The notes under the pieces are model-generated. The model was not told the DNA's origin, ran no database searches, and saw nothing but the letters and a program-made list of their open reading frames with translations. 64,000 nt of DNA from Marinobacterium stanieri. Its GTDB lineage: Bacteria > Pseudomonadota > Gammaproteobacteria > Pseudomonadales > Balneatricaceae. This document shows, piece by piece, positions 1-64,000 of the stretch (the first letter of the stretch is position 1; every line of letters starts with the position of its first letter). The translations under genes were made by a program, and so were the position numbers. Location of the stretch: assembly GCF_900155945.1 (NCBI RefSeq), contig NZ_FTMN01000002.1, positions 186,001-250,000 on the forward strand. Direction: 5' to 3'.

Positions 1-1
1 A

Positions 2-553
2 CTGGGCGTCGACATCAGCCGTCGTGATGCCAAGATTGCCAGCTCGGGACACCACCCGAAGCTGCAGTTTGAAGCCCGTTATGGCTACACAGAGTCCGAA
101 TTCCAGCAGCAGGATTGGGATGATGCCAGTGCCGTAGCCCTGACCTTCAGCATGCCGATCTATTCCGGCGGCGCGACCAGCTCTCAGGTACGTCAGGCAG
201 AGCAGGGCCTGAATGCAGCCCGTTACGACCGTGAAGACCAGTATCGCGCCGTGACTGAGAACACACGCTCACTGCTGCGCGACCTGCAGACCAGCGCGCA
301 AAGCGTGAAGGCACGCCTTCAGAGCATCAAATCCCGGGAAACCGCTCTGCGTGCGACTGAAGAAGGCTTCAATGTTGGTACCCGTAACGTGGTCGATGTG
401 TTGCAGGCCGAACAGGCACTGTACCAGGCACGTTTTGACTATGCGTCCGCGCGTATCAACCACGTATCCACCCTGTTCGGTTTCAAACTGCAGCTGGGCA
501 CCCTGAGCCCGGATGACCTCTACGCTCTGGATGAGTGGCTGAAAACCAACTGA
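2..553 (+). CDS. tolC: TolC-family outer membrane channel protein, C-terminal part
   Basis: The frame is open from the window edge, so the N-terminus is missing. About 183 residues remain. They show the TolC repeat pattern: a beta-strand stretch with the motif PIYSGG, then long amphipathic helices rich in Gln, Ala and Arg, and the closing motif NVVDVLQAEQALYQAR. TolC trimers form the outer membrane and periplasmic duct of type I secretion and RND efflux pumps. The gene ends in a stop just before a strong hairpin terminator and is convergent with the next gene. Family assignment is firm; whether it is the housekeeping TolC or a paralogue cannot be told from this fragment. Confidence 0.85.
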   Translation: MGVDISRRDAKIASSGHHPKLQFEARYGYTESEFQQQDWDDASAVALTFSMPIYSGGATSSQVRQAEQGLNAARYDREDQYRAVTENTRSLLRDLQTSAQSVKARLQSIKSRETALRATEEGFNVGTRNVVDVLQAEQALYQARFDYASARINHVSTLFGFKLQLGTLSPDDLYALDEWLKTN

Positions 554-575
554 CTGGATGACAAACAACGGACAC

Positions 576-605
576 AAAAAAGGGCTGATTAATCAGCCCT
601 TTTTT
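576..605. terminator. Bidirectional intrinsic terminator
   Basis: A perfect inverted repeat (GGGCTGATT / AATCAGCCC) is flanked by A6 on the left and T6 on the right, so it can stop transcription in both directions. It lies between the convergent TolC-family gene and the gene ending at 632. Confidence 0.9.
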
Positions 606-631
606 ATACTCGAAATGTTCTGGCAACTGTC

Positions 632-1423
632 TTAATGCAGTGTGGGGTTGTCGTCTTCCGTCTCGGGAATAATCACCTGACCTGAGCTATCCAGTGCCAG
701 TGCACCTTCATCCTGTGCCCGCTCCAGCAACTGCTGCAACAGCATTTCGGTTAGATGCGCACTGATGATCAGCCCGGCAGGCGGGTCACCTTCAAACAGC
801 TCTTCATCAACCAGCCCATCACCACGCAGCCCCAGCAGGAGCGGGTTTTCGGCAATCAAGGGTGCCAGGTCTTCAGGGGCGAACACGACGTAATCGGACG
901 ATACCTGCAACGCCAACTGATAAGCATCGTGGGCCGCTTCAGCCAGACGCTTGAGATATTCGCTTTCAGCCGCGTTGAACATGATGCTCAACTGGCTGTT
1001 GCCCGGCTTGTCCAGATTCGGGCCATCCACCTGACTGTAATCGACACTGCGCACTTCGGGCACATTATCCAGCTCCCAGGCATCTACCAGAATACGGTCT
1101 TCTTCATCTACACCGAGCCATTCCCGATTGACGGCAACGGCCAGCAGGCCTTCAATGGCCGCAGCACAAATATTACTGCAGATAATCACCCCGACACTGG
1201 GGTTTTCAATCTCGGCAGGGTCTTCCACCAGCTCACTGGCGCGCGCCGAGAGAAGCTTGGGATCTTCAGCCACCAGCTCTGACAGCTCTGCTGGCGACAA
1301 TTGCAGCATCGACTGACAGACACGGTGAGCGGTCAGGTAAGGCTCATGTTGACCATTATCCTGCATGGCACGCACGTAGCGCTGACGCACTCGATCCATC
1401 AGGTCTGCAAGCAACTGGCTCAT
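632..1423 (-). CDS. Conserved-looking protein of unknown function, acidic
   Basis: A 263-residue soluble protein that I do not recognise. It is acidic, has no signal peptide or membrane segment, and appears to be two similar helical halves: residues about 1-130 and 150-263 each contain a motif of the type AxDPxLLxxR/AENPLLLGLRGDxLV followed by PxxGxIIxxxxxxxxL. The internal duplication suggests a repeated fold. It lies 27 bp downstream of another unrecognised gene on the same strand, and the pair probably forms an operon upstream of the bidirectional terminator. No function is proposed. Confidence 0.6.
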   Translation of the reverse strand: MSQLLADLMDRVRQRYVRAMQDNGQHEPYLTAHRVCQSMLQLSPAELSELVAEDPKLLSARASELVEDPAEIENPSVGVIICSNICAAAIEGLLAVAVNREWLGVDEEDRILVDAWELDNVPEVRSVDYSQVDGPNLDKPGNSQLSIMFNAAESEYLKRLAEAAHDAYQLALQVSSDYVVFAPEDLAPLIAENPLLLGLRGDGLVDEELFEGDPPAGLIISAHLTEMLLQQLLERAQDEGALALDSSGQVIIPETEDDNPTLH

Positions 1424-1450
1424 CGATACCTCGGGCAGTCGAATAGATAA

Positions 1451-2098
1451 TCAGTGAAGCGTAATACCCACAGGTTTTACGTCATCTTTGAGTTTGTCAA
1501 ACGCCGAACGCAACTGACTCAGCGGAATCAGGCCGAAATCAACCGGATCCTTGGGTAGATCGCACCAGTCCAGCGCCCAGATACGGGTCATCAGCTCATA
1601 TTCGCCGATCAACGCGTCCATGAAAATCATCACGGCTTCAACGCGGGGATCCATTTCCAGAATCTTGGGCGCATCCTGCAAATAGATGGTCAACTGCATC
1701 TTGCCGTTGACGACCTTGACCGCACACCAGAAATCTTCGATGTCGCAGTACTCATCGCCCATATTGACGCAGGACGGGACCGGGTCATGACGGTGGTTGA
1801 AGGCGCGTACGCTGATACCACTCAGCTCAGGTGCCGCTCCGACCAGACTGAGAACAGAATGGATCGATTCCGGGTAACCATCACAGCCGAAAATCATTTC
1901 GACCGGGCCTTCCTCGTGCTCTTGCTCGAAGTGGAAGGTCAGGTTGCGATCGATCTTCATCAAGCTGTCACGGTAAGTGTTCAGCAGGTTTTCGGCGTCG
2001 AACTGCGCCCCTTGCTGACTTTTCAGCAATTGATCGAGCGTCTGCTCCAGACGCTGCCAGAAGGCATTAATCTGTTCTAGGTCAGGTTTGAAAATCAT
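1451..2098 (-). CDS. Unknown cytoplasmic protein of 215 residues
   Basis: The protein is acidic and soluble, with no signal peptide or transmembrane segment. It has a helical N-terminal third and a middle part with several Cys and His residues (HRHDPVPSCVNMGDEYC). It ends with the residues GITLH, while the next gene's product ends with NPTLH. It lies downstream of dcd with a 29-bp gap and upstream of the 632-1423 gene, so the three genes may be cotranscribed. I do not recognise the family. The middle region resembles a small alpha/beta domain in size, but there is no motif to name. Confidence 0.6.
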   Translation of the reverse strand: MIFKPDLEQINAFWQRLEQTLDQLLKSQQGAQFDAENLLNTYRDSLMKIDRNLTFHFEQEHEEGPVEMIFGCDGYPESIHSVLSLVGAAPELSGISVRAFNHRHDPVPSCVNMGDEYCDIEDFWCAVKVVNGKMQLTIYLQDAPKILEMDPRVEAVMIFMDALIGEYELMTRIWALDWCDLPKDPVDFGLIPLSQLRSAFDKLKDDVKPVGITLH

Positions 2099-2127
2099 GA
2101 AAATCCGACGTACGTGAAGTGAAATGT

Positions 2128-2694
2128 TCAGGTGCGTGGAACAACCACACCGGTTTGCCCCTGATACTTGCCATTACGATCCCGATAGGAGGTTTCACAC
2201 ACCTCATCGGCACCGAGGAACAGCATCTGGGCGACACCCTCATTGGCGTAGATGCGTGCCGGCAACGGCGTGGTGTTGGAGAACTCCAGGGTCACATGCC
2301 CTTCCCACTCAGGTTCCAGCGGCGTGACATTAACGATAATGCCGCAACGCGCATAGGTGCTTTTGCCAAGGCAGATGGTCAGTACATCACGCGGAATACG
2401 GAAGTACTCTACGGTACGCGCCAGAGCAAACGAGTTGGGCGGGATGATGCAGACATCCGATTTCACATCCACAAAGCTGCCTTCATCGAAGCTCTTGGGG
2501 TCAACGATGGAGGAGTTGATGTTGGTGAAAATCTTGAATTCGTCAGCGCAGCGGACGTCATAGCCATAGCTGGAAGTGCCATAGGAAACGATCGGCTGAT
2601 CATTTTCACGACGCACCTGGCCCGATTCGAACGGCTCGATCATGCCATGCTCATCCGCCATACGACGGATCCAGCTATCCGACTTGATTCCCAT
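2128..2694 (-). CDS. dcd: dCTP deaminase
   Basis: It deaminates dCTP to dUTP, feeding dUMP/dTMP synthesis in Gram-negative bacteria. The 188-residue length is typical. Visible family motifs are [13 protein letters not shown] (substrate pocket), GKSTYARCG and the [12 protein letters not shown] strand with its catalytic Glu. I chose the ATG that gives [11 protein letters not shown], the usual start of this enzyme; an upstream in-frame start would add only four residues. apbC lies just upstream on the same strand but is separated by a terminator, so dcd probably has its own promoter in the gap at 2695-2756. Confidence 0.95.
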
Positions 2695-2756
2695 AATTCC
2701 TGTCACCCTGATGTGATCTATTGTGAATGCAGCCGGCTATTCTAACGGATTTGCAC

Positions 2757-2790
2757 AAAAAAAACCGCCCCGGTGCGGACACCGGGGCGG
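2757..2790 (-). terminator. Intrinsic terminator of apbC
   Basis: An 11-bp GC-rich stem (CCGCCCCGGTG / CACCGGGGCGG) closes a CGGA loop. On the minus strand an eight-base U run follows. It lies 20 bp beyond the apbC stop codon. Confidence 0.9.
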
Positions 2791-2810
2791 GAAATTTTCA
2801 TCTCGCTGTA

Positions 2811-3908
2811 CTAATCAAGTTCGACTGCAATATTGGGGATAGAGTTCCCGGCTGACTGAACTTTTTTTGCCAACAGCGCACCGGCCTTGCGCGCCACTTC
2901 GCGGTAACGCTGGGCGTGGCTGCTGTCCGGCTCTGCAATCACCGTCGGCTTGCCTGCATCCGTCTGTTCTCGAATCGCCAGCGCCAGCGGCAGCTGCCCC
3001 AGCAGCTCAGTATCGTAGTCATCAGCAATGCGCTCACCACCACCTGCTCCAAACAGCGCCTCTTCATGGCCACAATTGGAGCAGATATGCACGCTCATGT
3101 TCTCCACCACCCCAAGGACAGGGATATCCACCTTACGGAACATCTCAATGCCCTTTTTCGCATCCAGCAGTGCAATATCCTGAGGCGTTGTGACGATGAT
3201 GGCCGCCGTCACCGGCACCCGCTGCGCCAGAGTCAGCTGAATATCACCGGTACCCGGGGGCATGTCGATCAACAGGTAATCCAGATCCTGCCACAGCGTC
3301 TGATTCAGCAGCTGCTGCATGGCACCGCTCACCATTGGCCCCCGCCACACCATAGGCGTGTTCTCATCCACCAGATAGCTCATGGACATGGATTGAATGC
3401 CGTGACGCTCAATAGGACGGAAGTACTTTTCTTCCGCCGTCTCTGGTCGCTCACCTTCCGCAACACCCAGCATCATGCCCTGGCTGGGGCCATAGATATC
3501 AGCATCAAGAATACCCACATGCGCACCCTCAGCCGCCAAGGCCAGGGCCAGGTTTACGGTGGTAGTCGATTTACCTACCCCGCCCTTGCCGGAGGCGACC
3601 GCTATGATATTGCGCACGCCAGCAAGACCGGGCAGTTTCTTGGCGCTGGGGTGCGCATCAATGCGCTGGGACACCTGCACCTCAACGCTAACAGACGGAA
3701 AAGACTGCTTCAGCAGCGTTTCCAGTTCCGCTTTCAGCGCTGCATGACGGCTACCGCAGGCAAAGGGCAATACACATTCCAGCTGAATACGACCTGCGTC
3801 AACCTGCAGGTTCTCTACGCAACCGGCCTCGACCAGGCCTTGACCCAGCTCTGCATCTACAAAGCCTTCCAGTGCTGCCAGCACCTGGTCTGTACTCAAA
3901 TCCGCCAT
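2811..3908 (-). CDS. apbC: Iron-sulfur cluster carrier protein ApbC/Mrp
   Basis: This is a ParA/MinD-like P-loop ATPase that carries and transfers Fe-S clusters in the cytoplasm. The 365-residue protein has an N-terminal MIP18-like (DUF59) domain at about residues 5-80, the deviant Walker A motif SGKGGVGKSTT at about 107-117, the switch motif LLIDMPPGTGD, and the cluster-binding CxxC (CSNCGH) at about 277-282. All key residues are present. Gene order apbC-dcd is common in gammaproteobacteria such as Pseudomonas, usually with metG on the other side, which is not the case here. Confidence 0.95.
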   Translation of the reverse strand: MADLSTDQVLAALEGFVDAELGQGLVEAGCVENLQVDAGRIQLECVLPFACGSRHAALKAELETLLKQSFPSVSVEVQVSQRIDAHPSAKKLPGLAGVRNIIAVASGKGGVGKSTTTVNLALALAAEGAHVGILDADIYGPSQGMMLGVAEGERPETAEEKYFRPIERHGIQSMSMSYLVDENTPMVWRGPMVSGAMQQLLNQTLWQDLDYLLIDMPPGTGDIQLTLAQRVPVTAAIIVTTPQDIALLDAKKGIEMFRKVDIPVLGVVENMSVHICSNCGHEEALFGAGGGERIADDYDTELLGQLPLALAIREQTDAGKPTVIAEPDSSHAQRYREVARKAGALLAKKVQSAGNSIPNIAVELD

Positions 3909-3958
3909 AGCGACTCCTCAGTATCACCCAAAACTATAACCAACCAATTTACTCGGAA

Positions 3959-6900
3959 TTATGCCTTAGATCCTGCATTGAGTTCCAGCGCCAAACGCTT
4001 GGCTGATGCCAGGTCCGGCTTGCCACTGCCCAAAACAGGCACCTCATCAACCTTGTAGATGGCCGCAGGGCGCATCAATGGCGCGATATCAGAAGCTCGC
4101 AATGCGGCTTCGACAGCTGCGGTGTCATCCGTTTCGATCAGCAGCAGAATACGTTCGCCTTTCTTTTCATCCGGCACTGCCACTGCAGCCAGAGGTTGCT
4201 CATCGCCGAGGACACGTCTCAGTTCGGTTTCGACGGCACCCAGGGAGATCATCTCCCCCCCGACTTTGGCAAAACGGGAGTAACGATCGACTATGGTCAG
4301 GAATCCATCCTCATCCAGATGCCCCTTGTCTCCGGTTTTGTACCAGCGCAGATCATCCAGCTCGACCACAACCTCGTCTGTTTTCGCCGGGTTGTTGAGA
4401 TAGCCTTTCATAATCTGGCTTCCGCCCAGCAAAATCAGGCCGTCTTCACCCGTTGGCAATTGCTCCAGCGTCTCGGGGTCAACAATCCTGAACATGGAGC
4501 CCGGCAATGCCATCCCTACCGTTCCGGCGCGCTCACCGATCTGGACATTCCACCACTGGGTATCCAGATGATCCGGCAGATTGACCCCGGCCACGGGCGT
4601 GGTTTCGGTACAGCCGTAGCCTTCCACCACCGGCACCTTGAATTTGCCTTCAAAGTTCTGCTTGACCGTGGGTGACAACTTCTCAGCCCCGGCCACGACG
4701 ACACGCAGGGATTCGAACATCAGCGGATGCACCTTGCGATTACGCATGTAGAGATTGAGGAAGGTACTGGTGCCACACGTGATCGTGGCGCGGTAGCGAG
4801 CCGCCGCCTTGCCGATATTCACAGCGTCGGTCGGGTCCGGATGACACACCAGCGGGATACCCTCAACCAGCGGCAGCATGCAGGTGACCGTCAGGCCAAA
4901 GGCATGGAACAGCGGCAAGGTCGCCAGAATACAGTCATCTTCCCGCACGTTAAGTACTGCCGAGATCTGCTTCAGGTTCGCCATCATGTTGCGGTGACTG
5001 AGCATCACACCCTTGGGACTGCCTTCACTGCCCGACGAAAACAGAATGGCCGCCGTATCATCCAGTGCTGCCTTGCCGCCGTAGCGCCAACGCAACAGAA
5101 ACTCAGGCATCAGGACACTCTGAGCCAGTGTCAGGACCGATTCCAGTTTGCCAATACCGGCCTTGACCTCTTCCAGCTCGATGACTTCAACCCGGTCCAA
5201 TAACTCCTGCAGGCAGACACCCCGCTGCTCCAGCTTCTTGAGGAAGCGACTGGATGTAACCAGCGTCTTGATTTCGGCCTGCTCAATGGCGCTCAGCAGA
5301 GACGCCTGAGACGCCGTGTAGTTCAGGTTGACCACGGTCTTGCCCGCCATCATCGCGGCCATATTGGCAATGGCACCACCCGCTGCCGTAGGCAGTAACA
5401 GGCCCAGGTTCTGCTCCTCGATACGGCGCATGCGACGACTGAACAGAATTGTGGCGGTCAGCAGCCGACGATGATTCAGCACAGGGCCATTCAGGTCCGT
5501 CAATGCCCATTCGGTCGGTGCCGCCTTGGCGGTACGGATGAAGGCCTGCGGCAGCGTATCCAGGCTATCAGTGTATTCATTCCAGGCATGTACCGAGAGC
5601 GCCAGCACCTGTTGTTTTACCTCGGCAGCCGTGCTTTCAATCGGCATGGTTTCACCGAACGAGACGATAACATCACGTTTCAGGCGGCTGCCTTCACTGC
5701 TCTGCAAACGTTCGCTGGAGCGAGAGAAACGGCTGCCCCAGAGCCCACGCAGATAGAAGGGTACGATATGGGCCTGCAGGGACTCCCCCTCTTCCTGGCG
5801 CACAATCCGCTCGAAGCCGCGCTTGAATTCACCCAGCTGACCCGTATAGCTGATGGCGCCCTCGGGGAACAGGCAAACCACTTTGCCTTCTGACAGCAGA
5901 CGACGCACCTCCTGCATGGCAGTACGCGCACGACCCTTGGAGATCGGGATCACACCATACAGATCCATAAACCAGCGCAGATACCAGCGCTCATAGATGG
6001 AACGCTCCATTACGAAGTGGATATGCTTGGGACAGGCCATCTGAATCATGGCCCAATCCAGCCAACTGATATGGTTGCCCAGCAGCAGAATGCCATCATC
6101 AACTGTCGCCAGATGTTCAAAACCCTGCACTTTCAGGTTATAGCGACGACGAACCAGCAGCGACACCAGCAGTCGCAAGGCCGCCTGAGGCAAACGACCT
6201 ATCGAGTAAAGCGCCCCGCCACAAGCTACGACCACCAGCACCCAGAGCAGTGTTTCGGCACTTACGGAAAGCCAGGCACTCAGCACCGTGATGACCAGGA
6301 AGCTGAGCATCGCCACGTTCTGAATCAGGTTATTACCGGCCAGTACACGGCCCAGACGATCTTCACGTGCATTGAACTGAATCAGTGCGTTCAGAGGAAT
6401 CGTCATCAGCGAACCACTGATACCGATCAACAGGAAGACCGGGGCAACCCAAAGCAGCGACTCCATCATCGGCAGCAACCAGAGTCCCAGCGCTACGCCA
6501 ATCGCCCCCACCGGGATCAGCCCGGCATTGATATAGTGCCGCGACAGGCGCGCTGCCAGTATGGAACCGAGCATGATGCCGATACCGGCCAGTGCCATAA
6601 CCCCCTGGATGACAAAGGTATTGTCTTCAGCAAAGGTCACTTCGGCATAAGCCGGGAACACGGCCAGCATTACCTGACTGATCGACCAGAACAGTGCCAG
6701 ACCAATAATGGACTGGATAATCCCCGGCTTGGCCACCAGCATCCGCATATTGCGGCGCAGGCTTCGCGTCGTTACATAGTCGCGCATGCTGAACTTCAGG
6801 TCCGGCCTGCGCGCCGGCTTCTGCGGCAGACGATAGGCCAACACCAGCTCCAGCACGGCACCCAGCACGAGCAGAAAACCCAGCGGTGCGATCTGTTGCA

Positions 6901-7432
6901 GCACCTCGCCTGGTACGCGTGCCGTTTGGGCATCAAAACGGGCTTCAAACATGGCGGAAAAGGCGACGATACCACTCAGAATCGCCACCATGGTGGTGGC
7001 CTGCATCCAGCCGTTGCCTTCACTGAGGCGCTCCTGCCCCACCAGCTCGCGGATAAAGCCATATTTGGCCGGGGAATAGAGCGCACTTTGCACGGCCAGA
7101 ACAAACGTCAGGCCAAAGGCGGTGACAAACCAGCCGTTGTAGTAGCAGAGCGTAATCAAACCGGTGATAACAACCGCCCCCCAGGCGGCAGCTTTCATGA
7201 CACGAGGCTTGGCATAACGGTCCGAAATGAAGCCGGCAGGAGTAAACAGCAGAATAAAGGGCAGCAGAATCAGGCCATTCACGACAGCTGTCAGCATGAC
7301 CTGAAGATCGCCGTCATAGGCCTTGAACAGGGTGTTCTGGATAATGATCTTGTGGCCCAGGTCCACAAATGCATTGATAAACGCAATCAGGATAAAGGGC
7401 AGGAAACCACGTATACGGAGAAGTTCAAGCAT
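3959..7432 (-). CDS. LplT-Aas fusion: lysophospholipid flippase, acyltransferase and acyl-ACP synthetase
   Basis: The gene fuses three activities into 1157 residues. Residues about 1-400 are an MFS transporter like LplT. About 425-620 is a PlsC-type acyltransferase with the HX4D motif NHISWLD and FPEG. About 650-1150 is an AMP-forming acyl ligase with SSGSEGSPKGV, GYGCTETTP and YKTGDKG. In E. coli the separate LplT and Aas proteins import lyso-phosphatidylethanolamine across the inner membrane and re-acylate it. The start was set at MLELLRIRGF because an SD sequence (GGAGGG) lies 8 bases upstream; it overlaps the end of the tetR gene by 8 bp, so the two are translationally coupled. The fused form occurs in several proteobacteria. 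Confidence 0.9.
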   Translation of the reverse strand: MLELLRIRGFLPFILIAFINAFVDLGHKIIIQNTLFKAYDGDLQVMLTAVVNGLILLPFILLFTPAGFISDRYAKPRVMKAAAWGAVVITGLITLCYYNGWFVTAFGLTFVLAVQSALYSPAKYGFIRELVGQERLSEGNGWMQATTMVAILSGIVAFSAMFEARFDAQTARVPGEVLQQIAPLGFLLVLGAVLELVLAYRLPQKPARRPDLKFSMRDYVTTRSLRRNMRMLVAKPGIIQSIIGLALFWSISQVMLAVFPAYAEVTFAEDNTFVIQGVMALAGIGIMLGSILAARLSRHYINAGLIPVGAIGVALGLWLLPMMESLLWVAPVFLLIGISGSLMTIPLNALIQFNAREDRLGRVLAGNNLIQNVAMLSFLVITVLSAWLSVSAETLLWVLVVVACGGALYSIGRLPQAALRLLVSLLVRRRYNLKVQGFEHLATVDDGILLLGNHISWLDWAMIQMACPKHIHFVMERSIYERWYLRWFMDLYGVIPISKGRARTAMQEVRRLLSEGKVVCLFPEGAISYTGQLGEFKRGFERIVRQEEGESLQAHIVPFYLRGLWGSRFSRSSERLQSSEGSRLKRDVIVSFGETMPIESTAAEVKQQVLALSVHAWNEYTDSLDTLPQAFIRTAKAAPTEWALTDLNGPVLNHRRLLTATILFSRRMRRIEEQNLGLLLPTAAGGAIANMAAMMAGKTVVNLNYTASQASLLSAIEQAEIKTLVTSSRFLKKLEQRGVCLQELLDRVEVIELEEVKAGIGKLESVLTLAQSVLMPEFLLRWRYGGKAALDDTAAILFSSGSEGSPKGVMLSHRNMMANLKQISAVLNVREDDCILATLPLFHAFGLTVTCMLPLVEGIPLVCHPDPTDAVNIGKAAARYRATITCGTSTFLNLYMRNRKVHPLMFESLRVVVAGAEKLSPTVKQNFEGKFKVPVVEGYGCTETTPVAGVNLPDHLDTQWWNVQIGERAGTVGMALPGSMFRIVDPETLEQLPTGEDGLILLGGSQIMKGYLNNPAKTDEVVVELDDLRWYKTGDKGHLDEDGFLTIVDRYSRFAKVGGEMISLGAVETELRRVLGDEQPLAAVAVPDEKKGERILLLIETDDTAAVEAALRASDIAPLMRPAAIYKVDEVPVLGSGKPDLASAKRLALELNAGSKA

Positions 7433-8036
7433 GACACTCTCCCTCCTGCTGCCAGCCCTTAAGCAGACCATCAATCAGCAGTGCCAGCATCTGGGTGGCG
7501 CCGTCAGGCTCTTGAAGGAACAACTTGTCGCCCAGCTGAAGTTGGGCAATGCCGTGAACACCACTCCAGACGGTCCTGGCACGCAGCGCAAGCTCATTAG
7601 CAGACCAGGCAGGAAACAGGGTTCCAAGACAGCGATCAATATAGGAAAACAGGGTCGCAATCTGCGTTTCAAGCGCATCTGGCATCTGTTTGCCTTCAGG
7701 TGAGCGGTGTTCGAACAGCAAACGCCACCGCTCGGGGTGACGTTGGGCAAATTGCAGGTAGATAAGACCGTAGGCATGCAAACAGGCTTTGGGCTCTTCT
7801 GCCTGCTGGCGCTCCAACTCTTCCAGTAACTCGGTGAGGGTACGTGTATTGAGCTGCCAGCAGAGGTCATCCAGGTTGCTGAACACCGAATACAATGACC
7901 CGACTGAATATCCAATTGCGGTTGCAACCTTGCGGGTGCTGAGCGCCTCTACACCTTGTGTCTGAACGATATGCTCTGCCGCTTCCAGCGCCAGTTCACG
8001 CAACTCCTCGCGTGTATGATCATTTCGCCTGGCCAT
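7425..8036 (-). CDS. TetR-family regulator of the lplT-aas fusion
   Basis: A one-component repressor of about 203 residues. The N-terminal helix-turn-helix is typical (STRKVATAIGYSVGSLYSVFSN). The C-terminal ligand domain contains RTVWSGVHGIAQL, which matches the WHG-type TetR C-terminal domain. The start at MARRNDHTREEL is chosen because AAGGAG lies six bases upstream; the upstream ATG overlaps the likely operator. It is followed by, and overlaps, the phospholipid-repair fusion gene, so it probably senses a lipid or acyl-CoA and controls this operon. The ligand is inferred only. Confidence 0.85.
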   Translation of the reverse strand: MARRNDHTREELRELALEAAEHIVQTQGVEALSTRKVATAIGYSVGSLYSVFSNLDDLCWQLNTRTLTELLEELERQQAEEPKACLHAYGLIYLQFAQRHPERWRLLFEHRSPEGKQMPDALETQIATLFSYIDRCLGTLFPAWSANELALRARTVWSGVHGIAQLQLGDKLFLQEPDGATQMLALLIDGLLKGWQQEGECHA

Positions 8037-8050
8037 CTGCCTCTCCTTAA

Positions 8051-8130
8051 TGAACACTGTTCAATTATTATGTGAAGGATAATAATCAGGCAGCCCAAGC
8101 CAGGTCAATCTTTTTTTAAACAGTGTTCAG
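8051..8130. promoter_or_regulatory. Twin TetR-operator-like repeats upstream of tetR
   Basis: The palindrome TGAACACTGTTCA is at 8051-8063, and a second copy of the core (AACAGTGTTCA on the plus strand) is at 8119-8129. They flank the region where the tetR promoter must lie, and the first copy sits just before the SD. This is the usual layout for TetR autoregulation. Confidence 0.65.
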
Positions 8131-8137
8131 AATTATT

Positions 8138-8899
8138 TCACAGACCAGTATCAGCCAGCGGCAGTGCTTCAAAGCCAGGCTTGGCAAAATAGTACCCCTG
8201 CATCAGGCGCACTCCGCGTGTACGGAAGTATTCCATCTCTTCGCGGGTCTCCACGCCTTCGGCCAAGAGGGTGATACCCAACCGGGTACATATCTCCAAC
8301 AGACCATCCATAATCACCTGCTTCACTTCCAGGTGGTCAATCCCTCGGACCAGCTCCATGTCAATTTTGAGGATATGTGGAATGAAGCCCGCCAACAGGT
8401 TTAAACCTGCATGCCCCGCGCCGAAGTCATCCAGGGCCGTGACAAACCCCTGAGCACGATAGTATTCAAAGATTCGCGTCAGGTGTGCCGTGTCGTGGAC
8501 ACGTTCGGACTCGGTAATTTCAAACATGATCTGCTCAGCGGGCACACCATAGTCTCGTGCAGCCTTGAGCGTGCTGCGGATACAGTGCTCAGGTGAATAG
8601 ACCGCATTGGGCAGGAAATTGATGCTGAGTTTCTGCTTCAATCCCAAACGGGCAGCCAGTTCAATCGCCTTCACGCGACAGGCCTGGTCAAAGGCATAGC
8701 GGTTGTCGTCGGTTACTTTGGACAAAACCTCCAAGGCGCCTTCACCGGCCTTGCCTCTTACCAACGCCTCGTAGCCATACACCTCACCCTTGGCAACATC
8801 CACAATCGGCTGAAAGGCGAAGGTAAAATCAAAGTCCAAAGGTTGCTTGCAGCCAGCACATCCAATGGCACTCTGCTCAGGCATGTTCACATCCGTCAT
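8138..8899 (-). CDS. EAL-domain cyclic-di-GMP phosphodiesterase
   Basis: The protein is a stand-alone EAL domain of about 253 residues that should hydrolyse cyclic di-GMP in the cytoplasm. The metal and catalytic residues of active enzymes are present: EAL in YEALVRG, Asn in SINFLPN, Glu in EITES, Asp-Asp in LDDFGAG, Lys in LKIDMELV and Glu in LAEGVET. A short N-terminal extension has CAGC, perhaps a metal site. The start at MTDVNMPEQ has GGGAG five bases upstream. It stands alone, downstream of the tetR operators on the opposite side, with no sensor domain. Confidence 0.9.
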   Translation of the reverse strand: MTDVNMPEQSAIGCAGCKQPLDFDFTFAFQPIVDVAKGEVYGYEALVRGKAGEGALEVLSKVTDDNRYAFDQACRVKAIELAARLGLKQKLSINFLPNAVYSPEHCIRSTLKAARDYGVPAEQIMFEITESERVHDTAHLTRIFEYYRAQGFVTALDDFGAGHAGLNLLAGFIPHILKIDMELVRGIDHLEVKQVIMDGLLEICTRLGITLLAEGVETREEMEYFRTRGVRLMQGYYFAKPGFEALPLADTGL

Positions 8900-9084
8900 A
8901 CTGACTCCCAACAATGAGGCCGGTTATACGCGCTCAAGGGCTACGCCGAAGTACGCAGCTGAATTACACTCAAGCACATATATGCCATACGTGCCAACAT
9001 GCTAGCCTAAGCATATAAGGCCTGAGAATTTTTTATAGATTAACACAGCGCCCCGTATATTTTGACGCTAAAAGGAGTCAACCA

Positions 9085-9717
9085 ATGACAAAAAATCTCA
9101 CTGCGACGCTGCTGGTGGCAACGTCCCTATTCACTGGAAGCCTGGCATACGCAGCGCCCGAACCCGCAGTAGAGATCAGACTGGATACCAGTGTCGGCGT
9201 AATCCAGCTGGAACTGAATGCCGAAAAAGCCCCTATCACCGTGAATAACTTTGTCCAGTATGTTGAGGATGGCCACTACGACGGTCTGATCTTTCACCGC
9301 GTCATTCCCGGCTTCATGATTCAGGGCGGCGGGTTCACACCCGATATGCAGCAGCTGGATACACGGGACCCGATCAAGCATGAGTCCACCAACCAGCTGA
9401 GCAACCGCCGCGGCACCATTGCCATGGCCCGTACCCGTGACCCCAACAGCGCCACGTCCCAGTTCTTCATTAACACGGCTGATAACCGCCGCCTCGATGG
9501 CGTTCCGGGTCGTCCCGGTTATACGGTGTTCGGCAAGGTAACCGAGGGAATGGACGTCGTCGATACGATCAGCAAAACGCAAACCGGCACACGGGGAAGA
9601 TACCGCGATGTACCCGTAACACCCATTGTGATTAATAGCGCCACTGTTATCGCTCCGGAATCAGAGCAGGCAGAGCAGGCAGAGCAGGCAGAGCAGGCAG
9701 AGCAGGCAACAGAATAA
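9085..9717 (+). CDS. ppiA: Periplasmic cyclophilin-type peptidyl-prolyl isomerase with a repeat tail
   Basis: A 210-residue cyclophilin with a cleavable signal peptide (residues 1-22, ending in AYA) and the catalytic core from about 28 to 190. Visible motifs are FHRVIPGFMIQGG (catalytic Arg), SQFFINTAD and GYTVFGKVTEGMDVV. It catalyses prolyl bond isomerisation in the periplasm. The last 17 residues are an (EQA)n tail encoded by a 9-bp tandem repeat, absent from typical PpiA. AAAGGAG lies a few bases before the start. A terminator follows 25 bp after the stop. Confidence 0.9.
   Translation: MTKNLTATLLVATSLFTGSLAYAAPEPAVEIRLDTSVGVIQLELNAEKAPITVNNFVQYVEDGHYDGLIFHRVIPGFMIQGGGFTPDMQQLDTRDPIKHESTNQLSNRRGTIAMARTRDPNSATSQFFINTADNRRLDGVPGRPGYTVFGKVTEGMDVVDTISKTQTGTRGRYRDVPVTPIVINSATVIAPESEQAEQAEQAEQAEQATE
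9662..9706 (+). repeat. Five tandem 9-bp units inside the cyclophilin gene
   Basis: The unit CAGAGCAGG occurs five times head to tail and encodes an acidic (E-Q-A)n tail. The unit is a multiple of three, so copy-number changes keep the frame. Confidence 0.95.
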
Positions 9718-9741
9718 CGCCTTTCAGAATCCGCTAGATAT

Positions 9742-9769
9742 AAAAAAGCCCGACCGAAGTCGGGCTTTT
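9742..9769. terminator. Bidirectional terminator between the cyclophilin gene and paaE
   Basis: The stem GCCCGAC / GTCGGGC with a CGAA loop has A6 on the left and T4 on the right. It separates two convergent genes. Confidence 0.9.
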
Positions 9770-9787
9770 GCGGGTCTTGCAGAGCAA

Positions 9788-10888
9788 TCAGTTGCGCTGG
9801 TCAAAGTCCAGAACGACCTCGTCAGAGATCGGGTGCGCCTGGCAGCTAAGCACGTAACCGGCTTCGATTTCGTGCGGCTCCAGACCGTGAGAGATATCCA
9901 TCTCCACTTCACCTTTCACCAGCTTACATTTACAGGTGGAGCAGACACCGCCCTTACAGGAGTAAGGCAGGTCCATGCCCACATCCATACCGGCATCCAG
10001 GATGTTCTGACCCACGGTGGCCAGATCAAACATGACAGAGCGACCATCGGCAACGACGGTAACCTTGCTCATCTTCTCTTCACCGTACTGAGCCACACGC
10101 GCCTGGGCTTTTTCCAGAGTCGCCTGGGCATCGGCGGAAGAGCTGGCAAAGAGTTCGTAGTGAATCTGGTCGTCGCTCAGACCTTCCATACGGAAACCGC
10201 GAGACACTTCGGTCATCATCGCTTCAGGACCACAGATGAAAGCTTCATCGGTGTTCTTGATATCGATCAAACCGGCTTTCTGCAGTGCGTAGCCTTTCTT
10301 GTTGTCGATACGGCCATTCAGCAGGTCAGCACCCTGGTCTTCATAGTCCATGATGTTGATCCACTGGAAGCGATCCAAGTAACGGTTCTTGACGAAGTTC
10401 AGTTCGTCTTTGAACATTACTGTGTTGGAACGCTGGTTACCGTAGATCAGGGTCACGCGGCTGTTCGGTTCGATGTCCAGCACGGATTTCATGATGGAGA
10501 TCATCGGCGTGATACCGGAACCGGCGGCGATGCACATGTAGTTCTTCGCGTTGTCCGGCTTCAGCTCGGTGTAGAAGCTACCCTGCGGCGGCATCACTTC
10601 AATATCCATGCCCGGCTTGAAGTGGTCGTTGGCGTAGTTGGAGAACTTGCCGCCATCGACACGCTTGATGCCAACACGCATCTTGCCGTCGGTCACACCG
10701 GAGCAGATGGAGTAGGAACGACGGACATCTTCACCGTCGATCATGGCACGCAGGGTCAGAAACTGGCCCTGGATGAAGTTGAATTTCTCGGTCAGCTCTT
10801 CCGGTACAGCAAAGGTCACGCTGATGGCCGAATCGGTTTCCGGCTGCACTTCGGCAATTTTCAGCGTGTAGAAATTGGTGTCAGACAT
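9788..10888 (-). CDS. paaE: Phenylacetyl-CoA epoxidase reductase subunit PaaE
   Basis: It passes electrons from NAD(P)H to the diiron oxygenase PaaAC through FAD and a [2Fe-2S] cluster. The 366-residue protein has an N-terminal FAD domain with RRSYSICSG (residues about 58-66), an NAD domain with AAGSGITPM, and a C-terminal plant-type ferredoxin with CKGGVCSTCKCKL plus a fourth Cys in VLSCQAHP. All four cluster Cys are present. It is the last gene of paaABCDE, nine bases after paaD. Confidence 0.95.
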   Translation of the reverse strand: MSDTNFYTLKIAEVQPETDSAISVTFAVPEELTEKFNFIQGQFLTLRAMIDGEDVRRSYSICSGVTDGKMRVGIKRVDGGKFSNYANDHFKPGMDIEVMPPQGSFYTELKPDNAKNYMCIAAGSGITPMISIMKSVLDIEPNSRVTLIYGNQRSNTVMFKDELNFVKNRYLDRFQWINIMDYEDQGADLLNGRIDNKKGYALQKAGLIDIKNTDEAFICGPEAMMTEVSRGFRMEGLSDDQIHYELFASSSADAQATLEKAQARVAQYGEEKMSKVTVVADGRSVMFDLATVGQNILDAGMDVGMDLPYSCKGGVCSTCKCKLVKGEVEMDISHGLEPHEIEAGYVLSCQAHPISDEVVLDFDQRN

Positions 10889-10897
10889 TGCTTCACC

Positions 10898-11437
10898 TTA
10901 TATCTTTTTGAAATAGTCAAAAGGCTCATTGCAGTCATTGCACTGAAACAGCGCCTTACAGGCGGTGGAGCCAAACTCACTGATTCTGCGGGTGTCGCGT
11001 GATCCGCAATGCGGACACTGGGCATGAGCGTCCGGCGTCAGACCGTCCTCATCCAGCTCGGCATCTTCAGGCGGCGCGATACCGTAGTTGCGCAGCTTGC
11101 GCCGCCCTTCCGGCGACATCCACTCGGAGCTCCAGGCCGGCGACAGTTTGGTTTTCACCTCAACGTCGTCGTAGCCGTTGGCCTTGAGCGCCGCAATAAC
11201 ATCATCGGTAATGGTGTTCATCGCCGGGCAACCCGAGTATGTCGGGGTGATGGTGACCACAATGCGGTCACCGTCACGCTCGACATCACGCAAGATCCCC
11301 AGATCCCAAATGCTCAGTACCGGCACTTCAGGATCCTTAACTTGATCGAGCAGGTCCCAAAGCTCCTTCACCTCAGCGGCGTTGCGCTGCTGGAGGCGCT
11401 GGTACTGCTCTTCTGGCATCAGTGAGATTTCATTCAT
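10898..11437 (-). CDS. paaD: PaaD, Fe-S maturation-type protein of the phenylacetate epoxidase
   Basis: A 179-residue protein of the MIP18/DUF59 family, required for epoxidase activity and probably for cluster assembly. The DUF59 core (DPEVPVLSIWDLGIL, YSGCPAMNTI) is at residues 30-85. A C-terminal zinc-ribbon-like part has CPHCGS and CNDCNEPFDYFKKI. It lies between paaC (25-bp gap) and paaE. It is called paaJ in some Pseudomonas annotations. Confidence 0.93.
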   Translation of the reverse strand: MNEISLMPEEQYQRLQQRNAAEVKELWDLLDQVKDPEVPVLSIWDLGILRDVERDGDRIVVTITPTYSGCPAMNTITDDVIAALKANGYDDVEVKTKLSPAWSSEWMSPEGRRKLRNYGIAPPEDAELDEDGLTPDAHAQCPHCGSRDTRRISEFGSTACKALFQCNDCNEPFDYFKKI

Positions 11438-11462
11438 GATTCTTATTCCTGGCAGCTTGCGC

Positions 11463-12227
11463 TTACCACTGGCAACCCGGGTAAGAACGGTGCGTAATCT
11501 GCATCTCGGTCAGCATGTGACCCAGATTTTCAGTGTGATAACCGGTACGGCCACCACGCACAGCCCAACTATCTTCAGGTACTGTCAGTGTCGCTTCGGT
11601 GAGAATGTCGCTGACCATTTTGTGCCACTCGTCACGCAGCTTGGACACGTCCACCGCGATACCGGCGTCGGCCAGCATCTGTTCGGTTTCGTCCATGTCG
11701 AACAGCTCATGGGTGTAGCCCCAGAGTGAATCGACCGCTTTCTGCGTACGCTTGTGACTTTCTTCGGTACCGTCACCCAGACGCAGAACCCATTCACGGC
11801 TGCGACGCAGGTGATATTTGGTTTCCTTGATACCCTTGGCCGCAATGGCAGACAGGGTTTCATCCTTGGAATGCAGCAGCTGCGGCAGTACCAGGGTGTA
11901 GTACACGTCTGCGAACAGCTGACGTACCTGCGAGTAGGCGAAATCACCTTTCGGCATTTCCATCAGCAGCAGGTTGCGGTATTCACGATCACTGCGCATA
12001 TAAGCGAAGTCATCTTCGGTGCGGCCATCATCAGCCAGCTCGGCTGCATAGGTGTAAAACATGCGGGCGCGACCGATGTAGTCCAGCGCCACGTTGCCGT
12101 AGGCAATATCTTCTTCCAGGAACGGGCCGTAGCTGACCCATTCAGAGATACGGTGACCCAGTACTACAGAGTCATCACCCAGACGGGTGGCGTATTCCAG
12201 CGTTGCCGCTTTGATTGCATCACTCAT
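11463..12227 (-). CDS. paaC: Phenylacetyl-CoA epoxidase structural subunit PaaC
   Basis: PaaC is the ferritin-like partner that forms the PaaAC core of the epoxidase but lacks catalytic function itself. The protein has 254 residues, as expected, and contains DDSVVLGHRISEW, EEDIAYGNVALDYIG and the C-terminal GRTGYHTENLGHML. The start MSDAIKAATLEYA is preceded by GAGGAG; the longer open frame upstream runs into paaB and is not used. Confidence 0.95.
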   Translation of the reverse strand: MSDAIKAATLEYATRLGDDSVVLGHRISEWVSYGPFLEEDIAYGNVALDYIGRARMFYTYAAELADDGRTEDDFAYMRSDREYRNLLLMEMPKGDFAYSQVRQLFADVYYTLVLPQLLHSKDETLSAIAAKGIKETKYHLRRSREWVLRLGDGTEESHKRTQKAVDSLWGYTHELFDMDETEQMLADAGIAVDVSKLRDEWHKMVSDILTEATLTVPEDSWAVRGGRTGYHTENLGHMLTEMQITHRSYPGCQW

Positions 12228-12261
12228 TACTTGTCTCCTCAATCTATCCCGTGAATGCCAA

Positions 12262-12555
12262 TTACATGTTGTTAACGGGATCGGGCAGGACGTAATAAGT
12301 CGCATGGCGGTACGGCTTGTCGTCGTTCGGATCGTAGAAGCAATCCGCATCATCTTCCTGAGAGGCACAGATGTCGCTGGATTTAACAACCCACAGGCTC
12401 ACGCCTTCGCTACGACGGGTATAGCAGTCACGGGCGTATTCCAGTGCCTGTTCGTGATCTTCGGCGTGCAGGCTTCCAACATGCTTGTGGTCCAGACCGC
12501 GCTTGGAACGAACAAATACTTCAAACAGTTCCAGTTTTTCAGTTGGCTTAGTCAT
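12262..12555 (-). CDS. paaB: Phenylacetyl-CoA epoxidase small subunit PaaB
   Basis: This 97-residue protein bridges the PaaAC heterodimers. It shows the typical LFEVFVRSKRGLDHKHVGSLHA start and ends with the tract DDKPYRHATYY. It lies 14 bp downstream of paaA. Confidence 0.95.
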   Translation of the reverse strand: MTKPTEKLELFEVFVRSKRGLDHKHVGSLHAEDHEQALEYARDCYTRRSEGVSLWVVKSSDICASQEDDADCFYDPNDDKPYRHATYYVLPDPVNNM

Positions 12556-12569
12556 TATCAGGTCCCCTC

Positions 12570-13511
12570 TTACGCCGCATTCTGCGCTTTTTTAGCGCGT
12601 TTCTTTTCGTTGTATGCCGCAATGGCGTCACGTACCCACTCACCTTCTTCGTGAGCAGCAACGTGGTGTTCGATACGTTCACGGTTGCAGTGACCGTTAC
12701 CGTTGATAACGCTCCAGAACTCGTCCCAGTTCAGGTCGCTGCTATCGTAGTGGCCACGCTCTTCGTTCCACTTCAGGTTTTTGTCCGGATGCTCCAGACC
12801 CAGTACCTCGATCTGCTTAACGGTCTGGTCAACAAACTTCTGACGCAGGTCGTCGTTGGTCTCACGCTTGATCTTCCACTCCATGGACTTCTGGGAGTGG
12901 GCAGAAGCGGAGTCATGCGGACCAAACATCATCAGCGCCGGCCAGTAGAAACGGTTCAGAGCGTCCTGAGCCATCTCTTTCTGCTCCGGAGAACCGTGTG
13001 CCAGTGCCAGCATGGCTTCATAGCCCTGACGCTGGTGGAAGCTCTCTTCCTTACAGATACGGATCATGCCGCGAGAATAAGGACCGTAAGAGGTGCGCTG
13101 CAGGGATACCTGGTTAACGATGGCAGCACCGTCTACCAGCCAGCCGATTGCTGCGACATCTGCCCAGGTCAGGGTCGGGTAGTTGAAGATGGAAGAGTAC
13201 TTGGCCTTGCCAGTCTGCAGCTGCTCGATCATTTCGGAACGCGAAATGCCCAGAGTTTCGGCTGCAGAGTACAGGTACAGGCCGTGACCCGCTTCATCCT
13301 GAACCTTGGACAGCAGAACCGCCTTGCGACGCAGGGACGGAGCACGGGTAATCCAGTTGCCTTCCGGCTGCATGCCAATCACTTCAGAATGGGCGTGCTG
13401 AGAGATCTGGCGGATCAGGTTTTTGCGGTAATCTGCCGGCATCCAGTCCTTGGGTTCGATCTTCTCTTCCGCTTCGATCTTCCGCATGAAATTTTGTTCT
13501 TCGGGCGTCAT
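12570..13511 (-). CDS. paaA: Phenylacetyl-CoA epoxidase catalytic diiron subunit PaaA
   Basis: PaaA epoxidises the ring of phenylacetyl-CoA, the key step of aerobic phenylacetate breakdown. The 313-residue sequence has the ferritin-like ligands in [11 protein letters not shown] (E and H) and [11 protein letters not shown] (E and H), together with [13 protein letters not shown] and MMFGPHD. It is the first gene of paaABCDE; GGAGA precedes the ATG by eight bases. Genes for phenylacetate-CoA ligase and the beta-oxidation-like steps are not in this window, so they must lie elsewhere. Confidence 0.95.
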
Positions 13512-13979
13512 CGTTCTGCTCTCCGATCTTATGTTTCTTACTTTCGCACTATGTAACAGCTTATTGTACGTAAGCGATTATTTTGTATCGCACCTGCGTG
13601 ATGGAAGCCGTAACCACCGTGTTAATCACAGGCGCGACATCACAAGATACGCTCACCAGCATGCGATAGAGTAAATGTACACCAACTCTTCCAATTAATG
13701 ATACACAAATTGGAATATTTTTTTAAATAAATGTATCACTTGAAAGATTGATGTACCTCAAGTTCCTTAATTCTAGTTCACACTGGCGAATCCGTGATCA
13801 GCTGTACGCACATCCATTTGGCGCAGAGCACGGCGCACCTCAACACCATCAACGCCAAACCAGCCATTTGAAGAAAGAAGCGGCCCTGAACGCAAAACGC
13901 CCTGCCATTTGGCAGGGCGCTATGCACTATAAGAAGAAGACAGGGCGCACAGGGCAAACACCCTGTCAGCAACCCGGCA
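13512..13979. promoter_or_regulatory. paaA upstream region with an inverted repeat
   Basis: This 468-bp gap carries the promoter of the paa operon. An inverted pair TGATACA (13699-13705) / TGTATCA (13732-13738) lies in an AT-rich stretch about 190-230 bp before paaA, with a nested CCAATT...AATTGG at 13691-13713. A phenylacetyl-CoA-responsive repressor (PaaR or PaaX type) might bind here; that is inference. Short open frames in the gap have no convincing start signals. Confidence 0.4.
13894..13919 (-). terminator. Terminator of the chemoreceptor gene
   Basis: The stem CGCCCTGCC / GGCAGGGCG with an ATTT loop is followed on the minus strand by UUUU. It is about 60 bp past the chemoreceptor stop codon. 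Confidence 0.7.
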
Positions 13980-15998
13980 CTACACCTTGAAAGCGGACAC
14001 CACTGCCTGCAGTCGCTCCGTTTGCTGCGCCATCTGACGACAGGCTTCTACCGTCTCACGTGCCCCGTTGGCGGTTTGGCTTCCCACCTGGCTAATCGAG
14101 TGTATATTGCGTTCGATTTCACTGGCCACCTGGGTCTGCTGCTCACCTGCAGAGGCGATCTGGGTGTTGAAATCGAGAATGCGACTGATTGCACTCGAGA
14201 TATGCTCGAGACTACGGCCGACTTCAGAGGAATTGGACACCGTCTGGCCAACCTTGCCGTGCGACACCTCCATCGCTTTCACAGCCTCGCCCACGCCTGA
14301 CTGCAAGCCGAGAATCATGCTTTCTATTTCCGCGGTTGACTCCTGAGTGCGCTTGGCCAGAGTGCGCACTTCATCTGCAACGACGGCGAAGCCGCGCCCC
14401 TGCTCCCCTGCCCGCGCTGCCTCGATCGCCGCATTCAACGCCAGCAGGTTGGTCTGCTCGGCAACGCCTTTAATGACATCCAAAACCTGGGCAATGGTGT
14501 CACTTTCCTTGACCAGCCGGCGGATTGAGCCCATGGCGTTATCGATATCCGTCGACAGCTGGTGTATGTCACCCAGGGTCACCTCAACCAGCTTTTGCCC
14601 CTGCGTCGCTTCGGAATCCACACTGCCGGTTTCACGGGAAGCCACCTGGGTTTGCTTGGCAACATCTTCTGCACTGGCAACCATCTGGTTGACCGCCGTG
14701 GCCACCTGCTCGGTTTCCTGCTGCTGACGTTCAACATCCTCACGGCTTCGGTGAGCAATACCATCCACCACAGCAGCCTGGCTTGCCACAGCCTGCGCCG
14801 TACTGGTGACCTGCCCCAGCAGATTGCGCATCTGCTCAACCATGGCGTTGAACCGCCCCGCCAGTCGCCCCATTTCATCACGGTTGCCGATACAGACCTG
14901 CTGAGTCAAATCACCCTGGGCCACTGACTCCGCTGCCGAAAGCAGCGCATTAATTGCCCTGCGCACCGACACACTGAACCCCAGCATCAGATAGTTCGTG
15001 AGCACAAACACCAGCACAATCGCAGCCAAAAGCCCGTAGAACAACTGCTCCTGCGCCCCATAACGCTGTTGCAGCCGGCCATTCACGAATTGCAGCGCAG
15101 CATCAATGAATGCATACACCTGCTCGGTCGTGGCCGATTCGCGCTGGTAATAGCTGCGCCAGTCATAATCGATATTTTCATCCAGCAGCAAATCGTTCTC
15201 GAAACGAACAACCCCTTGCTCAAGGCTCTCAACGATTGCTTGAGCCGAGTCGATAACGGCCTTTCCATAAACGGCCTCGTTGCCCAGAACAGGTCGCAAG
15301 GCACTATCGAGACGCTTCTGGTCACTTAACAACTCGTCCATCAAACGACTGAGGATTTCAATCATGGTGGAGTTCATGGTGCCCGAACGCACAGTAAGCG
15401 TGGAGAAGCTGCGCATCTGCCCCTGATGCTCAAGCAGCGACTCCATGGAGTCGAGCACCGTTTTCATCAAGACAAAGTTGTTCGGATCCGAATCCTGATA
15501 GAGTCCCGTGTGATAACTGATGGTGTGCACCAGTATCCAGCTTTCCAGAACCAACTGGTTTTCATTGGCAAAGCTGCCTTCGGTATTGGAGCCGGACGAC
15601 ATCAGCGGCTTGTTACTGATGGCCTCAAGCCGCTCAAACGAGTCCGCCAGCTTGCCTTCCAGCCCCAGCTCAGCCACATAGACTTGCAACCTCGCCAGAT
15701 TTTCCGCATAGGCATCACCCAGCTCAGCGATCTCCTGCTGCAGGACATTCGCGGTCTCACGCACTACGGTCAGGTCCCGGACCTCACCGGCGATACGGGT
15801 TAACTCAAGGGCTTGCTGCAGGGCCTCCATTCCGCTCAGCTGTTGCCGGGTAGAATCCTTCCTGGCCGATATATCGCTCAGTTGCATATAGGCCAGCCAC
15901 AACAGGGGAATAAGAAACAGCAAATTGATCAGAATAAATTTAGACAGGTAGGACAGCCTGTTCATCAGGCTGATCGCAGGCGTAAGCAAACTTGGCAT
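13980..15998 (-). CDS. Methyl-accepting chemotaxis protein
   Basis: A transmembrane chemoreceptor that signals to CheA/CheW. In order: an N-terminal membrane helix (about residues 20-45), a helical periplasmic ligand domain of about 270 residues, a second membrane helix (about 315-335), a HAMP domain, and a cytoplasmic coiled coil. The coiled coil contains the highly conserved hairpin tip, beginning about LLALNAAIEAARAGEQGRG. I set the start at MPSLLTPAISLM; a longer frame of 25 residues exists but is not hydrophobic. There is no recognisable Cache or PAS fold, so the ligand is unknown. It stands next to attL, so it was the downstream neighbour of the tRNA cluster before the phage inserted. 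Confidence 0.9.
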   Translation of the reverse strand: MPSLLTPAISLMNRLSYLSKFILINLLFLIPLLWLAYMQLSDISARKDSTRQQLSGMEALQQALELTRIAGEVRDLTVVRETANVLQQEIAELGDAYAENLARLQVYVAELGLEGKLADSFERLEAISNKPLMSSGSNTEGSFANENQLVLESWILVHTISYHTGLYQDSDPNNFVLMKTVLDSMESLLEHQGQMRSFSTLTVRSGTMNSTMIEILSRLMDELLSDQKRLDSALRPVLGNEAVYGKAVIDSAQAIVESLEQGVVRFENDLLLDENIDYDWRSYYQRESATTEQVYAFIDAALQFVNGRLQQRYGAQEQLFYGLLAAIVLVFVLTNYLMLGFSVSVRRAINALLSAAESVAQGDLTQQVCIGNRDEMGRLAGRFNAMVEQMRNLLGQVTSTAQAVASQAAVVDGIAHRSREDVERQQQETEQVATAVNQMVASAEDVAKQTQVASRETGSVDSEATQGQKLVEVTLGDIHQLSTDIDNAMGSIRRLVKESDTIAQVLDVIKGVAEQTNLLALNAAIEAARAGEQGRGFAVVADEVRTLAKRTQESTAEIESMILGLQSGVGEAVKAMEVSHGKVGQTVSNSSEVGRSLEHISSAISRILDFNTQIASAGEQQTQVASEIERNIHSISQVGSQTANGARETVEACRQMAQQTERLQAVVSAFKV

Positions 15999-16296
15999 CA
16001 GGTGTTCCAACTTATTATTTTTGTAGAGTCGGTTTCCAGAAAAAAGCGTTGCCGCTAACTGCCAGCACAGCACCAGTTAACCAATACGGACAGGCATTGA
16101 CGTGCAAAAACGCTTTAACGTCTCATTTAAACAACAAGACAACCGATAGGACATGGCAGAACAGGCCACAAAATTGACATTAAAAGACAGTAGAAACGGA
16201 TAGATGCAATACCGACGCAACATCCGAGCACAGATCAGGCTGTGGGAATGGCTATCAGATACAATAGTAGAACAAAAGAACTAAAGAGGAGGAAAT

Positions 16297-16344
16297 TGGT
16301 GGAGCCTAGCGGGATCGAACCGCTGACCTCAACACTGCCAGTGT
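16297..16344. other. attL, phage attachment site
   Basis: These 48 bases repeat the 3' half of tRNA-Ala (anticodon loop through CCA). They match attR at 54915-54962 except for one base (16331 A against 54949 G). The tRNA is not complete here, so this is the fragment left after insertion. Confidence 0.95.
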
Positions 16345-16569
16345 GTTCTGGACAATAATCCATCCTACTGATTTAGAAGCAATTATTACCTTTTCAGCGT
16401 AGCTGCCAACCTCTACTCCCAACCACACATACACCTGATACAAAAACTCACACCTCAGGCCTAAACCAATTTCCTGAACAAGAAGTTATGAGAAAGAAAC
16501 ACCCCTCGCATGTGCGCACGCACGCATTAGGGAGTAGGTCTAATTTTTTTCAGGAGGCCATCGGAAAAA

Positions 16570-16841
16570 GGTGATAAAGGTGATGGACGGCAGAAATATG
16601 GCTGGAGGCCACGAATCACAAGGACTTCAGGATACACGCAAAAGGTGATTAAACGGTGATAGATTGGTGATGTGTTACCTTTTAGATAGGTGATACTGAT
16701 AAAAAATAAAATACTTATAAAACAATAACCTATAATTCCATCACCTTATTGATCACCTTTCATCACCTTTCAGAGGTAACAATAAATACCATATATATCA
16801 GTCACTTACAGACTTTTTTATACGACATCACCTAAATCACC
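16570..16841. repeat. Array of GGTGAT / ATCACC repeats (candidate origin or recombinase arm sites)
   Basis: GGTGAT starts at 16570, 16579, 16644, 16655, 16666 and 16689. Its inverse, ATCACC, starts at 16740, 16752, 16762, 16827 and 16836. Half of the copies extend to AAAGGTGAT. The two orientations face each other across an AT-rich core. One more extended copy (ATCACCTTT) lies on the other side of the att core at 54865-54873. Confidence 0.85.
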
Positions 16842-17026
16842 TTTCCCCGATGCAAGAATGAAATATCCAGCACTGAACGTATCCCCCAGAACTCCCTGTA
16901 ACCCCCTCTGTACCCGCATAAATCCGCATGAATTCCTGCCACCACCATAGCTACGAAAAGCCCACAGTGGGCCTGTCCTGCAGCCGTATCATGCACCGCA
17001 TAATTACACGCTCAAGAAGCACCGCA

Positions 17027-17045
17027 GGCGTGGAGGGGGACGAGC
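17027..17045. other. Candidate cos (cohesive-end) site
   Basis: The sequence GGCGTGGAGGGG resembles the start of the 19-base P2 cohesive end as I remember it (GGCGAGGCGGGG; 10 of 12 bases agree). It lies between att and the portal gene, where phiCTX carries cos. This rests on a weak match only. Confidence 0.35.
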
Positions 17046-17235
17046 GCGTTTACGGGGTAGTGGTTGGCTGTGGTAGGTGCAGGGACTATTGAAGCGAGTA
17101 GTACCCTCTGCAATGGCTGGAACTATGGCTGTGATTAAGACACCATGCAGATGGCAAGAGGAGATTACTTTTTACTGCTTTCCTGATTGACTACACATCA
17201 TCATTTCGACAGCTATATGACACATGGAGAGGGCT

Positions 17236-17811
17236 ATGTTTACTGTTGACAGCAACTTTATCGGTGAATTTAAAACTGGAGATAATATCAACTACAACCT
17301 CAAGGTTCTCTCGGTCCTTTACCAATCCCAATGTGATGCCCCATCAGAGGACGCCCCCCTCTTTTGTAAGCCAATCATCATTTCTCTCACGTCTGTAGTA
17401 GAAGCGTTGTTACATGACCTGTTTTATAGGATCAACAACTTTACAAGCGAGGGTGTAGAGAACATAGCAGACGAGGTACTGGAGGCTGTAAGAGAGAAAA
17501 CATTGGACCAGTTTGCAACTTACATTGATGGGGCGAAGAAGCATAAGCTTCTTGGTGAAGATGATGATCTTTATGACGAATTACATGCATTACGCCAAGT
17601 AAGAAACCGGATACATATACAGAATGCAAAGCAAATATTAGATAGGGATGAAGTACGAGTGTTTACTCCTGCCTGCCAAGAAAGCGCTGAACTCGCCCTC
17701 GAGCAGGTAATCAAACATGTATCATCAAGCTACATGAGGTCTGATTTCACGCAGGGGTACGTAGACGATTTCCAGCTCCCTTGGGAAGAACGCTTAACTG
17801 ACGAGATGTAA
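17236..17811 (+). CDS. Cargo protein of unknown function with a HEPN-like RNxxH motif
   Basis: A 191-residue soluble, mostly helical protein that I do not recognise as a named family. Residues about 118-130 read ALRQVRNRIHIQN. A motif of this shape (LRxxRNRxHI) is seen in HEPN-like helical proteins, many of them RNases or toxins, though the R-to-H spacing here differs from the canonical Rx4-6H. The start ATG is chosen for the GGAGAGGG that precedes it by three bases. The gene lies between the cos-like site and the portal gene, where phiCTX carries its cytotoxin gene, and it has lower GC than its neighbours. A defence or toxin role is inference. Confidence 0.6.
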   Translation: MFTVDSNFIGEFKTGDNINYNLKVLSVLYQSQCDAPSEDAPLFCKPIIISLTSVVEALLHDLFYRINNFTSEGVENIADEVLEAVREKTLDQFATYIDGAKKHKLLGEDDDLYDELHALRQVRNRIHIQNAKQILDRDEVRVFTPACQESAELALEQVIKHVSSSYMRSDFTQGYVDDFQLPWEERLTDEM

Positions 17812-17828
17812 TAACAGAGTGAATTATC

Positions 17829-17864
17829 AGCAGCGGTTCACTCATGTAGGGATGCACCGCTGCT
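17829..17864. terminator. Hairpin between convergent genes
   Basis: A 9-bp stem (AGCAGCGGT / ACCGCTGCT) with an 18-base loop lies between the cargo gene and the portal gene end. It lacks a clear U run, so terminator function is uncertain. Confidence 0.4.
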
Positions 17865-17889
17865 CAAAGCATTCAACATCCAATTTTTC

Positions 17890-18885
17890 TTACACCGCTT
17901 CTTCGATCACATAGGGGTCGAATTTCACTACCTCCTCGCCCATCCATTCGTTGAGTTCCAGGAAGCGGCTTTGCAGCGGTACCAGTTCGTTGCGGGCGAA
18001 TACCATGGATGCCTTCTCCACATCTCCGAATCCGCCTACGTTGCTGGGCATGATACCCATCAGAACGGGTGGCACGCGGTGCGCTGCGAGCATGTCATCG
18101 CGGGTGACGTTTTTGATGTTGAAGATGTCGTCCTTGGCCGCGACCTCGCTGATCGGGATCACCTGCAGGCCGTCTTTCTTGCCGTTGGGCGAGTACATGA
18201 ACAGGTTGCGGAAGTTACCAGGGCCTTTGCTATCCTTGAGTGCCTGGCGAAGGTTGTCCACGTCACTTTCGTTCTGGGCCGTGTCAGTCATGTAGAGGAT
18301 GAAACCCGCGTGGCTGCCGTTTAGGTAATACTTGCGGCGGAACAGCGTGGCGCTCTCGTTCAACCAGGCGCTGTTGAGTGCAGCGAGGTATTCCGGCAGG
18401 CCGTAGATCTCCTGGTTGATATCGGGCTCCATCAGGTGGAAGACGCTGCCCTTGCGGAACTCGTGCTCCTTGCCCCAACCGCGCACGAACCAGTAGGTGT
18501 CCAGGTCGAGTCCACGGCGGGTGTATTTGGCCAGTGCTGGTTCCAGCGTCATGGAGCGATTGCCCATGCTTTTCTGGTTTTCGAGATAAGCGTTGCCGAA
18601 AATAATGAAGTCCAGAGCCCAGCGACGGAATGCCTGGCGGGACAGCAGCCTGTGCGGCTTGAATGCACTGGTCAGGATGTTGGCCTTGAAGTAGATCGGG
18701 CTGCTGTGGTGGGTCGCTGCCCGGAAGGACTTGGCCAGGCCATCGAATGACAGCGGCGTCTCGTACCACTTCTGCATCTGCAGGCATTCGATGTAGTCCA
18801 GGATCTCGCGCTTATCGAGTACCGGTGTCGGGTCGCCGAAGCTGAAGGCCTCAATGCCGGGCTGTTTCTCTGCTGTCTCGCTCAT
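17890..18885 (-). CDS. Q: Phage portal protein (P2 gpQ family)
   Basis: The portal dodecamer forms the DNA entry vertex of the capsid. The 331-residue length is close to P2 gpQ. Family features include FSFGDPTPVLDKREILDYIEC near the N-terminus, LDLDTYWFVRGW, and the C-terminal AHRVPPVLMGIMPSNVGGFG. It forms a minus-strand operon with the terminase gene, overlapping it by one base, as in P2. Confidence 0.92.
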   Translation of the reverse strand: MSETAEKQPGIEAFSFGDPTPVLDKREILDYIECLQMQKWYETPLSFDGLAKSFRAATHHSSPIYFKANILTSAFKPHRLLSRQAFRRWALDFIIFGNAYLENQKSMGNRSMTLEPALAKYTRRGLDLDTYWFVRGWGKEHEFRKGSVFHLMEPDINQEIYGLPEYLAALNSAWLNESATLFRRKYYLNGSHAGFILYMTDTAQNESDVDNLRQALKDSKGPGNFRNLFMYSPNGKKDGLQVIPISEVAAKDDIFNIKNVTRDDMLAAHRVPPVLMGIMPSNVGGFGDVEKASMVFARNELVPLQSRFLELNEWMGEEVVKFDPYVIEEAV

Positions 18886-20669
18886 CAGTAAATCTCCATC
18901 ATGCTGCTACCGGAGCCCGTAACGGGGCCATCGGTTTCAAGGGGGGCTTTGGCCAGTGCGTGCATCACAGCCCAGGCCAGGTCAGCGTGACCGGTGGTGC
19001 CGTTGCGGCCTGCCATGTAAGTGATATGGCGGCCACTGGCGGTGGTGGTTTTGCGGATCGACATGAATGCCTGGGCGATATCGACCCACCCGGCATCAAA
19101 CTCAAGGCGGCCTTTGCTGATCAGCTGGTAGGCCTTCATGACCAGCTCGCCTTTCACTTCCGGGTTGTACTGGTATTGCACCACGGCCGGGAAGAATTTG
19201 CGGACCAGCTGATACACCGAGGAGCCAATCCCCGTGGTGTCGATGCCGATGTGGGTGACGTTGTATTTCGTGGTCAGCTGACGGATCTGCTCGGCCTGGT
19301 CTTCATAATCCAGGCCCCTGAACTGCCGGCGCTCAACGATGCGGTGTTTGCCGCCCGGTTTGTCCGGAGGCAACACAACAGCCAGGCCTGCGTTGTCGCC
19401 GGTCTCGGTTTCACCGTTCGGGTCATAACCAATCCAGACCGGTTTATCCCCCACCGGTTTAGGTGCAAACGGTTTGAAGTCGTCCCACACCTCCCAGCTA
19501 TCGACCATGCAACGCTGCATCATCATCATGCCGAACAGGCTCTTGTCGTCATCGACAAACTGGCACATTAGCAGGTTTTCGTATTCGGGCTCGCTGTACT
19601 CAAGGCGCAGCTGATTCAGGTCGAACAGATCACAGCCCTGGGCAACGGCATCCTCCACCGTAACGATGTGGCGCCACTGGCCGTCTGGGCACTCCATCCC
19701 GTTTTTCAGTGCCGCGTGGCTGGTGTCGATATCGACGCGATCGGCTTTTTTGCGGCGCTTGTTGAACAGCTCGCCGGACCAGTATGGATAGGCGTCATGG
19801 CTCAGGCTGGACGGCGTACTGAAATAGGTTTGCCGCCACTTTTTGTGCATCGCCATGCCGGAGGCGACCTTGCGGAGTTCCTGAAACTTGTAGGTCCAGA
19901 AATACTCATCGAAGTACAGGTTGCCGTGATAGCTCTGTGCTGTGCGGGCGTTGGTACCCAGGAAGTACAGCGTGGCCCCGTTGGACAGCACTATCGGGTC
20001 ACCGGTCAGCTCCCAGTCGGCCACATCGCGTGCATACGCCTGAATGTATTCCTTGAACACATGGGCCTGGGCTTTGGAGGCTGAAAGGAAAATCTGGTTT
20101 CGCCCGGTTTCGACGGCATCCAGCAGCGCTTCCCGGGCGAAGTAATAGGTGGCCCCGATCTGGCGGCTCTTGAGGATGTTACGGATTCGGTGCTTTTCAC
20201 CGGCGCGGTACCAGTGTTTCTGGTAGTCGAACAGCTCATCAAAGAACGCGGCACGGAGCTGCTCGGTGATCTCATCCGTGACCTCATTTTTGACCGGCTT
20301 TTTGCGCTCGCCCTTGTTGCGATTGGCGACTTTCGGGTTCAGATCCCCCTCATGACCACCCGGTTCCTCATACCGGCGCACGCGGGCCATACGCTCGATC
20401 TGGCGACCGAGCAAGTCTATTTCCTTGAAGTCGCGCCCTTCCTTGGGGTCTTTCATTACGAGCTGGATCAGTCTAGCCTCTACGGCAAACTCGACCCGCT
20501 CGATAGGCTTGGTCTCGTCCCAGGCATCGCGTTTTTTCCAGCTGTGGACCGTGGCGGCCTTCTCGCCCAGCTGCTCCGCAATGCGGGCAACGCGAAAACC
20601 CTGCCAGTACAACAGCCTGGCAAGGCGGCGCGGGTCCAGCTCTTCGGTGAATTCGGTCATGGCGTTCAT
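18885..20669 (-). CDS. P: Terminase large subunit (P2 gpP family)
   Basis: The 594-residue packaging ATPase/nuclease starts with a helix-turn-helix-like segment (RVARIAEQLGEKAATVHSWKKR). The ATPase region follows with KSRQIGATYYFAREAL (Walker A variant) and LYFDEYFW (Walker B), then a C-terminal nuclease part with WIGYDPNGETETGDN and GIDTTGIG. It is transcribed away from the capsid operon from a shared control region. Confidence 0.92.
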   Translation of the reverse strand: MNAMTEFTEELDPRRLARLLYWQGFRVARIAEQLGEKAATVHSWKKRDAWDETKPIERVEFAVEARLIQLVMKDPKEGRDFKEIDLLGRQIERMARVRRYEEPGGHEGDLNPKVANRNKGERKKPVKNEVTDEITEQLRAAFFDELFDYQKHWYRAGEKHRIRNILKSRQIGATYYFAREALLDAVETGRNQIFLSASKAQAHVFKEYIQAYARDVADWELTGDPIVLSNGATLYFLGTNARTAQSYHGNLYFDEYFWTYKFQELRKVASGMAMHKKWRQTYFSTPSSLSHDAYPYWSGELFNKRRKKADRVDIDTSHAALKNGMECPDGQWRHIVTVEDAVAQGCDLFDLNQLRLEYSEPEYENLLMCQFVDDDKSLFGMMMMQRCMVDSWEVWDDFKPFAPKPVGDKPVWIGYDPNGETETGDNAGLAVVLPPDKPGGKHRIVERRQFRGLDYEDQAEQIRQLTTKYNVTHIGIDTTGIGSSVYQLVRKFFPAVVQYQYNPEVKGELVMKAYQLISKGRLEFDAGWVDIAQAFMSIRKTTTASGRHITYMAGRNGTTGHADLAWAVMHALAKAPLETDGPVTGSGSSMMEIY

Positions 20670-20715
20670 GCCGCCAGAGTAGCGACCTAACCGCCTCCCT
20701 CCCCGTCATCCCTCA

Positions 20716-20734
20716 TGTAAACGCTGGCTATACA
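20716..20734. promoter_or_regulatory. Late-promoter activator site between P and O
   Basis: TGTA-N11-TACA with the spacer AACGCTGGCTA. It lies between the divergent PQ and ONML operons. The same spacing and a similar core occur at 27701 and 33152, so it is probably bound by the prophage's Ogr-like protein. Confidence 0.7.
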
Positions 20735-20826
20735 TACAGCCTCAATTGAAGCCCCTCGCGCATAGGGCCACCCTGACCGTCATCAGAAACGAACAGCAGC
20801 AGCTGAATCAGACGAGGACAGGACAG

Positions 20827-21651
20827 ATGGCCAAGAAGGCGCTGAAGAGCAAGTGGTTCCGCGTAGGTGTTGCCGGCGACACCACGGACGGCCGCGAGAT
20901 CGACCCCAAGTGGCTCGAAGAGATGGCCGAGACCTACAACCCCGAAACTTACGGTGCCCGCGTGAACTGCGAGCACGTCCGTGGCATGGCACCGGATGGC
21001 AGCTTTGGTGCCTTTGGTGATGTCCTGGCACTGAAAACCGAAACCGTTCAGATCGACGGTGAAGACAAGGTTGCCCTGTACGCCCAGATCTCACCGAATG
21101 ACGACCTGGTTGCGTTGAACAAGAAGCGCAAGAAGGTCTACACCAGCATGGAGATCGACCACAACTTCTCCGGAAAGGATAAGGCCTACTTGGTCGGCCT
21201 GGCGGTGACCGACTCCCCAGCTTCCCTCGGTACCGAGATGCTTGAGTTTGCCGCCAAGGCACAGCACAACCCGTTCAACGACCGCAAACAGAAGCCTGAA
21301 AACGTCTTTAGCGCTGCCCGCGAAGTCGAGCTCGAGTTCGAAGACAGCACCTCCATCCTGGACAAGGTGAAGTCCATTTTCAGCAAGTCCGAAGCCACCC
21401 ATGCCGAACAGCACGGTGATGTCACCGCTGCGATTGAAGCGATCGCCAGCGAAGTCGCCGATCTGAAGGACCAGTTCAGCGAACTGGGCAAGGGTAACGA
21501 CGACACCGAACAGCTGAAAAAGCTGCAGACCGACCTGTCCGGTGCTCTGGAAAAGCTGAACACCCTGGAGCAGCAGCTGGATAAAACCCCGAATTTCACC
21601 CGACGCCCGGCTGCCTCTGGCGGCAATGGACAGCTGGTTACCGACTGCTAA
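20827..21651 (+). CDS. O: Capsid scaffold and maturation protease (P2 gpO family)
   Basis: gpO guides procapsid assembly and then cleaves itself, the portal and the capsid protein. The N-terminal serine protease half has the candidate triad in the DGRE region, His in VNCEHVRG and Ser in VTDSPASLG. A charged coiled coil (about residues 175-260) is the scaffold part. The protein has 274 residues from the ATG of MAKKALKSKW; the longer open frame lies across the late promoter and is not used. Confidence 0.9.
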   Translation: MAKKALKSKWFRVGVAGDTTDGREIDPKWLEEMAETYNPETYGARVNCEHVRGMAPDGSFGAFGDVLALKTETVQIDGEDKVALYAQISPNDDLVALNKKRKKVYTSMEIDHNFSGKDKAYLVGLAVTDSPASLGTEMLEFAAKAQHNPFNDRKQKPENVFSAAREVELEFEDSTSILDKVKSIFSKSEATHAEQHGDVTAAIEAIASEVADLKDQFSELGKGNDDTEQLKKLQTDLSGALEKLNTLEQQLDKTPNFTRRPAASGGNGQLVTDC

Positions 21652-21704
21652 GCCAGTCGGTACCGCCGAACGGACACACGCCCTGAATTACCGGAGATAG
21701 CCCC

Positions 21705-22724
21705 ATGCGTAACGAAACCCGTGCACTTTACAACGCCTACCTGGCTCAGATCGGCTCACTGAACAAGGTCGAAGACCCCAGCGTTAAATTCAACGTACTG
21801 CCCAGCGTGCAGCAGACGCTGGAAACCAAAATCCAGGAAAGCTCTGAGTTCCTGAGCCGGATCAACATTATCCCTGTTCGTGAAATGCAGGGCGATAAGT
21901 TGGGCCTGGGCATCGGCAACCCTATTGCCAGCAACACCGACACCAGCAACAAAGATCGCCAGACCAAAGATCCGACCAACCTGGACGAGCGTGGCTACCT
22001 GTGCCGCAAGAACAACAGCGACACCCATATCACCTATGCCAAGCTGGACATGTGGGCCAAGTTCCCCGACTTCCAGACCCGCATCCGTGACGCCATCCTG
22101 CGCCGCCAGGCACTGGACCGCATCACCATCGGGTTCAACGGTGCCAGCTACTCAGCTGATTCCGATATCGCCACCAATCCGTTACTGCAGGATGTAAACA
22201 TCGGCTGGTTCCAGAAATACCGTGACGAAGCGGCTGAGCGAGTACTGTCTGAAGTGGTCGATGCCTCTGGCAAGATCAACGTCTACGCTGGTGGTGACTA
22301 CGAGAACCTGGACGCCCTGGTATTCGACGCGGTGAACAACCTGATCGAACCCTGGTACCGCGAAGATACCGAACTGGTAGCGATCATGGGCCGCGACCTG
22401 CTGGCCGACAAATACTTCCCGATTGTGAACCAGAACCACGCCCCGACCGAAACGCTGGCCGCTGACCTGGTCATCAGCCAGAAGCGTGTCGGCGGTTTGC
22501 CGGCAGTGCGTGCCCCGTTCGTGCCGGCCGGTGCCATGATGATCACCCGTCTGGACAACCTCTCCATCTACTTCCAGGAAGAGGCTCGCCGCCGTCACCT
22601 CATGGACAACCCCAAGCGTGACCGCATTGAGAACTACGAGTCCTCAAACGACGCCTACGTGGTCGAAGACTACGGCCTGGGCTGCCTGATCGAAAACATC
22701 GAGACCGTGAACCCGGCCCCGTAA
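21705..22724 (+). CDS. N: Major capsid protein (P2 gpN family)
   Basis: The 339-residue HK97-fold shell protein. Typical features are RINIIPVREMQGDKLGLGIG, the NNSDTHITYAKLDMWAKFPDF stretch, and the C-terminal ENYESSNDAYVVEDYG. It lies between scaffold and small terminase, as in P2. Confidence 0.95.
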   Translation: MRNETRALYNAYLAQIGSLNKVEDPSVKFNVLPSVQQTLETKIQESSEFLSRINIIPVREMQGDKLGLGIGNPIASNTDTSNKDRQTKDPTNLDERGYLCRKNNSDTHITYAKLDMWAKFPDFQTRIRDAILRRQALDRITIGFNGASYSADSDIATNPLLQDVNIGWFQKYRDEAAERVLSEVVDASGKINVYAGGDYENLDALVFDAVNNLIEPWYREDTELVAIMGRDLLADKYFPIVNQNHAPTETLAADLVISQKRVGGLPAVRAPFVPAGAMMITRLDNLSIYFQEEARRRHLMDNPKRDRIENYESSNDAYVVEDYGLGCLIENIETVNPAP

Positions 22725-22758
22725 GGGCCGGCTCCACTAACCGATCGGGAGAACTGAC

Positions 22759-23430
22759 ATGATCTCACCCGCAAAACGTCACCTCATGCGCGTCAAGGCT
22801 GCCCAGGAGGCAGCCAAGGCCGCCGAGACACAGGTACGGCCGGATGCCAGCCAGTACGAACTGATGCTGGCCAAGCTGTACGATGACAAGCGCCGCTTGA
22901 GAGGCGTGGAGTCAATGAAGACCCGTGCCGAGATGAAGCGCGAGATGCTACCAGAGTACGCACCCTATCTCACCGGCATTCTGCAGTCGGACGCCGGTGT
23001 CCAGGACGACGTACTCACCACCACCATGCTTTGGTGCATTGATGCCGGCGAGTACAACGATGCACTGGACCTAGCCGAGTACGCCATGCGCCACAACCTG
23101 ACCATGGCCGACTCCTTCAGCCGCTCCCTGCCCTGCCTGCTGGCCGAGCAGTTTGCCGAAGCCGTGCTGAAGAACGAAGACGCCGTGCCGGCCAATGTGC
23201 TGTACCAGGTAGGCGAGCTGACCCTGAACCAGGACATGCCCGACCAGGTGAAAGCCAAGCTGCACAAGGCGATCGGCACCGTACTGCTGGAATCTGACCC
23301 GAAAGAGGCCCTGACGAACCTGCAGGCCGCCTACGAGTACGACGAACGCAGTGGCGTCAAAACGCAGATCAAGAAGCTGGAAAAGCAGCTGCAACAGAAC
23401 AAGCCCGACTCTGATTCAGAGCCGGCTTAA
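22759..23430 (+). CDS. M: Terminase small subunit (P2 gpM family)
   Basis: A 223-residue, mostly helical, basic-to-acidic protein. It starts with SPAKRHLMRVKAAQEAA and includes TTMLWCIDAGEYNDALDLAEYA, as in gpM proteins. It recognises cos and partners the large subunit. Its position after the capsid gene supports the call. Confidence 0.9.
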   Translation: MISPAKRHLMRVKAAQEAAKAAETQVRPDASQYELMLAKLYDDKRRLRGVESMKTRAEMKREMLPEYAPYLTGILQSDAGVQDDVLTTTMLWCIDAGEYNDALDLAEYAMRHNLTMADSFSRSLPCLLAEQFAEAVLKNEDAVPANVLYQVGELTLNQDMPDQVKAKLHKAIGTVLLESDPKEALTNLQAAYEYDERSGVKTQIKKLEKQLQQNKPDSDSEPA

Positions 23431-23542
23431 CCGAGCGTCCCCATGCGCCGGGCGGCAGGTGCGCTGAAGTGGCTTTAACTCCGTTGACCTACTGAAGCGC
23501 ACCTCCACCGCCCACCAAATTGCCCCCAGCCAGGACAGCACC

Positions 23543-24007
23543 ATGAACGGATTTGTCGCCAATACTCCCAGCATTGAAGAAGCCGACATTGCCAACGCAG
23601 CGTTCTGGCCGGCTGTCTCACCGGTCGCCTGTCGCGATGCCATGCGTATCGGCTCCGAAATCACCCCCGAGCGTCTGCGCAATGCCCTGGTCAGTGCCGT
23701 CATCGACACCAACGCGGACCTGAACGATTGGCGCCTGGTCCAGGAAATGATGGGCCACGAGAGCCTGGAAGCGGTACCGGCCGACCAGGTAGATGACGAG
23801 AGCGTTTACCTCAGCCTCTACCGCCGTGCCGTGTTCAACTTCGCCAAGGCCGAACTGACCGAGCGTTACCGCGACTACGACACCACCCTGCAGGGCGGTG
23901 ACCGGGCCGAGGATCTGGAATCCACCGTCGACGACTACCGTCGCAACGCCATCCTGGCAATACGCCTGATCAGTGGCCGTGATCGCACCACCGTGGAGCT
24001 GATCTGA
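23543..24007 (+). CDS. L: Head completion/stabilisation protein (P2 gpL family)
   Basis: A 154-residue protein with FWPAVSPVACRDAMRI and DDYRRNAILAIRLISGRDRTTVELI near its end, characteristic of gpL, which closes the filled head. It overlaps the next gene by one base. Confidence 0.92.
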   Translation: MNGFVANTPSIEEADIANAAFWPAVSPVACRDAMRIGSEITPERLRNALVSAVIDTNADLNDWRLVQEMMGHESLEAVPADQVDDESVYLSLYRRAVFNFAKAELTERYRDYDTTLQGGDRAEDLESTVDDYRRNAILAIRLISGRDRTTVELI

Positions 24008-24219
24008 TGGCCACCCAAGTACGTGCCCAGCAAGGCGACACCGTGGATCTCATTTGCCACCGCCACTACGGCCGCACCGGTCGCGTCACCGAAGCCGTAC
24101 TGGATGCCAACCCGGGCCTGTGCGAACTGGGGCCAGTACTGCCCCACGGCCACCTGGTCACTCTGCCCGATCAGACGGAAACAGCCCCCGTCTCCACCAT
24201 TATTCAGCTTTGGGATTAA
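24007..24219 (+). CDS. X: Tail protein X (LysM-like)
   Basis: A 70-residue protein with the typical QQGDTVDLICHRHYGRT start and NPGLCELGPVLPHG core of the gpX family, an essential tail component with a LysM-like fold. It comes directly after L, as in P2. Confidence 0.92.
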   Translation: MATQVRAQQGDTVDLICHRHYGRTGRVTEAVLDANPGLCELGPVLPHGHLVTLPDQTETAPVSTIIQLWD

Positions 24220-24228
24220 GGAGCGCTC

Positions 24229-24579
24229 ATGGCCGAGCCCAGTACAGCCACCGCAATCACCGTTGCCACCACCGGCGTGGGACTGGCGGCCCTGTTCCCT
24301 GGTATCGACGGCAACGCCCTGATTGGCGCCTTTGCCGGTGCCACCCTGTTTGTCATGTCAGCCCGCGAGCTGCGCCATTGGGTCCGCGCCGTTTACCTGG
24401 TGATCAGCCTGGTGATGGGCTACATCGCCGCACCTGAAATCACCAACCTGACGTTCATCGAACAGACCGGGGTTGCCAGCTTCCTGGGCTCCGTGTTCTG
24501 CATCTCTGCCACCCTGCCGATGATCCGGCAGCTGGAAGACGCCGACCTGCTTGAACTGATTCAGAGGCTGCGCAAATGA
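24229..24579 (+). CDS. Membrane protein of the lysis cassette, putative holin
   Basis: A 116-residue protein with about three hydrophobic segments (residues about 10-28, 32-45 and 50-66, plus a weaker one at 78-95). It ends in the charged tail QLEDADLLELIQRLRK. Position between X and the endolysin suggests a role in membrane lesion formation, either as holin or antiholin. Which of the two adjacent membrane proteins is the true holin cannot be told. Confidence 0.7.
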   Translation: MAEPSTATAITVATTGVGLAALFPGIDGNALIGAFAGATLFVMSARELRHWVRAVYLVISLVMGYIAAPEITNLTFIEQTGVASFLGSVFCISATLPMIRQLEDADLLELIQRLRK

Positions 24580-24866
24580 ACATCATGGATCTCATCGTCT
24601 TTGGCTTCAGCGCCGCCACTTGCTTGCGGCTCATCTTTTACCGCCGGGGCACCGCACGCTTTAAACGGCACATATCGGTGCTGGCCTGGCTGGTCATTGT
24701 TGTAACCGGCTCCCTGGCACTGTGCCTGCTCACCGGCCGCCTCAGCGCCGGCCAGATCCACCCGATCGGCATCCTGCTGCTCAGCTACCTGGCCATCGCC
24801 ACCTGGTGCGCTAAAGGCAACCTGGCTCAACTCATACGAATCACAAGGGGACACCAATGGAACTGA
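24576..24866 (+). CDS. Putative three-TM phage holin
   Basis: A 96-residue protein with hydrophobic segments at about 3-15, 34-53 and 63-80 and a basic first loop (YRRGTARFKRH), as in the phage holin 3 family. It overlaps the preceding gene by four bases and the endolysin gene by ten. Confidence 0.75.
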   Translation: MNIMDLIVFGFSAATCLRLIFYRRGTARFKRHISVLAWLVIVVTGSLALCLLTGRLSAGQIHPIGILLLSYLAIATWCAKGNLAQLIRITRGHQWN

Positions 24867-25666
24867 TCCTGATTGGCAGCAGTGGCTACAACGTACGCGT
24901 GCTACAGAAACGGCTCCAGGCCGCTGGCTACGAGGTAACCGTGGATGGCGACTTTGGCAGCAACACCGATATCGCCGTGCGCGCCTTCCAACGTGACCAC
25001 AACCTGATTGATGACGGTGTCGTCGGCCCCAAGACCCAAGCGGCACTCATGGGCCGCGACACCCGCATGCTGTTAAGCAATGCCGATATAGCCAGAGCCG
25101 CCGAACTACTGCAGGTGGACCCTGCGGCCGTCAACGCGCTGCGCGAAGTCGAGAGCCGAGGCACCGGCTTCCTGGACGACGGCCGCGTAGTGATCCTGTA
25201 CGAACGCCACATCATGCGCCGGCGCATGCTCGCCAACGGCTTTAAGCGTGCCGAGGTAGTATCTGCCGGCAACCGCTTCCCAGGCCTGGTAAACAAAACA
25301 CCGGGCGGGTACCGAGGCTATTACGCCGAGCACTTCCGCCTGGGCAATGCCAGCAAGATCCACGCACAAAGCGCCATGGAATCCTGCAGCTGGGGGCAAT
25401 TCCAGATCATGGGCTACCACTGGGAGCGCCTGGGGTTTGAAAGCGTGCATGCCTTCGTCACCGCCATGCGCGAGAACGAAGCCAACCATCTGCAGGCCTT
25501 CGTGAGCTTTATCCAGACTGATGCGGATCTACTCAAGGCCCTGCAGGCCCGCGACTGGAAAGCCTTTGCCCGTATCTACAACGGCCCCGGCTACAAAAAG
25601 AACCGTTACGACACCCGCCTGGCTGAAGCCTACGCCCGTTACCAACCACAGGAGCAGGCGGCATGA
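24857..25666 (+). CDS. Endolysin: peptidoglycan-binding N-acetylmuramidase
   Basis: A 269-residue lysis enzyme. The N-terminal PG_binding_1 domain (about 5-65) has GYEVTVDGDFGSNTDIAVRA. The C-terminal muramidase domain (about 85-265) has the conserved catalytic-region motifs LREVESRGTGFL, YERHIMRRR and ESCSWGQFQIMGYHW. There is no signal peptide, so release depends on the holin. Confidence 0.93.
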   Translation: MELILIGSSGYNVRVLQKRLQAAGYEVTVDGDFGSNTDIAVRAFQRDHNLIDDGVVGPKTQAALMGRDTRMLLSNADIARAAELLQVDPAAVNALREVESRGTGFLDDGRVVILYERHIMRRRMLANGFKRAEVVSAGNRFPGLVNKTPGGYRGYYAEHFRLGNASKIHAQSAMESCSWGQFQIMGYHWERLGFESVHAFVTAMRENEANHLQAFVSFIQTDADLLKALQARDWKAFARIYNGPGYKKNRYDTRLAEAYARYQPQEQAA

Positions 25667-25854
25667 GCGACCACGAGCAGGCCCTGAAGCGCATGGGCCA
25701 GCTGATCGATCAGCTGGACAACATCGGCATGTCGATGCAGATGCCGGTTCCCGCTGAAATCCACCTCAAAGCCCTGCGCGAGTCGGTCCCCGAGATCCGC
25801 AACGAAGTACGCGCCATCTACGACCTGCTCGGCGGAGCTGATGTCTGGTCATAA
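25663..25854 (+). CDS. Small lysis-cassette protein of unknown function
   Basis: A 63-residue soluble, probably helical protein, overlapping the endolysin gene by four bases. There is no membrane segment, so it is not an inner-membrane spanin by itself. I do not recognise it. Confidence 0.6.
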   Translation: MSDHEQALKRMGQLIDQLDNIGMSMQMPVPAEIHLKALRESVPEIRNEVRAIYDLLGGADVWS

Positions 25855-25868
25855 CCAGGAGACACCTG

Positions 25869-26153
25869 ATGAAACTGAAACGCATATTTCTTGCACTCAT
25901 CATTGCCGGCACACTTGCCGGCTGTTCCAGTCCGCGACTGCAGGATGGGTATCAAATCGGCGATGCAACCGGAACGGCAGTTGACGGTACGTTGCACCTA
26001 TTAGAGCTGCGCCACCGCCACTGCCAGCAGACAGACCCAGTGGCCCGTGCCCTGCTGCTCAGGCTGATTAGAACCGTACTGCCGGCCTACCCAGCAGAAG
26101 GCATCTGCACCGACATTCTCAGCACGCTGGAGGCCACGGATGAAGTACCGTAA
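25869..26153 (+). CDS. Small lipoprotein, possible o-spanin
   Basis: A 94-residue protein with a lipoprotein signal peptide (basic start, hydrophobic core, lipobox LAGC at residues about 16-19). Position after the endolysin makes an outer-membrane spanin plausible, but it lacks the proline-rich body of Rz1 and no clear inner-membrane partner is next to it. Confidence 0.7.
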   Translation: MKLKRIFLALIIAGTLAGCSSPRLQDGYQIGDATGTAVDGTLHLLELRHRHCQQTDPVARALLLRLIRTVLPAYPAEGICTDILSTLEATDEVP

Positions 26154-26565
26154 GCGCAACTGGAAATACCAGCTGGCCGAGCGTGCCGTTCTGCAGACAC
26201 ACATCCACCCGCCGGAAACCCTGGAGACTGAGTGGATCACCCTGCACCCGGACGGCACCATGATTCTGGCAAAGGGTTATGCCTGGGACGGCCCATCCGG
26301 CCCCACCTTCGACACCCCCGACAGCATGCGTGGCAGCGCCATTCATGACGCCCTGTATCAGCTGATGAAGCTGGGCCTGCTGGATATGAAGTGGTTCAAG
26401 AAGAGCAACCAGGAGCTGCTGCGCTGGCTGAAAAAGGACGGCATGTGGTGGATTCGCCGCCGTGCCTGGTACCGCGCTGTTCAAGCCTACGGTGAGGAGT
26501 ACATGAACCGAGGCGAAGACGACGCAACCATCTACATCGCCCCATCGGGAGACATCTATGCGTAA
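26140..26565 (+). CDS. DUF1353-type phage protein
   Basis: A 141-residue protein with AKGYAWDGPSGPTFDT followed by a helical MRGSAIHDALYQLMK and the closing WIRRRAWYRAVQAYG. This pattern (a glycine/tryptophan turn, then a His-Asp helix) is typical of DUF1353 proteins found beside phage lysis and tail genes. The function is not known. It overlaps both neighbours. Confidence 0.7.
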   Translation: MKYRKRNWKYQLAERAVLQTHIHPPETLETEWITLHPDGTMILAKGYAWDGPSGPTFDTPDSMRGSAIHDALYQLMKLGLLDMKWFKKSNQELLRWLKKDGMWWIRRRAWYRAVQAYGEEYMNRGEDDATIYIAPSGDIYA

Positions 26566-27016
26566 GCCCCAGGAGCTGCGCGAATATCTGCTCTCCAGCG
26601 TGCGCGAACTCAAGCGCAACCCGGAGAAGCTGCAGATCTTCATCGACCGAGGCAACCTGCAGGCACGCCTGCAGGCCAGCCTCCACTTCGAATACCAGTA
26701 CACCCTGAACCTGATCATCACCGACCTGGCAGATCATTCCGATGTTGTACTGGTCCCCTTGCTCGCCTGGGTGAAACACGCACAGCCCGAGATGGAAGAG
26801 GATGCAGTGCAGTTTGAAGCCGACATCATCGACAACCGCAAGATCGATCTCAGCATCACCCTGCCCCTGACCGAGCGCGTGCTGGTGAACCTGAACGCCG
26901 AAGGCAACTACACCACCGAACACCTGGGCGAGCCGGTACCGGAGTGGAACCTGCCCGATCCTGTGCTGTTCAAAACGCTCTGGCATGATAACGAGAAGCT
27001 GACGCCGGATGTCTGA
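26558..27016 (+). CDS. R: Tail completion protein R (P2 gpR family)
   Basis: A 152-residue protein with the gpR start MRKPQELREYLLSSV, FEYQYTLNLIITDLADHSD, and the tail EHLGEPVPEWNLPDP. It finishes the tail end that joins the head. It overlaps S by eight bases. Confidence 0.92.
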   Translation: MRKPQELREYLLSSVRELKRNPEKLQIFIDRGNLQARLQASLHFEYQYTLNLIITDLADHSDVVLVPLLAWVKHAQPEMEEDAVQFEADIIDNRKIDLSITLPLTERVLVNLNAEGNYTTEHLGEPVPEWNLPDPVLFKTLWHDNEKLTPDV

Positions 27017-27449
27017 CCTCAACCGCCTGGAAAGCTGGGCCAGCCCGTTACTGCAGAAGCTGGAACCGGCTGAACGCAAGAAACTGGCCCGCCAACTGGG
27101 CACAGAGCTGCGCCGATCGCAACGCCAACGCATCGCCGACCAGCGCAACCCAGACGGCTCAGCATTCGCCCCGCGCCGGGCCGAAGCCAAAACCGGCCGC
27201 ATCCGCCGCAAGGGCATGTTCACCAAACTACGCACCGCCAAATTCCTCAAGACCCGCTATAACGCCAACAGCGTAAGCGTAGGGTTCTTCGGCGATATCG
27301 CCCGCCTGGCCCGCGTGCATCAGTACGGCCTGCGTGATCGGGTGGCCAGAGGTGGGCCAGAGATTCAGTACGAACAGAGGGAACTGGTGGGATTTACGTC
27401 AGATGATCTGGACTTGATTCAACAACTGCTGATTGATCACCTGACGTAG
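27009..27449 (+). CDS. S: Tail completion protein S (virion morphogenesis)
   Basis: A 146-residue basic protein with RQLGTELRRSQRQRI, NPDGSAFAPRR and the C-terminal VHQYGLRDRVARGGPEIQY, as in the gpS family. It is the last gene of the O-to-S late operon. Confidence 0.92.
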   Translation: MSDLNRLESWASPLLQKLEPAERKKLARQLGTELRRSQRQRIADQRNPDGSAFAPRRAEAKTGRIRRKGMFTKLRTAKFLKTRYNANSVSVGFFGDIARLARVHQYGLRDRVARGGPEIQYEQRELVGFTSDDLDLIQQLLIDHLT

Positions 27450-27459
27450 TAAGGTGGAA

Positions 27460-27627
27460 TTACCCGAAGGCGAAGTACAGGACTACCCCTCCCACACCCA
27501 GTATCAGGAAAAAGCCGAACACTTTACCCAAGAAGGTAATTCCAGGCTCTTTCACCCCGCATTGAGGGCAGTACTCGGCAGATGATGCGACTTCATGATT
27601 GCATTCCTTACATTTTACGAGTGCCAT
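27460..27627 (-). CDS. 55-residue zinc-ribbon membrane protein, cargo gene
   Basis: This gene lies on the minus strand between two plus-strand late operons. Residues 6-25 form a zinc ribbon with two CxxC pairs (KCKEC and YCPQC). A single hydrophobic segment follows at about 30-54. GGAGG stands six bases before the ATG, a strong ribosome site. The domain order (ribbon then TM) resembles small zinc-ribbon membrane proteins of unknown role. It is opposite in direction to the virion genes, so it can be expressed in the lysogen. Confidence 0.75.
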   Translation of the reverse strand: MALVKCKECNHEVASSAEYCPQCGVKEPGITFLGKVFGFFLILGVGGVVLYFAFG

Positions 27628-27700
27628 AACAGTCCTCCTTTTTTCCTTGTTGTGGCTGACAAAATCCTAACCGATTTCGCCTTACAAAGGCATTAACCTT

Positions 27701-27719
27701 TGTATACCCTCGCTCTACA
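27701..27719 (+). promoter_or_regulatory. Late-promoter activator site before V
   Basis: TGTA-N11-TACA with the spacer TACCCTCGCTC, 47 bp before the V start. It is the second member of the three-site set. Confidence 0.7.
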
Positions 27720-27765
27720 CATACCCCCGCTCTACTCCCGCGCGCGCGTGATCCATTATCGGGGT

Positions 27766-28329
27766 ATGAAAACTGCAGACATCAACCGCCGTCTTGAATC
27801 ATTGATCCGCCTGGGCACCATTGCCCAGGTGGATCATGCCGCCCGCCGGTTACGGGTAAAAACCGGTGATCTCCTTACCGGCTGGCTGCCCTGGCCTGCT
27901 GAAGTCGGTCGTAATTTCAGACGCTGGAGGCCACTGCGTGAAGGCGCCCAAGTGGTATTGGCATGCCCATCGGGTGACCCTGCGCAAGCAGCCATTATTG
28001 GCATGCTGTACACCCAGTCACTTGACCGCCCGAGTGCAGATCCCGATGTGGACCTCATTGAATTCGAAGACGGCACCCGGCTGGAATACAACAGCCACAG
28101 TCATCACTTGAATGCTGAATGTGTAGGCGATGTCACCATCGTAAGTCCTACTCATGTCACGATCGACTGCCCGGACAGCACGTTGACAGGCAAGCTGACC
28201 GTCAATAACAACATCCGCTGCAATGCCAAAATCACCGCCGCTGGTGATGTGATTGCTGTCGATTCCGTGAGCTTGGCTACTCACAAACACACCGGTGATG
28301 ACGGTGGCCTAACGAGTGCACCGCTATGA
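27766..28329 (+). CDS. V: Baseplate spike protein (P2 gpV family)
   Basis: The trimeric spike that pierces the outer membrane. It has an OB-fold part (about 12-100), a beta-helix with many TVNNN-type repeats, and the C-terminal THKHTG, whose HxH binds iron at the tip in P2 gpV. I start at MKTADINRRLE; the longer frame begins with TTG inside the activator site. Confidence 0.93.
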   Translation: MKTADINRRLESLIRLGTIAQVDHAARRLRVKTGDLLTGWLPWPAEVGRNFRRWRPLREGAQVVLACPSGDPAQAAIIGMLYTQSLDRPSADPDVDLIEFEDGTRLEYNSHSHHLNAECVGDVTIVSPTHVTIDCPDSTLTGKLTVNNNIRCNAKITAAGDVIAVDSVSLATHKHTGDDGGLTSAPL

Positions 28330-28667
28330 GTGGTATGCATCGCCAATCAGGCACGCTCATCGACAATCTGGATGCGCATGTTCGCCAAAGTATTGGCGAC
28401 ATCATCACGACGCCGATCGGCAGCCGTGTGATGAGGCGCGAATACGGCAGTCTCATTCCAGAACTGGTTGATCAGCCCCTCACCCGTACCACTATTCTGC
28501 GCCTTTATGCCGCCACGGCCGCAGCCATCATGCGCTGGGAGCCCCGGTTCAAAATCAGCCGTATCAGCCTGGAATTGCGTTCCCCTGCAGGCGCCATGAT
28601 TGAGGTTGCAGGTCGAATCGGTACCGCTCCCGTCACAATCAACACACCGGTAGGAGATCGCTCATGA
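28326..28667 (+). CDS. W: Baseplate wedge protein (P2 gpW, T4 gp25-like)
   Basis: A 113-residue protein with DIITTPIGSRVMRREYGS, the diagnostic gp25/gpW signature (TPIGSRV...YGS). It overlaps V and J by four bases each. Confidence 0.94.
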   Translation: MSGMHRQSGTLIDNLDAHVRQSIGDIITTPIGSRVMRREYGSLIPELVDQPLTRTTILRLYAATAAAIMRWEPRFKISRISLELRSPAGAMIEVAGRIGTAPVTINTPVGDRS

Positions 28668-29569
28668 GCGGAGCCTTTACAGCCATAGAACTGAATAAGC
28701 TCCCAATGCCTGATGTTGTCGAGCAGATCGACTTCGAAGTGATCCTGGCAGAAATGCTGGCCGATTTGCTGAGCCGTGCACCCGAGCTGGCTGACACACT
28801 CGCACTTGAGTCCGAGCCTGCGCACAAGGTCCTGCAGGTAGCCGCCTATCGGGAGACGTTGCTGCGTCAGCGCGTGAACGAGGCTGCCAAGGCGGTGATG
28901 CTCGCCTATGCCGGCGGTACCGATCTTGACCAACTGGCCGCCAACTACCAGGTGGAACGCTTGCTGCTGGATGCCGGCAATCCCGATGCCTTTCCCCCTG
29001 TGCCTGCCACCTACGAAGATGACAACAGCCTGCGCCGACGTGTGCAGCTGTCGTTTGAAGGCTTTAGCACTGCAGGCCCTGAAGGCGCCTATATATTCCA
29101 CGGCCTCGGGGCCGATGCCGACGTGCTGGATATCAGCGCTCTCAGCCCAACACCGGGGCAGGTCACGGTAACGGTGCTCAGCCGCTCCGGGACCGGTGCT
29201 GCCGATGCGAGCCTCCTTGCTGCAGTCGAAGCAACACTTTCTGACGATGCGGTTCGCCCCCTTACAGACCAGCTCAGCGTACAAAGTGCCAGCATCATCA
29301 ACTACAGCGTGGTTGCCAGTCTGACTCTGTTCCCGGGGCCTGATGCGGCCGTTGTGCTGAATGCAGCCCAGGTAGCCCTGAATGCCTACATCGAAACCAA
29401 TCACCGACTGGGCCGGGATGTAACGCTTTCAGGTCTGTACGCTGCGCTTCACCAGGAAGGTGTTCATAACGTGGAATTGGTCCAGCCTGTGGCCGATATT
29501 CTGGCAGCGCCCCATCAAGCCCCCTTCTGCACTGAGGTAGATCTGTCGATCGGGGGCATTCATGAGTAG
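28664..29569 (+). CDS. J: Baseplate assembly protein J
   Basis: A 301-residue protein of the gpJ family with VVEQIDFEVILAEMLADL, AAYRETLLRQRVNEAAKAV and GGTDLDQLAANYQVER. It forms the baseplate wedge with W and I. Confidence 0.94.
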   Translation: MSGAFTAIELNKLPMPDVVEQIDFEVILAEMLADLLSRAPELADTLALESEPAHKVLQVAAYRETLLRQRVNEAAKAVMLAYAGGTDLDQLAANYQVERLLLDAGNPDAFPPVPATYEDDNSLRRRVQLSFEGFSTAGPEGAYIFHGLGADADVLDISALSPTPGQVTVTVLSRSGTGAADASLLAAVEATLSDDAVRPLTDQLSVQSASIINYSVVASLTLFPGPDAAVVLNAAQVALNAYIETNHRLGRDVTLSGLYAALHQEGVHNVELVQPVADILAAPHQAPFCTEVDLSIGGIHE

Positions 29570-30101
29570 CTTACTGCCACCCAATTCAACCAGCACAGAG
29601 CATGCCCTGGACGATGCGACCGCACGCCTCGGCTCAGTTGCCAGCCCTCTGCGCGACCTCTGGAACCCGCATACCTGCCCGGAACCCTTCTTACCCTGGC
29701 TCGCCTGGGCATACAGCGTCGATACCTGGTCAGACGCTTGGAGTACCGAGCAAAAACGCCAGGTGTTGGCCGCGTCTTACTCGGTACACCGCAGCAAAGG
29801 TACCCGCTATGCGCTCCAGCAGGCGCTGAACAGTCTGGGGTATAGCGTTGAGGTCATTGAATGGTTTGAAGATGCTCCCAAGGCAGAGCCTTACACCTTC
29901 AGGCTGGTCGCAACAATTAACCAAACGCCGATGGCCAGCCTGTCGCTTTACCGCTCCCTCATCGACGTGGCCAACGCCACCAAGAATGTCCGTAGCCACC
30001 TGACCAGCGTTGCACTTGAAGGCAATAGCCAGGCATACCTCTATGTCGGTGCCCTGTTCACCGTTGGCGAAACCATCACTCTTGCAGCGGAGGCTCCATG
30101 A
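29562..30101 (+). CDS. I: Baseplate/tail protein I
   Basis: A 179-residue gpI protein with LPPNSTSTEHALDDATAR, PWLAWAYSVDTWSDAW and YSVHRSKGTRYALQQAL. It overlaps J by eight bases and the fibre gene by four. Confidence 0.94.
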   Translation: MSSLLPPNSTSTEHALDDATARLGSVASPLRDLWNPHTCPEPFLPWLAWAYSVDTWSDAWSTEQKRQVLAASYSVHRSKGTRYALQQALNSLGYSVEVIEWFEDAPKAEPYTFRLVATINQTPMASLSLYRSLIDVANATKNVRSHLTSVALEGNSQAYLYVGALFTVGETITLAAEAP

Positions 30102-30688
30102 ATTACTACATGAAAGTCACCCAGTCGGGCCTGGCCAAGTTGGCTGCAGTCACTGCCGGTGGCCCGGCTGTTGAGATTACCCAGGGCGCGATTGGCGATG
30201 GTAACGGTGCGCCTGTACCCGTACCCGATGGTTCGGAAACGACACTGATAAACGAGCTGGAGCGCTACTCACTGAACAGCCTCTTTGCTCACCCCACGGA
30301 CCCCACCCTAGTAACAGCAGAGTTCCTGGTACCCGCCGATATCGGCGGCTGGCATATCCGTGAAGTGGGTCTATTCACCTCCGATGGGGAGCTGTTCGCG
30401 TATGGCAACTTCCCTGAAACCTACAAGCCCACTTCAGCCGAAGGCAGCACCCGCGACATGCTGATTTCTGCCGCTCTGCGTGTTGGCAATTCCGCCCTCA
30501 TGACACTGATTCTGGATGCCAATGTAACGGTGGCAACACGCAAGTGGGTCAACAACACCATCACCCTCGCGTATCTACTTCCTGGTGGACGACACCACCA
30601 GGTGCTGGCCAAGGCATCAGACAACGATGGTGATACCCAGTGGGTTAACCAGATTTCACCTCGCACTTACTTTATGGGACAGAACTAA
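30098..30688 (+). CDS. Tail-collar fibre protein, short (gpH N-terminal domain)
   Basis: A 196-residue protein containing the conserved N-terminal fibre attachment domain seen in P2 gpH and relatives (TQSGLAKLAAV near the start, GGWHIREVGLF at about 87-97, and RKWVNNTITLAY). A normal gpH is several hundred residues long, so here the shaft and tip are missing. The two following genes probably supply the distal parts. Confidence 0.85.
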   Translation: MNYYMKVTQSGLAKLAAVTAGGPAVEITQGAIGDGNGAPVPVPDGSETTLINELERYSLNSLFAHPTDPTLVTAEFLVPADIGGWHIREVGLFTSDGELFAYGNFPETYKPTSAEGSTRDMLISAALRVGNSALMTLILDANVTVATRKWVNNTITLAYLLPGGRHHQVLAKASDNDGDTQWVNQISPRTYFMGQN

Positions 30689-31005
30689 TGGCAGCAGGAA
30701 AACTGGGGGCCGCCGTCCCCCCGGCTGAAGTGGATACCACCGTATACACCGTGCCAGCCGAAACGGTGACGACGTTGAATATCTCTGTGGTCAATCGCGG
30801 TGTCGATGCGTCGGTACTGAGTGTCGCCATCACCACAAATGAAGTCCCGGCCGATGAAGATTTCATCGAATACGGGCTATCCATCCCGGCATCCGGTGTA
30901 TTCGAGCGCACAGCGCTGGTCGCAGGCCCGGGGGAGAACATTATCGTCCAGGCATCTACTGGCAGCTGTAGCGTGCGGATATTCGGTTTTGAGGAGGTTG
31001 CATAA
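30688..31005 (+). CDS. Small beta-rich fibre-region protein
   Basis: A 105-residue protein, mostly beta by composition (VNRGVDASVLSVAIT, FERTALVAGPGENIIV), with no Cys-rich or membrane part. It shares one base with each neighbour, so it is translated together with the fibre genes. It is likely a structural connector or adhesin; the family is not recognised. Confidence 0.6.
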   Translation: MAAGKLGAAVPPAEVDTTVYTVPAETVTTLNISVVNRGVDASVLSVAITTNEVPADEDFIEYGLSIPASGVFERTALVAGPGENIIVQASTGSCSVRIFGFEEVA

Positions 31006-31946
31006 TGGGGCGTCATACATCCTGGGACAGCAGTGCCTCAGCCAATAACACTGTGCTGGCAACCAAAGTGGTTCCCCCGGGTTACATGGGAGATTTTGGC
31101 AACGGCCTCTGGCGTATTTTCGGGAGCGTGGGCGTGCACAGTTTTACCATTCCCGACAACGTTCACCAGGTACGCATTCGCGTACTGGGCGGTGGCGGCG
31201 GTGGCGGTGCGCGAGGGGGTGGCGGCTCAGCAGGTTCTGGCGGTGGTGGTGGTGGTTATGCACACGGCGTATTCACTGTTACACCAGGCGACAACTTCAC
31301 CGTTACGGTGGGCTCCGGTGGAGCCGGCGCATCGGCGGACAGCAACGGTAGCCCAGGTGGAGCCTCCTCATTTGGCGCGCTTATATCAGCCACCGGTGGT
31401 GGAGGCGGTTTTTTTGAAGAGCTACCCAGCGTGGGCGGCATCGGTGTCGGCGGTGACTTTCGATCAACCGGCGGCATATCGCTTGGCACTTGTACTGGCG
31501 GCGGTGGAGCGGCCTCCCAACTGGGGGATGGAGGCCATGCTTATGGTCGTGGCGGCGCCGGTGTAGGGGGCGGCGATACTTATAGCTACGGGGGCGGCTC
31601 GGCATTTGGTGTTTCCGAAAGCGGAGCACCTGCGCCCAACGCGCTCGGCGAGCCCGTGAGCACCCTGAACTGCATTAACGCCGTTTACCGCTTTCCGTTC
31701 GAAGGCTTTACAGACGGTGGTGGCAGCGGAAATGGTGGTATTGGTGGCGGCGGTGGTGCGTCCTCCTCACCTACAGGAAGTGGCGGTATCGGCGGCGGCG
31801 GAGCAGCTGCTTATAGTACCTCTACAACCTACGCACAAGGCGGCCATGGCGGCCGAGGCGGTGGCGGTGGATTGGGCAACCACGGCAGCAATGATAGCTG
31901 CCACGGCGGTGACGGTGGTGATGGACTGGTAATTGTGGAGTGGTAA
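31005..31946 (+). CDS. Glycine-rich tail-fibre adhesin
   Basis: A 313-residue protein. After an N-terminal part of about 70 residues come long polyglycine-type stretches (GGGGGGGARGGGG and GGIGGGGGASS) separated by variable loops. This resembles phage receptor-binding tips built of packed polyglycine II helices, such as gp38-type adhesins. The variable loops would contact the host surface receptor. Receptor and fold are inferred. Confidence 0.75.
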   Translation: MGRHTSWDSSASANNTVLATKVVPPGYMGDFGNGLWRIFGSVGVHSFTIPDNVHQVRIRVLGGGGGGGARGGGGSAGSGGGGGGYAHGVFTVTPGDNFTVTVGSGGAGASADSNGSPGGASSFGALISATGGGGGFFEELPSVGGIGVGGDFRSTGGISLGTCTGGGGAASQLGDGGHAYGRGGAGVGGGDTYSYGGGSAFGVSESGAPAPNALGEPVSTLNCINAVYRFPFEGFTDGGGSGNGGIGGGGGASSSPTGSGGIGGGGAAAYSTSTTYAQGGHGGRGGGGGLGNHGSNDSCHGGDGGDGLVIVEW

Positions 31947-31948
31947 AC

Positions 31949-32407
31949 ATGGCAAACTATGCACGCATTGTTAACGGAGTTGCCGTCGATGTATCGGCGA
32001 CCCCTGAATCAGATTTTCACCCGGCCATCGCGGCTGAGTTCCAATCAGTCCCTGATACAGTCCGTGCTGGCTGGAAGCGGAATGCCCAAGGCGAATGGTC
32101 AGCACCTTCAGCTGTGACGCCGCCGGCACCTGCGCCCGACCGGCCTCAAGTGGGGCCTACAACCTTCAAGATCCTGTGGTCCAGCCCGGAGCGTCTGAAG
32201 CTCAAAGAACTACGCCCGTCTGATCCAGTGATCGATGATTTCTTCGACATCATCGAAGACACGCGAATGGAGTACATCGATTTGGCCCTCTCCTCAACCC
32301 AGGATGGTATCGACTATTGCCTGCAGCAGCTGATCACTACCGGCGTGGTTGCCGAAGCGGATATGCTCACCCGGCGTGAGGAAATCCTATCGGGAACAAT
32401 GAAGTAA
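31949..32407 (+). CDS. Tail-fibre assembly-like protein
   Basis: A 152-residue protein at the usual place of gpG. It starts with MANYARIVNGVAVDVSA, has a Pro-rich linker at about 55-68, and a C-terminal half (LKELRPSDPVIDDFFDIIED) that is helical. Such architecture is seen in fibre chaperones and fibre-tip proteins. It overlaps the end of the adhesin in the longer frame; the ATG of MANY is chosen. Confidence 0.6.
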   Translation: MANYARIVNGVAVDVSATPESDFHPAIAAEFQSVPDTVRAGWKRNAQGEWSAPSAVTPPAPAPDRPQVGPTTFKILWSSPERLKLKELRPSDPVIDDFFDIIEDTRMEYIDLALSSTQDGIDYCLQQLITTGVVAEADMLTRREEILSGTMK

Positions 32408-32423
32408 AACGCTAACCCATACG

Positions 32424-32446
32424 ACCGCCCACCAGGGCGGTTTTTG
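32424..32446 (+). terminator. Terminator of the V-to-fibre operon
   Basis: The stem ACCGCCC / GGGCGGT with an ACCA loop is followed by five T. It lies 17 bp after the fibre assembly gene. Confidence 0.85.
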
Positions 32447-32502
32447 TTTCTTATGCTCCTCCCGGTAGACTGTTAACAGAAATCGTTATGAGAGACAGGG
32501 AC

Positions 32503-33156
32503 ATGGAAGAAAAAGTCTACCGGCAGCGGCGCAACCTGATGATCACTTGCATCGGGATCATTCTGTTCTACATGGGGCCTGGGGATTTTAACGAGATTGG
32601 ACTGCTAAAGAATTTGGGGCTTCACACGCTGAACGAGTGGGAGCTAAAGGGCATGATTCTGGCGATGTATTTGTATTATGCGTGGCGATATTACCAATAC
32701 TGTTCTGAAAACCCTTCGCAGTTTTTCTTTTCGGTTAGCAATTACCTAATGGACAGAGGAAAGTTCCAGACAAACCTGTCGCTTCTACCACTGTTTTCAA
32801 GAGAAATACAGCGACTTAAATCAGAAGATCCAGGCGCAAAATATGAGCTTGGTAAAGTTTACTCCAACGTATGCATGGAGGGTCTGATGAGCAACTGGGA
32901 GTTTATCTATGACGGTACAGTCTCAGAGAAAAAAGTAGGAAATCTAAGGGTTCCCGGCAACTCAAGTCATCAGCTATCTGTTTTGTGTGAAGGAAGTGAA
33001 TGGCTTATTTTCAAACTAAAAATTATCTTCAGGGTAGGGTTTAAGTTTCCCGGCTTCACAGACTGGATTATGCCCTGGCTATTCTTTTGGGGTACCTGGG
33101 CTTTGATCGTCTGGAACGAAGTCATCTGTACCTCCTGGCAATTATCCGCAATGTAA
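32503..33156 (+). CDS. Unknown membrane protein at the P2 fun(Z) position, cargo gene
   Basis: A 217-residue protein with hydrophobic segments at about residues 12-28, 45-60 and 185-210 and a soluble middle part. It follows the terminator of the fibre operon and precedes the sheath promoter. In P2 the fun(Z) exclusion gene occupies this same place. GC content is lower than in the virion genes. An exclusion role is a guess from location; the sequence family is not recognised. The start could also be 15 bases upstream. Confidence 0.65.
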   Translation: MEEKVYRQRRNLMITCIGIILFYMGPGDFNEIGLLKNLGLHTLNEWELKGMILAMYLYYAWRYYQYCSENPSQFFFSVSNYLMDRGKFQTNLSLLPLFSREIQRLKSEDPGAKYELGKVYSNVCMEGLMSNWEFIYDGTVSEKKVGNLRVPGNSSHQLSVLCEGSEWLIFKLKIIFRVGFKFPGFTDWIMPWLFFWGTWALIVWNEVICTSWQLSAM

Positions 33157-33170
33157 ACCCCCGCTATACA
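33152..33170 (+). promoter_or_regulatory. Late-promoter activator site before FI
   Basis: TGTA-N11-TACA with the spacer AACCCCCGCTA. It overlaps the end of the preceding cargo gene and lies 88 bp before the sheath gene. Confidence 0.7.
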
Positions 33171-33257
33171 TACCCCTAACCTCCTCTCTCCTCGCGCGAG
33201 GCTGCACACTGGTTGCATTGCTGACCCAAGCACAATGCCAACCGCAGGAGAGACCCC

Positions 33258-34430
33258 ATGGCGACCGAATACCATCACGGCGTCCGCGTCATCGAGATCA
33301 ACGAAGGCACCCGCCCGATCCGGACCGTATCGACGGCCGTGATCGGCCTGGTTGCCACCGCTGACGATGCCGATGTCGATTATTTCCCGGCCAACAAGCC
33401 CAAGCTGATCACCAACGTCCTGGAAGCGATTGGCAAATCCGGCACCACTGGCACCCTGGCCAAAGCCCTGGACGCCATTGCCGACCAGACCAAACCCATC
33501 ATCATCGCCGTGCGTGTACCCGAGGGCATTGATGCGGCCGAGACCACCAGCAACCTGATCGGCACCGTGACCGCTACCGGTGAATACACCGGCATGAAGG
33601 CCCTGTTGGCCGCCGAGGCCAAGGTGGGCGTTAAGCCACGCATTCTGGGTGTGCCTGGGCTGGATGATCTGGCCGTGGCAACCGAGCTGGCAGGCATCGC
33701 CCAGCAACTGCGTGCCTTTGCCTATGTGTCCGCCTTTGGTGCAGAAACCAAAGAAGAGGCGGTCACCTACCGCGAGAACTTCGGCCAGCGTGAAGTGATG
33801 GTGATCTGGCCCGACTTTGTCGGCTGGGATACCGTCGCCAGTGCCGAAACCACCCTGTTCGCCACTGCTCGCGCCCTGGGCCTGCGCTCCAAGCTGGACG
33901 AGGAAGTGGGCTGGCATAAAACCCTGTCCAACATCCCGGTCAATGGCGTCACCGGTATCAGCAAAGACCTGTACTGGGACTTGCAGAACCCGGCCACCGA
34001 TGCGGGCTACCTGAACGAAAACGAAGTCACCACGCTGATCAACCGCAGCGGCTTCCGTTTCTGGGGCTCGCGCACCTGCACCGAAGATCCGCTGTTTGCA
34101 TTTGAGAACTACGTGCGCACCGCCCAGGTACTGGCCGACACCATGGCCGAGGCCCACATGTGGGCCGTGGACAAGCCGATGCACGCCAGCCTCATCCGCG
34201 ACATCATTGAAGGCATCAACGCCAAGTTCCGCGAACTGAAGGCACTGAATTACATCATCGACGGCAAGGCCTGGTACGACGATACCGCGAACAGCCAGGA
34301 AACCCTGAAGGCCGGCAAACTCTACATCGATTACGACTACACACCGGTGCCCCCGCTGGAGAACCTGATGTTCCGCCAGCGCATCACCGACCGCTATCTG
34401 GCCGACTTTGCCAGCCAGATTAACGCCTAA
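33258..34430 (+). CDS. FI: Tail sheath protein (P2 gpFI family)
   Basis: The contractile sheath, 390 residues. Diagnostic parts are YHHGVRVIEINEGTRPI at the start, VSTAVIGLVATADDAD, FGQREVMVIWPDFVGWD and the C-terminal NLMFRQRITDRYLADF. SD AGGAG lies nine bases before the ATG. Confidence 0.96.
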   Translation: MATEYHHGVRVIEINEGTRPIRTVSTAVIGLVATADDADVDYFPANKPKLITNVLEAIGKSGTTGTLAKALDAIADQTKPIIIAVRVPEGIDAAETTSNLIGTVTATGEYTGMKALLAAEAKVGVKPRILGVPGLDDLAVATELAGIAQQLRAFAYVSAFGAETKEEAVTYRENFGQREVMVIWPDFVGWDTVASAETTLFATARALGLRSKLDEEVGWHKTLSNIPVNGVTGISKDLYWDLQNPATDAGYLNENEVTTLINRSGFRFWGSRTCTEDPLFAFENYVRTAQVLADTMAEAHMWAVDKPMHASLIRDIIEGINAKFRELKALNYIIDGKAWYDDTANSQETLKAGKLYIDYDYTPVPPLENLMFRQRITDRYLADFASQINA

Positions 34431-34443
34431 GGAGGGATGACCG

Positions 34444-34953
34444 ATGGCACTGCCACGCAAACTCAAGAACATGAACCTGTTTAACGATGGTCTCTCCTAC
34501 GCGGGCCAGGTGGACGAAGTCACCCTGCCGGTGCTGGAGCGCAAGATGGAAGAATGGCGGGGCGGTGGTATGGACGGCTCCGTCAAAACGGATCATGGCC
34601 AGGAGGCCTTGTCCATGGATTGGACCTGTGGAGGACTCATGGAAGATGTCCTCCGCCAGTACGGTATTACCACCCACGACGGTGTGCAGCTGCGCTTTGC
34701 CGGCGCCTACCAGCGTGAAGACAGCAGCGATGTGGATGCTGTGGAAGTGGTGGTCCGAGGCCGCCACAGCAAAATCGATATGGGTAGCGGCAAGGCCGGG
34801 GAAGGCACCGAATTTAAGGTCACCTCCGAGCTGAGCTACTACAAACTCACCAGCAACGGTGAAGAAGTGATCGAGATCGATCTGATCAACATGGTCGCCA
34901 TTGTCGACGGCGAAGACCGCCTGGCAGCACAGCGCAAGGCAATCGGCCTGTAA
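34444..34953 (+). CDS. FII: Tail tube protein (P2 gpFII family)
   Basis: The inner tail tube, 169 residues, with LPRKLKNMNLFNDGLSY at the start and TSELSYYKLTSNGEEVIEID, as in gpFII. It is followed by a strong hairpin. Confidence 0.96.
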   Translation: MALPRKLKNMNLFNDGLSYAGQVDEVTLPVLERKMEEWRGGGMDGSVKTDHGQEALSMDWTCGGLMEDVLRQYGITTHDGVQLRFAGAYQREDSSDVDAVEVVVRGRHSKIDMGSGKAGEGTEFKVTSELSYYKLTSNGEEVIEIDLINMVAIVDGEDRLAAQRKAIGL

Positions 34954-34967
34954 ACATCAACGCCCTT

Positions 34968-35000
34968 GGCCGGTACGCCCCCACCCGTACCGGCCCTTTT
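34968..35000 (+). terminator. Hairpin terminator inside the F-to-D late operon
   Basis: A 10-bp stem (GGCCGGTACG / CGTACCGGCC) with an 8-base loop is followed by CTTTTT. It lies between tube and gpE and would lower expression of tail genes needed in few copies relative to sheath and tube. Confidence 0.8.
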
Positions 35001-35027
35001 TCTCACTGACGCAATGGGATGCATACC

Positions 35028-35381
35028 ATGAAAGCCAAAACCGACGACAAGCCCCAGAACGAAGTCACCATCGTTGAACCTGAAAAGCTGCCGCCCCACT
35101 CCGTACGCCTAGATGAACCGCTCAAGCGTGGCAACCAGGTCATTGATGTAATCACCCTGCGTAAACCAAAATCCGGCGAGCTACGTGGACTGAGTCTGCA
35201 AGAAGTACTGAGCCTGGATGTGAACAGCCTGCAGACACTGCTGCCCCGTATCAGCTCCCCCACTCTCACCAAGCAGGATGTGGCCGACATGGACCCGGCA
35301 GATCTGACGCAACTGGGTGTGCAAATATCCGTTTTTTTCGTGCAGAAGCAGCGCAAGGAAGAAGCCTTCCTGACCGCGTAG
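35028..35381 (+). CDS. E: Tail chaperone gpE
   Basis: A 117-residue protein with the gpE-type core SVRLDEPLKRGNQVIDVITLRKPKSGELRGL. It helps tape-measure and tube assembly. Near its end the message carries the slippery heptamer T-TTT-TTC, at which a share of ribosomes would shift to -1 and make gpE+E'. An alternative ATG lies nine bases upstream. Confidence 0.9.
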   Translation: MKAKTDDKPQNEVTIVEPEKLPPHSVRLDEPLKRGNQVIDVITLRKPKSGELRGLSLQEVLSLDVNSLQTLLPRISSPTLTKQDVADMDPADLTQLGVQISVFFVQKQRKEEAFLTA

Positions 35382-35506
35382 ACGAAGCCATGGCGGATAT
35401 CGCCATGGTGTTCCACTGGCGGCCCTGTGACATGGACGGCATGGAACTGGTTGAACTAATGGACTGGCGGGAGAAAGCCCGTAAACGCTGGGAAAGTGAC
35501 AGTTGA
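35331..35506 (+). CDS. gpE' extension made by -1 frameshift
   Basis: The seven-T run in GTTTTTTTCG (from 35331) is read GTT-TTT-TTC in gpE. Slipping back one base gives an open frame that passes the gpE stop and ends at 35506, including MADIAMVFHWRPCDMDG. The E' body (about 38 residues, ending KRWESDS) is typical of P2 gpE'. It lacks its own strong ribosome site. This frameshift is conserved among tailed phages. Confidence 0.85.
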
Positions 35507-35569
35507 AGCCGCTGGCTGCCATGCGAGGATTTGTTATGATGAATGTACCCCCACTCAGGAACCACTACC

Positions 35570-35695
35570 ATGGAACACCTGATCATCTGGTCACTCGTGG
35601 CACTGCTGCTATTCATGGGTTTTGGCGCCCTTTACGGAGCCGGCTCATTCATCGGAGCCGCCTTGCGCAGCGTTTTTCGCAACCCTCGCGACTGA
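35570..35695 (+). CDS. 41-residue membrane peptide before the tape measure gene
   Basis: An ATG opens a 41-residue frame with one hydrophobic segment (about residues 4-30) and a basic end (SVFRNPRD). It fills the gap between E' and T. Small hydrophobic genes occur here in related phages, but the role is unknown. Confidence 0.5.
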   Translation: MEHLIIWSLVALLLFMGFGALYGAGSFIGAALRSVFRNPRD

Positions 35696-35719
35696 TTCAC
35701 TCTGCAGAGGCGCGCCGCC

Positions 35720-38419
35720 ATGGCGCGTGATCTGCGCGTCCAGCTGATACTGGACACCATCAACAAAGCCAGCGCACCACTCAAAGCCATCGGCCGCGAC
35801 AGCGGCAAAACGGCTGAAGCACTGAAAGCCTCCCAGGAACAACTCAAAATCCTGAAACGCCAGCAGCGGGATATATCCAGTTTCCAAAAGCTGGAGTCCG
35901 CCACCCGTGAAAGTGGCGATGCGCTGCGCGAACAGCAGCAAAAAGCCGCAGCGCTGGCTCGCGAAATGAGGAGAACCGCCAACCCTACCAAGAAACTCCA
36001 GCGCGAGTTTGAGCAAGCCACCTCAGCAGCACGCAGACTGAAAGACGCCCACCAAAGCAACCGACAAAAACTGCAGCAACTGGGCCAACAGTTACGCCAG
36101 AACGGTATTCATACCGACCGGCTCGACAGGCACCAGAACAACCTGCAGCGGCAGATGCGGCAAACGAATGGCGCAATTGAAGAGCAGAAGCGCAAGCTGG
36201 CGGCACTGGCTGAGGAACAAAAGCGGCTGAACGAAATAAGGGAACGTGCCAACAATATCCGGGGCAACGCCATGACCTTGGCTGGCCACAGTACCGCGGC
36301 GCTGGGTAGCGGCGTACTGGCCATGCGCGGTATGAGCGGCATGATGGCTCCAGTGGTAGAAGCACAAACAAGCGGCTCCCTGATTGCCGCACGGCATGGG
36401 CAAGACAGTAACTATGCTGCGGGCTATACCGCTATTATCAATGCCATCAAAGCCAACGGCAGCGTGGCTGAAGTCAATGAAATCACCACCGCACTGGATG
36501 CTGCTTCGGCCGCCTTTGGTACTTTAGGTGATGCCAGCAGCCAAGAGCTACAGCGTATTTCCCGCCATGCACTAAACCTGTCCAGCACCTTTGGTACCGA
36601 CACCGCGGAGTCTATCCAGGTGGCTCAGATTATGCTGCAGAACGGACTTGCCGGCAGTGCTGATGAAGCCTTTGATTTGATCACGGGTGGTATGCAAAAC
36701 GTTACGGCTGAAATGCGCAATGAGCTACCCGAGATCCTTCATGAATACAGCACCCACTTCAGGGGGCTGGGTTTTAGCGGCCAGGAGTCAATGAACCTGC
36801 TGGTGAAGATGGCCGCACAGGGCAAGTTCGCGTTGGATAAAACCGGAGATGCCATCAAGGAATTCTCCATTCGTGGCTCAGATATGTCCAAAGCAAGCGT
36901 AGAAGCCTACGACCTGATCGGCCTTAACGCTCAACAAATGTCTGCCGCGATTGCGTCAGGGGGAGATGATGCACAGCAAGCCCTACAGACAACCGTCCAA
37001 GGCCTGCTACAAATTCCAGACCCCGCCGAGCGCGCCAATGCCGCCATCGCCCTATTCGGCACACCCGTTGAAGACCTGGCCATCGACAAAATTCCCGACT
37101 TTTTGGCAGCACTGGGTGGCGCTAAGGATTTACTGGGTGATACAAGCGGTGCTGCTGCCAACCTTGGCAAACAACTCCGCAACAACTTGAATGGCGACAT
37201 AGGGAAACTGTCCGGCTCCTGGAACGAACTTAAAACACAGCTATTCGATGGCGAAAGCAGTGGGCTTAGGGATATAACCCAGCAAGTCACAGGCATTGTT
37301 CGTCAGATTACTGGCTGGGCACGAGAGAATCCCGAGCTGGCCTCAACTCTGGTCAAACTGACTGCATTACTGGCCGTTCTGATAACTGTACTCGGCGCTC
37401 TCGGATTGGCCGTCAGCAGCGTCATGTTTGGCTGGGCCGGATTGATGAAAATGGCCCCCATGCTAGGCATGTTCAAAGCCCTGGGGCCGGTGCTGCTCAC
37501 TCTTGGTAAAACAGCCCTACCCCTAGTAGCCGGTGGCCTCAAGGCTATTACCACCGCACTTATCGCCAACCCTATCGGCCTTGCCGTAACAGCTATCGCG
37601 GGTTTGGCCTACCTCATCTACCGCAACTGGGAGCCTATCAAGGCGTTTTTCGCCGGGCTCTGGCAACAGGTTAAAGCCGCATTTAATGGCGGCATCAGCG
37701 GAGTGGCAGCACTGCTTGCGAACTGGTCACCCATAGGGCTGCTTTACAAAGGCATACGCGCAGGCCTGAGCGCGTTAGGGATTGAACTGCCGGCCACCTT
37801 CAGCGAGCTGGGCGGCAATATCCTCCAGGGCCTGATAAACGGCATCACCAAGATGATTCCCAATGTGAAGGAGAAGATCTCCTCCATCGGTGAGTCAGTA
37901 TCTGGCTGGTTCAAAGGTGTGCTGGGTATCCACTCCCCCAGCCGTGTATTTGCCAGCCACGGCGGCGATGTAATGGCCGGGCTACAGCAGGGCCTCGGCA
38001 ACGGTGAAAGCGGCGTGATGGACGGCATACTCGGCCTGGGCAGTCGTTTGATTGAGCAAGGCAAAGCGATTGCCGGCAAGTTGGGTGTTGCCCTGGGGGA
38101 TTTGAAGAACAGCGCCCTGGATAAACTTAAGGCAGCAACGGGCTGGCTGGGGGAACAGCTTGGTTTCAACCCACACGATCTGGAGCCTGTGCCGGTGGGT
38201 GCCGAAGGCGGCCTCACTATCGACAAGCGCCCGCCCCTGCAGGGTGCAGGCCGGCAGCCACAGCCGGTCAGCAATACGCTCAGCATTGGCGAGATCCATG
38301 TACATGCAGCCCCCGGCATGGATGGGCAAGCCGTTGCGCACTTAGTTGCCCTGGAAATCCAGAAACTGCAGCTCAAGAACAAAGCGGCCAGCCGCTCCAG
38401 CTTTAACGACGAGGACTGA
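35720..38419 (+). CDS. T: Tail tape measure protein (P2 gpT family)
   Basis: An 899-residue protein that sets tail length. It has an N-terminal coiled coil (about 20-180, rich in Gln, Arg and Lys), the TP901-type core (about 200-450), two hydrophobic stretches (about 545-575 and 590-640) and the conserved SPSRVFASHGGDVMAGLQQG near 735. It follows gpE/E', as in P2. Confidence 0.95.
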   Translation: MARDLRVQLILDTINKASAPLKAIGRDSGKTAEALKASQEQLKILKRQQRDISSFQKLESATRESGDALREQQQKAAALAREMRRTANPTKKLQREFEQATSAARRLKDAHQSNRQKLQQLGQQLRQNGIHTDRLDRHQNNLQRQMRQTNGAIEEQKRKLAALAEEQKRLNEIRERANNIRGNAMTLAGHSTAALGSGVLAMRGMSGMMAPVVEAQTSGSLIAARHGQDSNYAAGYTAIINAIKANGSVAEVNEITTALDAASAAFGTLGDASSQELQRISRHALNLSSTFGTDTAESIQVAQIMLQNGLAGSADEAFDLITGGMQNVTAEMRNELPEILHEYSTHFRGLGFSGQESMNLLVKMAAQGKFALDKTGDAIKEFSIRGSDMSKASVEAYDLIGLNAQQMSAAIASGGDDAQQALQTTVQGLLQIPDPAERANAAIALFGTPVEDLAIDKIPDFLAALGGAKDLLGDTSGAAANLGKQLRNNLNGDIGKLSGSWNELKTQLFDGESSGLRDITQQVTGIVRQITGWARENPELASTLVKLTALLAVLITVLGALGLAVSSVMFGWAGLMKMAPMLGMFKALGPVLLTLGKTALPLVAGGLKAITTALIANPIGLAVTAIAGLAYLIYRNWEPIKAFFAGLWQQVKAAFNGGISGVAALLANWSPIGLLYKGIRAGLSALGIELPATFSELGGNILQGLINGITKMIPNVKEKISSIGESVSGWFKGVLGIHSPSRVFASHGGDVMAGLQQGLGNGESGVMDGILGLGSRLIEQGKAIAGKLGVALGDLKNSALDKLKAATGWLGEQLGFNPHDLEPVPVGAEGGLTIDKRPPLQGAGRQPQPVSNTLSIGEIHVHAAPGMDGQAVAHLVALEIQKLQLKNKAASRSSFNDED

Positions 38420-38421
38420 CT

Positions 38422-38847
38422 ATGCTGCTTAGCCTGGGACAATTTGTATTTGGTATCCCCACCCTCAGTTACCAGCAGCTGCAGCGCCAAAACAACTGGC
38501 GTTGGGCGGCCAACAACCGGGTGGGCCAGCGCCCTGCACGGCAGTTTGTCGGCCCCGGTGATGACACAATCAACCTCAGCGGGTGGATATCGCCAGAGCT
38601 ATGCGGCGACCTCAAAGCCATCGATACCCTGCGCCTCATGGCAGACCAAGGCGAGCCCTATGTACTGGTGGATGCTACCGGTACCGTATACGGGCTCTGG
38701 GTGATTGAGAGCCTGAGCGAAACCGGCACCCTACACGGTATCGACAGCAAACCGCGCCGCGTGGACTTCTCACTGACGATCGCACGGGTGGATGATGATC
38801 TCATTGACCAGGTAGGACTGATTACCGACGCCGAGGCCATGCTATGA
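38422..38847 (+). CDS. U: Tail protein U
   Basis: A 141-residue gpU protein with LGQFVFGIPTLSYQQLQRQ, the WRWAANNRVGQRPARQFVG-type stretch, and LRLMADQGEPYVLVD. It lies between T and D, overlapping D by four bases. Confidence 0.94.
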   Translation: MLLSLGQFVFGIPTLSYQQLQRQNNWRWAANNRVGQRPARQFVGPGDDTINLSGWISPELCGDLKAIDTLRLMADQGEPYVLVDATGTVYGLWVIESLSETGTLHGIDSKPRRVDFSLTIARVDDDLIDQVGLITDAEAML

Positions 38848-39830
38848 GCCGCTTCTACAAACCCAGCTACCGCCTGGAAGTAAACGGCCAGAACATCACC
38901 CCGAAGATCAACGGCCGCCTGATCAATATGACGCTTACCGACGAGCGGGGCCACAAATCCGACCAGCTCGATATCGTGCTATCCGATCACGGCGGCCAGC
39001 TCGATATCCCGCCGCGTAACGCTTCCATCAAGGTTTGGTTTGGCTGGGATGGCGCTCTTACCTACAAGGGCCAGTTTGTGCTGGATGAATCCAACCACTC
39101 CGGGCCACCCGATATCCTCACCCTGCGGGCACGGGCGAGCGACTTTAAAGGCCCGCTGAAAGTGAAACGGCAACAAAGCTGGCACAAGGTAACTCTGGGC
39201 GACATTCTCACCACCATAGCCGGCCGCAGTGGCCTCACGCCCGTGATAAACGACAGCCTGGCCAGTACCCGGATCGATCATATCGATCAAACCGACGAGA
39301 GCGACCACAACCTGCTGCAGCGCCTGGGCGAACGTTACGACGCCCTGCACTCAGTCAAGGACGGCCGTCTGCTGTTCGCACCTGCAGGCCAAGGCTCAAC
39401 CGTGGGCGGTACCGCCTTCCCGACCGTTACAATCACCCGCCAGGAAGGCGATACTCACAACTACCAGCAGACCGACCGCGAACACGAGTACACCGGCGTA
39501 CAGGCGCACTGGCACAACACCGATACCGGCCAGCAGGAAACCATCACCGTTGGTACCGACGAGAACGCCCGGGTGCTACGCCATACCTACCCGACCCCTG
39601 AAGAGGCAACCAGCGCCGCCAAAGCAGAATGGCAACGCATCAGCCGCGCCGGCAGCAAGCTAACGCTATCGCTGGCGATCGGCCGGGCAGAACTGATACC
39701 GGAGACACCGGTAAGTGCGGTGGGATACAAGCCAGAGATTGATGCAACGGAGTGGGTGATCGAGCGCGTGGTTCACTCGCTGGATGAGAGCGGGTTTACC
39801 ACGCGGGGGGAGATGGAAGTGAAGAGATAA
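38844..39830 (+). CDS. D: Late control protein D / baseplate hub
   Basis: A 328-residue gpD (T4 gp27/VgrG-like hub) with YRLEVNGQNITPKINGRLI, FKGPLKVKRQQSWHKVTLGD and LHSVKDGRLLF. The last 40 codons (from about 39701) recur at 41351-41470 as a decayed copy. It is the last gene of the FI-to-D operon; cargo genes follow. Confidence 0.95.
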   Translation: MSRFYKPSYRLEVNGQNITPKINGRLINMTLTDERGHKSDQLDIVLSDHGGQLDIPPRNASIKVWFGWDGALTYKGQFVLDESNHSGPPDILTLRARASDFKGPLKVKRQQSWHKVTLGDILTTIAGRSGLTPVINDSLASTRIDHIDQTDESDHNLLQRLGERYDALHSVKDGRLLFAPAGQGSTVGGTAFPTVTITRQEGDTHNYQQTDREHEYTGVQAHWHNTDTGQQETITVGTDENARVLRHTYPTPEEATSAAKAEWQRISRAGSKLTLSLAIGRAELIPETPVSAVGYKPEIDATEWVIERVVHSLDESGFTTRGEMEVKR

Positions 39831-40074
39831 CCTTAGAATTTATAAAAGGAACAACCTGCCCACTTCAAGTCACCATAAATTAACAAAAAACGTAAGATAA
39901 GAATAATAATTGATCACTAAATGCGACACTAATATTAATTATATTTCAGCAATATTAATACTGTGTAAATCGTTGAAAAGCTAGCATCCTGCTTTAGAAT
40001 AAATACCTCATCGGATAAAAGCCGTATCCAATTTAGAACATTTTTCAAAACCAAAGTGTATCACGGAGTGAAAC

Positions 40075-40626
40075 ATGGACGTTCAAATGTGTACCCCATC
40101 AGATGATAAGCTCGTTATCATCGAATCCCTTCACGTTTCAAGCATTCATAAATTCAGTGTTTCAACGCAGGTGTATCGGCGCGTATACGGTGTATGCCAC
40201 TCTCAGGATGTATATTTTGATAATGAAAAGCTAAACAAACCATTATCGGGACTACAAATTCTGCAAAACTTCATAAGCGGTGGTGACAGGGTTACGACTA
40301 AGCCTACTGGCGAAGAACTGGTCATTACTCGTTATATGGGTAGCCGAAACTACCTGAAACCGGTTGGCGACCTGAACGTCAATAATGAAATTGGCAAAGC
40401 ACTCTCCAAGGACTACTACATTGGCAGATTGGGCCAGCTGTTCGCTTATGGCACAGACCCTATACCCGACGTAAAGCTTTTCGGGAATGCCAGCATGACG
40501 TTTTCAATGGCAGGCAATGGTGCTTACCCCGTAGCCGTTGCCGTCTATGACAGCGCTACAGGAAACCTCTCACAGGTCCTGGACCCTGTCGAAAAGAAGC
40601 GCATGATTCTGGAATTGGTTAAGTAA
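40075..40626 (+). CDS. Cargo protein of unknown function
   Basis: A 183-residue soluble protein with no signal peptide or membrane segment, in DNA of lower GC than the tail genes. About 244 bp of AT-rich sequence separate it from gene D, so it may have its own promoter and be expressed in the lysogen. It includes VITRYMGSRNYLKPVGDLN and GNASMTFSMAGNGAYPVAVAVY. I do not recognise the family. It is followed by a four-TM protein gene 35 bp downstream, then a terminator. Confidence 0.6.
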   Translation: MDVQMCTPSDDKLVIIESLHVSSIHKFSVSTQVYRRVYGVCHSQDVYFDNEKLNKPLSGLQILQNFISGGDRVTTKPTGEELVITRYMGSRNYLKPVGDLNVNNEIGKALSKDYYIGRLGQLFAYGTDPIPDVKLFGNASMTFSMAGNGAYPVAVAVYDSATGNLSQVLDPVEKKRMILELVK

Positions 40627-40661
40627 CCGTTAAACAGGCTAATTAAGTTCAGGTATTAGCA

Positions 40662-41075
40662 ATGAAAAAAGTAGTTATAGCATTTATCGTAGGGATCGTA
40701 CTTTCGCTGATTCCTTTGTTCGGGTATGACGCATTTTTATCCAGCCTGGATGCTAATATCGTATCAGCCACACCAACAGACATAGGTATGGAAAGTTTAT
40801 ATTGCGCAGGTGGTTTATCTGCGTTTGGTTTCATTTCGACACTGATATTGCTGACATTTGATTCCAAACGCCTGATCGCTCAGTATGCTGTCATATCTGT
40901 TGTAGCACTACTTGTCATATCATTCATTAAAATCAACCTGATGATTCCTGACACTGAGAATGCTTTGTTCTCAAGGGATGTAAGCCTGTACACAATCCCC
41001 TACTACCTGACCTTTGTTGTGGTACCAGTATTCTTTTTGAGTAAGGCATTTCTGAATAGAGCGCCGACTTCATAA
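40662..41075 (+). CDS. Four-TM cargo membrane protein
   Basis: A 137-residue protein with hydrophobic segments at about residues 4-22, 45-66, 74-93 and 112-130. It has no known motif. It pairs with the preceding soluble gene: same strand, short gap, shared terminator. The pair could be an exclusion or membrane-acting two-gene unit; this is inference. Confidence 0.6.
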   Translation: MKKVVIAFIVGIVLSLIPLFGYDAFLSSLDANIVSATPTDIGMESLYCAGGLSAFGFISTLILLTFDSKRLIAQYAVISVVALLVISFIKINLMIPDTENALFSRDVSLYTIPYYLTFVVVPVFFLSKAFLNRAPTS

Positions 41076-41093
41076 AGAAGATGACTACATATT

Positions 41094-41128
41094 AAAGGCC
41101 GCTTGATTAGCTTCAATGTGGCCTTTTT
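41094..41128 (+). terminator. Terminator after the two-gene cargo unit
   Basis: The stem AAAGGCC / GGCCTTT with a 20-base loop is followed by a T run. It lies 18 bp after the membrane protein stop. Confidence 0.75.
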
Positions 41129-41188
41129 TATTAGCTTTTGAAGGCATTAAACCTACGTCGGTCTGATCTAAAGGGCACTAAGTAGAAA

Positions 41189-41486
41189 GTTAACACAGCT
41201 GGTAAAACCGGCACGGCCAAGGTGCTTAGGCACCAATACCTTACAAGAGGAATCCATATCAGCTGCTGATGCAGCCGCGTGGACCGCTCTTAACCGAGCA
41301 CTGGCGGAGTTCATCCTAAACCCAGCCAAAAAGGAAGTAGGTCTTCTGCCTGAGACACCGGTAAAGGCGGTGGGCTACAAGCCAGAGATTGATGCAACGG
41401 AGTGGGTAATCGAACGCGTGGTGCACTCGCTGAATGAAAGTGGGTTTACCACGCGGGAGGAGATGGAGGTTTGTAAGCGTCAATGA
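41189..41486 (+). pseudogene. Decayed C-terminal fragment of a second gene D
   Basis: Translation gives VNTAGKTGTAKVLRHQYL, then, after a frameshift near 41235, QEESISAADAAAW, and finally an uninterrupted stretch matching gpD: ETPVKAVGYKPEIDATEW and HSLNESGFTTREEMEV. The last 120 bp (41351-41470) are about 90 percent identical to 39701-39820 of the intact gene; the upstream part is more divergent, so it came from a different gpD allele and not from a simple local duplication. A stop codon in the same frame lies just upstream, so no functional protein is made. Confidence 0.85.
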
Positions 41487-41497
41487 TGATATATAAA

Positions 41498-42349
41498 TCA
41501 AGAACCAGCGGGGGCATCTACTTTTATTGAATCAAATAGACCAGAGTTTTTGAGTGTATTTTTCACAAAATCAGCAGTATTGATACTGTAAAGCCAGAGT
41601 GTTACTTTTCCTTTTTGAATAAATACATTATCTGGGATAATGAATTCAGAAATCAATTCTAAAACCTCATCAATATCATCTATATCACTTTCACCCTCTC
41701 TTAAGAAAGCAACAACTCTGCAGACATCGTGCGAGTGTTTTTTAGCTTCATCGTAAACATCAAACGGATTACGAATCATGTTATTAGAAACATTTCTAAT
41801 ATTTTTACTTGAATTAGCCAGTATAGACTCAAATTTTTCCATTTTACTTAATACAAAGCTTTGAAAGTCACTTTCAGGTTTCATTTCCTTCATAACTTTG
41901 TATGTCGCAGCACGATAAACTGGGTTGTCTGGCTCATCATCATCTAACGAGTCGGCAGCCATTTTTTCTAGCATCGTCTTTAAGCCAGTTACTCCAGCCA
42001 TGTCATTTCTATAGAAAATTGTTCTTTCATCTGAAATATCAAAAGGGAGATCGGTTCCCTCTTCGGCCAAAGAAATAACTGGCAACCGGGTAGAATGCCT
42101 TACAGCCAATTCATACATTACATTAGGGTTAAGAGTGGTTAGGTTAGCTATTACCAAATCATCTTCAAGAATATGTTCTAGTACTTGCGTTGTAATTGAA
42201 CCCGGCGTATCAATACGATGAGCGACAAACATTTCAAGGTTTAGGTTTTTACAAACCGGTCCAATAACAGAGTCAATTAAGCCATCTGCTGCTCTGCGAA
42301 TGTCACTACCCTCTTTTCCAATTGGCGTGACTACGAAACATTTTTTCAT
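41498..42349 (-). CDS. Nucleoside-deoxyribosyltransferase/TIR-like effector candidate
   Basis: A 283-residue protein with a Rossmann-like N-terminal domain (about residues 1-130). Motifs are CFVVTPIG (4-11), TPGSITTQVLEHILEDD (48-64), LVIANLTTLNPNVMYELAVR (65-84) and PVISL. This set (a PIG turn, then AdLVIANLT-NPNVxYEL) is typical of nucleoside 2-deoxyribosyltransferase-like and TIR-like proteins, where the Glu of YEL (Glu80) is the candidate catalytic residue. A second domain of about 95 residues is unassigned. It is the last gene of a minus-strand, AT-rich four-gene unit. NAD or nucleotide cleavage on phage infection is inference. Confidence 0.7.
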   Translation of the reverse strand: MKKCFVVTPIGKEGSDIRRAADGLIDSVIGPVCKNLNLEMFVAHRIDTPGSITTQVLEHILEDDLVIANLTTLNPNVMYELAVRHSTRLPVISLAEEGTDLPFDISDERTIFYRNDMAGVTGLKTMLEKMAADSLDDDEPDNPVYRAATYKVMKEMKPESDFQSFVLSKMEKFESILANSSKNIRNVSNNMIRNPFDVYDEAKKHSHDVCRVVAFLREGESDIDDIDEVLELISEFIIPDNVFIQKGKVTLWLYSINTADFVKNTLKNSGLFDSIKVDAPAGS

Positions 42350-42382
42350 GATTTGACTTTTATTTTCGAGAGAATTTGATTT

Positions 42383-43318
42383 TCAAATATCAAAATAGAC
42401 CGCAATGGGATCTATAACAATTTCATTTTTTTGTTTCCCAGAGATAGACTTTTCAATATTAGTCACATGCTCAATCAGATTCAAAATTGCTTGCTTCAGG
42501 TTGTCAAAGTCATTTTTTTCATCAATCTCAGCTCTTGGATCGTTTAAATCTTGAGATACGATGCCGAAAACAGTAACGTCACGCACGGTTTTTCTTGAAT
42601 ATTTCTTAACCAATAAATCCTCATTTTCTCTGAGAAAATTTCTTTTCAAGCAAGAAGTAAAGAGGCCATCACCTAGTTTCTGCGAGACTTCAAATTGATC
42701 AGAAAATCCATATTTAGTCATAAGACTAAGGTTATCCAGAAATTTTTGATCATGATATAACCCCATTTGCTTTGCCCTATCACTGAGGTTACTTAACTTC
42801 TTTAGTTCGGCAGTTTTAGCTTTAACCATATTCTGCTTCCCAGCTTGCTTCAGAAGCTCAATCTCTTGATTCAGAATATTTTGTTGTTCAAATATATTTG
42901 CGTGTGCTAAAGCTTCTCCAATTTTATTAAATTCAGAGAACATTTCTGTTATCTTATTAACATCATTAAATACAGCCTTAGATTTTATCTTTATGAATGA
43001 ATAATCATTCATTGAAGATTCCAGATCTCCTAGTCTAACGCTATCATCACTTAAACTTAAAACTCTATTATCCTCTTCTAAGTATTTCTCAAAGAGAGTG
43101 AATGAATAATCATGCAAGAATTTTTTTTCAGTTGAAGACCCTCTTGATATCATTGCATCCGCTAATATTTTTCCACTACCTACCGGTCCCTTCTGCTGCT
43201 CACCTTCTTCCTTCTCTTCTGCAACCTCTTTGAGTACATACTCTGTAACACCCTCAAATATTTGAGATGAAAGGGAGTACATTTTATCTTCATCAAGATA
43301 TAAAAAATTCTTAATCAT
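42383..43318 (-). CDS. Uncharacterised YLDE-motif protein, probable sensor or partner
   Basis: A 311-residue protein that starts with FLYLDEDKMYSLSSQIFEG and continues with QQKGPVGSGKILADAMISRG. This start is shared by a widespread uncharacterised bacterial family (possibly DUF6414; I cannot verify). The middle (about 125-185) is a charged helical, coiled-coil-like part. The C-terminal third is beta/alpha with TVRDVTVFGIVSQDLNDP. There is no enzyme motif. It starts inside the stop codon of the 42-residue gene (ATGA overlap) and lies 33 bp before the deoxyribosyltransferase-like gene, so it is probably made with both. Confidence 0.65.
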   Translation of the reverse strand: MIKNFLYLDEDKMYSLSSQIFEGVTEYVLKEVAEEKEEGEQQKGPVGSGKILADAMISRGSSTEKKFLHDYSFTLFEKYLEEDNRVLSLSDDSVRLGDLESSMNDYSFIKIKSKAVFNDVNKITEMFSEFNKIGEALAHANIFEQQNILNQEIELLKQAGKQNMVKAKTAELKKLSNLSDRAKQMGLYHDQKFLDNLSLMTKYGFSDQFEVSQKLGDGLFTSCLKRNFLRENEDLLVKKYSRKTVRDVTVFGIVSQDLNDPRAEIDEKNDFDNLKQAILNLIEHVTNIEKSISGKQKNEIVIDPIAVYFDI

Positions 43319-43443
43319 TTTCGACCTTTCCTATCTTTATATTCCAAATAATATTTTTTTCTTGTATCAATGAAGGACCATATTGAAAATAGTATTCCAG
43401 CTATACACGCGAGTGCTGTTATAATTACGATAGCTTCATTCAT
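43315..43443 (-). CDS. 42-residue single-TM peptide in the cargo operon
   Basis: The frame opens with ATG directly after the stop of the four-TM gene (TAAATG) and ends in an ATGA overlap with the next gene. AGAGGTGG precedes it as ribosome site. The peptide has one hydrophobic segment (about 3-22) and a basic tail (TRKKYYLEYKDRKGRK). The exact couplings on both sides argue that it is a real gene. Confidence 0.7.
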   Translation of the reverse strand: MNEAIVIITALACIAGILFSIWSFIDTRKKYYLEYKDRKGRK

Positions 43444-43848
43444 TTATGCCACCTCTTTACTTGAAAGTTTTGTAATTCTGTCAAATACGATAAAACTTAG
43501 TAAAAAAGAAACCATAGAAAGAGCTATAGCACATCGCTCAATATAGGAAGTATTTATAGATGAAACACCTTCACTCAGCATAGTTAGTGAAAAAAGAACT
43601 GTATAGATAGCAATAAAAACTATTGAGAAACCGTTATGTCTCGTTTTCCAATCTCTATCCTTAGAGTCAAAATGTTCAATTTCATTGATATTTGATATAT
43701 GTAAAATGAGTCCAAAAGCTATAAAGTCAGATGAGGATATTATATTAACTGTCCCAGGTGTGGTTACCACCCATATTAAAAACCTAGAAAACATGGGAAT
43801 CAAACCAACAAGAACAGTATATATAAGCCATTTAGATTTGCTATTCAC
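43444..43848 (-). CDS. Four-TM membrane protein, first gene of the cargo operon
   Basis: A 134-residue protein starting with GTG, eight bases after AAAGGGG. Hydrophobic segments lie at about 8-28, 40-52, 74-92 and 108-124. The only soluble part is a charged loop (HFDSKDRDWKTRHNG). It has no recognised family. It begins a tightly coupled minus-strand unit with the small peptide, the YLDE protein and the deoxyribosyltransferase-like protein. Confidence 0.65.
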   Translation of the reverse strand: MNSKSKWLIYTVLVGLIPMFSRFLIWVVTTPGTVNIISSSDFIAFGLILHISNINEIEHFDSKDRDWKTRHNGFSIVFIAIYTVLFSLTMLSEGVSSINTSYIERCAIALSMVSFLLSFIVFDRITKLSSKEVA

Positions 43849-43886
43849 TATCTAAACCCCTTTATAGTCTTTACCTGTTTCTCAAC

Positions 43887-44207
43887 CTAAAAGCTAAATG
43901 CCTTATCGTACTTTCGCCCTTTTTCGGAACTTTCACGATAGTTTTCAATAAATTTCTTTTCTTGATGGGATACTGAACAAATCACGCCGGTCAGCACATA
44001 GTTGATATCGATGCCTATGCTGGCAGAACGAGCGAGAATATCGGTTGGTAAACGTTGCTTGTGTCGAAGCACATCGCGAATGCGGTAGTGCTCTATGTCT
44101 GTACGTCTGGCAATCTCAGAAATACTCATCCCGGTTTTGTCGATCTCTTCGGCAAACCGTTCTGTGATAGCCAATGCTTCTAAGTCTTTAGAACGTCCCT
44201 GTTCCAT
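43887..44207 (-). CDS. Small helix-turn-helix regulator
   Basis: A 106-residue protein with a helix-turn-helix (GMSISEIARRTDIEHYRIRDVL) at about 26-47 and a segment SIGIDINYVLTG typical of phage repressor-like proteins. It lies just upstream of the four-gene cargo unit on the same strand (38-bp gap), so it may regulate that unit or be part of the immunity region. Confidence 0.75.
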   Translation of the reverse strand: MEQGRSKDLEALAITERFAEEIDKTGMSISEIARRTDIEHYRIRDVLRHKQRLPTDILARSASIGIDINYVLTGVICSVSHQEKKFIENYRESSEKGRKYDKAFSF

Positions 44208-44236
44208 ACCTTCATCCTTATTGGGTTACATCAAAT

Positions 44237-44518
44237 TTAGCTTCCAGCCCAGCGCATAATGGCGAACACCAAACCAGCGGCCGCCAGTATGGAACCTACA
44301 TTCCACATAATGTGCTGACGCAGCAGTGAGTGCATTTCTGCTTTGAGATCAAACAGGTCTGCCTTGGTGGCCATGTTGGTGTTCATGTTCTCCTGCATAT
44401 GGCCCAAGGTAGTTTTAACCGTCGCCATATCCTGTTCTAAATGCCGCAGCCTTTGTTCCATGTCAGGGGGGCCTCCTGAGCCATCAATTACACGAAGATT
44501 GGATGCTTTATAGCTCAT
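44237..44518 (-). CDS. Coiled-coil protein with a C-terminal membrane anchor
   Basis: A 93-residue protein with a predicted coiled coil (about 20-62, EQRLRHLEQDMATVKTTLGH) and one C-terminal TM (about 72-90). GAGG lies before the ATG of MSYKASNL. It resembles small phage coiled-coil anchors near the immunity region; the role is unknown. It overlaps the preceding gene by 11 bases. Confidence 0.6.
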   Translation of the reverse strand: MSYKASNLRVIDGSGGPPDMEQRLRHLEQDMATVKTTLGHMQENMNTNMATKADLFDLKAEMHSLLRQHIMWNVGSILAAAGLVFAIMRWAGS

Positions 44519-44807
44519 TCTTGTCCTCTCCCTGAAGAAATGCCAGTATTTCCGCATCACGGAAGTAGCGGATAAAACCGCAATTTCCGCATACCTGCAT
44601 CAACTCGCCATAGCCCAAACGTGGGTCTTCTTCCAGCCTCCGTACCACACGTACAGCAGGTGCCTTGCCTTCCCCGGATAGCGATGGGTCGTTCACAGGG
44701 ATCGATAACCCAGCCGCCAAACCACAGGTTGGGCAATCATCCCCTACGCCCTTTGAGGCCAGGAAGCGGGAAAACTGTTCGCCGGTAATACCGCCGTTTG
44801 AGCTCAT
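44508..44807 (-). CDS. Zinc-ribbon protein of the immunity region
   Basis: A 99-residue protein with two Cys pairs, CPTC at about 25 and CGNC at about 73, followed by GFIRYFRDAEILAFL. It is cytoplasmic and of unknown function, cotranscribed with the repressor gene just upstream (31-bp gap). Confidence 0.6.
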   Translation of the reverse strand: MSSNGGITGEQFSRFLASKGVGDDCPTCGLAAGLSIPVNDPSLSGEGKAPAVRVVRRLEEDPRLGYGELMQVCGNCGFIRYFRDAEILAFLQGEDKNEL

Positions 44808-44838
44808 ACAACCTCCTGATATTGGGTGCTACCCAAAA

Positions 44839-45186
44839 TCATCCCTGATTGGTTTTTTTGTCTGTCTTCTGGCCAGCCGACATCACCTCGCTGACCCGGT
44901 ACACCGCCTCTCGTTGCTCATCGCAGAGGTGGCGGTAGTTGTCCAACAATGCGGATTCATCTGGTTTTAATGGCTCCGGCTCCCCTGCTCTCTCTCCAGT
45001 GAGAATGTAGAGAACATCAAAGCCATGCTTTGCCAGTGAAGAAAGTTGCACACCTGTCGGTGACGAGTCCCCTTTTTCCCACGCTATGACCGTTCTTCTG
45101 GACGTACCAGCCAACTCAGCAAGGCCTGGCTGGCTCAGTTCGTGGGCTTCACGCTCTTCTTTCAGACGACTGCCAAGGTCACTCAT
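44839..45186 (-). CDS. Phage repressor, XRE family (C-type)
   Basis: A 115-residue protein with an N-terminal helix-turn-helix (LSQPGLAELAGTSRRTVIAW) and a C-terminal dimerisation-like half, the size of P2-group C repressors. It is divergent from the early operon, with operator-like palindromes between them. It should keep the prophage silent. Confidence 0.8.
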   Translation of the reverse strand: MSDLGSRLKEEREAHELSQPGLAELAGTSRRTVIAWEKGDSSPTGVQLSSLAKHGFDVLYILTGERAGEPEPLKPDESALLDNYRHLCDEQREAVYRVSEVMSAGQKTDKKTNQG

Positions 45187-45195
45187 GCAATTTTT

Positions 45196-45265
45196 TTCAC
45201 ATCTCTATATTGACCTGTGAAGATTTCTTCACCATCATTAATAACAACAACGGTTCACAACCGTT
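45196..45265. promoter_or_regulatory. Operator-like palindromes between repressor and early genes
   Basis: Two inverted repeats are seen: TTCACA-N14-TGTGAA (45196-45221) and AACGGTT-CAC-AACCGTT (45249-45265). A single AACCGTT half recurs at 45818-45824, before the 45850 gene. They lie where the divergent lysogenic and early promoters must be. Confidence 0.6.
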
Positions 45266-45303
45266 ACCCATCGCCCTAACCGCCAAGTAAAGGACGAACA
45301 ACC

Positions 45304-45744
45304 ATGAACACTGAAACAACCGCTAACGCTGACAGCTCTGCCCCGTTCGACTGGGATCAGTTGAAAACCAGCTACAACCCGCGCGCCATCGCTCCACGGG
45401 TTCCAGCCAACTACCGCCGCAACCCAAACTTCAAGGCCTGCAGCGGTTTTGAGCGCATTACCTCACCCGCCGTTATAGCGGCAGACGCAGGGGACCCAAC
45501 TCTTCACCCGTACTCGCCGGACGCCATCCGAGCGCGGCAGGTTCGGGACCGAAGCTCCATCGAACTTGTAGATCAGCTCTGGTTCCACATTCAGCGTGAC
45601 GGCCTTAACGCTGATCAAATCCGTCAGTGCATCCAGTGCCGCTTCGCTCACCGAGGGCCAGACCACCTGATTGGGGTCCCCGTTGTATGTGAGCGTGGCC
45701 GTACCCGAGAAGCCTGGAATATCCCGTTCCATCGCGAAGAGTGA
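45304..45744 (+). CDS. First early-operon protein, unknown
   Basis: A 146-residue frame with AAAGGA nine bases before the ATG, placed directly behind the operators where cox or cro-like genes stand. The first 60 residues (SAPFDWDQLKTSYNPRAIAP) look like a real protein. The last 80 overlap an opposite-strand gene with its own strong ribosome site, so the C-terminal part may be a shadow or remnant. No family is recognised. Confidence 0.5.
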   Translation: MNTETTANADSSAPFDWDQLKTSYNPRAIAPRVPANYRRNPNFKACSGFERITSPAVIAADAGDPTLHPYSPDAIRARQVRDRSSIELVDQLWFHIQRDGLNADQIRQCIQCRFAHRGPDHLIGVPVVCERGRTREAWNIPFHREE

Positions 45745-45789
45745 GGCATCGCCTTCAGCCTTCAGATACTCAAGTATCGCGTCGCGCAT
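45463..45789 (-). CDS. Opposite-strand protein of the early region, unknown
   Basis: A 108-residue frame with AAGGAG five bases before the ATG. The sequence has protein-like composition (FAMERDIPGFSGTATLTYNG, VVWPSVSEAALDALTDLI), with a less convincing C-terminus. It overlaps the plus-strand frame at 45304-45744. Its direction matches the repressor operon. I cannot decide which is real; both may be. Confidence 0.5.
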   Translation of the reverse strand: MRDAILEYLKAEGDASLFAMERDIPGFSGTATLTYNGDPNQVVWPSVSEAALDALTDLISVKAVTLNVEPELIYKFDGASVPNLPRSDGVRRVRVKSWVPCVCRYNGG

Positions 45790-45849
45790 AACCGCTCCTT
45801 GGCTAATAGCCGTCTATAACCGTTATTAACAGTTAATAGGATTATACCC

Positions 45850-46041
45850 ATGCCTGCCACTACTGCCAGCCACCGCAAACCAAAACGCGGTAACCATCTG
45901 CCACTAACCATGATGCTGAAACCTGAAGAGTTCGCTCAGATTGAGGCCCTGGCCTCCGACGAGGTGCGCTCCAGATCCAGCATGGCACGCCTGCTGGTCG
46001 CCGAGGCCCTTGAAGCCAGAGCTTCCCACACTGCTTCTTAA
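45850..46041 (+). CDS. Small ribbon-helix-helix-like protein
   Basis: A 63-residue basic protein with a strand-helix-helix pattern (HLPLTMMLKPEEFAQIEALA, RSRSSMARLLVAEALEAR), as in Arc/MetJ-type DNA-binding proteins. An AACCGTT half-site lies about 26 bp upstream. It is probably an early transcription regulator. Confidence 0.65.
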   Translation: MPATTASHRKPKRGNHLPLTMMLKPEEFAQIEALASDEVRSRSSMARLLVAEALEARASHTAS

Positions 46042-46106
46042 CCTACTGCCTTTTCCATCCACTGCCACGGCTATATGTCCATTTGAACGGACATAAGGAC
46101 ATTGCA

Positions 46107-46592
46107 ATGCGTAAACGACACCAAGATGAAGGGGGGATTCTTTCCCCCCTGATGGCCTGCTATCACGCCGCCCATGACTACCCTGGCGGGCTTCCCGCAA
46201 TGGCCGTAATGATGCACAAGCAGCTCGGCACGCTTCAGAAGAAGCTCAACCCCAGTCAGGGCACTCATGTACTCACCCTGGAAGAAGCCGCCCACATCCT
46301 GCGCATCACCAAAGACCCTCGCATTCTGGATGCCCTGGGTACTGAGGGAGACGCTGTCTGGTTCCGCCCTGATGAGGTGCCTGCAGCCCCTGCTGATCTG
46401 GATGTGCTCAGCAGTAGCACCTGCCTTATGAGCCGTTCTGTAGCCGTTATCCAGGAACTGGAAGAAGCCCTGGCCGACGGCAAGATCGATGCCGAAGAGC
46501 GCGCCCGGCTCAACGAGCGCTTTATGCGCCTGAGCCAAGCCGCCCTGCACGTATCCGAAACCGCCCGCCAGTTTGAAGACAACAGGGACTAA
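46107..46592 (+). CDS. CII-family regulatory protein
   Basis: A 161-residue protein with the pattern of the phage regulatory CII family: a helical start (ACYHAAHDYPGGLPAMAV), then LTLEEAAHILRITKDPRILD. In P2-like phages such proteins are early regulators. AAGGA lies before the ATG at 46107; the longer frame is not used. Confidence 0.7.
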   Translation: MRKRHQDEGGILSPLMACYHAAHDYPGGLPAMAVMMHKQLGTLQKKLNPSQGTHVLTLEEAAHILRITKDPRILDALGTEGDAVWFRPDEVPAAPADLDVLSSSTCLMSRSVAVIQELEEALADGKIDAEERARLNERFMRLSQAALHVSETARQFEDNRD

Positions 46593-46597
46593 CCCCG

Positions 46598-47146
46598 ATG
46601 AAAAAGATGATCCATATCTCCATCGCTTTTGGTGATGCCATCCTACCGGTAATTGATTGTGAAGACGGTCACCAGCGTGTGCCGTTGAAGCCCATTTCCG
46701 ACCAAGTAGGCCTCGACTGGGTATCACAGCGCCGCAAGGTGAAAGATAACGAGTATCTGACAAACCGGTTGGGTCTCCTTTTGGTAGGGGTTAAGCCCCA
46801 CCAGAACCCTGAAACACGGGGCGAAAAATCCCAGTACTGCATCAGAATCGACCGTGTAACAGCATTTTTGAACACAATTAACCCCCTAAAAATCCGTGGC
46901 ATGGGTAACCACGAAGCCGCCGATTGGCTGGAAGCCAAACACACAGAGTGGGATGACGCCCTCCACCACTACGAAACCGACGGCTTCGCCATGAAAGAAG
47001 GCCAGGATGCCCGTCAGTTGATCAATACCCTCTCCCAGATCGACCGCATCAAAAACCCGACCATCAAACGCATCGCCGCTGAAAAGGCCAATGCCGCCTT
47101 CGGGATCGAGATCCCTATCGGCAAACAGCAGGGATTGGACGTTTAA
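46598..47146 (+). CDS. Antirepressor N-terminal-domain protein
   Basis: A 182-residue protein with the P22 antirepressor N-terminal pattern: VPLKPISDQVGLDWVSQRRK, IRIDRVTAFLNTINPLKIRG. It may counter the repressor during induction or act as a regulator. It lies six bases after the CII-like gene. Confidence 0.75.
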   Translation: MKKMIHISIAFGDAILPVIDCEDGHQRVPLKPISDQVGLDWVSQRRKVKDNEYLTNRLGLLLVGVKPHQNPETRGEKSQYCIRIDRVTAFLNTINPLKIRGMGNHEAADWLEAKHTEWDDALHHYETDGFAMKEGQDARQLINTLSQIDRIKNPTIKRIAAEKANAAFGIEIPIGKQQGLDV

Positions 47147-47164
47147 CCCACAGGGAGAGCCCCC

Positions 47165-47491
47165 ATGAGTGGCAGCACAACCAAACTTAGCACCTACAAA
47201 CTGGTATGCCCGCACTGCCGGCACGGGCTGCGTGTACGCAACTCCTACTCGCTGCATCTGCTTCTGCGGGCCACCTACCTGCAGTGCACCAACGTCAACT
47301 GCGGGGCGACTTTCCGGGGCCAGATGGAGATTACCCACGCCATGAGCCCATCGGCCTGCCCCAACCCCGAGATCGATCTGCCAGTGGCTGATTCCGAGAT
47401 CCGCCGCCAGGCAATTGAGCGCGAAAACCGCAAACAGATGGATTTTGACGACCTCCTGCAGGACGAAGACGTACAGGGCAAGCCGGCATGA
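47165..47491 (+). CDS. ogr: Ogr/Delta-type late transcription activator
   Basis: A 108-residue zinc-finger protein with CPHCRHGLRVRNS, the spacing LRATYLQCTNVNCGATF and the SPSACPNP tail, the diagnostic Ogr/Delta arrangement with four Cys binding zinc. It activates late promoters together with host RNA polymerase. In P2, ogr lies after gene D; here it sits in the early operon just before the replication gene, which it overlaps by four bases. Confidence 0.92.
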   Translation: MSGSTTKLSTYKLVCPHCRHGLRVRNSYSLHLLLRATYLQCTNVNCGATFRGQMEITHAMSPSACPNPEIDLPVADSEIRRQAIERENRKQMDFDDLLQDEDVQGKPA

Positions 47492-50169
47492 ACCCGCAAC
47501 TCCGAGACGACATCATTGCCCGCCTGACCCAGCAGTTAAAAGGCAAGGCGGTCAAACAGTACATCAGCAAGATCGAGTGCCCCAGCTGTAACCAACGGGA
47601 GGCGTTCACCAACGTGGACGCGCCCTGGATGGTGAAGTGCGGCCGCGAGAACCGCTGTGGTGCCCAGCATCATGTGAAAGACCTGTTCCCGGAGCTGTTC
47701 GAGACCTGGACGGAGCGCTACGCCCCCAAGGATGAAGCGGCACAGAAGGCGAACCCCACTGCCGTTGCCGATGGCTACCTGCGTGACGGCCGCGGATTCG
47801 ATCTGATGAAAATCCGCGGTTGGTACACCCAGGAGTATTACCACGACCACAAGATCAACCAAGGCACCACCACGGTGCGCTTCGCCCTGCCCAATGGCCA
47901 CTGGGAGCGCCTGCTGGATAAGCCGCAGAGGTTCGGGAAGCAAAAGGCGCGCATCATCGGCAACTACAAGGGCACCGCCTGGGTACCGCCGATCCTGACC
48001 GCTAAGGAGCTGGCCGAAGCCAAGGAGATCTGGATTACCGAGGGGATCTTCGATGCGATCGCACTGATGCACGAGGGCATCACGGCGATATCAAACCTCA
48101 GCTCTGCCAACTACATCGATGTCACCCTGGAGGAGATCCGCAAGGCAGTGCCCCAGGGCGGCAAGCTGCCGACGCTGGTGTGGGCACAGGACGGCGACCG
48201 AGCTGGACGCAAGGCCACGCTGAAGCACCGTGACCGTGCCGAGGCTTCAGGCTGGGAGTGCGAGGCTGCACAGATTCCGCTGATGGATGGCCGCCGGCAC
48301 GACTGGAACGACCTGCTGCAGCGCGAGCGGTTGGGTGCCAAAGATCTGGACCGATATCGGTATTACGGGGATCTGTTGCTGGCACGCACCGCCGCTGAAA
48401 AGGCGTTGTTGATCTACAACCACAACGCACAGAACGACCGGGGCAAGCGCGAATTCTGGTTCGAGTTTGGCGGCAAGCTCTGGTGGTGGAAATTGGACCT
48501 GGAAGCCTTCGACCGTGAAATGCGCGAACAGGAAGCGGACGGCCCTGAGCAGATGAGTGAGCAGCAGCGTGAAACTGCATTGAAAGCCGCCGGCATGCTG
48601 TCCTGCGTCTGCAGCGCGGTACCGACACCGTTGTACTTCCAGCGCAACAGCGTGACCGATGAAAGTTGGTATTACTTCCGCATAGAAATGCCCGACGAGT
48701 CCGTGCACAAGCATGCGTTCACGCCCAAGCAGCTTACCAGTGCAAGCGAGTTCAAAAATCGCCTGCTGGGCATCAAGAACGCCTGGTGGATCGGCTCAGG
48801 CAAACAGCTGGACCGCATCATGCAGGATCAGATGATAGGCCTGCGCACCGTCGAAACCATTGATTACATCGGGTACAGCAAAGACCACGGGGTTTACGTT
48901 TTCACGGATGTGGCGATCAAGGACGGCAAGGTGGTGCCCATCAACGATGAGGACTTCTACCAGTTCGGCAAGTTGTCTCTGAAGACGTTGGCAGGATCTC
49001 CGGAGATCCAGCTGAACACCGACACCAGTGAGTACAACCCACATTGGGCCAGCCAAGTTGCTCAGGGCTTTGGCAGCATCGGCGTGGTCACAACCGCATG
49101 GTGGCTGGGCGCACTGTTCGCCGAGCAGATCCGCCGAAAACATAAGAGCTTTCCATTCTTTGAACTGGTGGGCGAAGCCGGTGCCGGTAAATCCACGCTG
49201 ATCGAGTTCCTATGGAAAACCTGCGGTCGCATCGATGAGGAGGGTTTCGATCCTGGAAAGCTGTCTCTTCCCGCCCGGTCTCGCAAATTTGCACAGGTAT
49301 CCAACCTACCTGTAGTGCTGATCGAAGCCGACCGAGACAGTGACAAAGCTAAGGCGAAGCAATTTGACTGGGATGAAATGAAGCCCCTGTTTAACGGGCG
49401 TGCAATCCGCAGCATAGGCCTGAAGACCACCGGCAATGAAACCAAAGAGCAGCCATTCCGAGGCTCAATCATGATCAGCCAGAACGCCCAGGTAGAAGCC
49501 AGTGAGGCGATCCTGAGCCGTATCTGCCACATCACCCTGACCCGTGAACACCAGAACGCCCAAACACGCGTTGCGGCGGAATGGCTAGAAAGCATACCCA
49601 TGGCAAATGTCAGCGGCTTCCTGCTACAGGCAACCCGTGCCGAGCAACACCTAATGGAGATCTTCGACAAGGCTGCCAAGCACTATGAGAAGTATCTGTA
49701 CCAGCTGGACGAGATCCGCATGATCCGTATCGCCCAATGCCACGGCCAGCTGATTGCCTTGGTGGATTGCCTGGGCGAGAAAGGCCTAGGCCTGCTGCCC
49801 GAGCCGATCATTGCTGAGGCCCGCAAATTCGTAGTGGAAATGGCCAAAGAGCGCCAGGCGGCACTGAATGCCGACCACCCTATGGTCACGGAGTTCTGGG
49901 AGGCGTTCGACTACATCGAGGGGACGGGCGACAGCATCACCTCAAAGCTCAATCACTTCGGCACAGGCAGCAATCAGATTGCTGTGAACCTGAAACAGTT
50001 CGAGCGCTGGTGTGGTGAGTTCAAGTTGCGCACACCCGAGATGCGCACGCTTAAGCAGCTGCTGCGCACCAGTAAGAGCCGCAAGTTCCTGGATTCCAAC
50101 CGATCGGTCAGCAGCAAGATCCTTGAAGGAGGGAAAACAGTGAAGTGCTGGGTTTTCGATAAAGGATAA
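47488..50169 (+). CDS. Primase-helicase replication protein
   Basis: An 893-residue protein that replaces P2 gpA. In order: a CHC2-like zinc finger (C31-C34 and C51/C57), a Toprim primase domain with WITEGIFDAIAL and WAQDGDRAG (about 180-245), a DUF927-like middle part, and an ATPase/helicase with Walker A GEAGAGKST (about 561-570) and Walker B VVLIEADRD (about 610). It probably primes and unwinds at the phage origin. The fusion resembles P4 alpha in plan, not in detail. Confidence 0.85.
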   Translation: MNPQLRDDIIARLTQQLKGKAVKQYISKIECPSCNQREAFTNVDAPWMVKCGRENRCGAQHHVKDLFPELFETWTERYAPKDEAAQKANPTAVADGYLRDGRGFDLMKIRGWYTQEYYHDHKINQGTTTVRFALPNGHWERLLDKPQRFGKQKARIIGNYKGTAWVPPILTAKELAEAKEIWITEGIFDAIALMHEGITAISNLSSANYIDVTLEEIRKAVPQGGKLPTLVWAQDGDRAGRKATLKHRDRAEASGWECEAAQIPLMDGRRHDWNDLLQRERLGAKDLDRYRYYGDLLLARTAAEKALLIYNHNAQNDRGKREFWFEFGGKLWWWKLDLEAFDREMREQEADGPEQMSEQQRETALKAAGMLSCVCSAVPTPLYFQRNSVTDESWYYFRIEMPDESVHKHAFTPKQLTSASEFKNRLLGIKNAWWIGSGKQLDRIMQDQMIGLRTVETIDYIGYSKDHGVYVFTDVAIKDGKVVPINDEDFYQFGKLSLKTLAGSPEIQLNTDTSEYNPHWASQVAQGFGSIGVVTTAWWLGALFAEQIRRKHKSFPFFELVGEAGAGKSTLIEFLWKTCGRIDEEGFDPGKLSLPARSRKFAQVSNLPVVLIEADRDSDKAKAKQFDWDEMKPLFNGRAIRSIGLKTTGNETKEQPFRGSIMISQNAQVEASEAILSRICHITLTREHQNAQTRVAAEWLESIPMANVSGFLLQATRAEQHLMEIFDKAAKHYEKYLYQLDEIRMIRIAQCHGQLIALVDCLGEKGLGLLPEPIIAEARKFVVEMAKERQAALNADHPMVTEFWEAFDYIEGTGDSITSKLNHFGTGSNQIAVNLKQFERWCGEFKLRTPEMRTLKQLLRTSKSRKFLDSNRSVSSKILEGGKTVKCWVFDKG

Positions 50170-50243
50170 GTGGGCAGAACAGCCCGAAATGAAACGGCCC
50201 CCGACACCGCCAAGTAGAGGGGGGCCACGTTAGGAGCATTGCT

Positions 50244-50405
50244 ATGAAACAAACCACTAACGCTGAGCGTTTCGATTCTACCGCCGTTGGGCGTGAAATC
50301 GCAATTCAGCTCATCCAGGGCCTCTCCCCGGAGGCCAAAACCAAACTGCAACGCATCCGCGCCCAGCGCGCGCAGGCCATGTCTGCCAAAGGAGAAAAAC
50401 GATGA
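50244..50405 (+). CDS. 53-residue early-operon protein
   Basis: A small basic helical protein (REIAIQLIQGLSPEAKTKLQ) with AGGAGC seven bases before the ATG. Its stop overlaps the start of the next gene (ATGA). Unknown. Confidence 0.6.
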   Translation: MKQTTNAERFDSTAVGREIAIQLIQGLSPEAKTKLQRIRAQRAQAMSAKGEKR

Positions 50406-51346
50406 ACGCCCCTCTGTCATTGCACAACCGCCCCGCCCCCAGCCTGGCAGAACAGGCACGCCGCCTGGAGGCGTTCGAGATTGCCCTGCGGGAGGAGCGG
50501 ATCTCTGAATTGGAACAGGAACGGGACTCGGCCGTTAATGCCGCCATCCTGAAAATCAACCTGCAGGACGGCGACGTGCTGCAGGTACCAGAACCCAGTT
50601 ACCCGCTCCTCAGCCATCTATCTAAAGCCGTAAATAGCATGGGCCTGAAACAGGTGCTGTTCATCTGCGGGGAACTGAACCATTTGGATGAAGAGGCACA
50701 GCGCACGATCGCAGAGCCCTTCCTCGCCAAACAGCGCGAGAAGATCTGCCAGCTGCAGCAAGAATGCCAGCAGCTTCAGGACGCCAAGCAGGAGTTCGAG
50801 AAGGCCGGCAACCAGCTGGCTGACGACAAGGAGCAGCTACAGGCAGAAGTACAGCGCCTGGCTGTCCAGGACACCGCCAACAGCCGCGTGCTGGCCAAAA
50901 CCCAGCAGCAGCTGAAGGAGGCACAAGCCGAGGTGAAACGCCTGAAAGCCCTGGACCCTGACCGACTGAGCAAGCAGGTGAAACGCCTGCAGAAGAAACG
51001 CACTGAAGCGGTGGAAGGAGCCAAGAAGATGCGCACCCGCAACCACCAGCTGGCCAAACAGAACCGCCAACTGGATGCCGCCCTGGATAAAGCGATCGCA
51101 GAAGCAAACTCAGGTGAGGAGATGAAACCCGCCCACGTATTCGACAGCCCACGCGTTGGCCGCTGGGAGCTGTTCACCTGCGCCAAAGATGGCTGGTACC
51201 AGATGCTGGATGCCGAGAATGAAGTCAGCCAGACCGTGCGTGTAGAAGGTGGCGAACTGATCACGCCGAAGATGCGGCCGCTGCCAAAACTGCTGGCAAC
51301 CGCCGTGCTGGAATTCCACCAGGAACACTTTGGGGGTGCTGTATGA
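50402..51346 (+). CDS. Coiled-coil early protein
   Basis: A 314-residue protein. It has a charged N-terminus, a long coiled coil (about 105-230, rich in Lys, Glu, Gln and Leu), then a beta-type C-terminal domain (VFDSPRVGRWELFTCAKDGW). No enzyme motif is visible. Its place in the early operon suggests a DNA-metabolism or host-interaction role; unknown. Confidence 0.65.
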   Translation: MNAPLSLHNRPAPSLAEQARRLEAFEIALREERISELEQERDSAVNAAILKINLQDGDVLQVPEPSYPLLSHLSKAVNSMGLKQVLFICGELNHLDEEAQRTIAEPFLAKQREKICQLQQECQQLQDAKQEFEKAGNQLADDKEQLQAEVQRLAVQDTANSRVLAKTQQQLKEAQAEVKRLKALDPDRLSKQVKRLQKKRTEAVEGAKKMRTRNHQLAKQNRQLDAALDKAIAEANSGEEMKPAHVFDSPRVGRWELFTCAKDGWYQMLDAENEVSQTVRVEGGELITPKMRPLPKLLATAVLEFHQEHFGGAV

Positions 51347-51732
51347 GTGCCGAATACAAAGACTTCACCGTCATCCATACCTGGAGCGGATGGCAGGCAA
51401 CAGTCCGCATTGAACAGGATGAATCCACCCGAGAAGCAATGCGCGACATGCTTCTGATGTGGACCAATAACGGCCCTGAGCGCCTTCAGGACGCCGAAGG
51501 CGATGTCACCGAAGCCTGGCTGGTGATGTTCGGTGAATACGCCTTCCCCGAAAGCCGAGGGAAGAAACTGAAGGCACTGAAGGCGTTGTTTGAACGCACC
51601 CCTGGCTGGGCACCTCTGGACGGCAGCTGCGGCATTGAGCTGATCCGAGCTGAGAGCTTCGAAACAGACGCAATAGATTTCACCATCGTTCCATCCACCA
51701 AAGCCAACAACAAGGAGTGTGCATCATGCTGA
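51343..51732 (+). CDS. DUF2528-like early protein
   Basis: A 129-residue protein with [20 protein letters not shown], a pattern I associate with DUF2528 phage proteins. It lies in the same tightly packed operon (four-base overlap before it, seven after it). The function is unknown. Confidence 0.6.
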
Positions 51733-51935
51733 TTCTGACCCGACGCGTAGGCGAAACCCTGATCATCGCCGAAGAGATTGAAGTGACTGTCCTGGGTGTT
51801 AAAGGCAACCAGGTGCGGATCGGCATCAAAGCACCAGAAGACGTACAAGTGCACCGTGAGGAAATCTGGCAACGCATCCAGCGCGAGTTGATGGCAGACC
51901 AGCAGGGTGAAGACCAGGAGGTATCTCATGGCTGA
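51726..51935 (+). CDS. csrA: CsrA-family RNA-binding regulator encoded by the prophage
   Basis: A 69-residue CsrA. The core is intact: [12 protein letters not shown], the middle [18 protein letters not shown], and [11 protein letters not shown] with the key Arg44. It binds GGA motifs in mRNA leaders and changes translation or stability. AAGGAG lies eight bases before the ATG. The C-terminus is longer than in the housekeeping protein. A phage copy could reprogram host mRNA or late gene translation. Confidence 0.92.
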
Positions 51936-52428
51936 TTACACCTACAAAGCGACCTGCACTGAGATCGTTTCAGCCGTCGAAGAATTCTTCAACGCAAAGA
52001 AACAGACCGTTAAAGCAGGCCACGATTTTAGTACACGCTTTCAACTCGGAGAGCCTGGGTTTTCTCGATGCGTTGTTAGTTGGGATTTCAAAATGGGTGG
52101 AGTATCCATGACTCCCGGCGAATGGCGCGATCAATACCGTGACGAGTGGTACAAGCCCACTAAAGGCTTCAGCACCCCCAAGGGACCAAAGAAAGGGAAA
52201 GCACCATCTGAGGTGTATGAGGCATTCAAGGCCATTCCAAATGCATCAGGCGAAGATCTTCAGCAAGCACTGCTGGGGAACCGAAATTCACTATGGGCGC
52301 CTGGACTGTTTATGTATGAGGGTGCTGTATTCATCACGGCATCGGCTGAGCTCACTGCCAGAGAGGGATTAGTTGAGATCACTCAAAGTGAATATCAGGC
52401 AGTAAGCAAGGAGGCGGATCATGGCTGA
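51928..52428 (+). CDS. Unknown early protein
   Basis: A 166-residue soluble protein. GGAGG stands six bases before the ATG at 51928. It includes [18 protein letters not shown] and [20 protein letters not shown]. The GC content is lower than the flanking genes. It overlaps csrA and the following gene by eight bases each. No family is recognised. Confidence 0.6.
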
Positions 52429-52741
52429 ACAACTCGAACAGCGCTACCGCGATGCAGTTGAAACCCTGCTGCCAGCGGCCATGACCGATACCAGCGGTGG
52501 CCGCGCCGCCGCCCAAGTATTGCTGTCAGCCTACAACGGCAACGAGTTCCACCTGGATGTGACCGATCTGGGCAACTTGGACCCGCGCCTGTTCAACGCC
52601 GCGATCGAGGTGATCCTGCTGCGTACCCTCGCCAACCGGGAACCGCACGAGCTGGCCGATAACGGAAACGCCCGCTTCCGGCAGGTGTGGGAGCTCTGGG
52701 AGTGCCTACACGTTCGCAACCGTTCCCAGGAGACGCAGTAA
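52421..52741 (+). CDS. DUF7673-like early protein
   Basis: A 106-residue protein with DTSGGRAAAQVLLSAYNGN and HLDVTDLGNLDPRLFNAAIE, resembling a family of short phage/ICE proteins (tentatively DUF7673). Unknown function; part of the packed early operon. Confidence 0.6.
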   Translation: MAEQLEQRYRDAVETLLPAAMTDTSGGRAAAQVLLSAYNGNEFHLDVTDLGNLDPRLFNAAIEVILLRTLANREPHELADNGNARFRQVWELWECLHVRNRSQETQ

Positions 52742-53023
52742 ATGTCAGAAGCTCAGCTTTCCCTGCTGGGCAACGAGGGCGGTACGCCGCCCTCCACTGC
52801 CCAAAACACTGACACCGATATCGTCACCCAACTGGTCCGCGATACCCACGAATCACAGCAGCTCTCCTGGCTGGAGCTATCAGGCCACCTGCGACCGACC
52901 GACAACGGCAAGCCTTGGACCACCAAGCGGCTATTTACCGCTGTCAGATCCGCAGTCGATGCAGGGCCAATCCAACCACATGACCCGGGATTTATGAGCG
53001 TGCTGAAGTACGAAGGAGGATAA
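52742..53023 (+). CDS. Unknown early protein
   Basis: A 93-residue protein starting right after the previous stop. It has HESQQLSWLELSGHLRPTDN and GKPWTTKRLFTAVRSAVDAG, which may be a small helical DNA-binding fold. Not recognised. Confidence 0.55.
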   Translation: MSEAQLSLLGNEGGTPPSTAQNTDTDIVTQLVRDTHESQQLSWLELSGHLRPTDNGKPWTTKRLFTAVRSAVDAGPIQPHDPGFMSVLKYEGG

Positions 53024-53025
53024 CC

Positions 53026-53325
53026 ATGGAGCCTCAGTTAGAAGAGAGGCACAAAGGCGGCCGCAAAGCCCGACAGGCCGCCATGCTCTGCCAAAGCGAG
53101 GAGTTCAGGCTATGGCTCGACCGTCGCGCCCGGGCGAAATACAACCTGGTAATGGATGACGGCACCCACACTGAGCAGGATGCCCGTGACTTTATCCTCC
53201 AGGCTTGCGCCGTTGAAAGTCGTGCAGAATTGGATCATAACGATCAGGCGTCTGCCATGTTCGCCAAGATTCTCCAGGCATATAGCCGGTATCGGTACCG
53301 GCAGAAACAAGCCACTGGAGGGTAG
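53026..53325 (+). CDS. Unknown early protein
   Basis: A 99-residue basic protein, two bases after the previous gene. It has HKGGRKARQAAMLCQSEEF, GTHTEQDARDFILQACAVES and a helical end. It is not recognised. It lies directly before the excisionase gene. Confidence 0.55.
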   Translation: MEPQLEERHKGGRKARQAAMLCQSEEFRLWLDRRARAKYNLVMDDGTHTEQDARDFILQACAVESRAELDHNDQASAMFAKILQAYSRYRYRQKQATGG

Positions 53326-53326
53326 T

Positions 53327-53539
53327 ATGCAGCTTCAGAGATGGAGAACCGTGAACAGGCGGTACTTTGCCCCTCGCTCTGGGCCGTCCGAGAACGAATG
53401 GAAAGAGATGATCCGCAAAGGCGTAGTGAATGGCCGCATCATGGGAGACATGACCTATATTGATGAAGACCAGATCGCCGCACACGTTGAGCTGCCCATG
53501 GGCAATTCATCTGAGAATATTCCAGACTTGTTGAGCTAA
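53327..53539 (+). CDS. xis: Excisionase-like protein
   Basis: A 70-residue protein with a winged-helix pattern of excisionases (LQRWRTVNRRYF, WKEMIRKGVVNGRIMGDMTYIDEDQI). It lies just before int, which is the usual place. Together with integrase it should direct excision. Confidence 0.75.
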   Translation: MQLQRWRTVNRRYFAPRSGPSENEWKEMIRKGVVNGRIMGDMTYIDEDQIAAHVELPMGNSSENIPDLLS

Positions 53540-53563
53540 CCTGCTGTAAAGAGAAACCGCCTG

Positions 53564-54751
53564 ATGGCCCGCCCGAAAAAAATACGCTATTTCAATGGAG
53601 TGAAACTGGAAGACAACCTGTACCCCGATAACCGAGGCAGGGAATGTCACTGGAGATATAAGCGTCCGGACGGGACTTTCAGGCACTTCACCGCTGAGTC
53701 GGTGGATGCTGCAAACTTCATCGCACGCCATAACAACGAACGTCGAAACAACCCCTCACCAGCGAAACCGTCCGGTAATAGATTGGGTACCCTCGCTCAT
53801 TACGTGGGTGACTTCATTCACCACAGGGAAACCCAATCACCTGACCTGAAAACTAAGCGCAGCTGGAGGAACCGTTGTTATTCACTTCATCAATTCACCC
53901 GCACGATCACCAAACAGTTGTCTTACCTGGAACGATCAGACGTAAACGACTGGTGGGACACCCTCAGCCATCACCAGCAGAAAGCCCGTCATGCCGAGTT
54001 CCGGAAGTTCTTCAACTACCTGATGGGCCGCAACTTGCTACCGCGCATGGATTACAACCCCTTCACCACAGCCGACGATCGGCCACGCCTGTACACGCGC
54101 AGCCAGCCGGCAAGACGTGCAAAACGTCTGACACGTGTGGGCTTCTGGGCGATCTACAACAGCGCCGGAGAGCTAGGGTATGAGTGCCTGCAAGTTGCGA
54201 TGGGGATTAGCCTGCTGACGTTCATGCGCGAAGGTGATATTTGCGACCTCCGCTTGGATGAAGATATCGAGGACAATTTGATTAAGCGGGTTATTGGGAA
54301 GTCGGAAAACCAGAAAGGCAGTGCAAAAGCCGCTCGCTTGAAATGGGATCTGGGCAACTACCAGTTGCTGCGTAAGTTAATACAGCGTTCACGCATCCTG
54401 TCACTGCAGAACCGTCGTTGTCCCTATGTGATTAGTCACTGGCCAAAACAACGGCGCTTGGGTAAAACGAAGACACATCTCGCCCAAGTCACACCTCGGC
54501 GATTGATTGCAATGTTTGATGAATCTCGGAAGCATGCAGGCTTTACTGGCGATGATGCACCTGGCTTTCACCACATCCGCTCACTGGCCGATAAATTGGC
54601 TGCTGATGCCGGCTATCACATTCAGACCATCCAGCATGCCATGGCTCACTCATCCGAAGAGATGACCAGGTTATACCAGGATGGGCACGAGCTGCCGTAT
54701 GAAACTGTAGAAATTGCCTTCACTGAACATCAGATAGGTGGCTCGTTTTAA
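53564..54751 (+). CDS. int: Tyrosine-type phage integrase
   Basis: A 395-residue recombinase. An N-terminal arm-binding part (residues 1-70) is followed by a core-binding domain and a catalytic domain with Arg in FMREGDICDLRL, His-x-x-Arg in FHHIRSLADKLA, His in HAMAHSS and the nucleophile Tyr in MTRLYQDG. All catalytic residues are present. It ends about 160 bp from attR, as expected. Confidence 0.95.
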   Translation: MARPKKIRYFNGVKLEDNLYPDNRGRECHWRYKRPDGTFRHFTAESVDAANFIARHNNERRNNPSPAKPSGNRLGTLAHYVGDFIHHRETQSPDLKTKRSWRNRCYSLHQFTRTITKQLSYLERSDVNDWWDTLSHHQQKARHAEFRKFFNYLMGRNLLPRMDYNPFTTADDRPRLYTRSQPARRAKRLTRVGFWAIYNSAGELGYECLQVAMGISLLTFMREGDICDLRLDEDIEDNLIKRVIGKSENQKGSAKAARLKWDLGNYQLLRKLIQRSRILSLQNRRCPYVISHWPKQRRLGKTKTHLAQVTPRRLIAMFDESRKHAGFTGDDAPGFHHIRSLADKLAADAGYHIQTIQHAMAHSSEEMTRLYQDGHELPYETVEIAFTEHQIGGSF

Positions 54752-54757
54752 CAGCTA

Positions 54758-54873
54758 GTTACCTTTTCATGCCCTCTTTGTTACCTTTTTGTAACCTTCG
54801 GACCACTTCAGAAAACAATTTAAGATCAAATAGATACATCCGAAAACTGATATCTGAAACTGATATCACCTTT
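54758..54873. promoter_or_regulatory. Integrase arm-type sites next to attR
   Basis: GTTACCTTTT is found at 54758-54767 and GTTACCTTTTT at 54780-54790, with an ATCACCTTT at 54865-54873. Matching copies lie on the attL side (ATTACCTTTT at 16385, GTTACCTTTT at 16674). The symmetric placing around the core suggests recombinase arm sites. Confidence 0.6.
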
Positions 54874-54914
54874 TTCCGGTATCGTCTTGAAAAGATCAGG
54901 AGATTAAGAAGAAG

Positions 54915-54962
54915 TGGTGGAGCCTAGCGGGATCGAACCGCTGACCTCGACACTGCCAGTGT
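54915..54962. other. attR, phage attachment site
   Basis: The second 48-bp copy of the tRNA-Ala 3' half, here within the complete tRNA gene. It differs from attL by one base (54949 G). Confidence 0.95.
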
Positions 54963-54990
54963 CGCGCTCTCCCAGCTGAGCTAAGGCCCC
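54915..54990 (-). tRNA. tRNA-Ala(GGC), restored by the prophage
   Basis: A 76-nt gene including CCA. The anticodon loop CTGGCAG gives GGC. The anticodon stem is CGACA/TGTCG. The 3' half is part of attR, so the phage supplies some of this gene. Confidence 0.97.
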
Positions 54991-55022
54991 ACAATGGGTC
55001 AGGCATGAGCCTGTGGTGTAAG

Positions 55023-55098
55023 TGGCGTCCCATAGGGGGTTCGAACCCCTGTTACCGCCGTGAAAGGGCGGTGTCCTAGGCCACTAGACGAATGGGAC
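55023..55098 (-). tRNA. tRNA-Glu(TTC)
   Basis: A 76-nt gene including CCA. The anticodon stem CCGCC/GGCGG encloses CTTTCAC, giving anticodon TTC. It sits between two tRNA-Ala genes. Confidence 0.97.
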
Positions 55099-55195
55099 GC
55101 AAAGTCACAAATACAGTCCAAGTTAGCGTTTTTGTCCGCTATTTTTGTCCAGTTTTTGTCCGGTTAGTCTTCACTAACGCTGCGTCACATGTGAT

Positions 55196-55271
55196 TGGTG
55201 GAGCCTAGCGGGATCGAACCGCTGACCTCAACACTGCCAGTGTTGCGCTCTCCCAGCTGAGCTAAGGCCCC
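55196..55271 (-). tRNA. tRNA-Ala(GGC), second copy
   Basis: A 76-nt gene including CCA, with anticodon GGC. Compared with the first copy it carries the anticodon stem CAACA/TGTTG. It is 88 bp downstream of gltX. Confidence 0.97.
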
Positions 55272-55359
55272 TCGTCACAGGACGGGGCGTATATTAATCG
55301 CCCCTCCCGGTGGTGTCAAACACTTTTTAGCAAAACGTCACAAAAAATTATGAGTCTAA

Positions 55360-56844
55360 TCATGCGCTTAGCGCACGGTACTCTTTCTCAAGACGCTTGG
55401 TGGCCTTCTTGGAAGGTGCACCCACCACTTCCAGTGCATGACGCAAGCGCGCACGGCTCATATCCGGCCCCAGAATCGACATGGCATCCACCACGGATAC
55501 ACTCTGCGAAGTACCGGCAATCGCCACAAACAGCGGGAACAGGAAATCACGAATCTTGATTTCCATGCCATCGGCCAGACCTTTCAGCTCGGCAAACAGG
55601 CTGTCGCGGTCCCATTTTGTCTGCTGATCAAGGTGCCAGACACTGAACTGCAGGATGCGCTGAACCTCTTCCTGCTCGAGCTTCTTGTGCTCAAAGTCCG
55701 CCTCGGAAATGGACAGCATACCGCTAAGGAAGAACCCGGCCAGAGGCGCCACGTCGGAGAATTTCTCTACACGCGGCTGAATCAGCGGAATAATCTGCAT
55801 CAAGTATTCCGGGTTAAGCGCCCACTTCTGAACCTGAGCGGCAAACTGCTCCGGTGTCAGGTCTTCACGAATCCACAAGCCATTCAACCAGCTCAACTTT
55901 TCCTGGTCAAAAACAGGACCGCCCAGCGAGACACGCTGGATGTCAAAGTTGGCGAACATTTCATCACGGTTGAACTTCTCGCGCTCGTCCGGCATTGACC
56001 AGCCCATGCGACCCAGATAGTTAAGCAGTGCTTCCGGCAGGAAGCCCATGCGCTGATAGTACAGAATGCTGGTCGGGTTCTTGCGCTTGGACAGCTTGGA
56101 CTTGTCAGGGTTACGCAGCAGCGGCATGTGGCACAGCTGCGGCATATCCCAGCCAAAGTACTGATACAGAAGCTTGTGCTTGGGCGCAGAGTTGATCCAC
56201 TCTTCACCACGGATCACATGGGTAATTTTCATCAGGTGATCATCGACCACGTTGGCCAGATGATAGGTCGGCATGCCATCAGACTTCAGCAGAATCTGAG
56301 CATCGACCTGCCCCCAGTCCAACTCGATCGGGCCGCGCAGCATATCATCAATGACACAGACACCCTCTTCCGGCACTTTCATGCGCACAACATAGGGCAT
56401 ACCTGCAGCCATACGGCGTTCGACTTCGTCCTGCGGAAGCTCCAGGTCGCTCTGCTTCAGCGCTGTATGCTTGCCATCAGCCTTGCGTGATTCACGCAGC
56501 TCATCCAGCTCTTCGGCGGTACGGAAGCACAGGAACGCGGTTCCCTCTTCCACCAGGCGCATGGCAAAGTCCTTGTACATGTCCTTGCGTTCGCTCTGGC
56601 GATAGGGCCCGTATTCACCACCGACATCAGGTCCTTCATCCCATTCCAGACCCAGCCAGCGCAGGGAATCCAGAATCGCCTGTTCCGACTCATCGGTGCT
56701 GCGCGTCTGGTCAGTATCCTCGATACGCAAAATGAACTGACCACCATGCTGGCGGGCGAATGCGAGGTTAAACAGTGCGATATAGGCGGTGCCCACATGG
56801 GGATCACCGGTGGGAGACGGCGCTACACGGGTACGAACAGTCAT
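55360..56844 (-). CDS. gltX: Glutamate-tRNA ligase
   Basis: It charges tRNA-Glu. A 494-residue class I synthetase with the HIGH-type motif ([11 protein letters not shown]), [11 protein letters not shown] and the KMSKS-type [10 protein letters not shown]. The C-terminal helical anticodon domain is present. It lies upstream of, and co-directional with, the tRNA-Ala/Glu/Ala genes. Confidence 0.97.
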
Positions 56845-56930
56845 GATTCTCTGTACTCGATCCTGTTGGTGGTTTACGAAAACAACGGATTATAGCCTGT
56901 GAACAGGGGTGGCAGCCATGCCAGCCTGCA

Positions 56931-57308
56931 TTAGCCTACAAGGAAGTTGTCATAGATGATGCCGCCCCAGACAAGCGCCGTGATAAACAGGCTAAACAAA
57001 ACGGCTGCCGAGCCCAGGTCCTTCGCCAGCCCAGCCAGTGCATGAAACTCGGTACCAGCCCTGTCCACGATCGCTTCTATTGCCGTATTGACCAACTCCA
57101 TGATCAGCACCAGCAACAGGGTGCTGATCAACAATCCCAGCTGCAACCCCGATTGAGCAATCCAGAACGAGAAGGGCAGCATGGCCAATGCCGCCCAGGT
57201 TTCATACCGGAACGCCGGTTCTGAGCGATAGGCCGCCTTAAGCCCTTTTAATGAATATCGGGTGGCATGATAAAAGCGAATCAGCCCGGTTGACTTGGTT
57301 ACGATCAC
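56931..57308 (-). CDS. dgkA: Diacylglycerol kinase
   Basis: A 125-residue integral membrane enzyme that recycles diacylglycerol to phosphatidate. It has the surface helix (YHATRYSLKGLKAAYRSEPAF), three TM segments and the catalytic signature MELVNTAIEAIVDR. All expected residues are present. Confidence 0.95.
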   Translation of the reverse strand: MIVTKSTGLIRFYHATRYSLKGLKAAYRSEPAFRYETWAALAMLPFSFWIAQSGLQLGLLISTLLLVLIMELVNTAIEAIVDRAGTEFHALAGLAKDLGSAAVLFSLFITALVWGGIIYDNFLVG

Positions 57309-57651
57309 GACAGCTCCTTAAATTTGAATAGTATGAACCGGTTTGAATACGGCTACACACCCGATTAAAACAGCAGCAGTTTGCATGCCATTACAAGACA
57401 GCCCCAGCTTGTCAGAGTTTCCATACAAATCCGTTAAAGCTTGCTGCTTTACCGAGGATTTTCCTGTCACTCAATGACAGGGCCAGCGCTTTGCCGCAAA
57501 CATAAACAGCCAGGCTTAAAGCCGCCTTAAATCCCCGCCCGCTATGATACAATTCTCGTCCAATTTCTGCGTGAGCAACCCTGGCTTTCATGATCCAGCA
57601 TAGGGCCTGGACGCGCTTTCACGCAGACCGCTAAACTCGCAGTAGGCACGC
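57309..57651. other. Gap between dgkA and dusA
   Basis: A 343-bp divergent gap. A TATGAT element at 57543-57548 could be the -10 of dusA. A short inverted repeat TGTCA/TGACA is seen near 57465. No gene, repeat or RNA structure that I can support is present. Confidence 0.5.
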
Positions 57652-58692
57652 ATGAATACACAGGCATTAGAAAAGACAACCTCCACACACCCCCAAGCAC
57701 AGCCAGACTCAGTCAATCGCCGCTTCAGCATTGCCCCCATGATGGACTGGACAACATCAGACTGCCGTGTCCTCCACCGCCTGATGTCCCGGCATACACT
57801 GCTGTATACCGAAATGGTCACCACCGGCGCTCTTATCCACGGCGATGCGGCCCGCCACCTGCGCTATGAGGACAGCGAGCACCCGATTGCGCTGCAATTG
57901 GGTGGCAGTAATCCTGCAGACCTTGCCACCTGCACGCGCATGGCACAGGAGTGGGGTTATGACGAAGTAAACCTCAATGTTGGCTGCCCCAGTGATCGCG
58001 TTCAGAACAATATGATCGGGGCCTGCCTTATGGAATTCCCTGAACGTGTTGCGGAATGCCTGGCCGAGATGCAGGCTGCTGTCGATATCCCGGTAACCGT
58101 GAAACACCGCCTGGGTATCGACGATCTGGATAGTTTCGAGCATCTGCATCGCTTTGTTGAGGTGGTACGCCAAAGCGGCTGCCGCAGCTTCACCATTCAT
58201 GCACGCAAAGCGATACTCGACGGCTTGAGCCCGAAAGAGAACCGCGACATCCCCCCGCTCATGTATGACCGCGTCTACCGTATCAAGGAGCTGTTCCCCG
58301 ATCTGGAAGTCGTTATTAACGGCGGCATCAAGACACTGGAGGAGTGTGACACACATCTGCAACATGTAGATGGTGTCATGATTGGCCGTGAAGCCTATCA
58401 GAACCCCTGGCCGCTACTAAGCCAGGCGGACGCACGCTTTTTTAATGACGACCATCCGTATTTGAGCCGCCTGGATGTTGCCGAAGCCTTTATCCCCCAC
58501 CTCGAAAAACGCCTGGCCGAGGGTGCCCCGCTTTACGCCGTCATCAAACATCTACTGGGCCTTTTTCACGGCCAGCGTGGCGGCAAACAGTTCCGCCGTT
58601 ACCTGAGTGAAAATGGCCACAAACGTGATGCCGCTGTCGACACCTTTCGCGCGGCACTGGCACTGGTAACCCCCAGTCCAGACACCGAATGA
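57652..58692 (+). CDS. dusA: tRNA-dihydrouridine(20/20a) synthase
   Basis: A flavoenzyme that reduces uridine 20/20a in the tRNA D loop. The 346-residue sequence has FSIAPMMDWTTSDCR, YTEMVTTGALIHGD, LNVGCPSDRVQ with the catalytic Cys, VKHRLGIDD and the FMN site INGGIKTLEE and GVMIGREAYQNPW. This matches DusA better than DusB or DusC. Confidence 0.95.
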   Translation: MNTQALEKTTSTHPQAQPDSVNRRFSIAPMMDWTTSDCRVLHRLMSRHTLLYTEMVTTGALIHGDAARHLRYEDSEHPIALQLGGSNPADLATCTRMAQEWGYDEVNLNVGCPSDRVQNNMIGACLMEFPERVAECLAEMQAAVDIPVTVKHRLGIDDLDSFEHLHRFVEVVRQSGCRSFTIHARKAILDGLSPKENRDIPPLMYDRVYRIKELFPDLEVVINGGIKTLEECDTHLQHVDGVMIGREAYQNPWPLLSQADARFFNDDHPYLSRLDVAEAFIPHLEKRLAEGAPLYAVIKHLLGLFHGQRGGKQFRRYLSENGHKRDAAVDTFRAALALVTPSPDTE

Positions 58693-58721
58693 TTTAACCG
58701 ACTGCAACAGGACATACACTG

Positions 58722-59657
58722 ATGGACCAACTGCAACAACTGAAACAGATGACCACCGTCGTCGCCGATACCGGTGACATTGATGCCATCCGTGAATACC
58801 AGCCCGTCGATGCCACTACCAACCCGTCCCTGCTCCTGAAAGCAGCACAGGAAAGCAAGTACGCCGCACTATTGCAGGAAGCCAAGGCCTGGGCCGGCAC
58901 TGGTGACGATCAGCTGCAACGCATGAGTGATCGCTTTGGTGTACTCATTGGCCGCGAAATTACTCAGATCATCCCGGGACGCATCTCTACTGAGGTTGAT
59001 GCACGCCTGTCGTTTGACACCCAGGCGACGATTGCCAAGGCCCGCGAACTGATTCAGCAGTATGAAGCACTGGACATCCCGCGGGACCGTGTACTGATTA
59101 AAATTGCTTCTACCTGGGAAGGAATTGAAGCCGGGCGCCAGCTGGAACAGGAAGGCATCAACTGCAACCTGACACTCCTGTTCAGTTTTGCCCAGGCTCA
59201 AGCCTGTGCCGATGCCGGTATCTACCTGATTTCACCTTTTGTCGGCCGTATTCTTGACTGGCACAAGCAACGCCAGCCCGATGCCGATTTCAGCTTCGAT
59301 CAGGACCCTGGTGTGCAATCGGTCAGCCGTATCTATCGCTACTTTAAAACCCATGACTACAATACCGTCGTAATGGGCGCCAGCTTTCGTAATACAGGCG
59401 AGATTCAGGCCTTGGCCGGCTGCGACCGCCTGACCATCAGCCCTGCCCTGATGCAGGCACTGGCTGAAGACGATAGCGAACTGGAACGACGCCTGACCGC
59501 TGAAACCAAGAGCGATGACCCGCGCGAAATACTGACTGAAAGCCAGTTCCGCTGGAAGATGAATGAAGACCTGATGGCCCACGAAAAACTGGCAGAAGGT
59601 ATCCGCAACTTTGCTGCAGACCAGGTCAAGCTGGAGCAGCTGCTGGCGGCTTGCTAA
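58722..59657 (+). CDS. tal: Transaldolase
   Basis: It exchanges dihydroxyacetone units in the pentose-phosphate pathway. A 311-residue TalA/B-type enzyme with [15 protein letters not shown], the catalytic Lys in [13 protein letters not shown] and [18 protein letters not shown]. It starts 29 bp after dusA and may be cotranscribed. Confidence 0.96.
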
Positions 59658-59690
59658 ATCAGGCAGGGAAAAAACGTGAATGGAGAACTG

Positions 59691-60176
59691 TCAGCGACAG
59701 TTCTCCAGCGTTGCAACCAGGTCCTTAAAGGCCTCACGGTTGCTGTCATTCAAATCGCTGAGCACCTTATGCGCATCCAGAATCCTTGAGCGCACCTCAT
59801 CTTCCGACTCCTGCACAAAGGGAACCTGCTTGAGCTCGCAGCGGTCGGCTGGCAACTCAGGCACCAGCACAAACACACGATCAAAGCCCATACTCATAAG
59901 AATGCGGGTAATATCATCTCGCGTCGAGACAAGGGTCGGTTGAGGCATGCCTTTTTTGTCAGCCTTGATGGCCAACTTGGCAATGAGCCCCAGCGAAGTG
60001 CTGTCGATATTCTCGGTTTCGGTCAAATCAACCAGAGTGTCGGTGATATCATCACGCTGCAAAACACTGTCCAGGTGACGCTCGATAGTAGAACAAAGCG
60101 TCAAACGAACATCACCGGCAAACTTCAACACATAGTGCCCGTCACGACACGCGTAGTAAATCGCGCCATCACTCAT
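59691..60176 (-). CDS. STAS-domain anti-sigma factor antagonist (HsbA-like)
   Basis: A 161-residue protein with a STAS fold (about 10-100): VDLTETENIDSTSLGLIAKL, where the Ser is the likely phosphorylation site. It overlaps the phosphatase gene by four bases, so the two form a partner-switching pair. In Pseudomonas, HsbA/HsbR link such a pair to flagellar or biofilm control. A hairpin (GGAGAACTG / CAGTTCTCC) at its 3' end faces the transaldolase gene. Confidence 0.85.
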   Translation of the reverse strand: MSDGAIYYACRDGHYVLKFAGDVRLTLCSTIERHLDSVLQRDDITDTLVDLTETENIDSTSLGLIAKLAIKADKKGMPQPTLVSTRDDITRILMSMGFDRVFVLVPELPADRCELKQVPFVQESEDEVRSRILDAHKVLSDLNDSNREAFKDLVATLENCR

Positions 60177-61348
60177 AAAGCGTCTCTGCGTACCCTCATG
60201 ATCGCAACATCATCCGGGTTATCAGCCCGTCCGGCAGGCATCATACTCTGCAATAATTGCTCTGGCGAGTCCCATTCACTTGAACACTGTCGCAATAAGC
60301 AATCTTCTTTTTCGCGGAGAGAGTCACCGTCAATAATTTCGAGAATACCATCGGAAAAAAGCGTGATATCAAAAGCCGTATCCAGCTCACAAAAGTGGCG
60401 CTCAAAATGCGGCTCATCAAACAGCCCCAGCGGCATACCCTTACCTTCAAGATAGCGCACTTCTCCGTTTTGACGCAGTATCGGTAGCGGGTGGTGACCA
60501 CCAACAGCATAATCGAGACAGCTGCGATCATGATCGATCACCCCGACAAACATGGTCAGATGCTTACCAAGGGACGTGAGCAGCATTTCACGGTTGATAC
60601 GCTCGAGCGTTGAAACCGGCGAGAGAATATCAAAGCTGGAATTGCGACGATAATTCCGCAACAGACGATGCGTCATGTTTTTCAACAGCACTGTCACCAG
60701 TGCCGAAGAAGCGCCATGGCCCGACACATCGGCAAGATAGAACATGGAGAGCTGATCATTGATGGGAAATGCATCAACAAAATCCCCACTCAACAGCAGC
60801 GAGGGCTTGAGAATATAATCAAATTCAAGACTATTGATTCGCTGACTGGTGGGTGGCAGCAGGTTTAACTGAACCTGCTGGGCAGCATGCTGATCTTCAC
60901 GCAGTTCATCCAGACTCCGCTCCAGGCTATCCCTGAGGCTGTAAACCTCTTCAATGTAACGTGCCCGCTTGAGCTGGCGTTCGACGGACTGAATAAACAG
61001 ATCGGGATGCAGCTGCAGCTCACCGATGACATACACATCATCCGCCCCACTTCTCAGTGCAGCAACCAGCTGCTCCGCCGTCCCCTCTTCAATCAAGGCA
61101 ACCAGCGGCTTGGGGCTCAGCCGTTGCGCCAGCGCATCCATGGTGACACTGCTGCCAACCGACGCCAGATCGAATATCAGGAGAGAAACAGGAAAGTGAT
61201 CAAGCTGATGCTCAACCTCTTCGAGATCGGCACAGTGAACCAGTGTAAGCTGATGATGATCACACTGGCTACACAGTTCGAAAATCCTGTCAGATGTTTC
61301 GGCACTGGCTGAAAGCAGCAGCACCCTTTGGTGATGTAGGTCCATCAA
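60173..61348 (-). CDS. Response regulator with PP2C (SpoIIE) phosphatase
   Basis: A 391-residue protein. Residues about 8-120 are a receiver-like domain with SLLIFDLASVG (probable phospho-Asp). A coiled linker (about 130-160) leads to the PP2C part with LSGDFVDAFP, DVSGHGASSALV, VGGHHPLPIL and the C-terminal DDVAIMRV. Metal-binding Asp residues are present. Unlike HsbR it lacks a HATPase kinase domain, so it should only dephosphorylate the STAS partner. Confidence 0.88.
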   Translation of the reverse strand: MMDLHHQRVLLLSASAETSDRIFELCSQCDHHQLTLVHCADLEEVEHQLDHFPVSLLIFDLASVGSSVTMDALAQRLSPKPLVALIEEGTAEQLVAALRSGADDVYVIGELQLHPDLFIQSVERQLKRARYIEEVYSLRDSLERSLDELREDQHAAQQVQLNLLPPTSQRINSLEFDYILKPSLLLSGDFVDAFPINDQLSMFYLADVSGHGASSALVTVLLKNMTHRLLRNYRRNSSFDILSPVSTLERINREMLLTSLGKHLTMFVGVIDHDRSCLDYAVGGHHPLPILRQNGEVRYLEGKGMPLGLFDEPHFERHFCELDTAFDITLFSDGILEIIDGDSLREKEDCLLRQCSSEWDSPEQLLQSMMPAGRADNPDDVAIMRVRRDAL

Positions 61349-61426
61349 TCAGCCTTAGGCATGAAAACTGATACTGGAAGCCCCACACTAGCCCCAATAT
61401 GACAGGCTTGCAACCATACCTCCGGA

Positions 61427-62131
61427 CTAGAAGTCCTCATCGTACTGGACGCTAACCTGGCCATCATTAATCAGGTAGTCACGGCGCTGCAGGTAAGCGT
61501 CGCGCACGAACAAATACTTGTCACCGGTAACAATCTGCTCGGCTTCCAGCAGACGGCTGCGCGTATCAATCAACAGCAGACCATATAAACTGTTTCGGGT
61601 AGGCACATGATCGATTCGATTGGTCAGGTCAATATTCACATCAACAATCAAGGCCGAACCATCACGAACAGTACTGGGTCCGAAAAACGGCAGCACCAGA
61701 TATGGACCACTGGGTACGCCCCAATAGCCGAGGGTTTGACCAAAGTCCTCGCCACGGCGCTCTATGCCCATCGGCGTGGCAACATCAATAAAACCGGCAA
61801 GACCAAAGGTGGAATTAAATGCCAGGCGCGCCAGGCTTTTGCCAGCACCTTCAAATTTCAGCTGAAAGAGATTATTGGCAAGATTATTCACATCACGCAG
61901 ATTGTGAAAAAAATTACTCACGGCTGTTTCGGCAATATCCGGTGTGATATAGCGATACCCTTGCGCCAATGGTTTGAGGGTATATTTATCAACGGTTTCG
62001 TTAAACGAAAAAATTGACCGGTTCATCCTTTCCAGTGGATCCGCTTCTTCAGCACCCGCGACAACAGGCGCCATCCCAGACAGGGCCAATGCTGTAGCCA
62101 GAGCCCCCGTACGCATGGAAAAAGGCAGCAT
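61427..62131 (-). CDS. mlaA: MlaA/VacJ-family phospholipid transport protein without a lipobox
   Basis: A 234-residue protein with the MlaA core: DPLERMNRSIFSFNETVDKY, FFHNLRDVNNLANNLFQ, RLAFNSTFGLAGFIDVATPM and the GYWGVPSGPYLVLPFFGPST motif. MlaA removes misplaced phospholipid from the outer leaflet. Normal MlaA is a lipoprotein; here the signal peptide ends in VVAGAEEAD and there is no Cys anywhere, so it cannot be lipidated. Confidence 0.92.
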   Translation of the reverse strand: MLPFSMRTGALATALALSGMAPVVAGAEEADPLERMNRSIFSFNETVDKYTLKPLAQGYRYITPDIAETAVSNFFHNLRDVNNLANNLFQLKFEGAGKSLARLAFNSTFGLAGFIDVATPMGIERRGEDFGQTLGYWGVPSGPYLVLPFFGPSTVRDGSALIVDVNIDLTNRIDHVPTRNSLYGLLLIDTRSRLLEAEQIVTGDKYLFVRDAYLQRRDYLINDGQVSVQYDEDF

Positions 62132-62225
62132 ATATATTCCTTAGTTAAAGCCGAAGCAGCTTTCATTTTAGCCGCTGTCTTCGCGCAATTAAACCCGCGC
62201 TGTTTACATCAGATATCTATAAAAC

Positions 62226-62254
62226 CAAAAAAGGCTCCCGAAGGAGCCTTTTTT
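62226..62254. terminator. Terminator of the porin gene
   Basis: The stem AAGGCTCC / GGAGCCTT with a CGAA loop is flanked by A on the left and T on the right, so it works in both directions. Confidence 0.9.
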
Positions 62255-62278
62255 CAAGCGACTTTAAAAAAGTCAGAC

Positions 62279-63202
62279 TTAGAAGTCTACGCGGTAACCA
62301 ACTTCAACGCCGTCGTTGTTGTCGCCGTAGTCAACCCAGGAAGCGAATACGCGAGCCTGTTTACCCAGCTTCTGCTGAGCTTCCAGAGACCACATTGCGT
62401 CGTCACGGATATCGTCGTCGATGTAGTTAGCCAGCAGGGTAGTGTGACCCATGGTGTAAGAACCAGCCAGTTCCCACGCATCCTGATCGTCAGCAGATAC
62501 CAGGTCACGATCTTCGTAACGAGCACCCAGGTACAGGTCGCCCAGAGTGTAAGACAGACCCAGAGAAGCTACGTCGTTGTAAACGTTTCCGCCGAATTTA
62601 ACAGCATCTTCGTCGTAGTCCAGGTAAGAAACCGCACCCATAAAGCCGGCAGCTTCGAACTTGGCAGCAACGTGAGCTACGTCAACACCAGCGTTTTCAG
62701 CTACTTCGCTGTCAGAAGTATCGTCAGAGTCGCTAGTCAGGACAGCACCAGCGAACTGGAAACCACCCATGTTCGGTGAGATGTACGCCAGAGTTTCCGG
62801 AGTACGGTGCGCGCCGATGATGTAGCCAGAGTCACCGCTGGTACCGTTGTCTACGATATCAGTTGTGAATACGGTCCACAGTGCGTACGGAGTCCACATA
62901 CGACCGATCTGAACGGTACCGAAATCGCCAGTAGCACCGATGTATGCCAGACGACCACCGCCCCAAGCACCAGCTTCAGTGTTGATAAACTGCTCGAACT
63001 GGTAGATAGCCTTAGCGCCAGAGAACAGGTCAGAAGAACCTTTGATACCGATACGGGAAGAGTTATCGGCGATATCCATTTCCTGCAGATCAGTGTCAAC
63101 CATCTTAACGCGCAGAGAACCGTACAGAGTAGCGTCGGCCTGAGCGATCATCGGAGCAGTCATGGCACCAGCAACAGCCAGAGCAATCAGTGACTTTTTC
63201 AT
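62279..63202 (-). CDS. Gram-negative general porin
   Basis: A trimeric 16-strand type porin, about 307 residues. It has a signal peptide (MKKSLIALAVAGAMTAPMIAQA) and then ATLYGSLRVKMVD, KGSSDLFSGAKAIYQFEQF and WGGGRLAYIGATGDFGTVQ, all typical of the family; it ends with YRVDF, with the terminal Phe needed for insertion. AAGGGG lies nine bases before the chosen ATG. It has its own promoter and terminator and a codon use of a highly expressed gene. Confidence 0.93.
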   Translation of the reverse strand: MKKSLIALAVAGAMTAPMIAQADATLYGSLRVKMVDTDLQEMDIADNSSRIGIKGSSDLFSGAKAIYQFEQFINTEAGAWGGGRLAYIGATGDFGTVQIGRMWTPYALWTVFTTDIVDNGTSGDSGYIIGAHRTPETLAYISPNMGGFQFAGAVLTSDSDDTSDSEVAENAGVDVAHVAAKFEAAGFMGAVSYLDYDEDAVKFGGNVYNDVASLGLSYTLGDLYLGARYEDRDLVSADDQDAWELAGSYTMGHTTLLANYIDDDIRDDAMWSLEAQQKLGKQARVFASWVDYGDNNDGVEVGYRVDF

Positions 63203-63535
63203 CAACATTTCCCCTTCATTCAACATACTAGTAGTGAATTCTAGTTTTTCTTAGCACTTATGGTGCTTCCAGAAAAATACTATAAATCCAGTGTATTGCA
63301 AACCAGTGAATGCAAAAACCTGAGTTTTTTCAATCCAAAAGCCTGCGATGTTGCCTGGCAATTGCCATCCATTGCGAGGTTTGAAGCCCGCGACGACTGA
63401 GCAACCACCTTAATTTCCCGCATTACATCACACCCTTTTTCGTCAAACAAGCCTTTCAGCCCTCTGAAAACGGGGTTTTCTCCCTGTTTTTGATACCCAT
63501 CAACAGGAAACATTAAGTTTGTGGAACTTTATTCC
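63203..63535. promoter_or_regulatory. Porin upstream region
   Basis: A 333-bp gap, AT-rich near the porin start (about 63230-63300), which must hold its promoter. A 77-codon minus-strand frame in it has no good ribosome site and no family resemblance. Confidence 0.45.
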
Positions 63536-64000
63536 TCAGAGCGTCTGCAATAATTGACGCAAACGCTTTTCTGATACGGTTTCACGTGTACCCAACTGCT
63601 GGGCAAAGAGAGAAACCCGATACTCTTCCAACATCCACCTTAGCCGGATCAAATCCACAGGACGCTCATGACGGGCTGAGTATTCCTGTTCTTTTTTCAA
63701 ATACTTGGTGCGAAATTCTGCCAACTGTTCAGACCAAACACACTGCTGCCTGAGGTTGCGCGCATACTTTTCCAGTCGCACCTCAATCGCTTCCAGGTAG
63801 CGCGGCAGCTCCGATAGCCACTCATAATCGATATCGATCAGATAATGTGGCCCCATCAAATCTGCCATCTGCTGCTTGATATCATTCAGGACAGGCACTG
63901 CCTGCAAATTGATATTGCGCTTGTTGAGTTGTTTATTGATACGGTGAACCGAGCGATGACAACGATGGATAAACTCACCCACCTCAACCAGGTACTCAGC
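63536..64000 (-). CDS. hrpA: ATP-dependent RNA helicase HrpA, C-terminal end
   Basis: The frame is open to the window edge, so only the last 154 residues are seen. They match the DUF3418 C-terminal region of HrpA: LPRYLEAIEVRLEKYARN, then a helical part with RHERPVDLIRLRWMLEEYRV and SLFAQQLGTRETVSEKRL. HrpA rescues stalled ribosomes and processes mRNA. The helicase core lies outside this window. Confidence 0.85.
   Translation of the reverse strand, partial: AEYLVEVGEFIHRCHRSVHRINKQLNKRNINLQAVPVLNDIKQQMADLMGPHYLIDIDYEWLSELPRYLEAIEVRLEKYARNLRQQCVWSEQLAEFRTKYLKKEQEYSARHERPVDLIRLRWMLEEYRVSLFAQQLGTRETVSEKRLRQLLQTL

Follow-up and report, generated by a model that had tools for sequence, protein, structure and literature searches.

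The genomes of temperate phages show a modular mosaicism, in which accessory genes with their own signals, the morons, are found between core genes and are delimited by sharp mosaic junctions. A different arrangement is that of the islands lying at gene 3′ ends (tRNA genes, guaA, icd), which restore the gene and leave its old end at their far side. Small variable loci between two conserved phage genes, with high turnover and defence-like cargo, have been described as hotspots by Rousset et al. (2022; PMC9122126), whose P2 hotspot adjoins cos and separates replication gene A from portal gene Q. In the passages dealing with cargo exchange, these authors leave the mechanism open and speculate on cohesive ends plus homologous recombination.

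The site analysed here belongs to a prophage of Marinobacterium stanieri, within a stretch of 64,000 nucleotides (the window). It shares with the P2 hotspot of PMC9122126 a small variable locus of high turnover between two conserved genes, and some of its cargo has defence-like matches. In contrast to what is described there, it is located between gpD and the repressor and not between gpA and gpQ beside cos, on its left side the border can fall within gpD, and decayed gpD tails, called scars below, mark past joins. With the primase at 47488–50169, the portal at 17890–18885, the end of gpD at 39830 and the repressor at 44839, the A–Q interval is found elsewhere, and the site is thus not the P2 hotspot. 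As with morons, the accessory genes have their own signals and lie between core genes with sharp junctions, but here a decayed copy of a flanking core gene parts two cargo blocks, which gives an indication of the order of the layers. As with gene-end islands, the gene is intact and an old end lies on the far side of the cargo, but integrase families and an exact core site are lacking, the repeat is a diverged one of 122 bp, and the displaced part has extra homology upstream of it. Cargo sites of P2-like phages were already known; no description of gpD-tail scars was found in the literature searched.

From its gene content, the prophage can be assigned to the P2-like phages (Peduoviridae), with a P2-type structural gene set and a gpD hub gene ending the tail operon. 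PHROG matches for portal, terminase, major head, tail sheath, tape measure, tail protein, primase and integrase occur at the expected places, the tail gene order of the relatives is that of the window, and gpD matches 377 phage records, named Peduoviridae among them. The distance from gpD to the repressor varies from 0.8 to 7.9 kb, with differing gene content, among 11 distinct relatives in which both genes were matched; this variable content between conserved genes defines the interval as a phage cargo hotspot. Defence-like matches in the cargo of the window are TIR-like and, weakly, SLATT-like, and several cargo proteins have no match at all. Elsewhere, the L043 cargo matches RelA/SpoT, HEPN and GmrSD/NsnA, and an Eco29kI enzyme is annotated in phage 4908.

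The left anchor, gpD (38844–39830, plus strand, 328 aa), is an intact tail baseplate hub/late control D gene, recognised by Pfam PF05954 (48.2 bits, cut-off 30.1) and as the PHROG 52 tail protein (E = 6.8e-131). Its 3′ segment (39699–39820) recurs on the same strand at 41349–41470, as a direct repeat of 122 nt with 90.2% identity, a start-to-start distance of 1650 bp and a longest exact run of 32 nt (BLASTN against a set of gpD-downstream regions, E = 8e-42), in close agreement with the first-pass annotation, which had reported about 120 bp at about 90% identity 1650 bp further on. This second copy opens the 3′ part of the scar (41349–41486, plus strand), which is closest to the local gpD and ends, at the position already given in that annotation, with the TGA at 41484–41486 closing its reading frame. 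The whole genome contains one gpD and one gpD fragment, the latter being probably a non-functional scar, as part of the recombination reading favoured below.

The first-pass annotation also described a divergent but alignable and frameshifted part before the repeat. This 5′ part (41186–41348, plus strand) was recovered with a profile of gpD residues 226–285, from which the local gpD had been left out. The profile gave two colinear matches, one in frame +2 spanning about 41180–41248 (10.0 bits, E = 1.5e-4) and the other in frame +0, near 41265–41321 (6.3 bits, E = 2e-3). Since the best of 500 mononucleotide shuffles reached 6.3 bits, the frame +2 piece stands out and the frame +0 piece alone does not; in combination, they point to a frameshifted stretch of gpD, about 160 bp long, that begins near 41186. 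It looks like a piece of another gpD allele, the nearest being those of two relatives, L028 and L097, to which it is 56% identical, as compared to 40% for the local gpD, over 75 alignable nucleotides only. The end of the scar, in contrast, has an identity of 0.86 to the local gpD over 129 nt, and for its last 122 bp the local gpD is the closest of all gpDs sampled. The match switches abruptly at gpD codon ~285: counted for the local gpD and for L028, informative sites stand at 6:18 upstream and at 24:3 at the end (p = 3.8e-6 for the switch). Among the 30,198 pairs of intact gpDs with an upstream identity below 0.62 (60 codons), none has an end identity above 0.736. The fragment is thus a mosaic and not wholly foreign. 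Its attribution to another gpD allele in the first-pass annotation is supported by the upstream part and needs correction for the last 122 bp, and none of the sampled gpDs, searched for an allele of origin, matches it along its full length.

Between the two gpD ends lies a cargo unit (39906–41142, plus strand) with its own leader and, in line with the earlier proposal, two plus-strand genes and a terminator-like hairpin. ORF183 (40075–40626, 183 aa) has neither a hydrophobic segment nor a family match, shares about 30% identity with Rhizobium plasmid proteins and gave only an unreliable structure prediction from one sequence (pLDDT 29). ORF137 (40662–41075, 137 aa) is a predicted membrane protein with about 4 hydrophobic segments. 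The hairpin with its T run (41094–41129, plus strand) was read by eye, as was a similar one in G005, and was not listed by a hairpin scanner with a loop limit of 8. The unit aligns at 82.3% over 1240 columns with a locus of G005, a genome of the same genus (contig C13, L119 261–1496), with 91% and 84% identity for the two proteins, respectively. No recognised P2-like prophage encloses this locus, and no gpD match was found in its genome; the cargo pair is an independent unit. It is carried only by the genome of the window (G000) and by G005, that is, 2 of 144 relatives and 2 of 341 genomes of the order, and among viral contigs only by the phage of the window. No recombinase or transposase family was detected in the two ORFs (Pfam, PHROG), and no convincing terminal repeats around the unit; a 21-nt inverted pair (39963/41132) was rejected as its termini, being 76% complementary and not at the ends of the unit.

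Beyond the scar, three minus-strand genes form what would be the older layer. The first encodes a 283 aa protein (41498–42349) with a nucleoside-deoxyribosyltransferase/TIR-like N-terminal fold (PADLOC TIR effector, E = 3.6e-6; Foldseek, MilB, E = 2.5e-5, and TIR-STING, E = 1.1e-4). It is followed by a DUF6414 protein (42383–43318; PF19952, 118 bits, cut-off 25) and a 134 aa predicted membrane protein (43444–43848) with a weak SLATT-like match (PADLOC RTasSLATT, E = 0.0015). The last two genes are also paired in other phages (L438–L441), and the DUF6414 gene occurs in four other viral contigs and one Vibrio phage record; no paper on DUF6414 was found in the literature searched. A search for prophages carrying a single layer found none: the DUF6414 gene occurs in G000 alone among the 144 relatives, and the cargo pair is confined to G000 and G005. 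The right border falls at an HTH-like regulator (43887–44207, minus strand; weak PHROG match, 1.4e-8), within which similarity to L222, a prophage of the same genus, resumes at 43984. The right anchor is an HTH repressor-like gene (44839–45186, minus strand; PF01381, E = 2.9e-8), with homologues at the equivalent place in relatives.

Similar scars are present in other P2-like phages, in 7 of 259 non-redundant regions. Scar-type matches were absent from the 255 upstream control regions (same loci and limits), and scars from 20 further loci, from 76 Dobby-type regions and from 65 Mana-type regions; another three segments of 1 kb, taken from upstream of gpD, had no hit in any of 71 downstream regions. 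The scars of L032 and L033, at one shared offset, may represent a single event. L237 shows a switch at codon ~285 as in the window, with informative sites of 34:9 for its own type upstream and 4:52 at a foreign end (p = 6e-14), its two gpD ends being only about 55% identical. In L043, two successive gpD scars separate three cargo blocks, which are defence-like. Together with the independent cargo pair of G005, this lends weight to the earlier proposal that cargo was added in layers. The positions at which scars start within gpD differ among the other loci. A weaker case, L223 (53 nt, E = 3.5e-6, a 22-aa in-frame match ending at the gpD end), was counted apart because its match is within the range of upstream chance matches. 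Several candidates were dropped: weak matches of 1e-6 to 1e-4, commoner upstream than downstream; hits in L340, L341, L349 and L365, matching a read-through extension of the L342 gpD; weak secondary hits of E ≤ 1, seen in ten additional loci; short hits (E 0.002–0.008) in L036, L011, L019 and L076; and L117, where the match is inverted and lies at the end of a contig.

We consider it probable that two P2-like phages recombined at the gpD–repressor cargo site, with cargo gained in layers, and that the fragment is the footprint of this event. An incoming right arm, with a complete gpD and the cargo pair, would have joined the resident genome inside the gpD of the latter, a join that was presumably non-homologous in nature and that would have kept a working gpD in place. 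Of the old gpD, the final ~290 bp would have remained as a frameshifted remnant separating the new cargo pair from the cassette at 41.5–43.8 kb, which would accordingly have come first. The old gpD would itself have been a mosaic already, with its last ~41 codons of the local type and the preceding ones from another allele. Points speaking against this explanation are the rarity of scars, the shortness of the upstream piece and its modest identity even to L028 and L097, and the absence of a donor allele or single-layer relative among those sampled. A copying of the local gpD end within one genome, followed by decay, would agree with the closeness of the last 122 bp to the local gene and with the tblastn score of the whole fragment (101 bits, against 89 for L028). 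The upstream part, however, is closer to L028 and L097 than to the local gpD, with a sharp switch, so that a best match to the local gene throughout, which would have indicated a simple tandem duplication, is not observed by parts. The differences at the fragment end are also mostly synonymous (8 against 4 in the last 120 bp, dN/dS 0.12; so few amino-acid changes have a chance of 0.0006–0.001 if all 12 differences are neutral), an argument that is supportive only, since the bias loses significance (P = 0.24) if only six of them arose after the loss of function. L237 has an equivalent layout in which the end belongs to a plainly distinct gpD type. Such a duplication looks quite unlikely.

A crossover rather than a copy is invoked if a cargo circle, carrying a partial gpD and the pair, was inserted in Campbell fashion through one homologous exchange in the gpD end, giving a hybrid gpD, the pair and a hybrid fragment. 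A foreign upstream part with a local-type end is what it predicts, and the long repeat with its exact run would suit it; it nevertheless requires a circular intermediate, of which none was seen, and the divergent ends of L237 are a poor substrate for an ordinary homologous crossover, which makes it an improbable route. Another route would be site-specific integration of a mobile element at the gpD 3′ end, which would provide a fresh gene end and push the former one aside, in the manner of islands in tRNA genes. The intact gpD, the old end beyond the cargo and the presence of the unit elsewhere in the genus would fit, but the pair has no recombinase or transposase family, the repeats, at 90% identity, have no exact core at their ends, convincing terminal repeats are lacking, the gpD homology of the fragment reaches well upstream of the repeat, and scars elsewhere begin at various gpD positions; this appears very unlikely. 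Finally, two prophages could have been joined by the assembly, which is probably the strain's single one; L027, its counterpart in IMG/VR, is identical over the stretch and is unlikely to be independent. Similar scars in other assemblies argue against it and, since the genome as a whole contains a single gpD besides the fragment, there is no second P2-like gpD to mis-join, so that an artefact is barely credible.

Returning to recombination between phages, the last ~41 gpD codons may tend to be exchanged along with the cargo. In the intact pair L229/L232, similarity breaks off 121–136 nt short of the gpD stop and is found again, at 88%, past the cargo. In L274/L267, identity is about 0.95 up to codon ~285 and drops to 0.76, 0.67 and 0.64 over the remainder of the gene. 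A strict screen of intact gpDs (one block ≥88%, the other ≤70%) gave no pair at codons 280–286, one at 268–278 (L237/L232) and others at 102–124 and 164–186; a loose one gave three pairs from two clades near codon 285 and more at 92–130 and 142–206. For the latter, mean identity dips at codons 121–140 and recovers on both sides, reflecting thus a variable stretch, whereas near codon 285 it falls and stays low to the gene end; the persistent drop in L274/L267 slightly favours a recombination joint. The variable region has its left border before the gpD stop in 3,643 of 3,918 gpD pairs. This count carries little weight, as the pairs depend on one another, the lower value of two ends was used, tail lengths vary among gpDs and L341/L342 distort it.

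We tentatively suggest, as a possibility that remains rather doubtful, that the conserved stretch around codon 285 (PETPV...GYKPEIDATEW) might be a recurrent recombination joint in this P2-like group. Cassettes would then travel with their own gpD tail, each exchange regenerating a working gpD, and imperfect exchanges would leave scars that record the stacking order of defence cargo and let layers be shed by tail–tail recombination. How defence cargo enters and leaves phage hotspots is treated by speculation only in the relevant passages of PMC9122126. The gpD-tail scars provide a physical record of past joins and suggest that a cargo border can fall within an essential gene. They also lead to a concrete prediction, the loss of one cargo layer through gpD-tail recombination: as the two ends in the window have 122 bp in common at 90% identity, with an exact run of 32 bp, in the same frame and with a stop, the prediction is that recombination between them removes the cargo pair while leaving a full-length gpD. 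Any set of P2-like phages can be searched for such scars in order to establish the order of its cargo layers.

A P2-like prophage occupies about 17.2–54.8 kb of the window, with PHROGs matches to portal, terminase, major head, sheath, tape measure, primase and integrase proteins; the integrase gene (53564–54751) adjoins tRNA genes starting at 54915. Its intact gpD, the tail baseplate hub or late control D gene (38844–39830, plus strand), matches PF05954 and PHROG 52, and the final 122 bp of this gene are repeated at 41349–41470 with 90.2% identity. On the 5′ side of the repeat, the gpD profile aligns as two colinear pieces in different frames, the first of which scores above 500 of 500 shuffles. 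The second copy is thus a truncated, frameshifted gpD end, running from about 41186 to a TGA at 41484–41486. Besides the local gpD and this fragment, no gpD match was found in the host genome (4.68 Mb in 24 contigs), and the locus is known from probably one assembly.

The first-pass annotation had ascribed the fragment to another gpD allele, the alternative being a simple duplication of the local gene. When 267 intact gpDs and two fragments are aligned by codon, the last block of the fragment is closest to the local gpD (0.86 over 129 nt), whereas the preceding 75 nt are nearer to two other phage loci, L028 and L097 (0.56, versus 0.40 for the local gpD), so that a match to the local gene throughout was not observed. 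The fragment is a mosaic: the ratio of informative sites favouring the local gpD to those favouring L028 is 6:18 upstream of codon 285 and 24:3 downstream (p=3.8e-6), and the test with L097 instead gives p=1.5e-6. Among the 30,198 intact gpD pairs with an upstream identity below 0.62 (measured over 60 codons, versus 25 for the fragment), the top end identity is 0.736. Over 120 bp, fragment and local gpD show 12 differences, 8 synonymous and 4 non-synonymous (dN/dS 0.12). This bias is a supportive, not decisive, argument against simple duplication, since the chance of so few amino-acid changes under neutrality is 0.06–0.1% if all 12 differences are neutral, and 24% if only six are. Weighing against recombination between phages are the shortness of the upstream piece and the low frequency of such scars; the donor allele was sought among gpDs and not found.

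A similar change of affinity is observed in other loci. The scar of L237 (12183–12424) is own-type in its upstream part (0.79 versus 0.57) and Halomonas-type at its end (0.93 to L009 versus 0.55 to its own gpD), with the switch at codon ~285, as in the window fragment (p=6e-14). The intact gpDs of L229 and L232 are alike until 121–136 nt before the stop, after which gpD end and cargo differ (p=4e-11), similarity returning at 88% from +769/+2095. Those of L274 and L267 are ~95% identical as far as codon ~285, with successive values of 0.76, 0.67 and 0.64 through the rest of the gene (p=4e-11), in a comparison that stops at gpD, L267 having no downstream sequence. These four cases switching at one point suggest a recombination joint at codon ~285, in a sample too small to prove it. 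A strict mosaic screen of intact gpDs retained zero pairs at 280–286 and one at 268–278. Discordant gpD pairs elsewhere were rejected as switches, the discordance being a local dip at codons 121–140 that recovers.

Scars were surveyed in 437 sequences, leaving out the window's own locus (seven copies). A gpD match was present in 330, and the gene was full-length in 319; removing redundancy left 283, of which 259 extended for at least 600 nt past gpD. Eleven downstream regions matched a gpD at E<=1e-6, of which four (L340, L341, L349, L365) were removed as read-through of the L342 gpD. The latter runs ~110 codons past the usual stop, into sequence found 3′ of gpD in these four loci. Scars remain in 7 of 259: the window, L043 (in two places), L051, L237, L033, L032 and L009. 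A single event may account for those of L032 and L033, the L009 scar matches a different gpD type (L236), and L223 adds a weaker eighth case. By strict count, scars are found in 2/28 loci of the window gpD type (3 with L223), 3/13 of the Halomonas type and 2/76 of the Janthinobacterium type, with none in the Dobby (0/76), Mana (0/65) and other (0/1) types. Regions 5′ of gpD searched identically gave 0/255, looser scoring yielding ten weak matches between 1e-6 and 1e-4, plus an inverted one at the end of a contig. Three other 1-kb stretches 5′ of gpD, used as queries, found no match in 71 downstream regions, and 20 additional loci from relatives carried no scar. Scar counts against these controls show that the gpD-tail scar is real and recurrent, though uncommon.

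Between the two gpD ends lies an independent cargo unit (39906–41142; leader, ORF183 at 40075–40626, ORF137 at 40662–41075, and hairpin), which is 82% identical to a sequence on contig 13 of the same-genus genome G005, where no gpD match was found. The G005 copy is flanked by a dehydrogenase-like gene (our ORF reading) and, at the contig end, by a ~149-bp sequence, ~110 bp away from the cargo pair (L119, 1–330, at the contig start). This sequence matches in 8/8 same-genus genomes, in 5/8 of them at more than one place, and is probably an insertion-sequence end. The first protein of the unit is present in 2/144 and 2/341 genomes, the window's own included in both counts. Distant ORF183 relatives (~30% identity) occur on 13 Rhizobium plasmid records. 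The one locus examined belongs to a type VI secretion region, where it follows an Hcp-like gene and precedes genes resembling an effector–immunity pair, which we take to be Tai4/Tae4-like.

Behind the scar, the presumably older cassette (41.5–43.8 kb) encodes on the minus strand a 283 aa protein, a DUF6414 protein and a small predicted membrane protein, and likely has a defence role. The N-terminal part of the 283 aa protein has a nucleoside-deoxyribosyltransferase/TIR-like fold (PADLOC TIR, E 3.6e-6; model pLDDT 74; Foldseek MilB 2.5e-5, TIR-STING 1.1e-4), and the membrane protein (134 aa) a weak SLATT-like match. The genes of the latter and of DUF6414 (42383–43848) are kept together in four other viral contigs, as a candidate defence pair. 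A Vibrio phage DUF6414 homologue is located between CI repressor and integrase; no paper on DUF6414 was found in the open-access literature searched.

The gpD-to-repressor interval is variable, from 0.8 to 7.9 kb with differing gene content in 11 distinct relatives with both genes matched. It holds an Eco29kI-type restriction enzyme in Halomonas phage 4908 (record annotation), a GHKL-ATPase-like protein in the same-genus prophage L222 (our reading, with weak PADLOC matches), and RelA/SpoT, HEPN and GmrSD-type proteins in L043; several cargo proteins gave no match. The two HTH genes adjacent in L222 are separated in the window by two small genes (44237–44807), so the immunity region carries a further small insertion. 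Cargo hotspots in P2-like phages are already known (PMC9122126); on gpD-tail scars or a cargo border inside gpD, nothing was found in the open-access literature searched.

The layering of cargo proposed by the first-pass annotation is seen in L043 with one extra layer: gpD, one cargo ORF, a scar (12330–12555), the RelA/SpoT-domain gene, a second scar (14245–14358), the HEPN and GmrSD genes and a repressor-like gene. A prophage with just one of the window's two layers was sought among relatives and not found. In the proposed mechanism, an incoming gpD with its cargo would have joined inside a resident gpD, the end of which would have been exchanged earlier, at codon ~285; the order of the layers is deduced from which of the two gpD copies is intact. 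Since the two gpD tails share 122 bp, 32 bp of them exact, in the same frame and with a stop present, recombination between them is predicted to delete the cargo pair and leave a full-length gpD.
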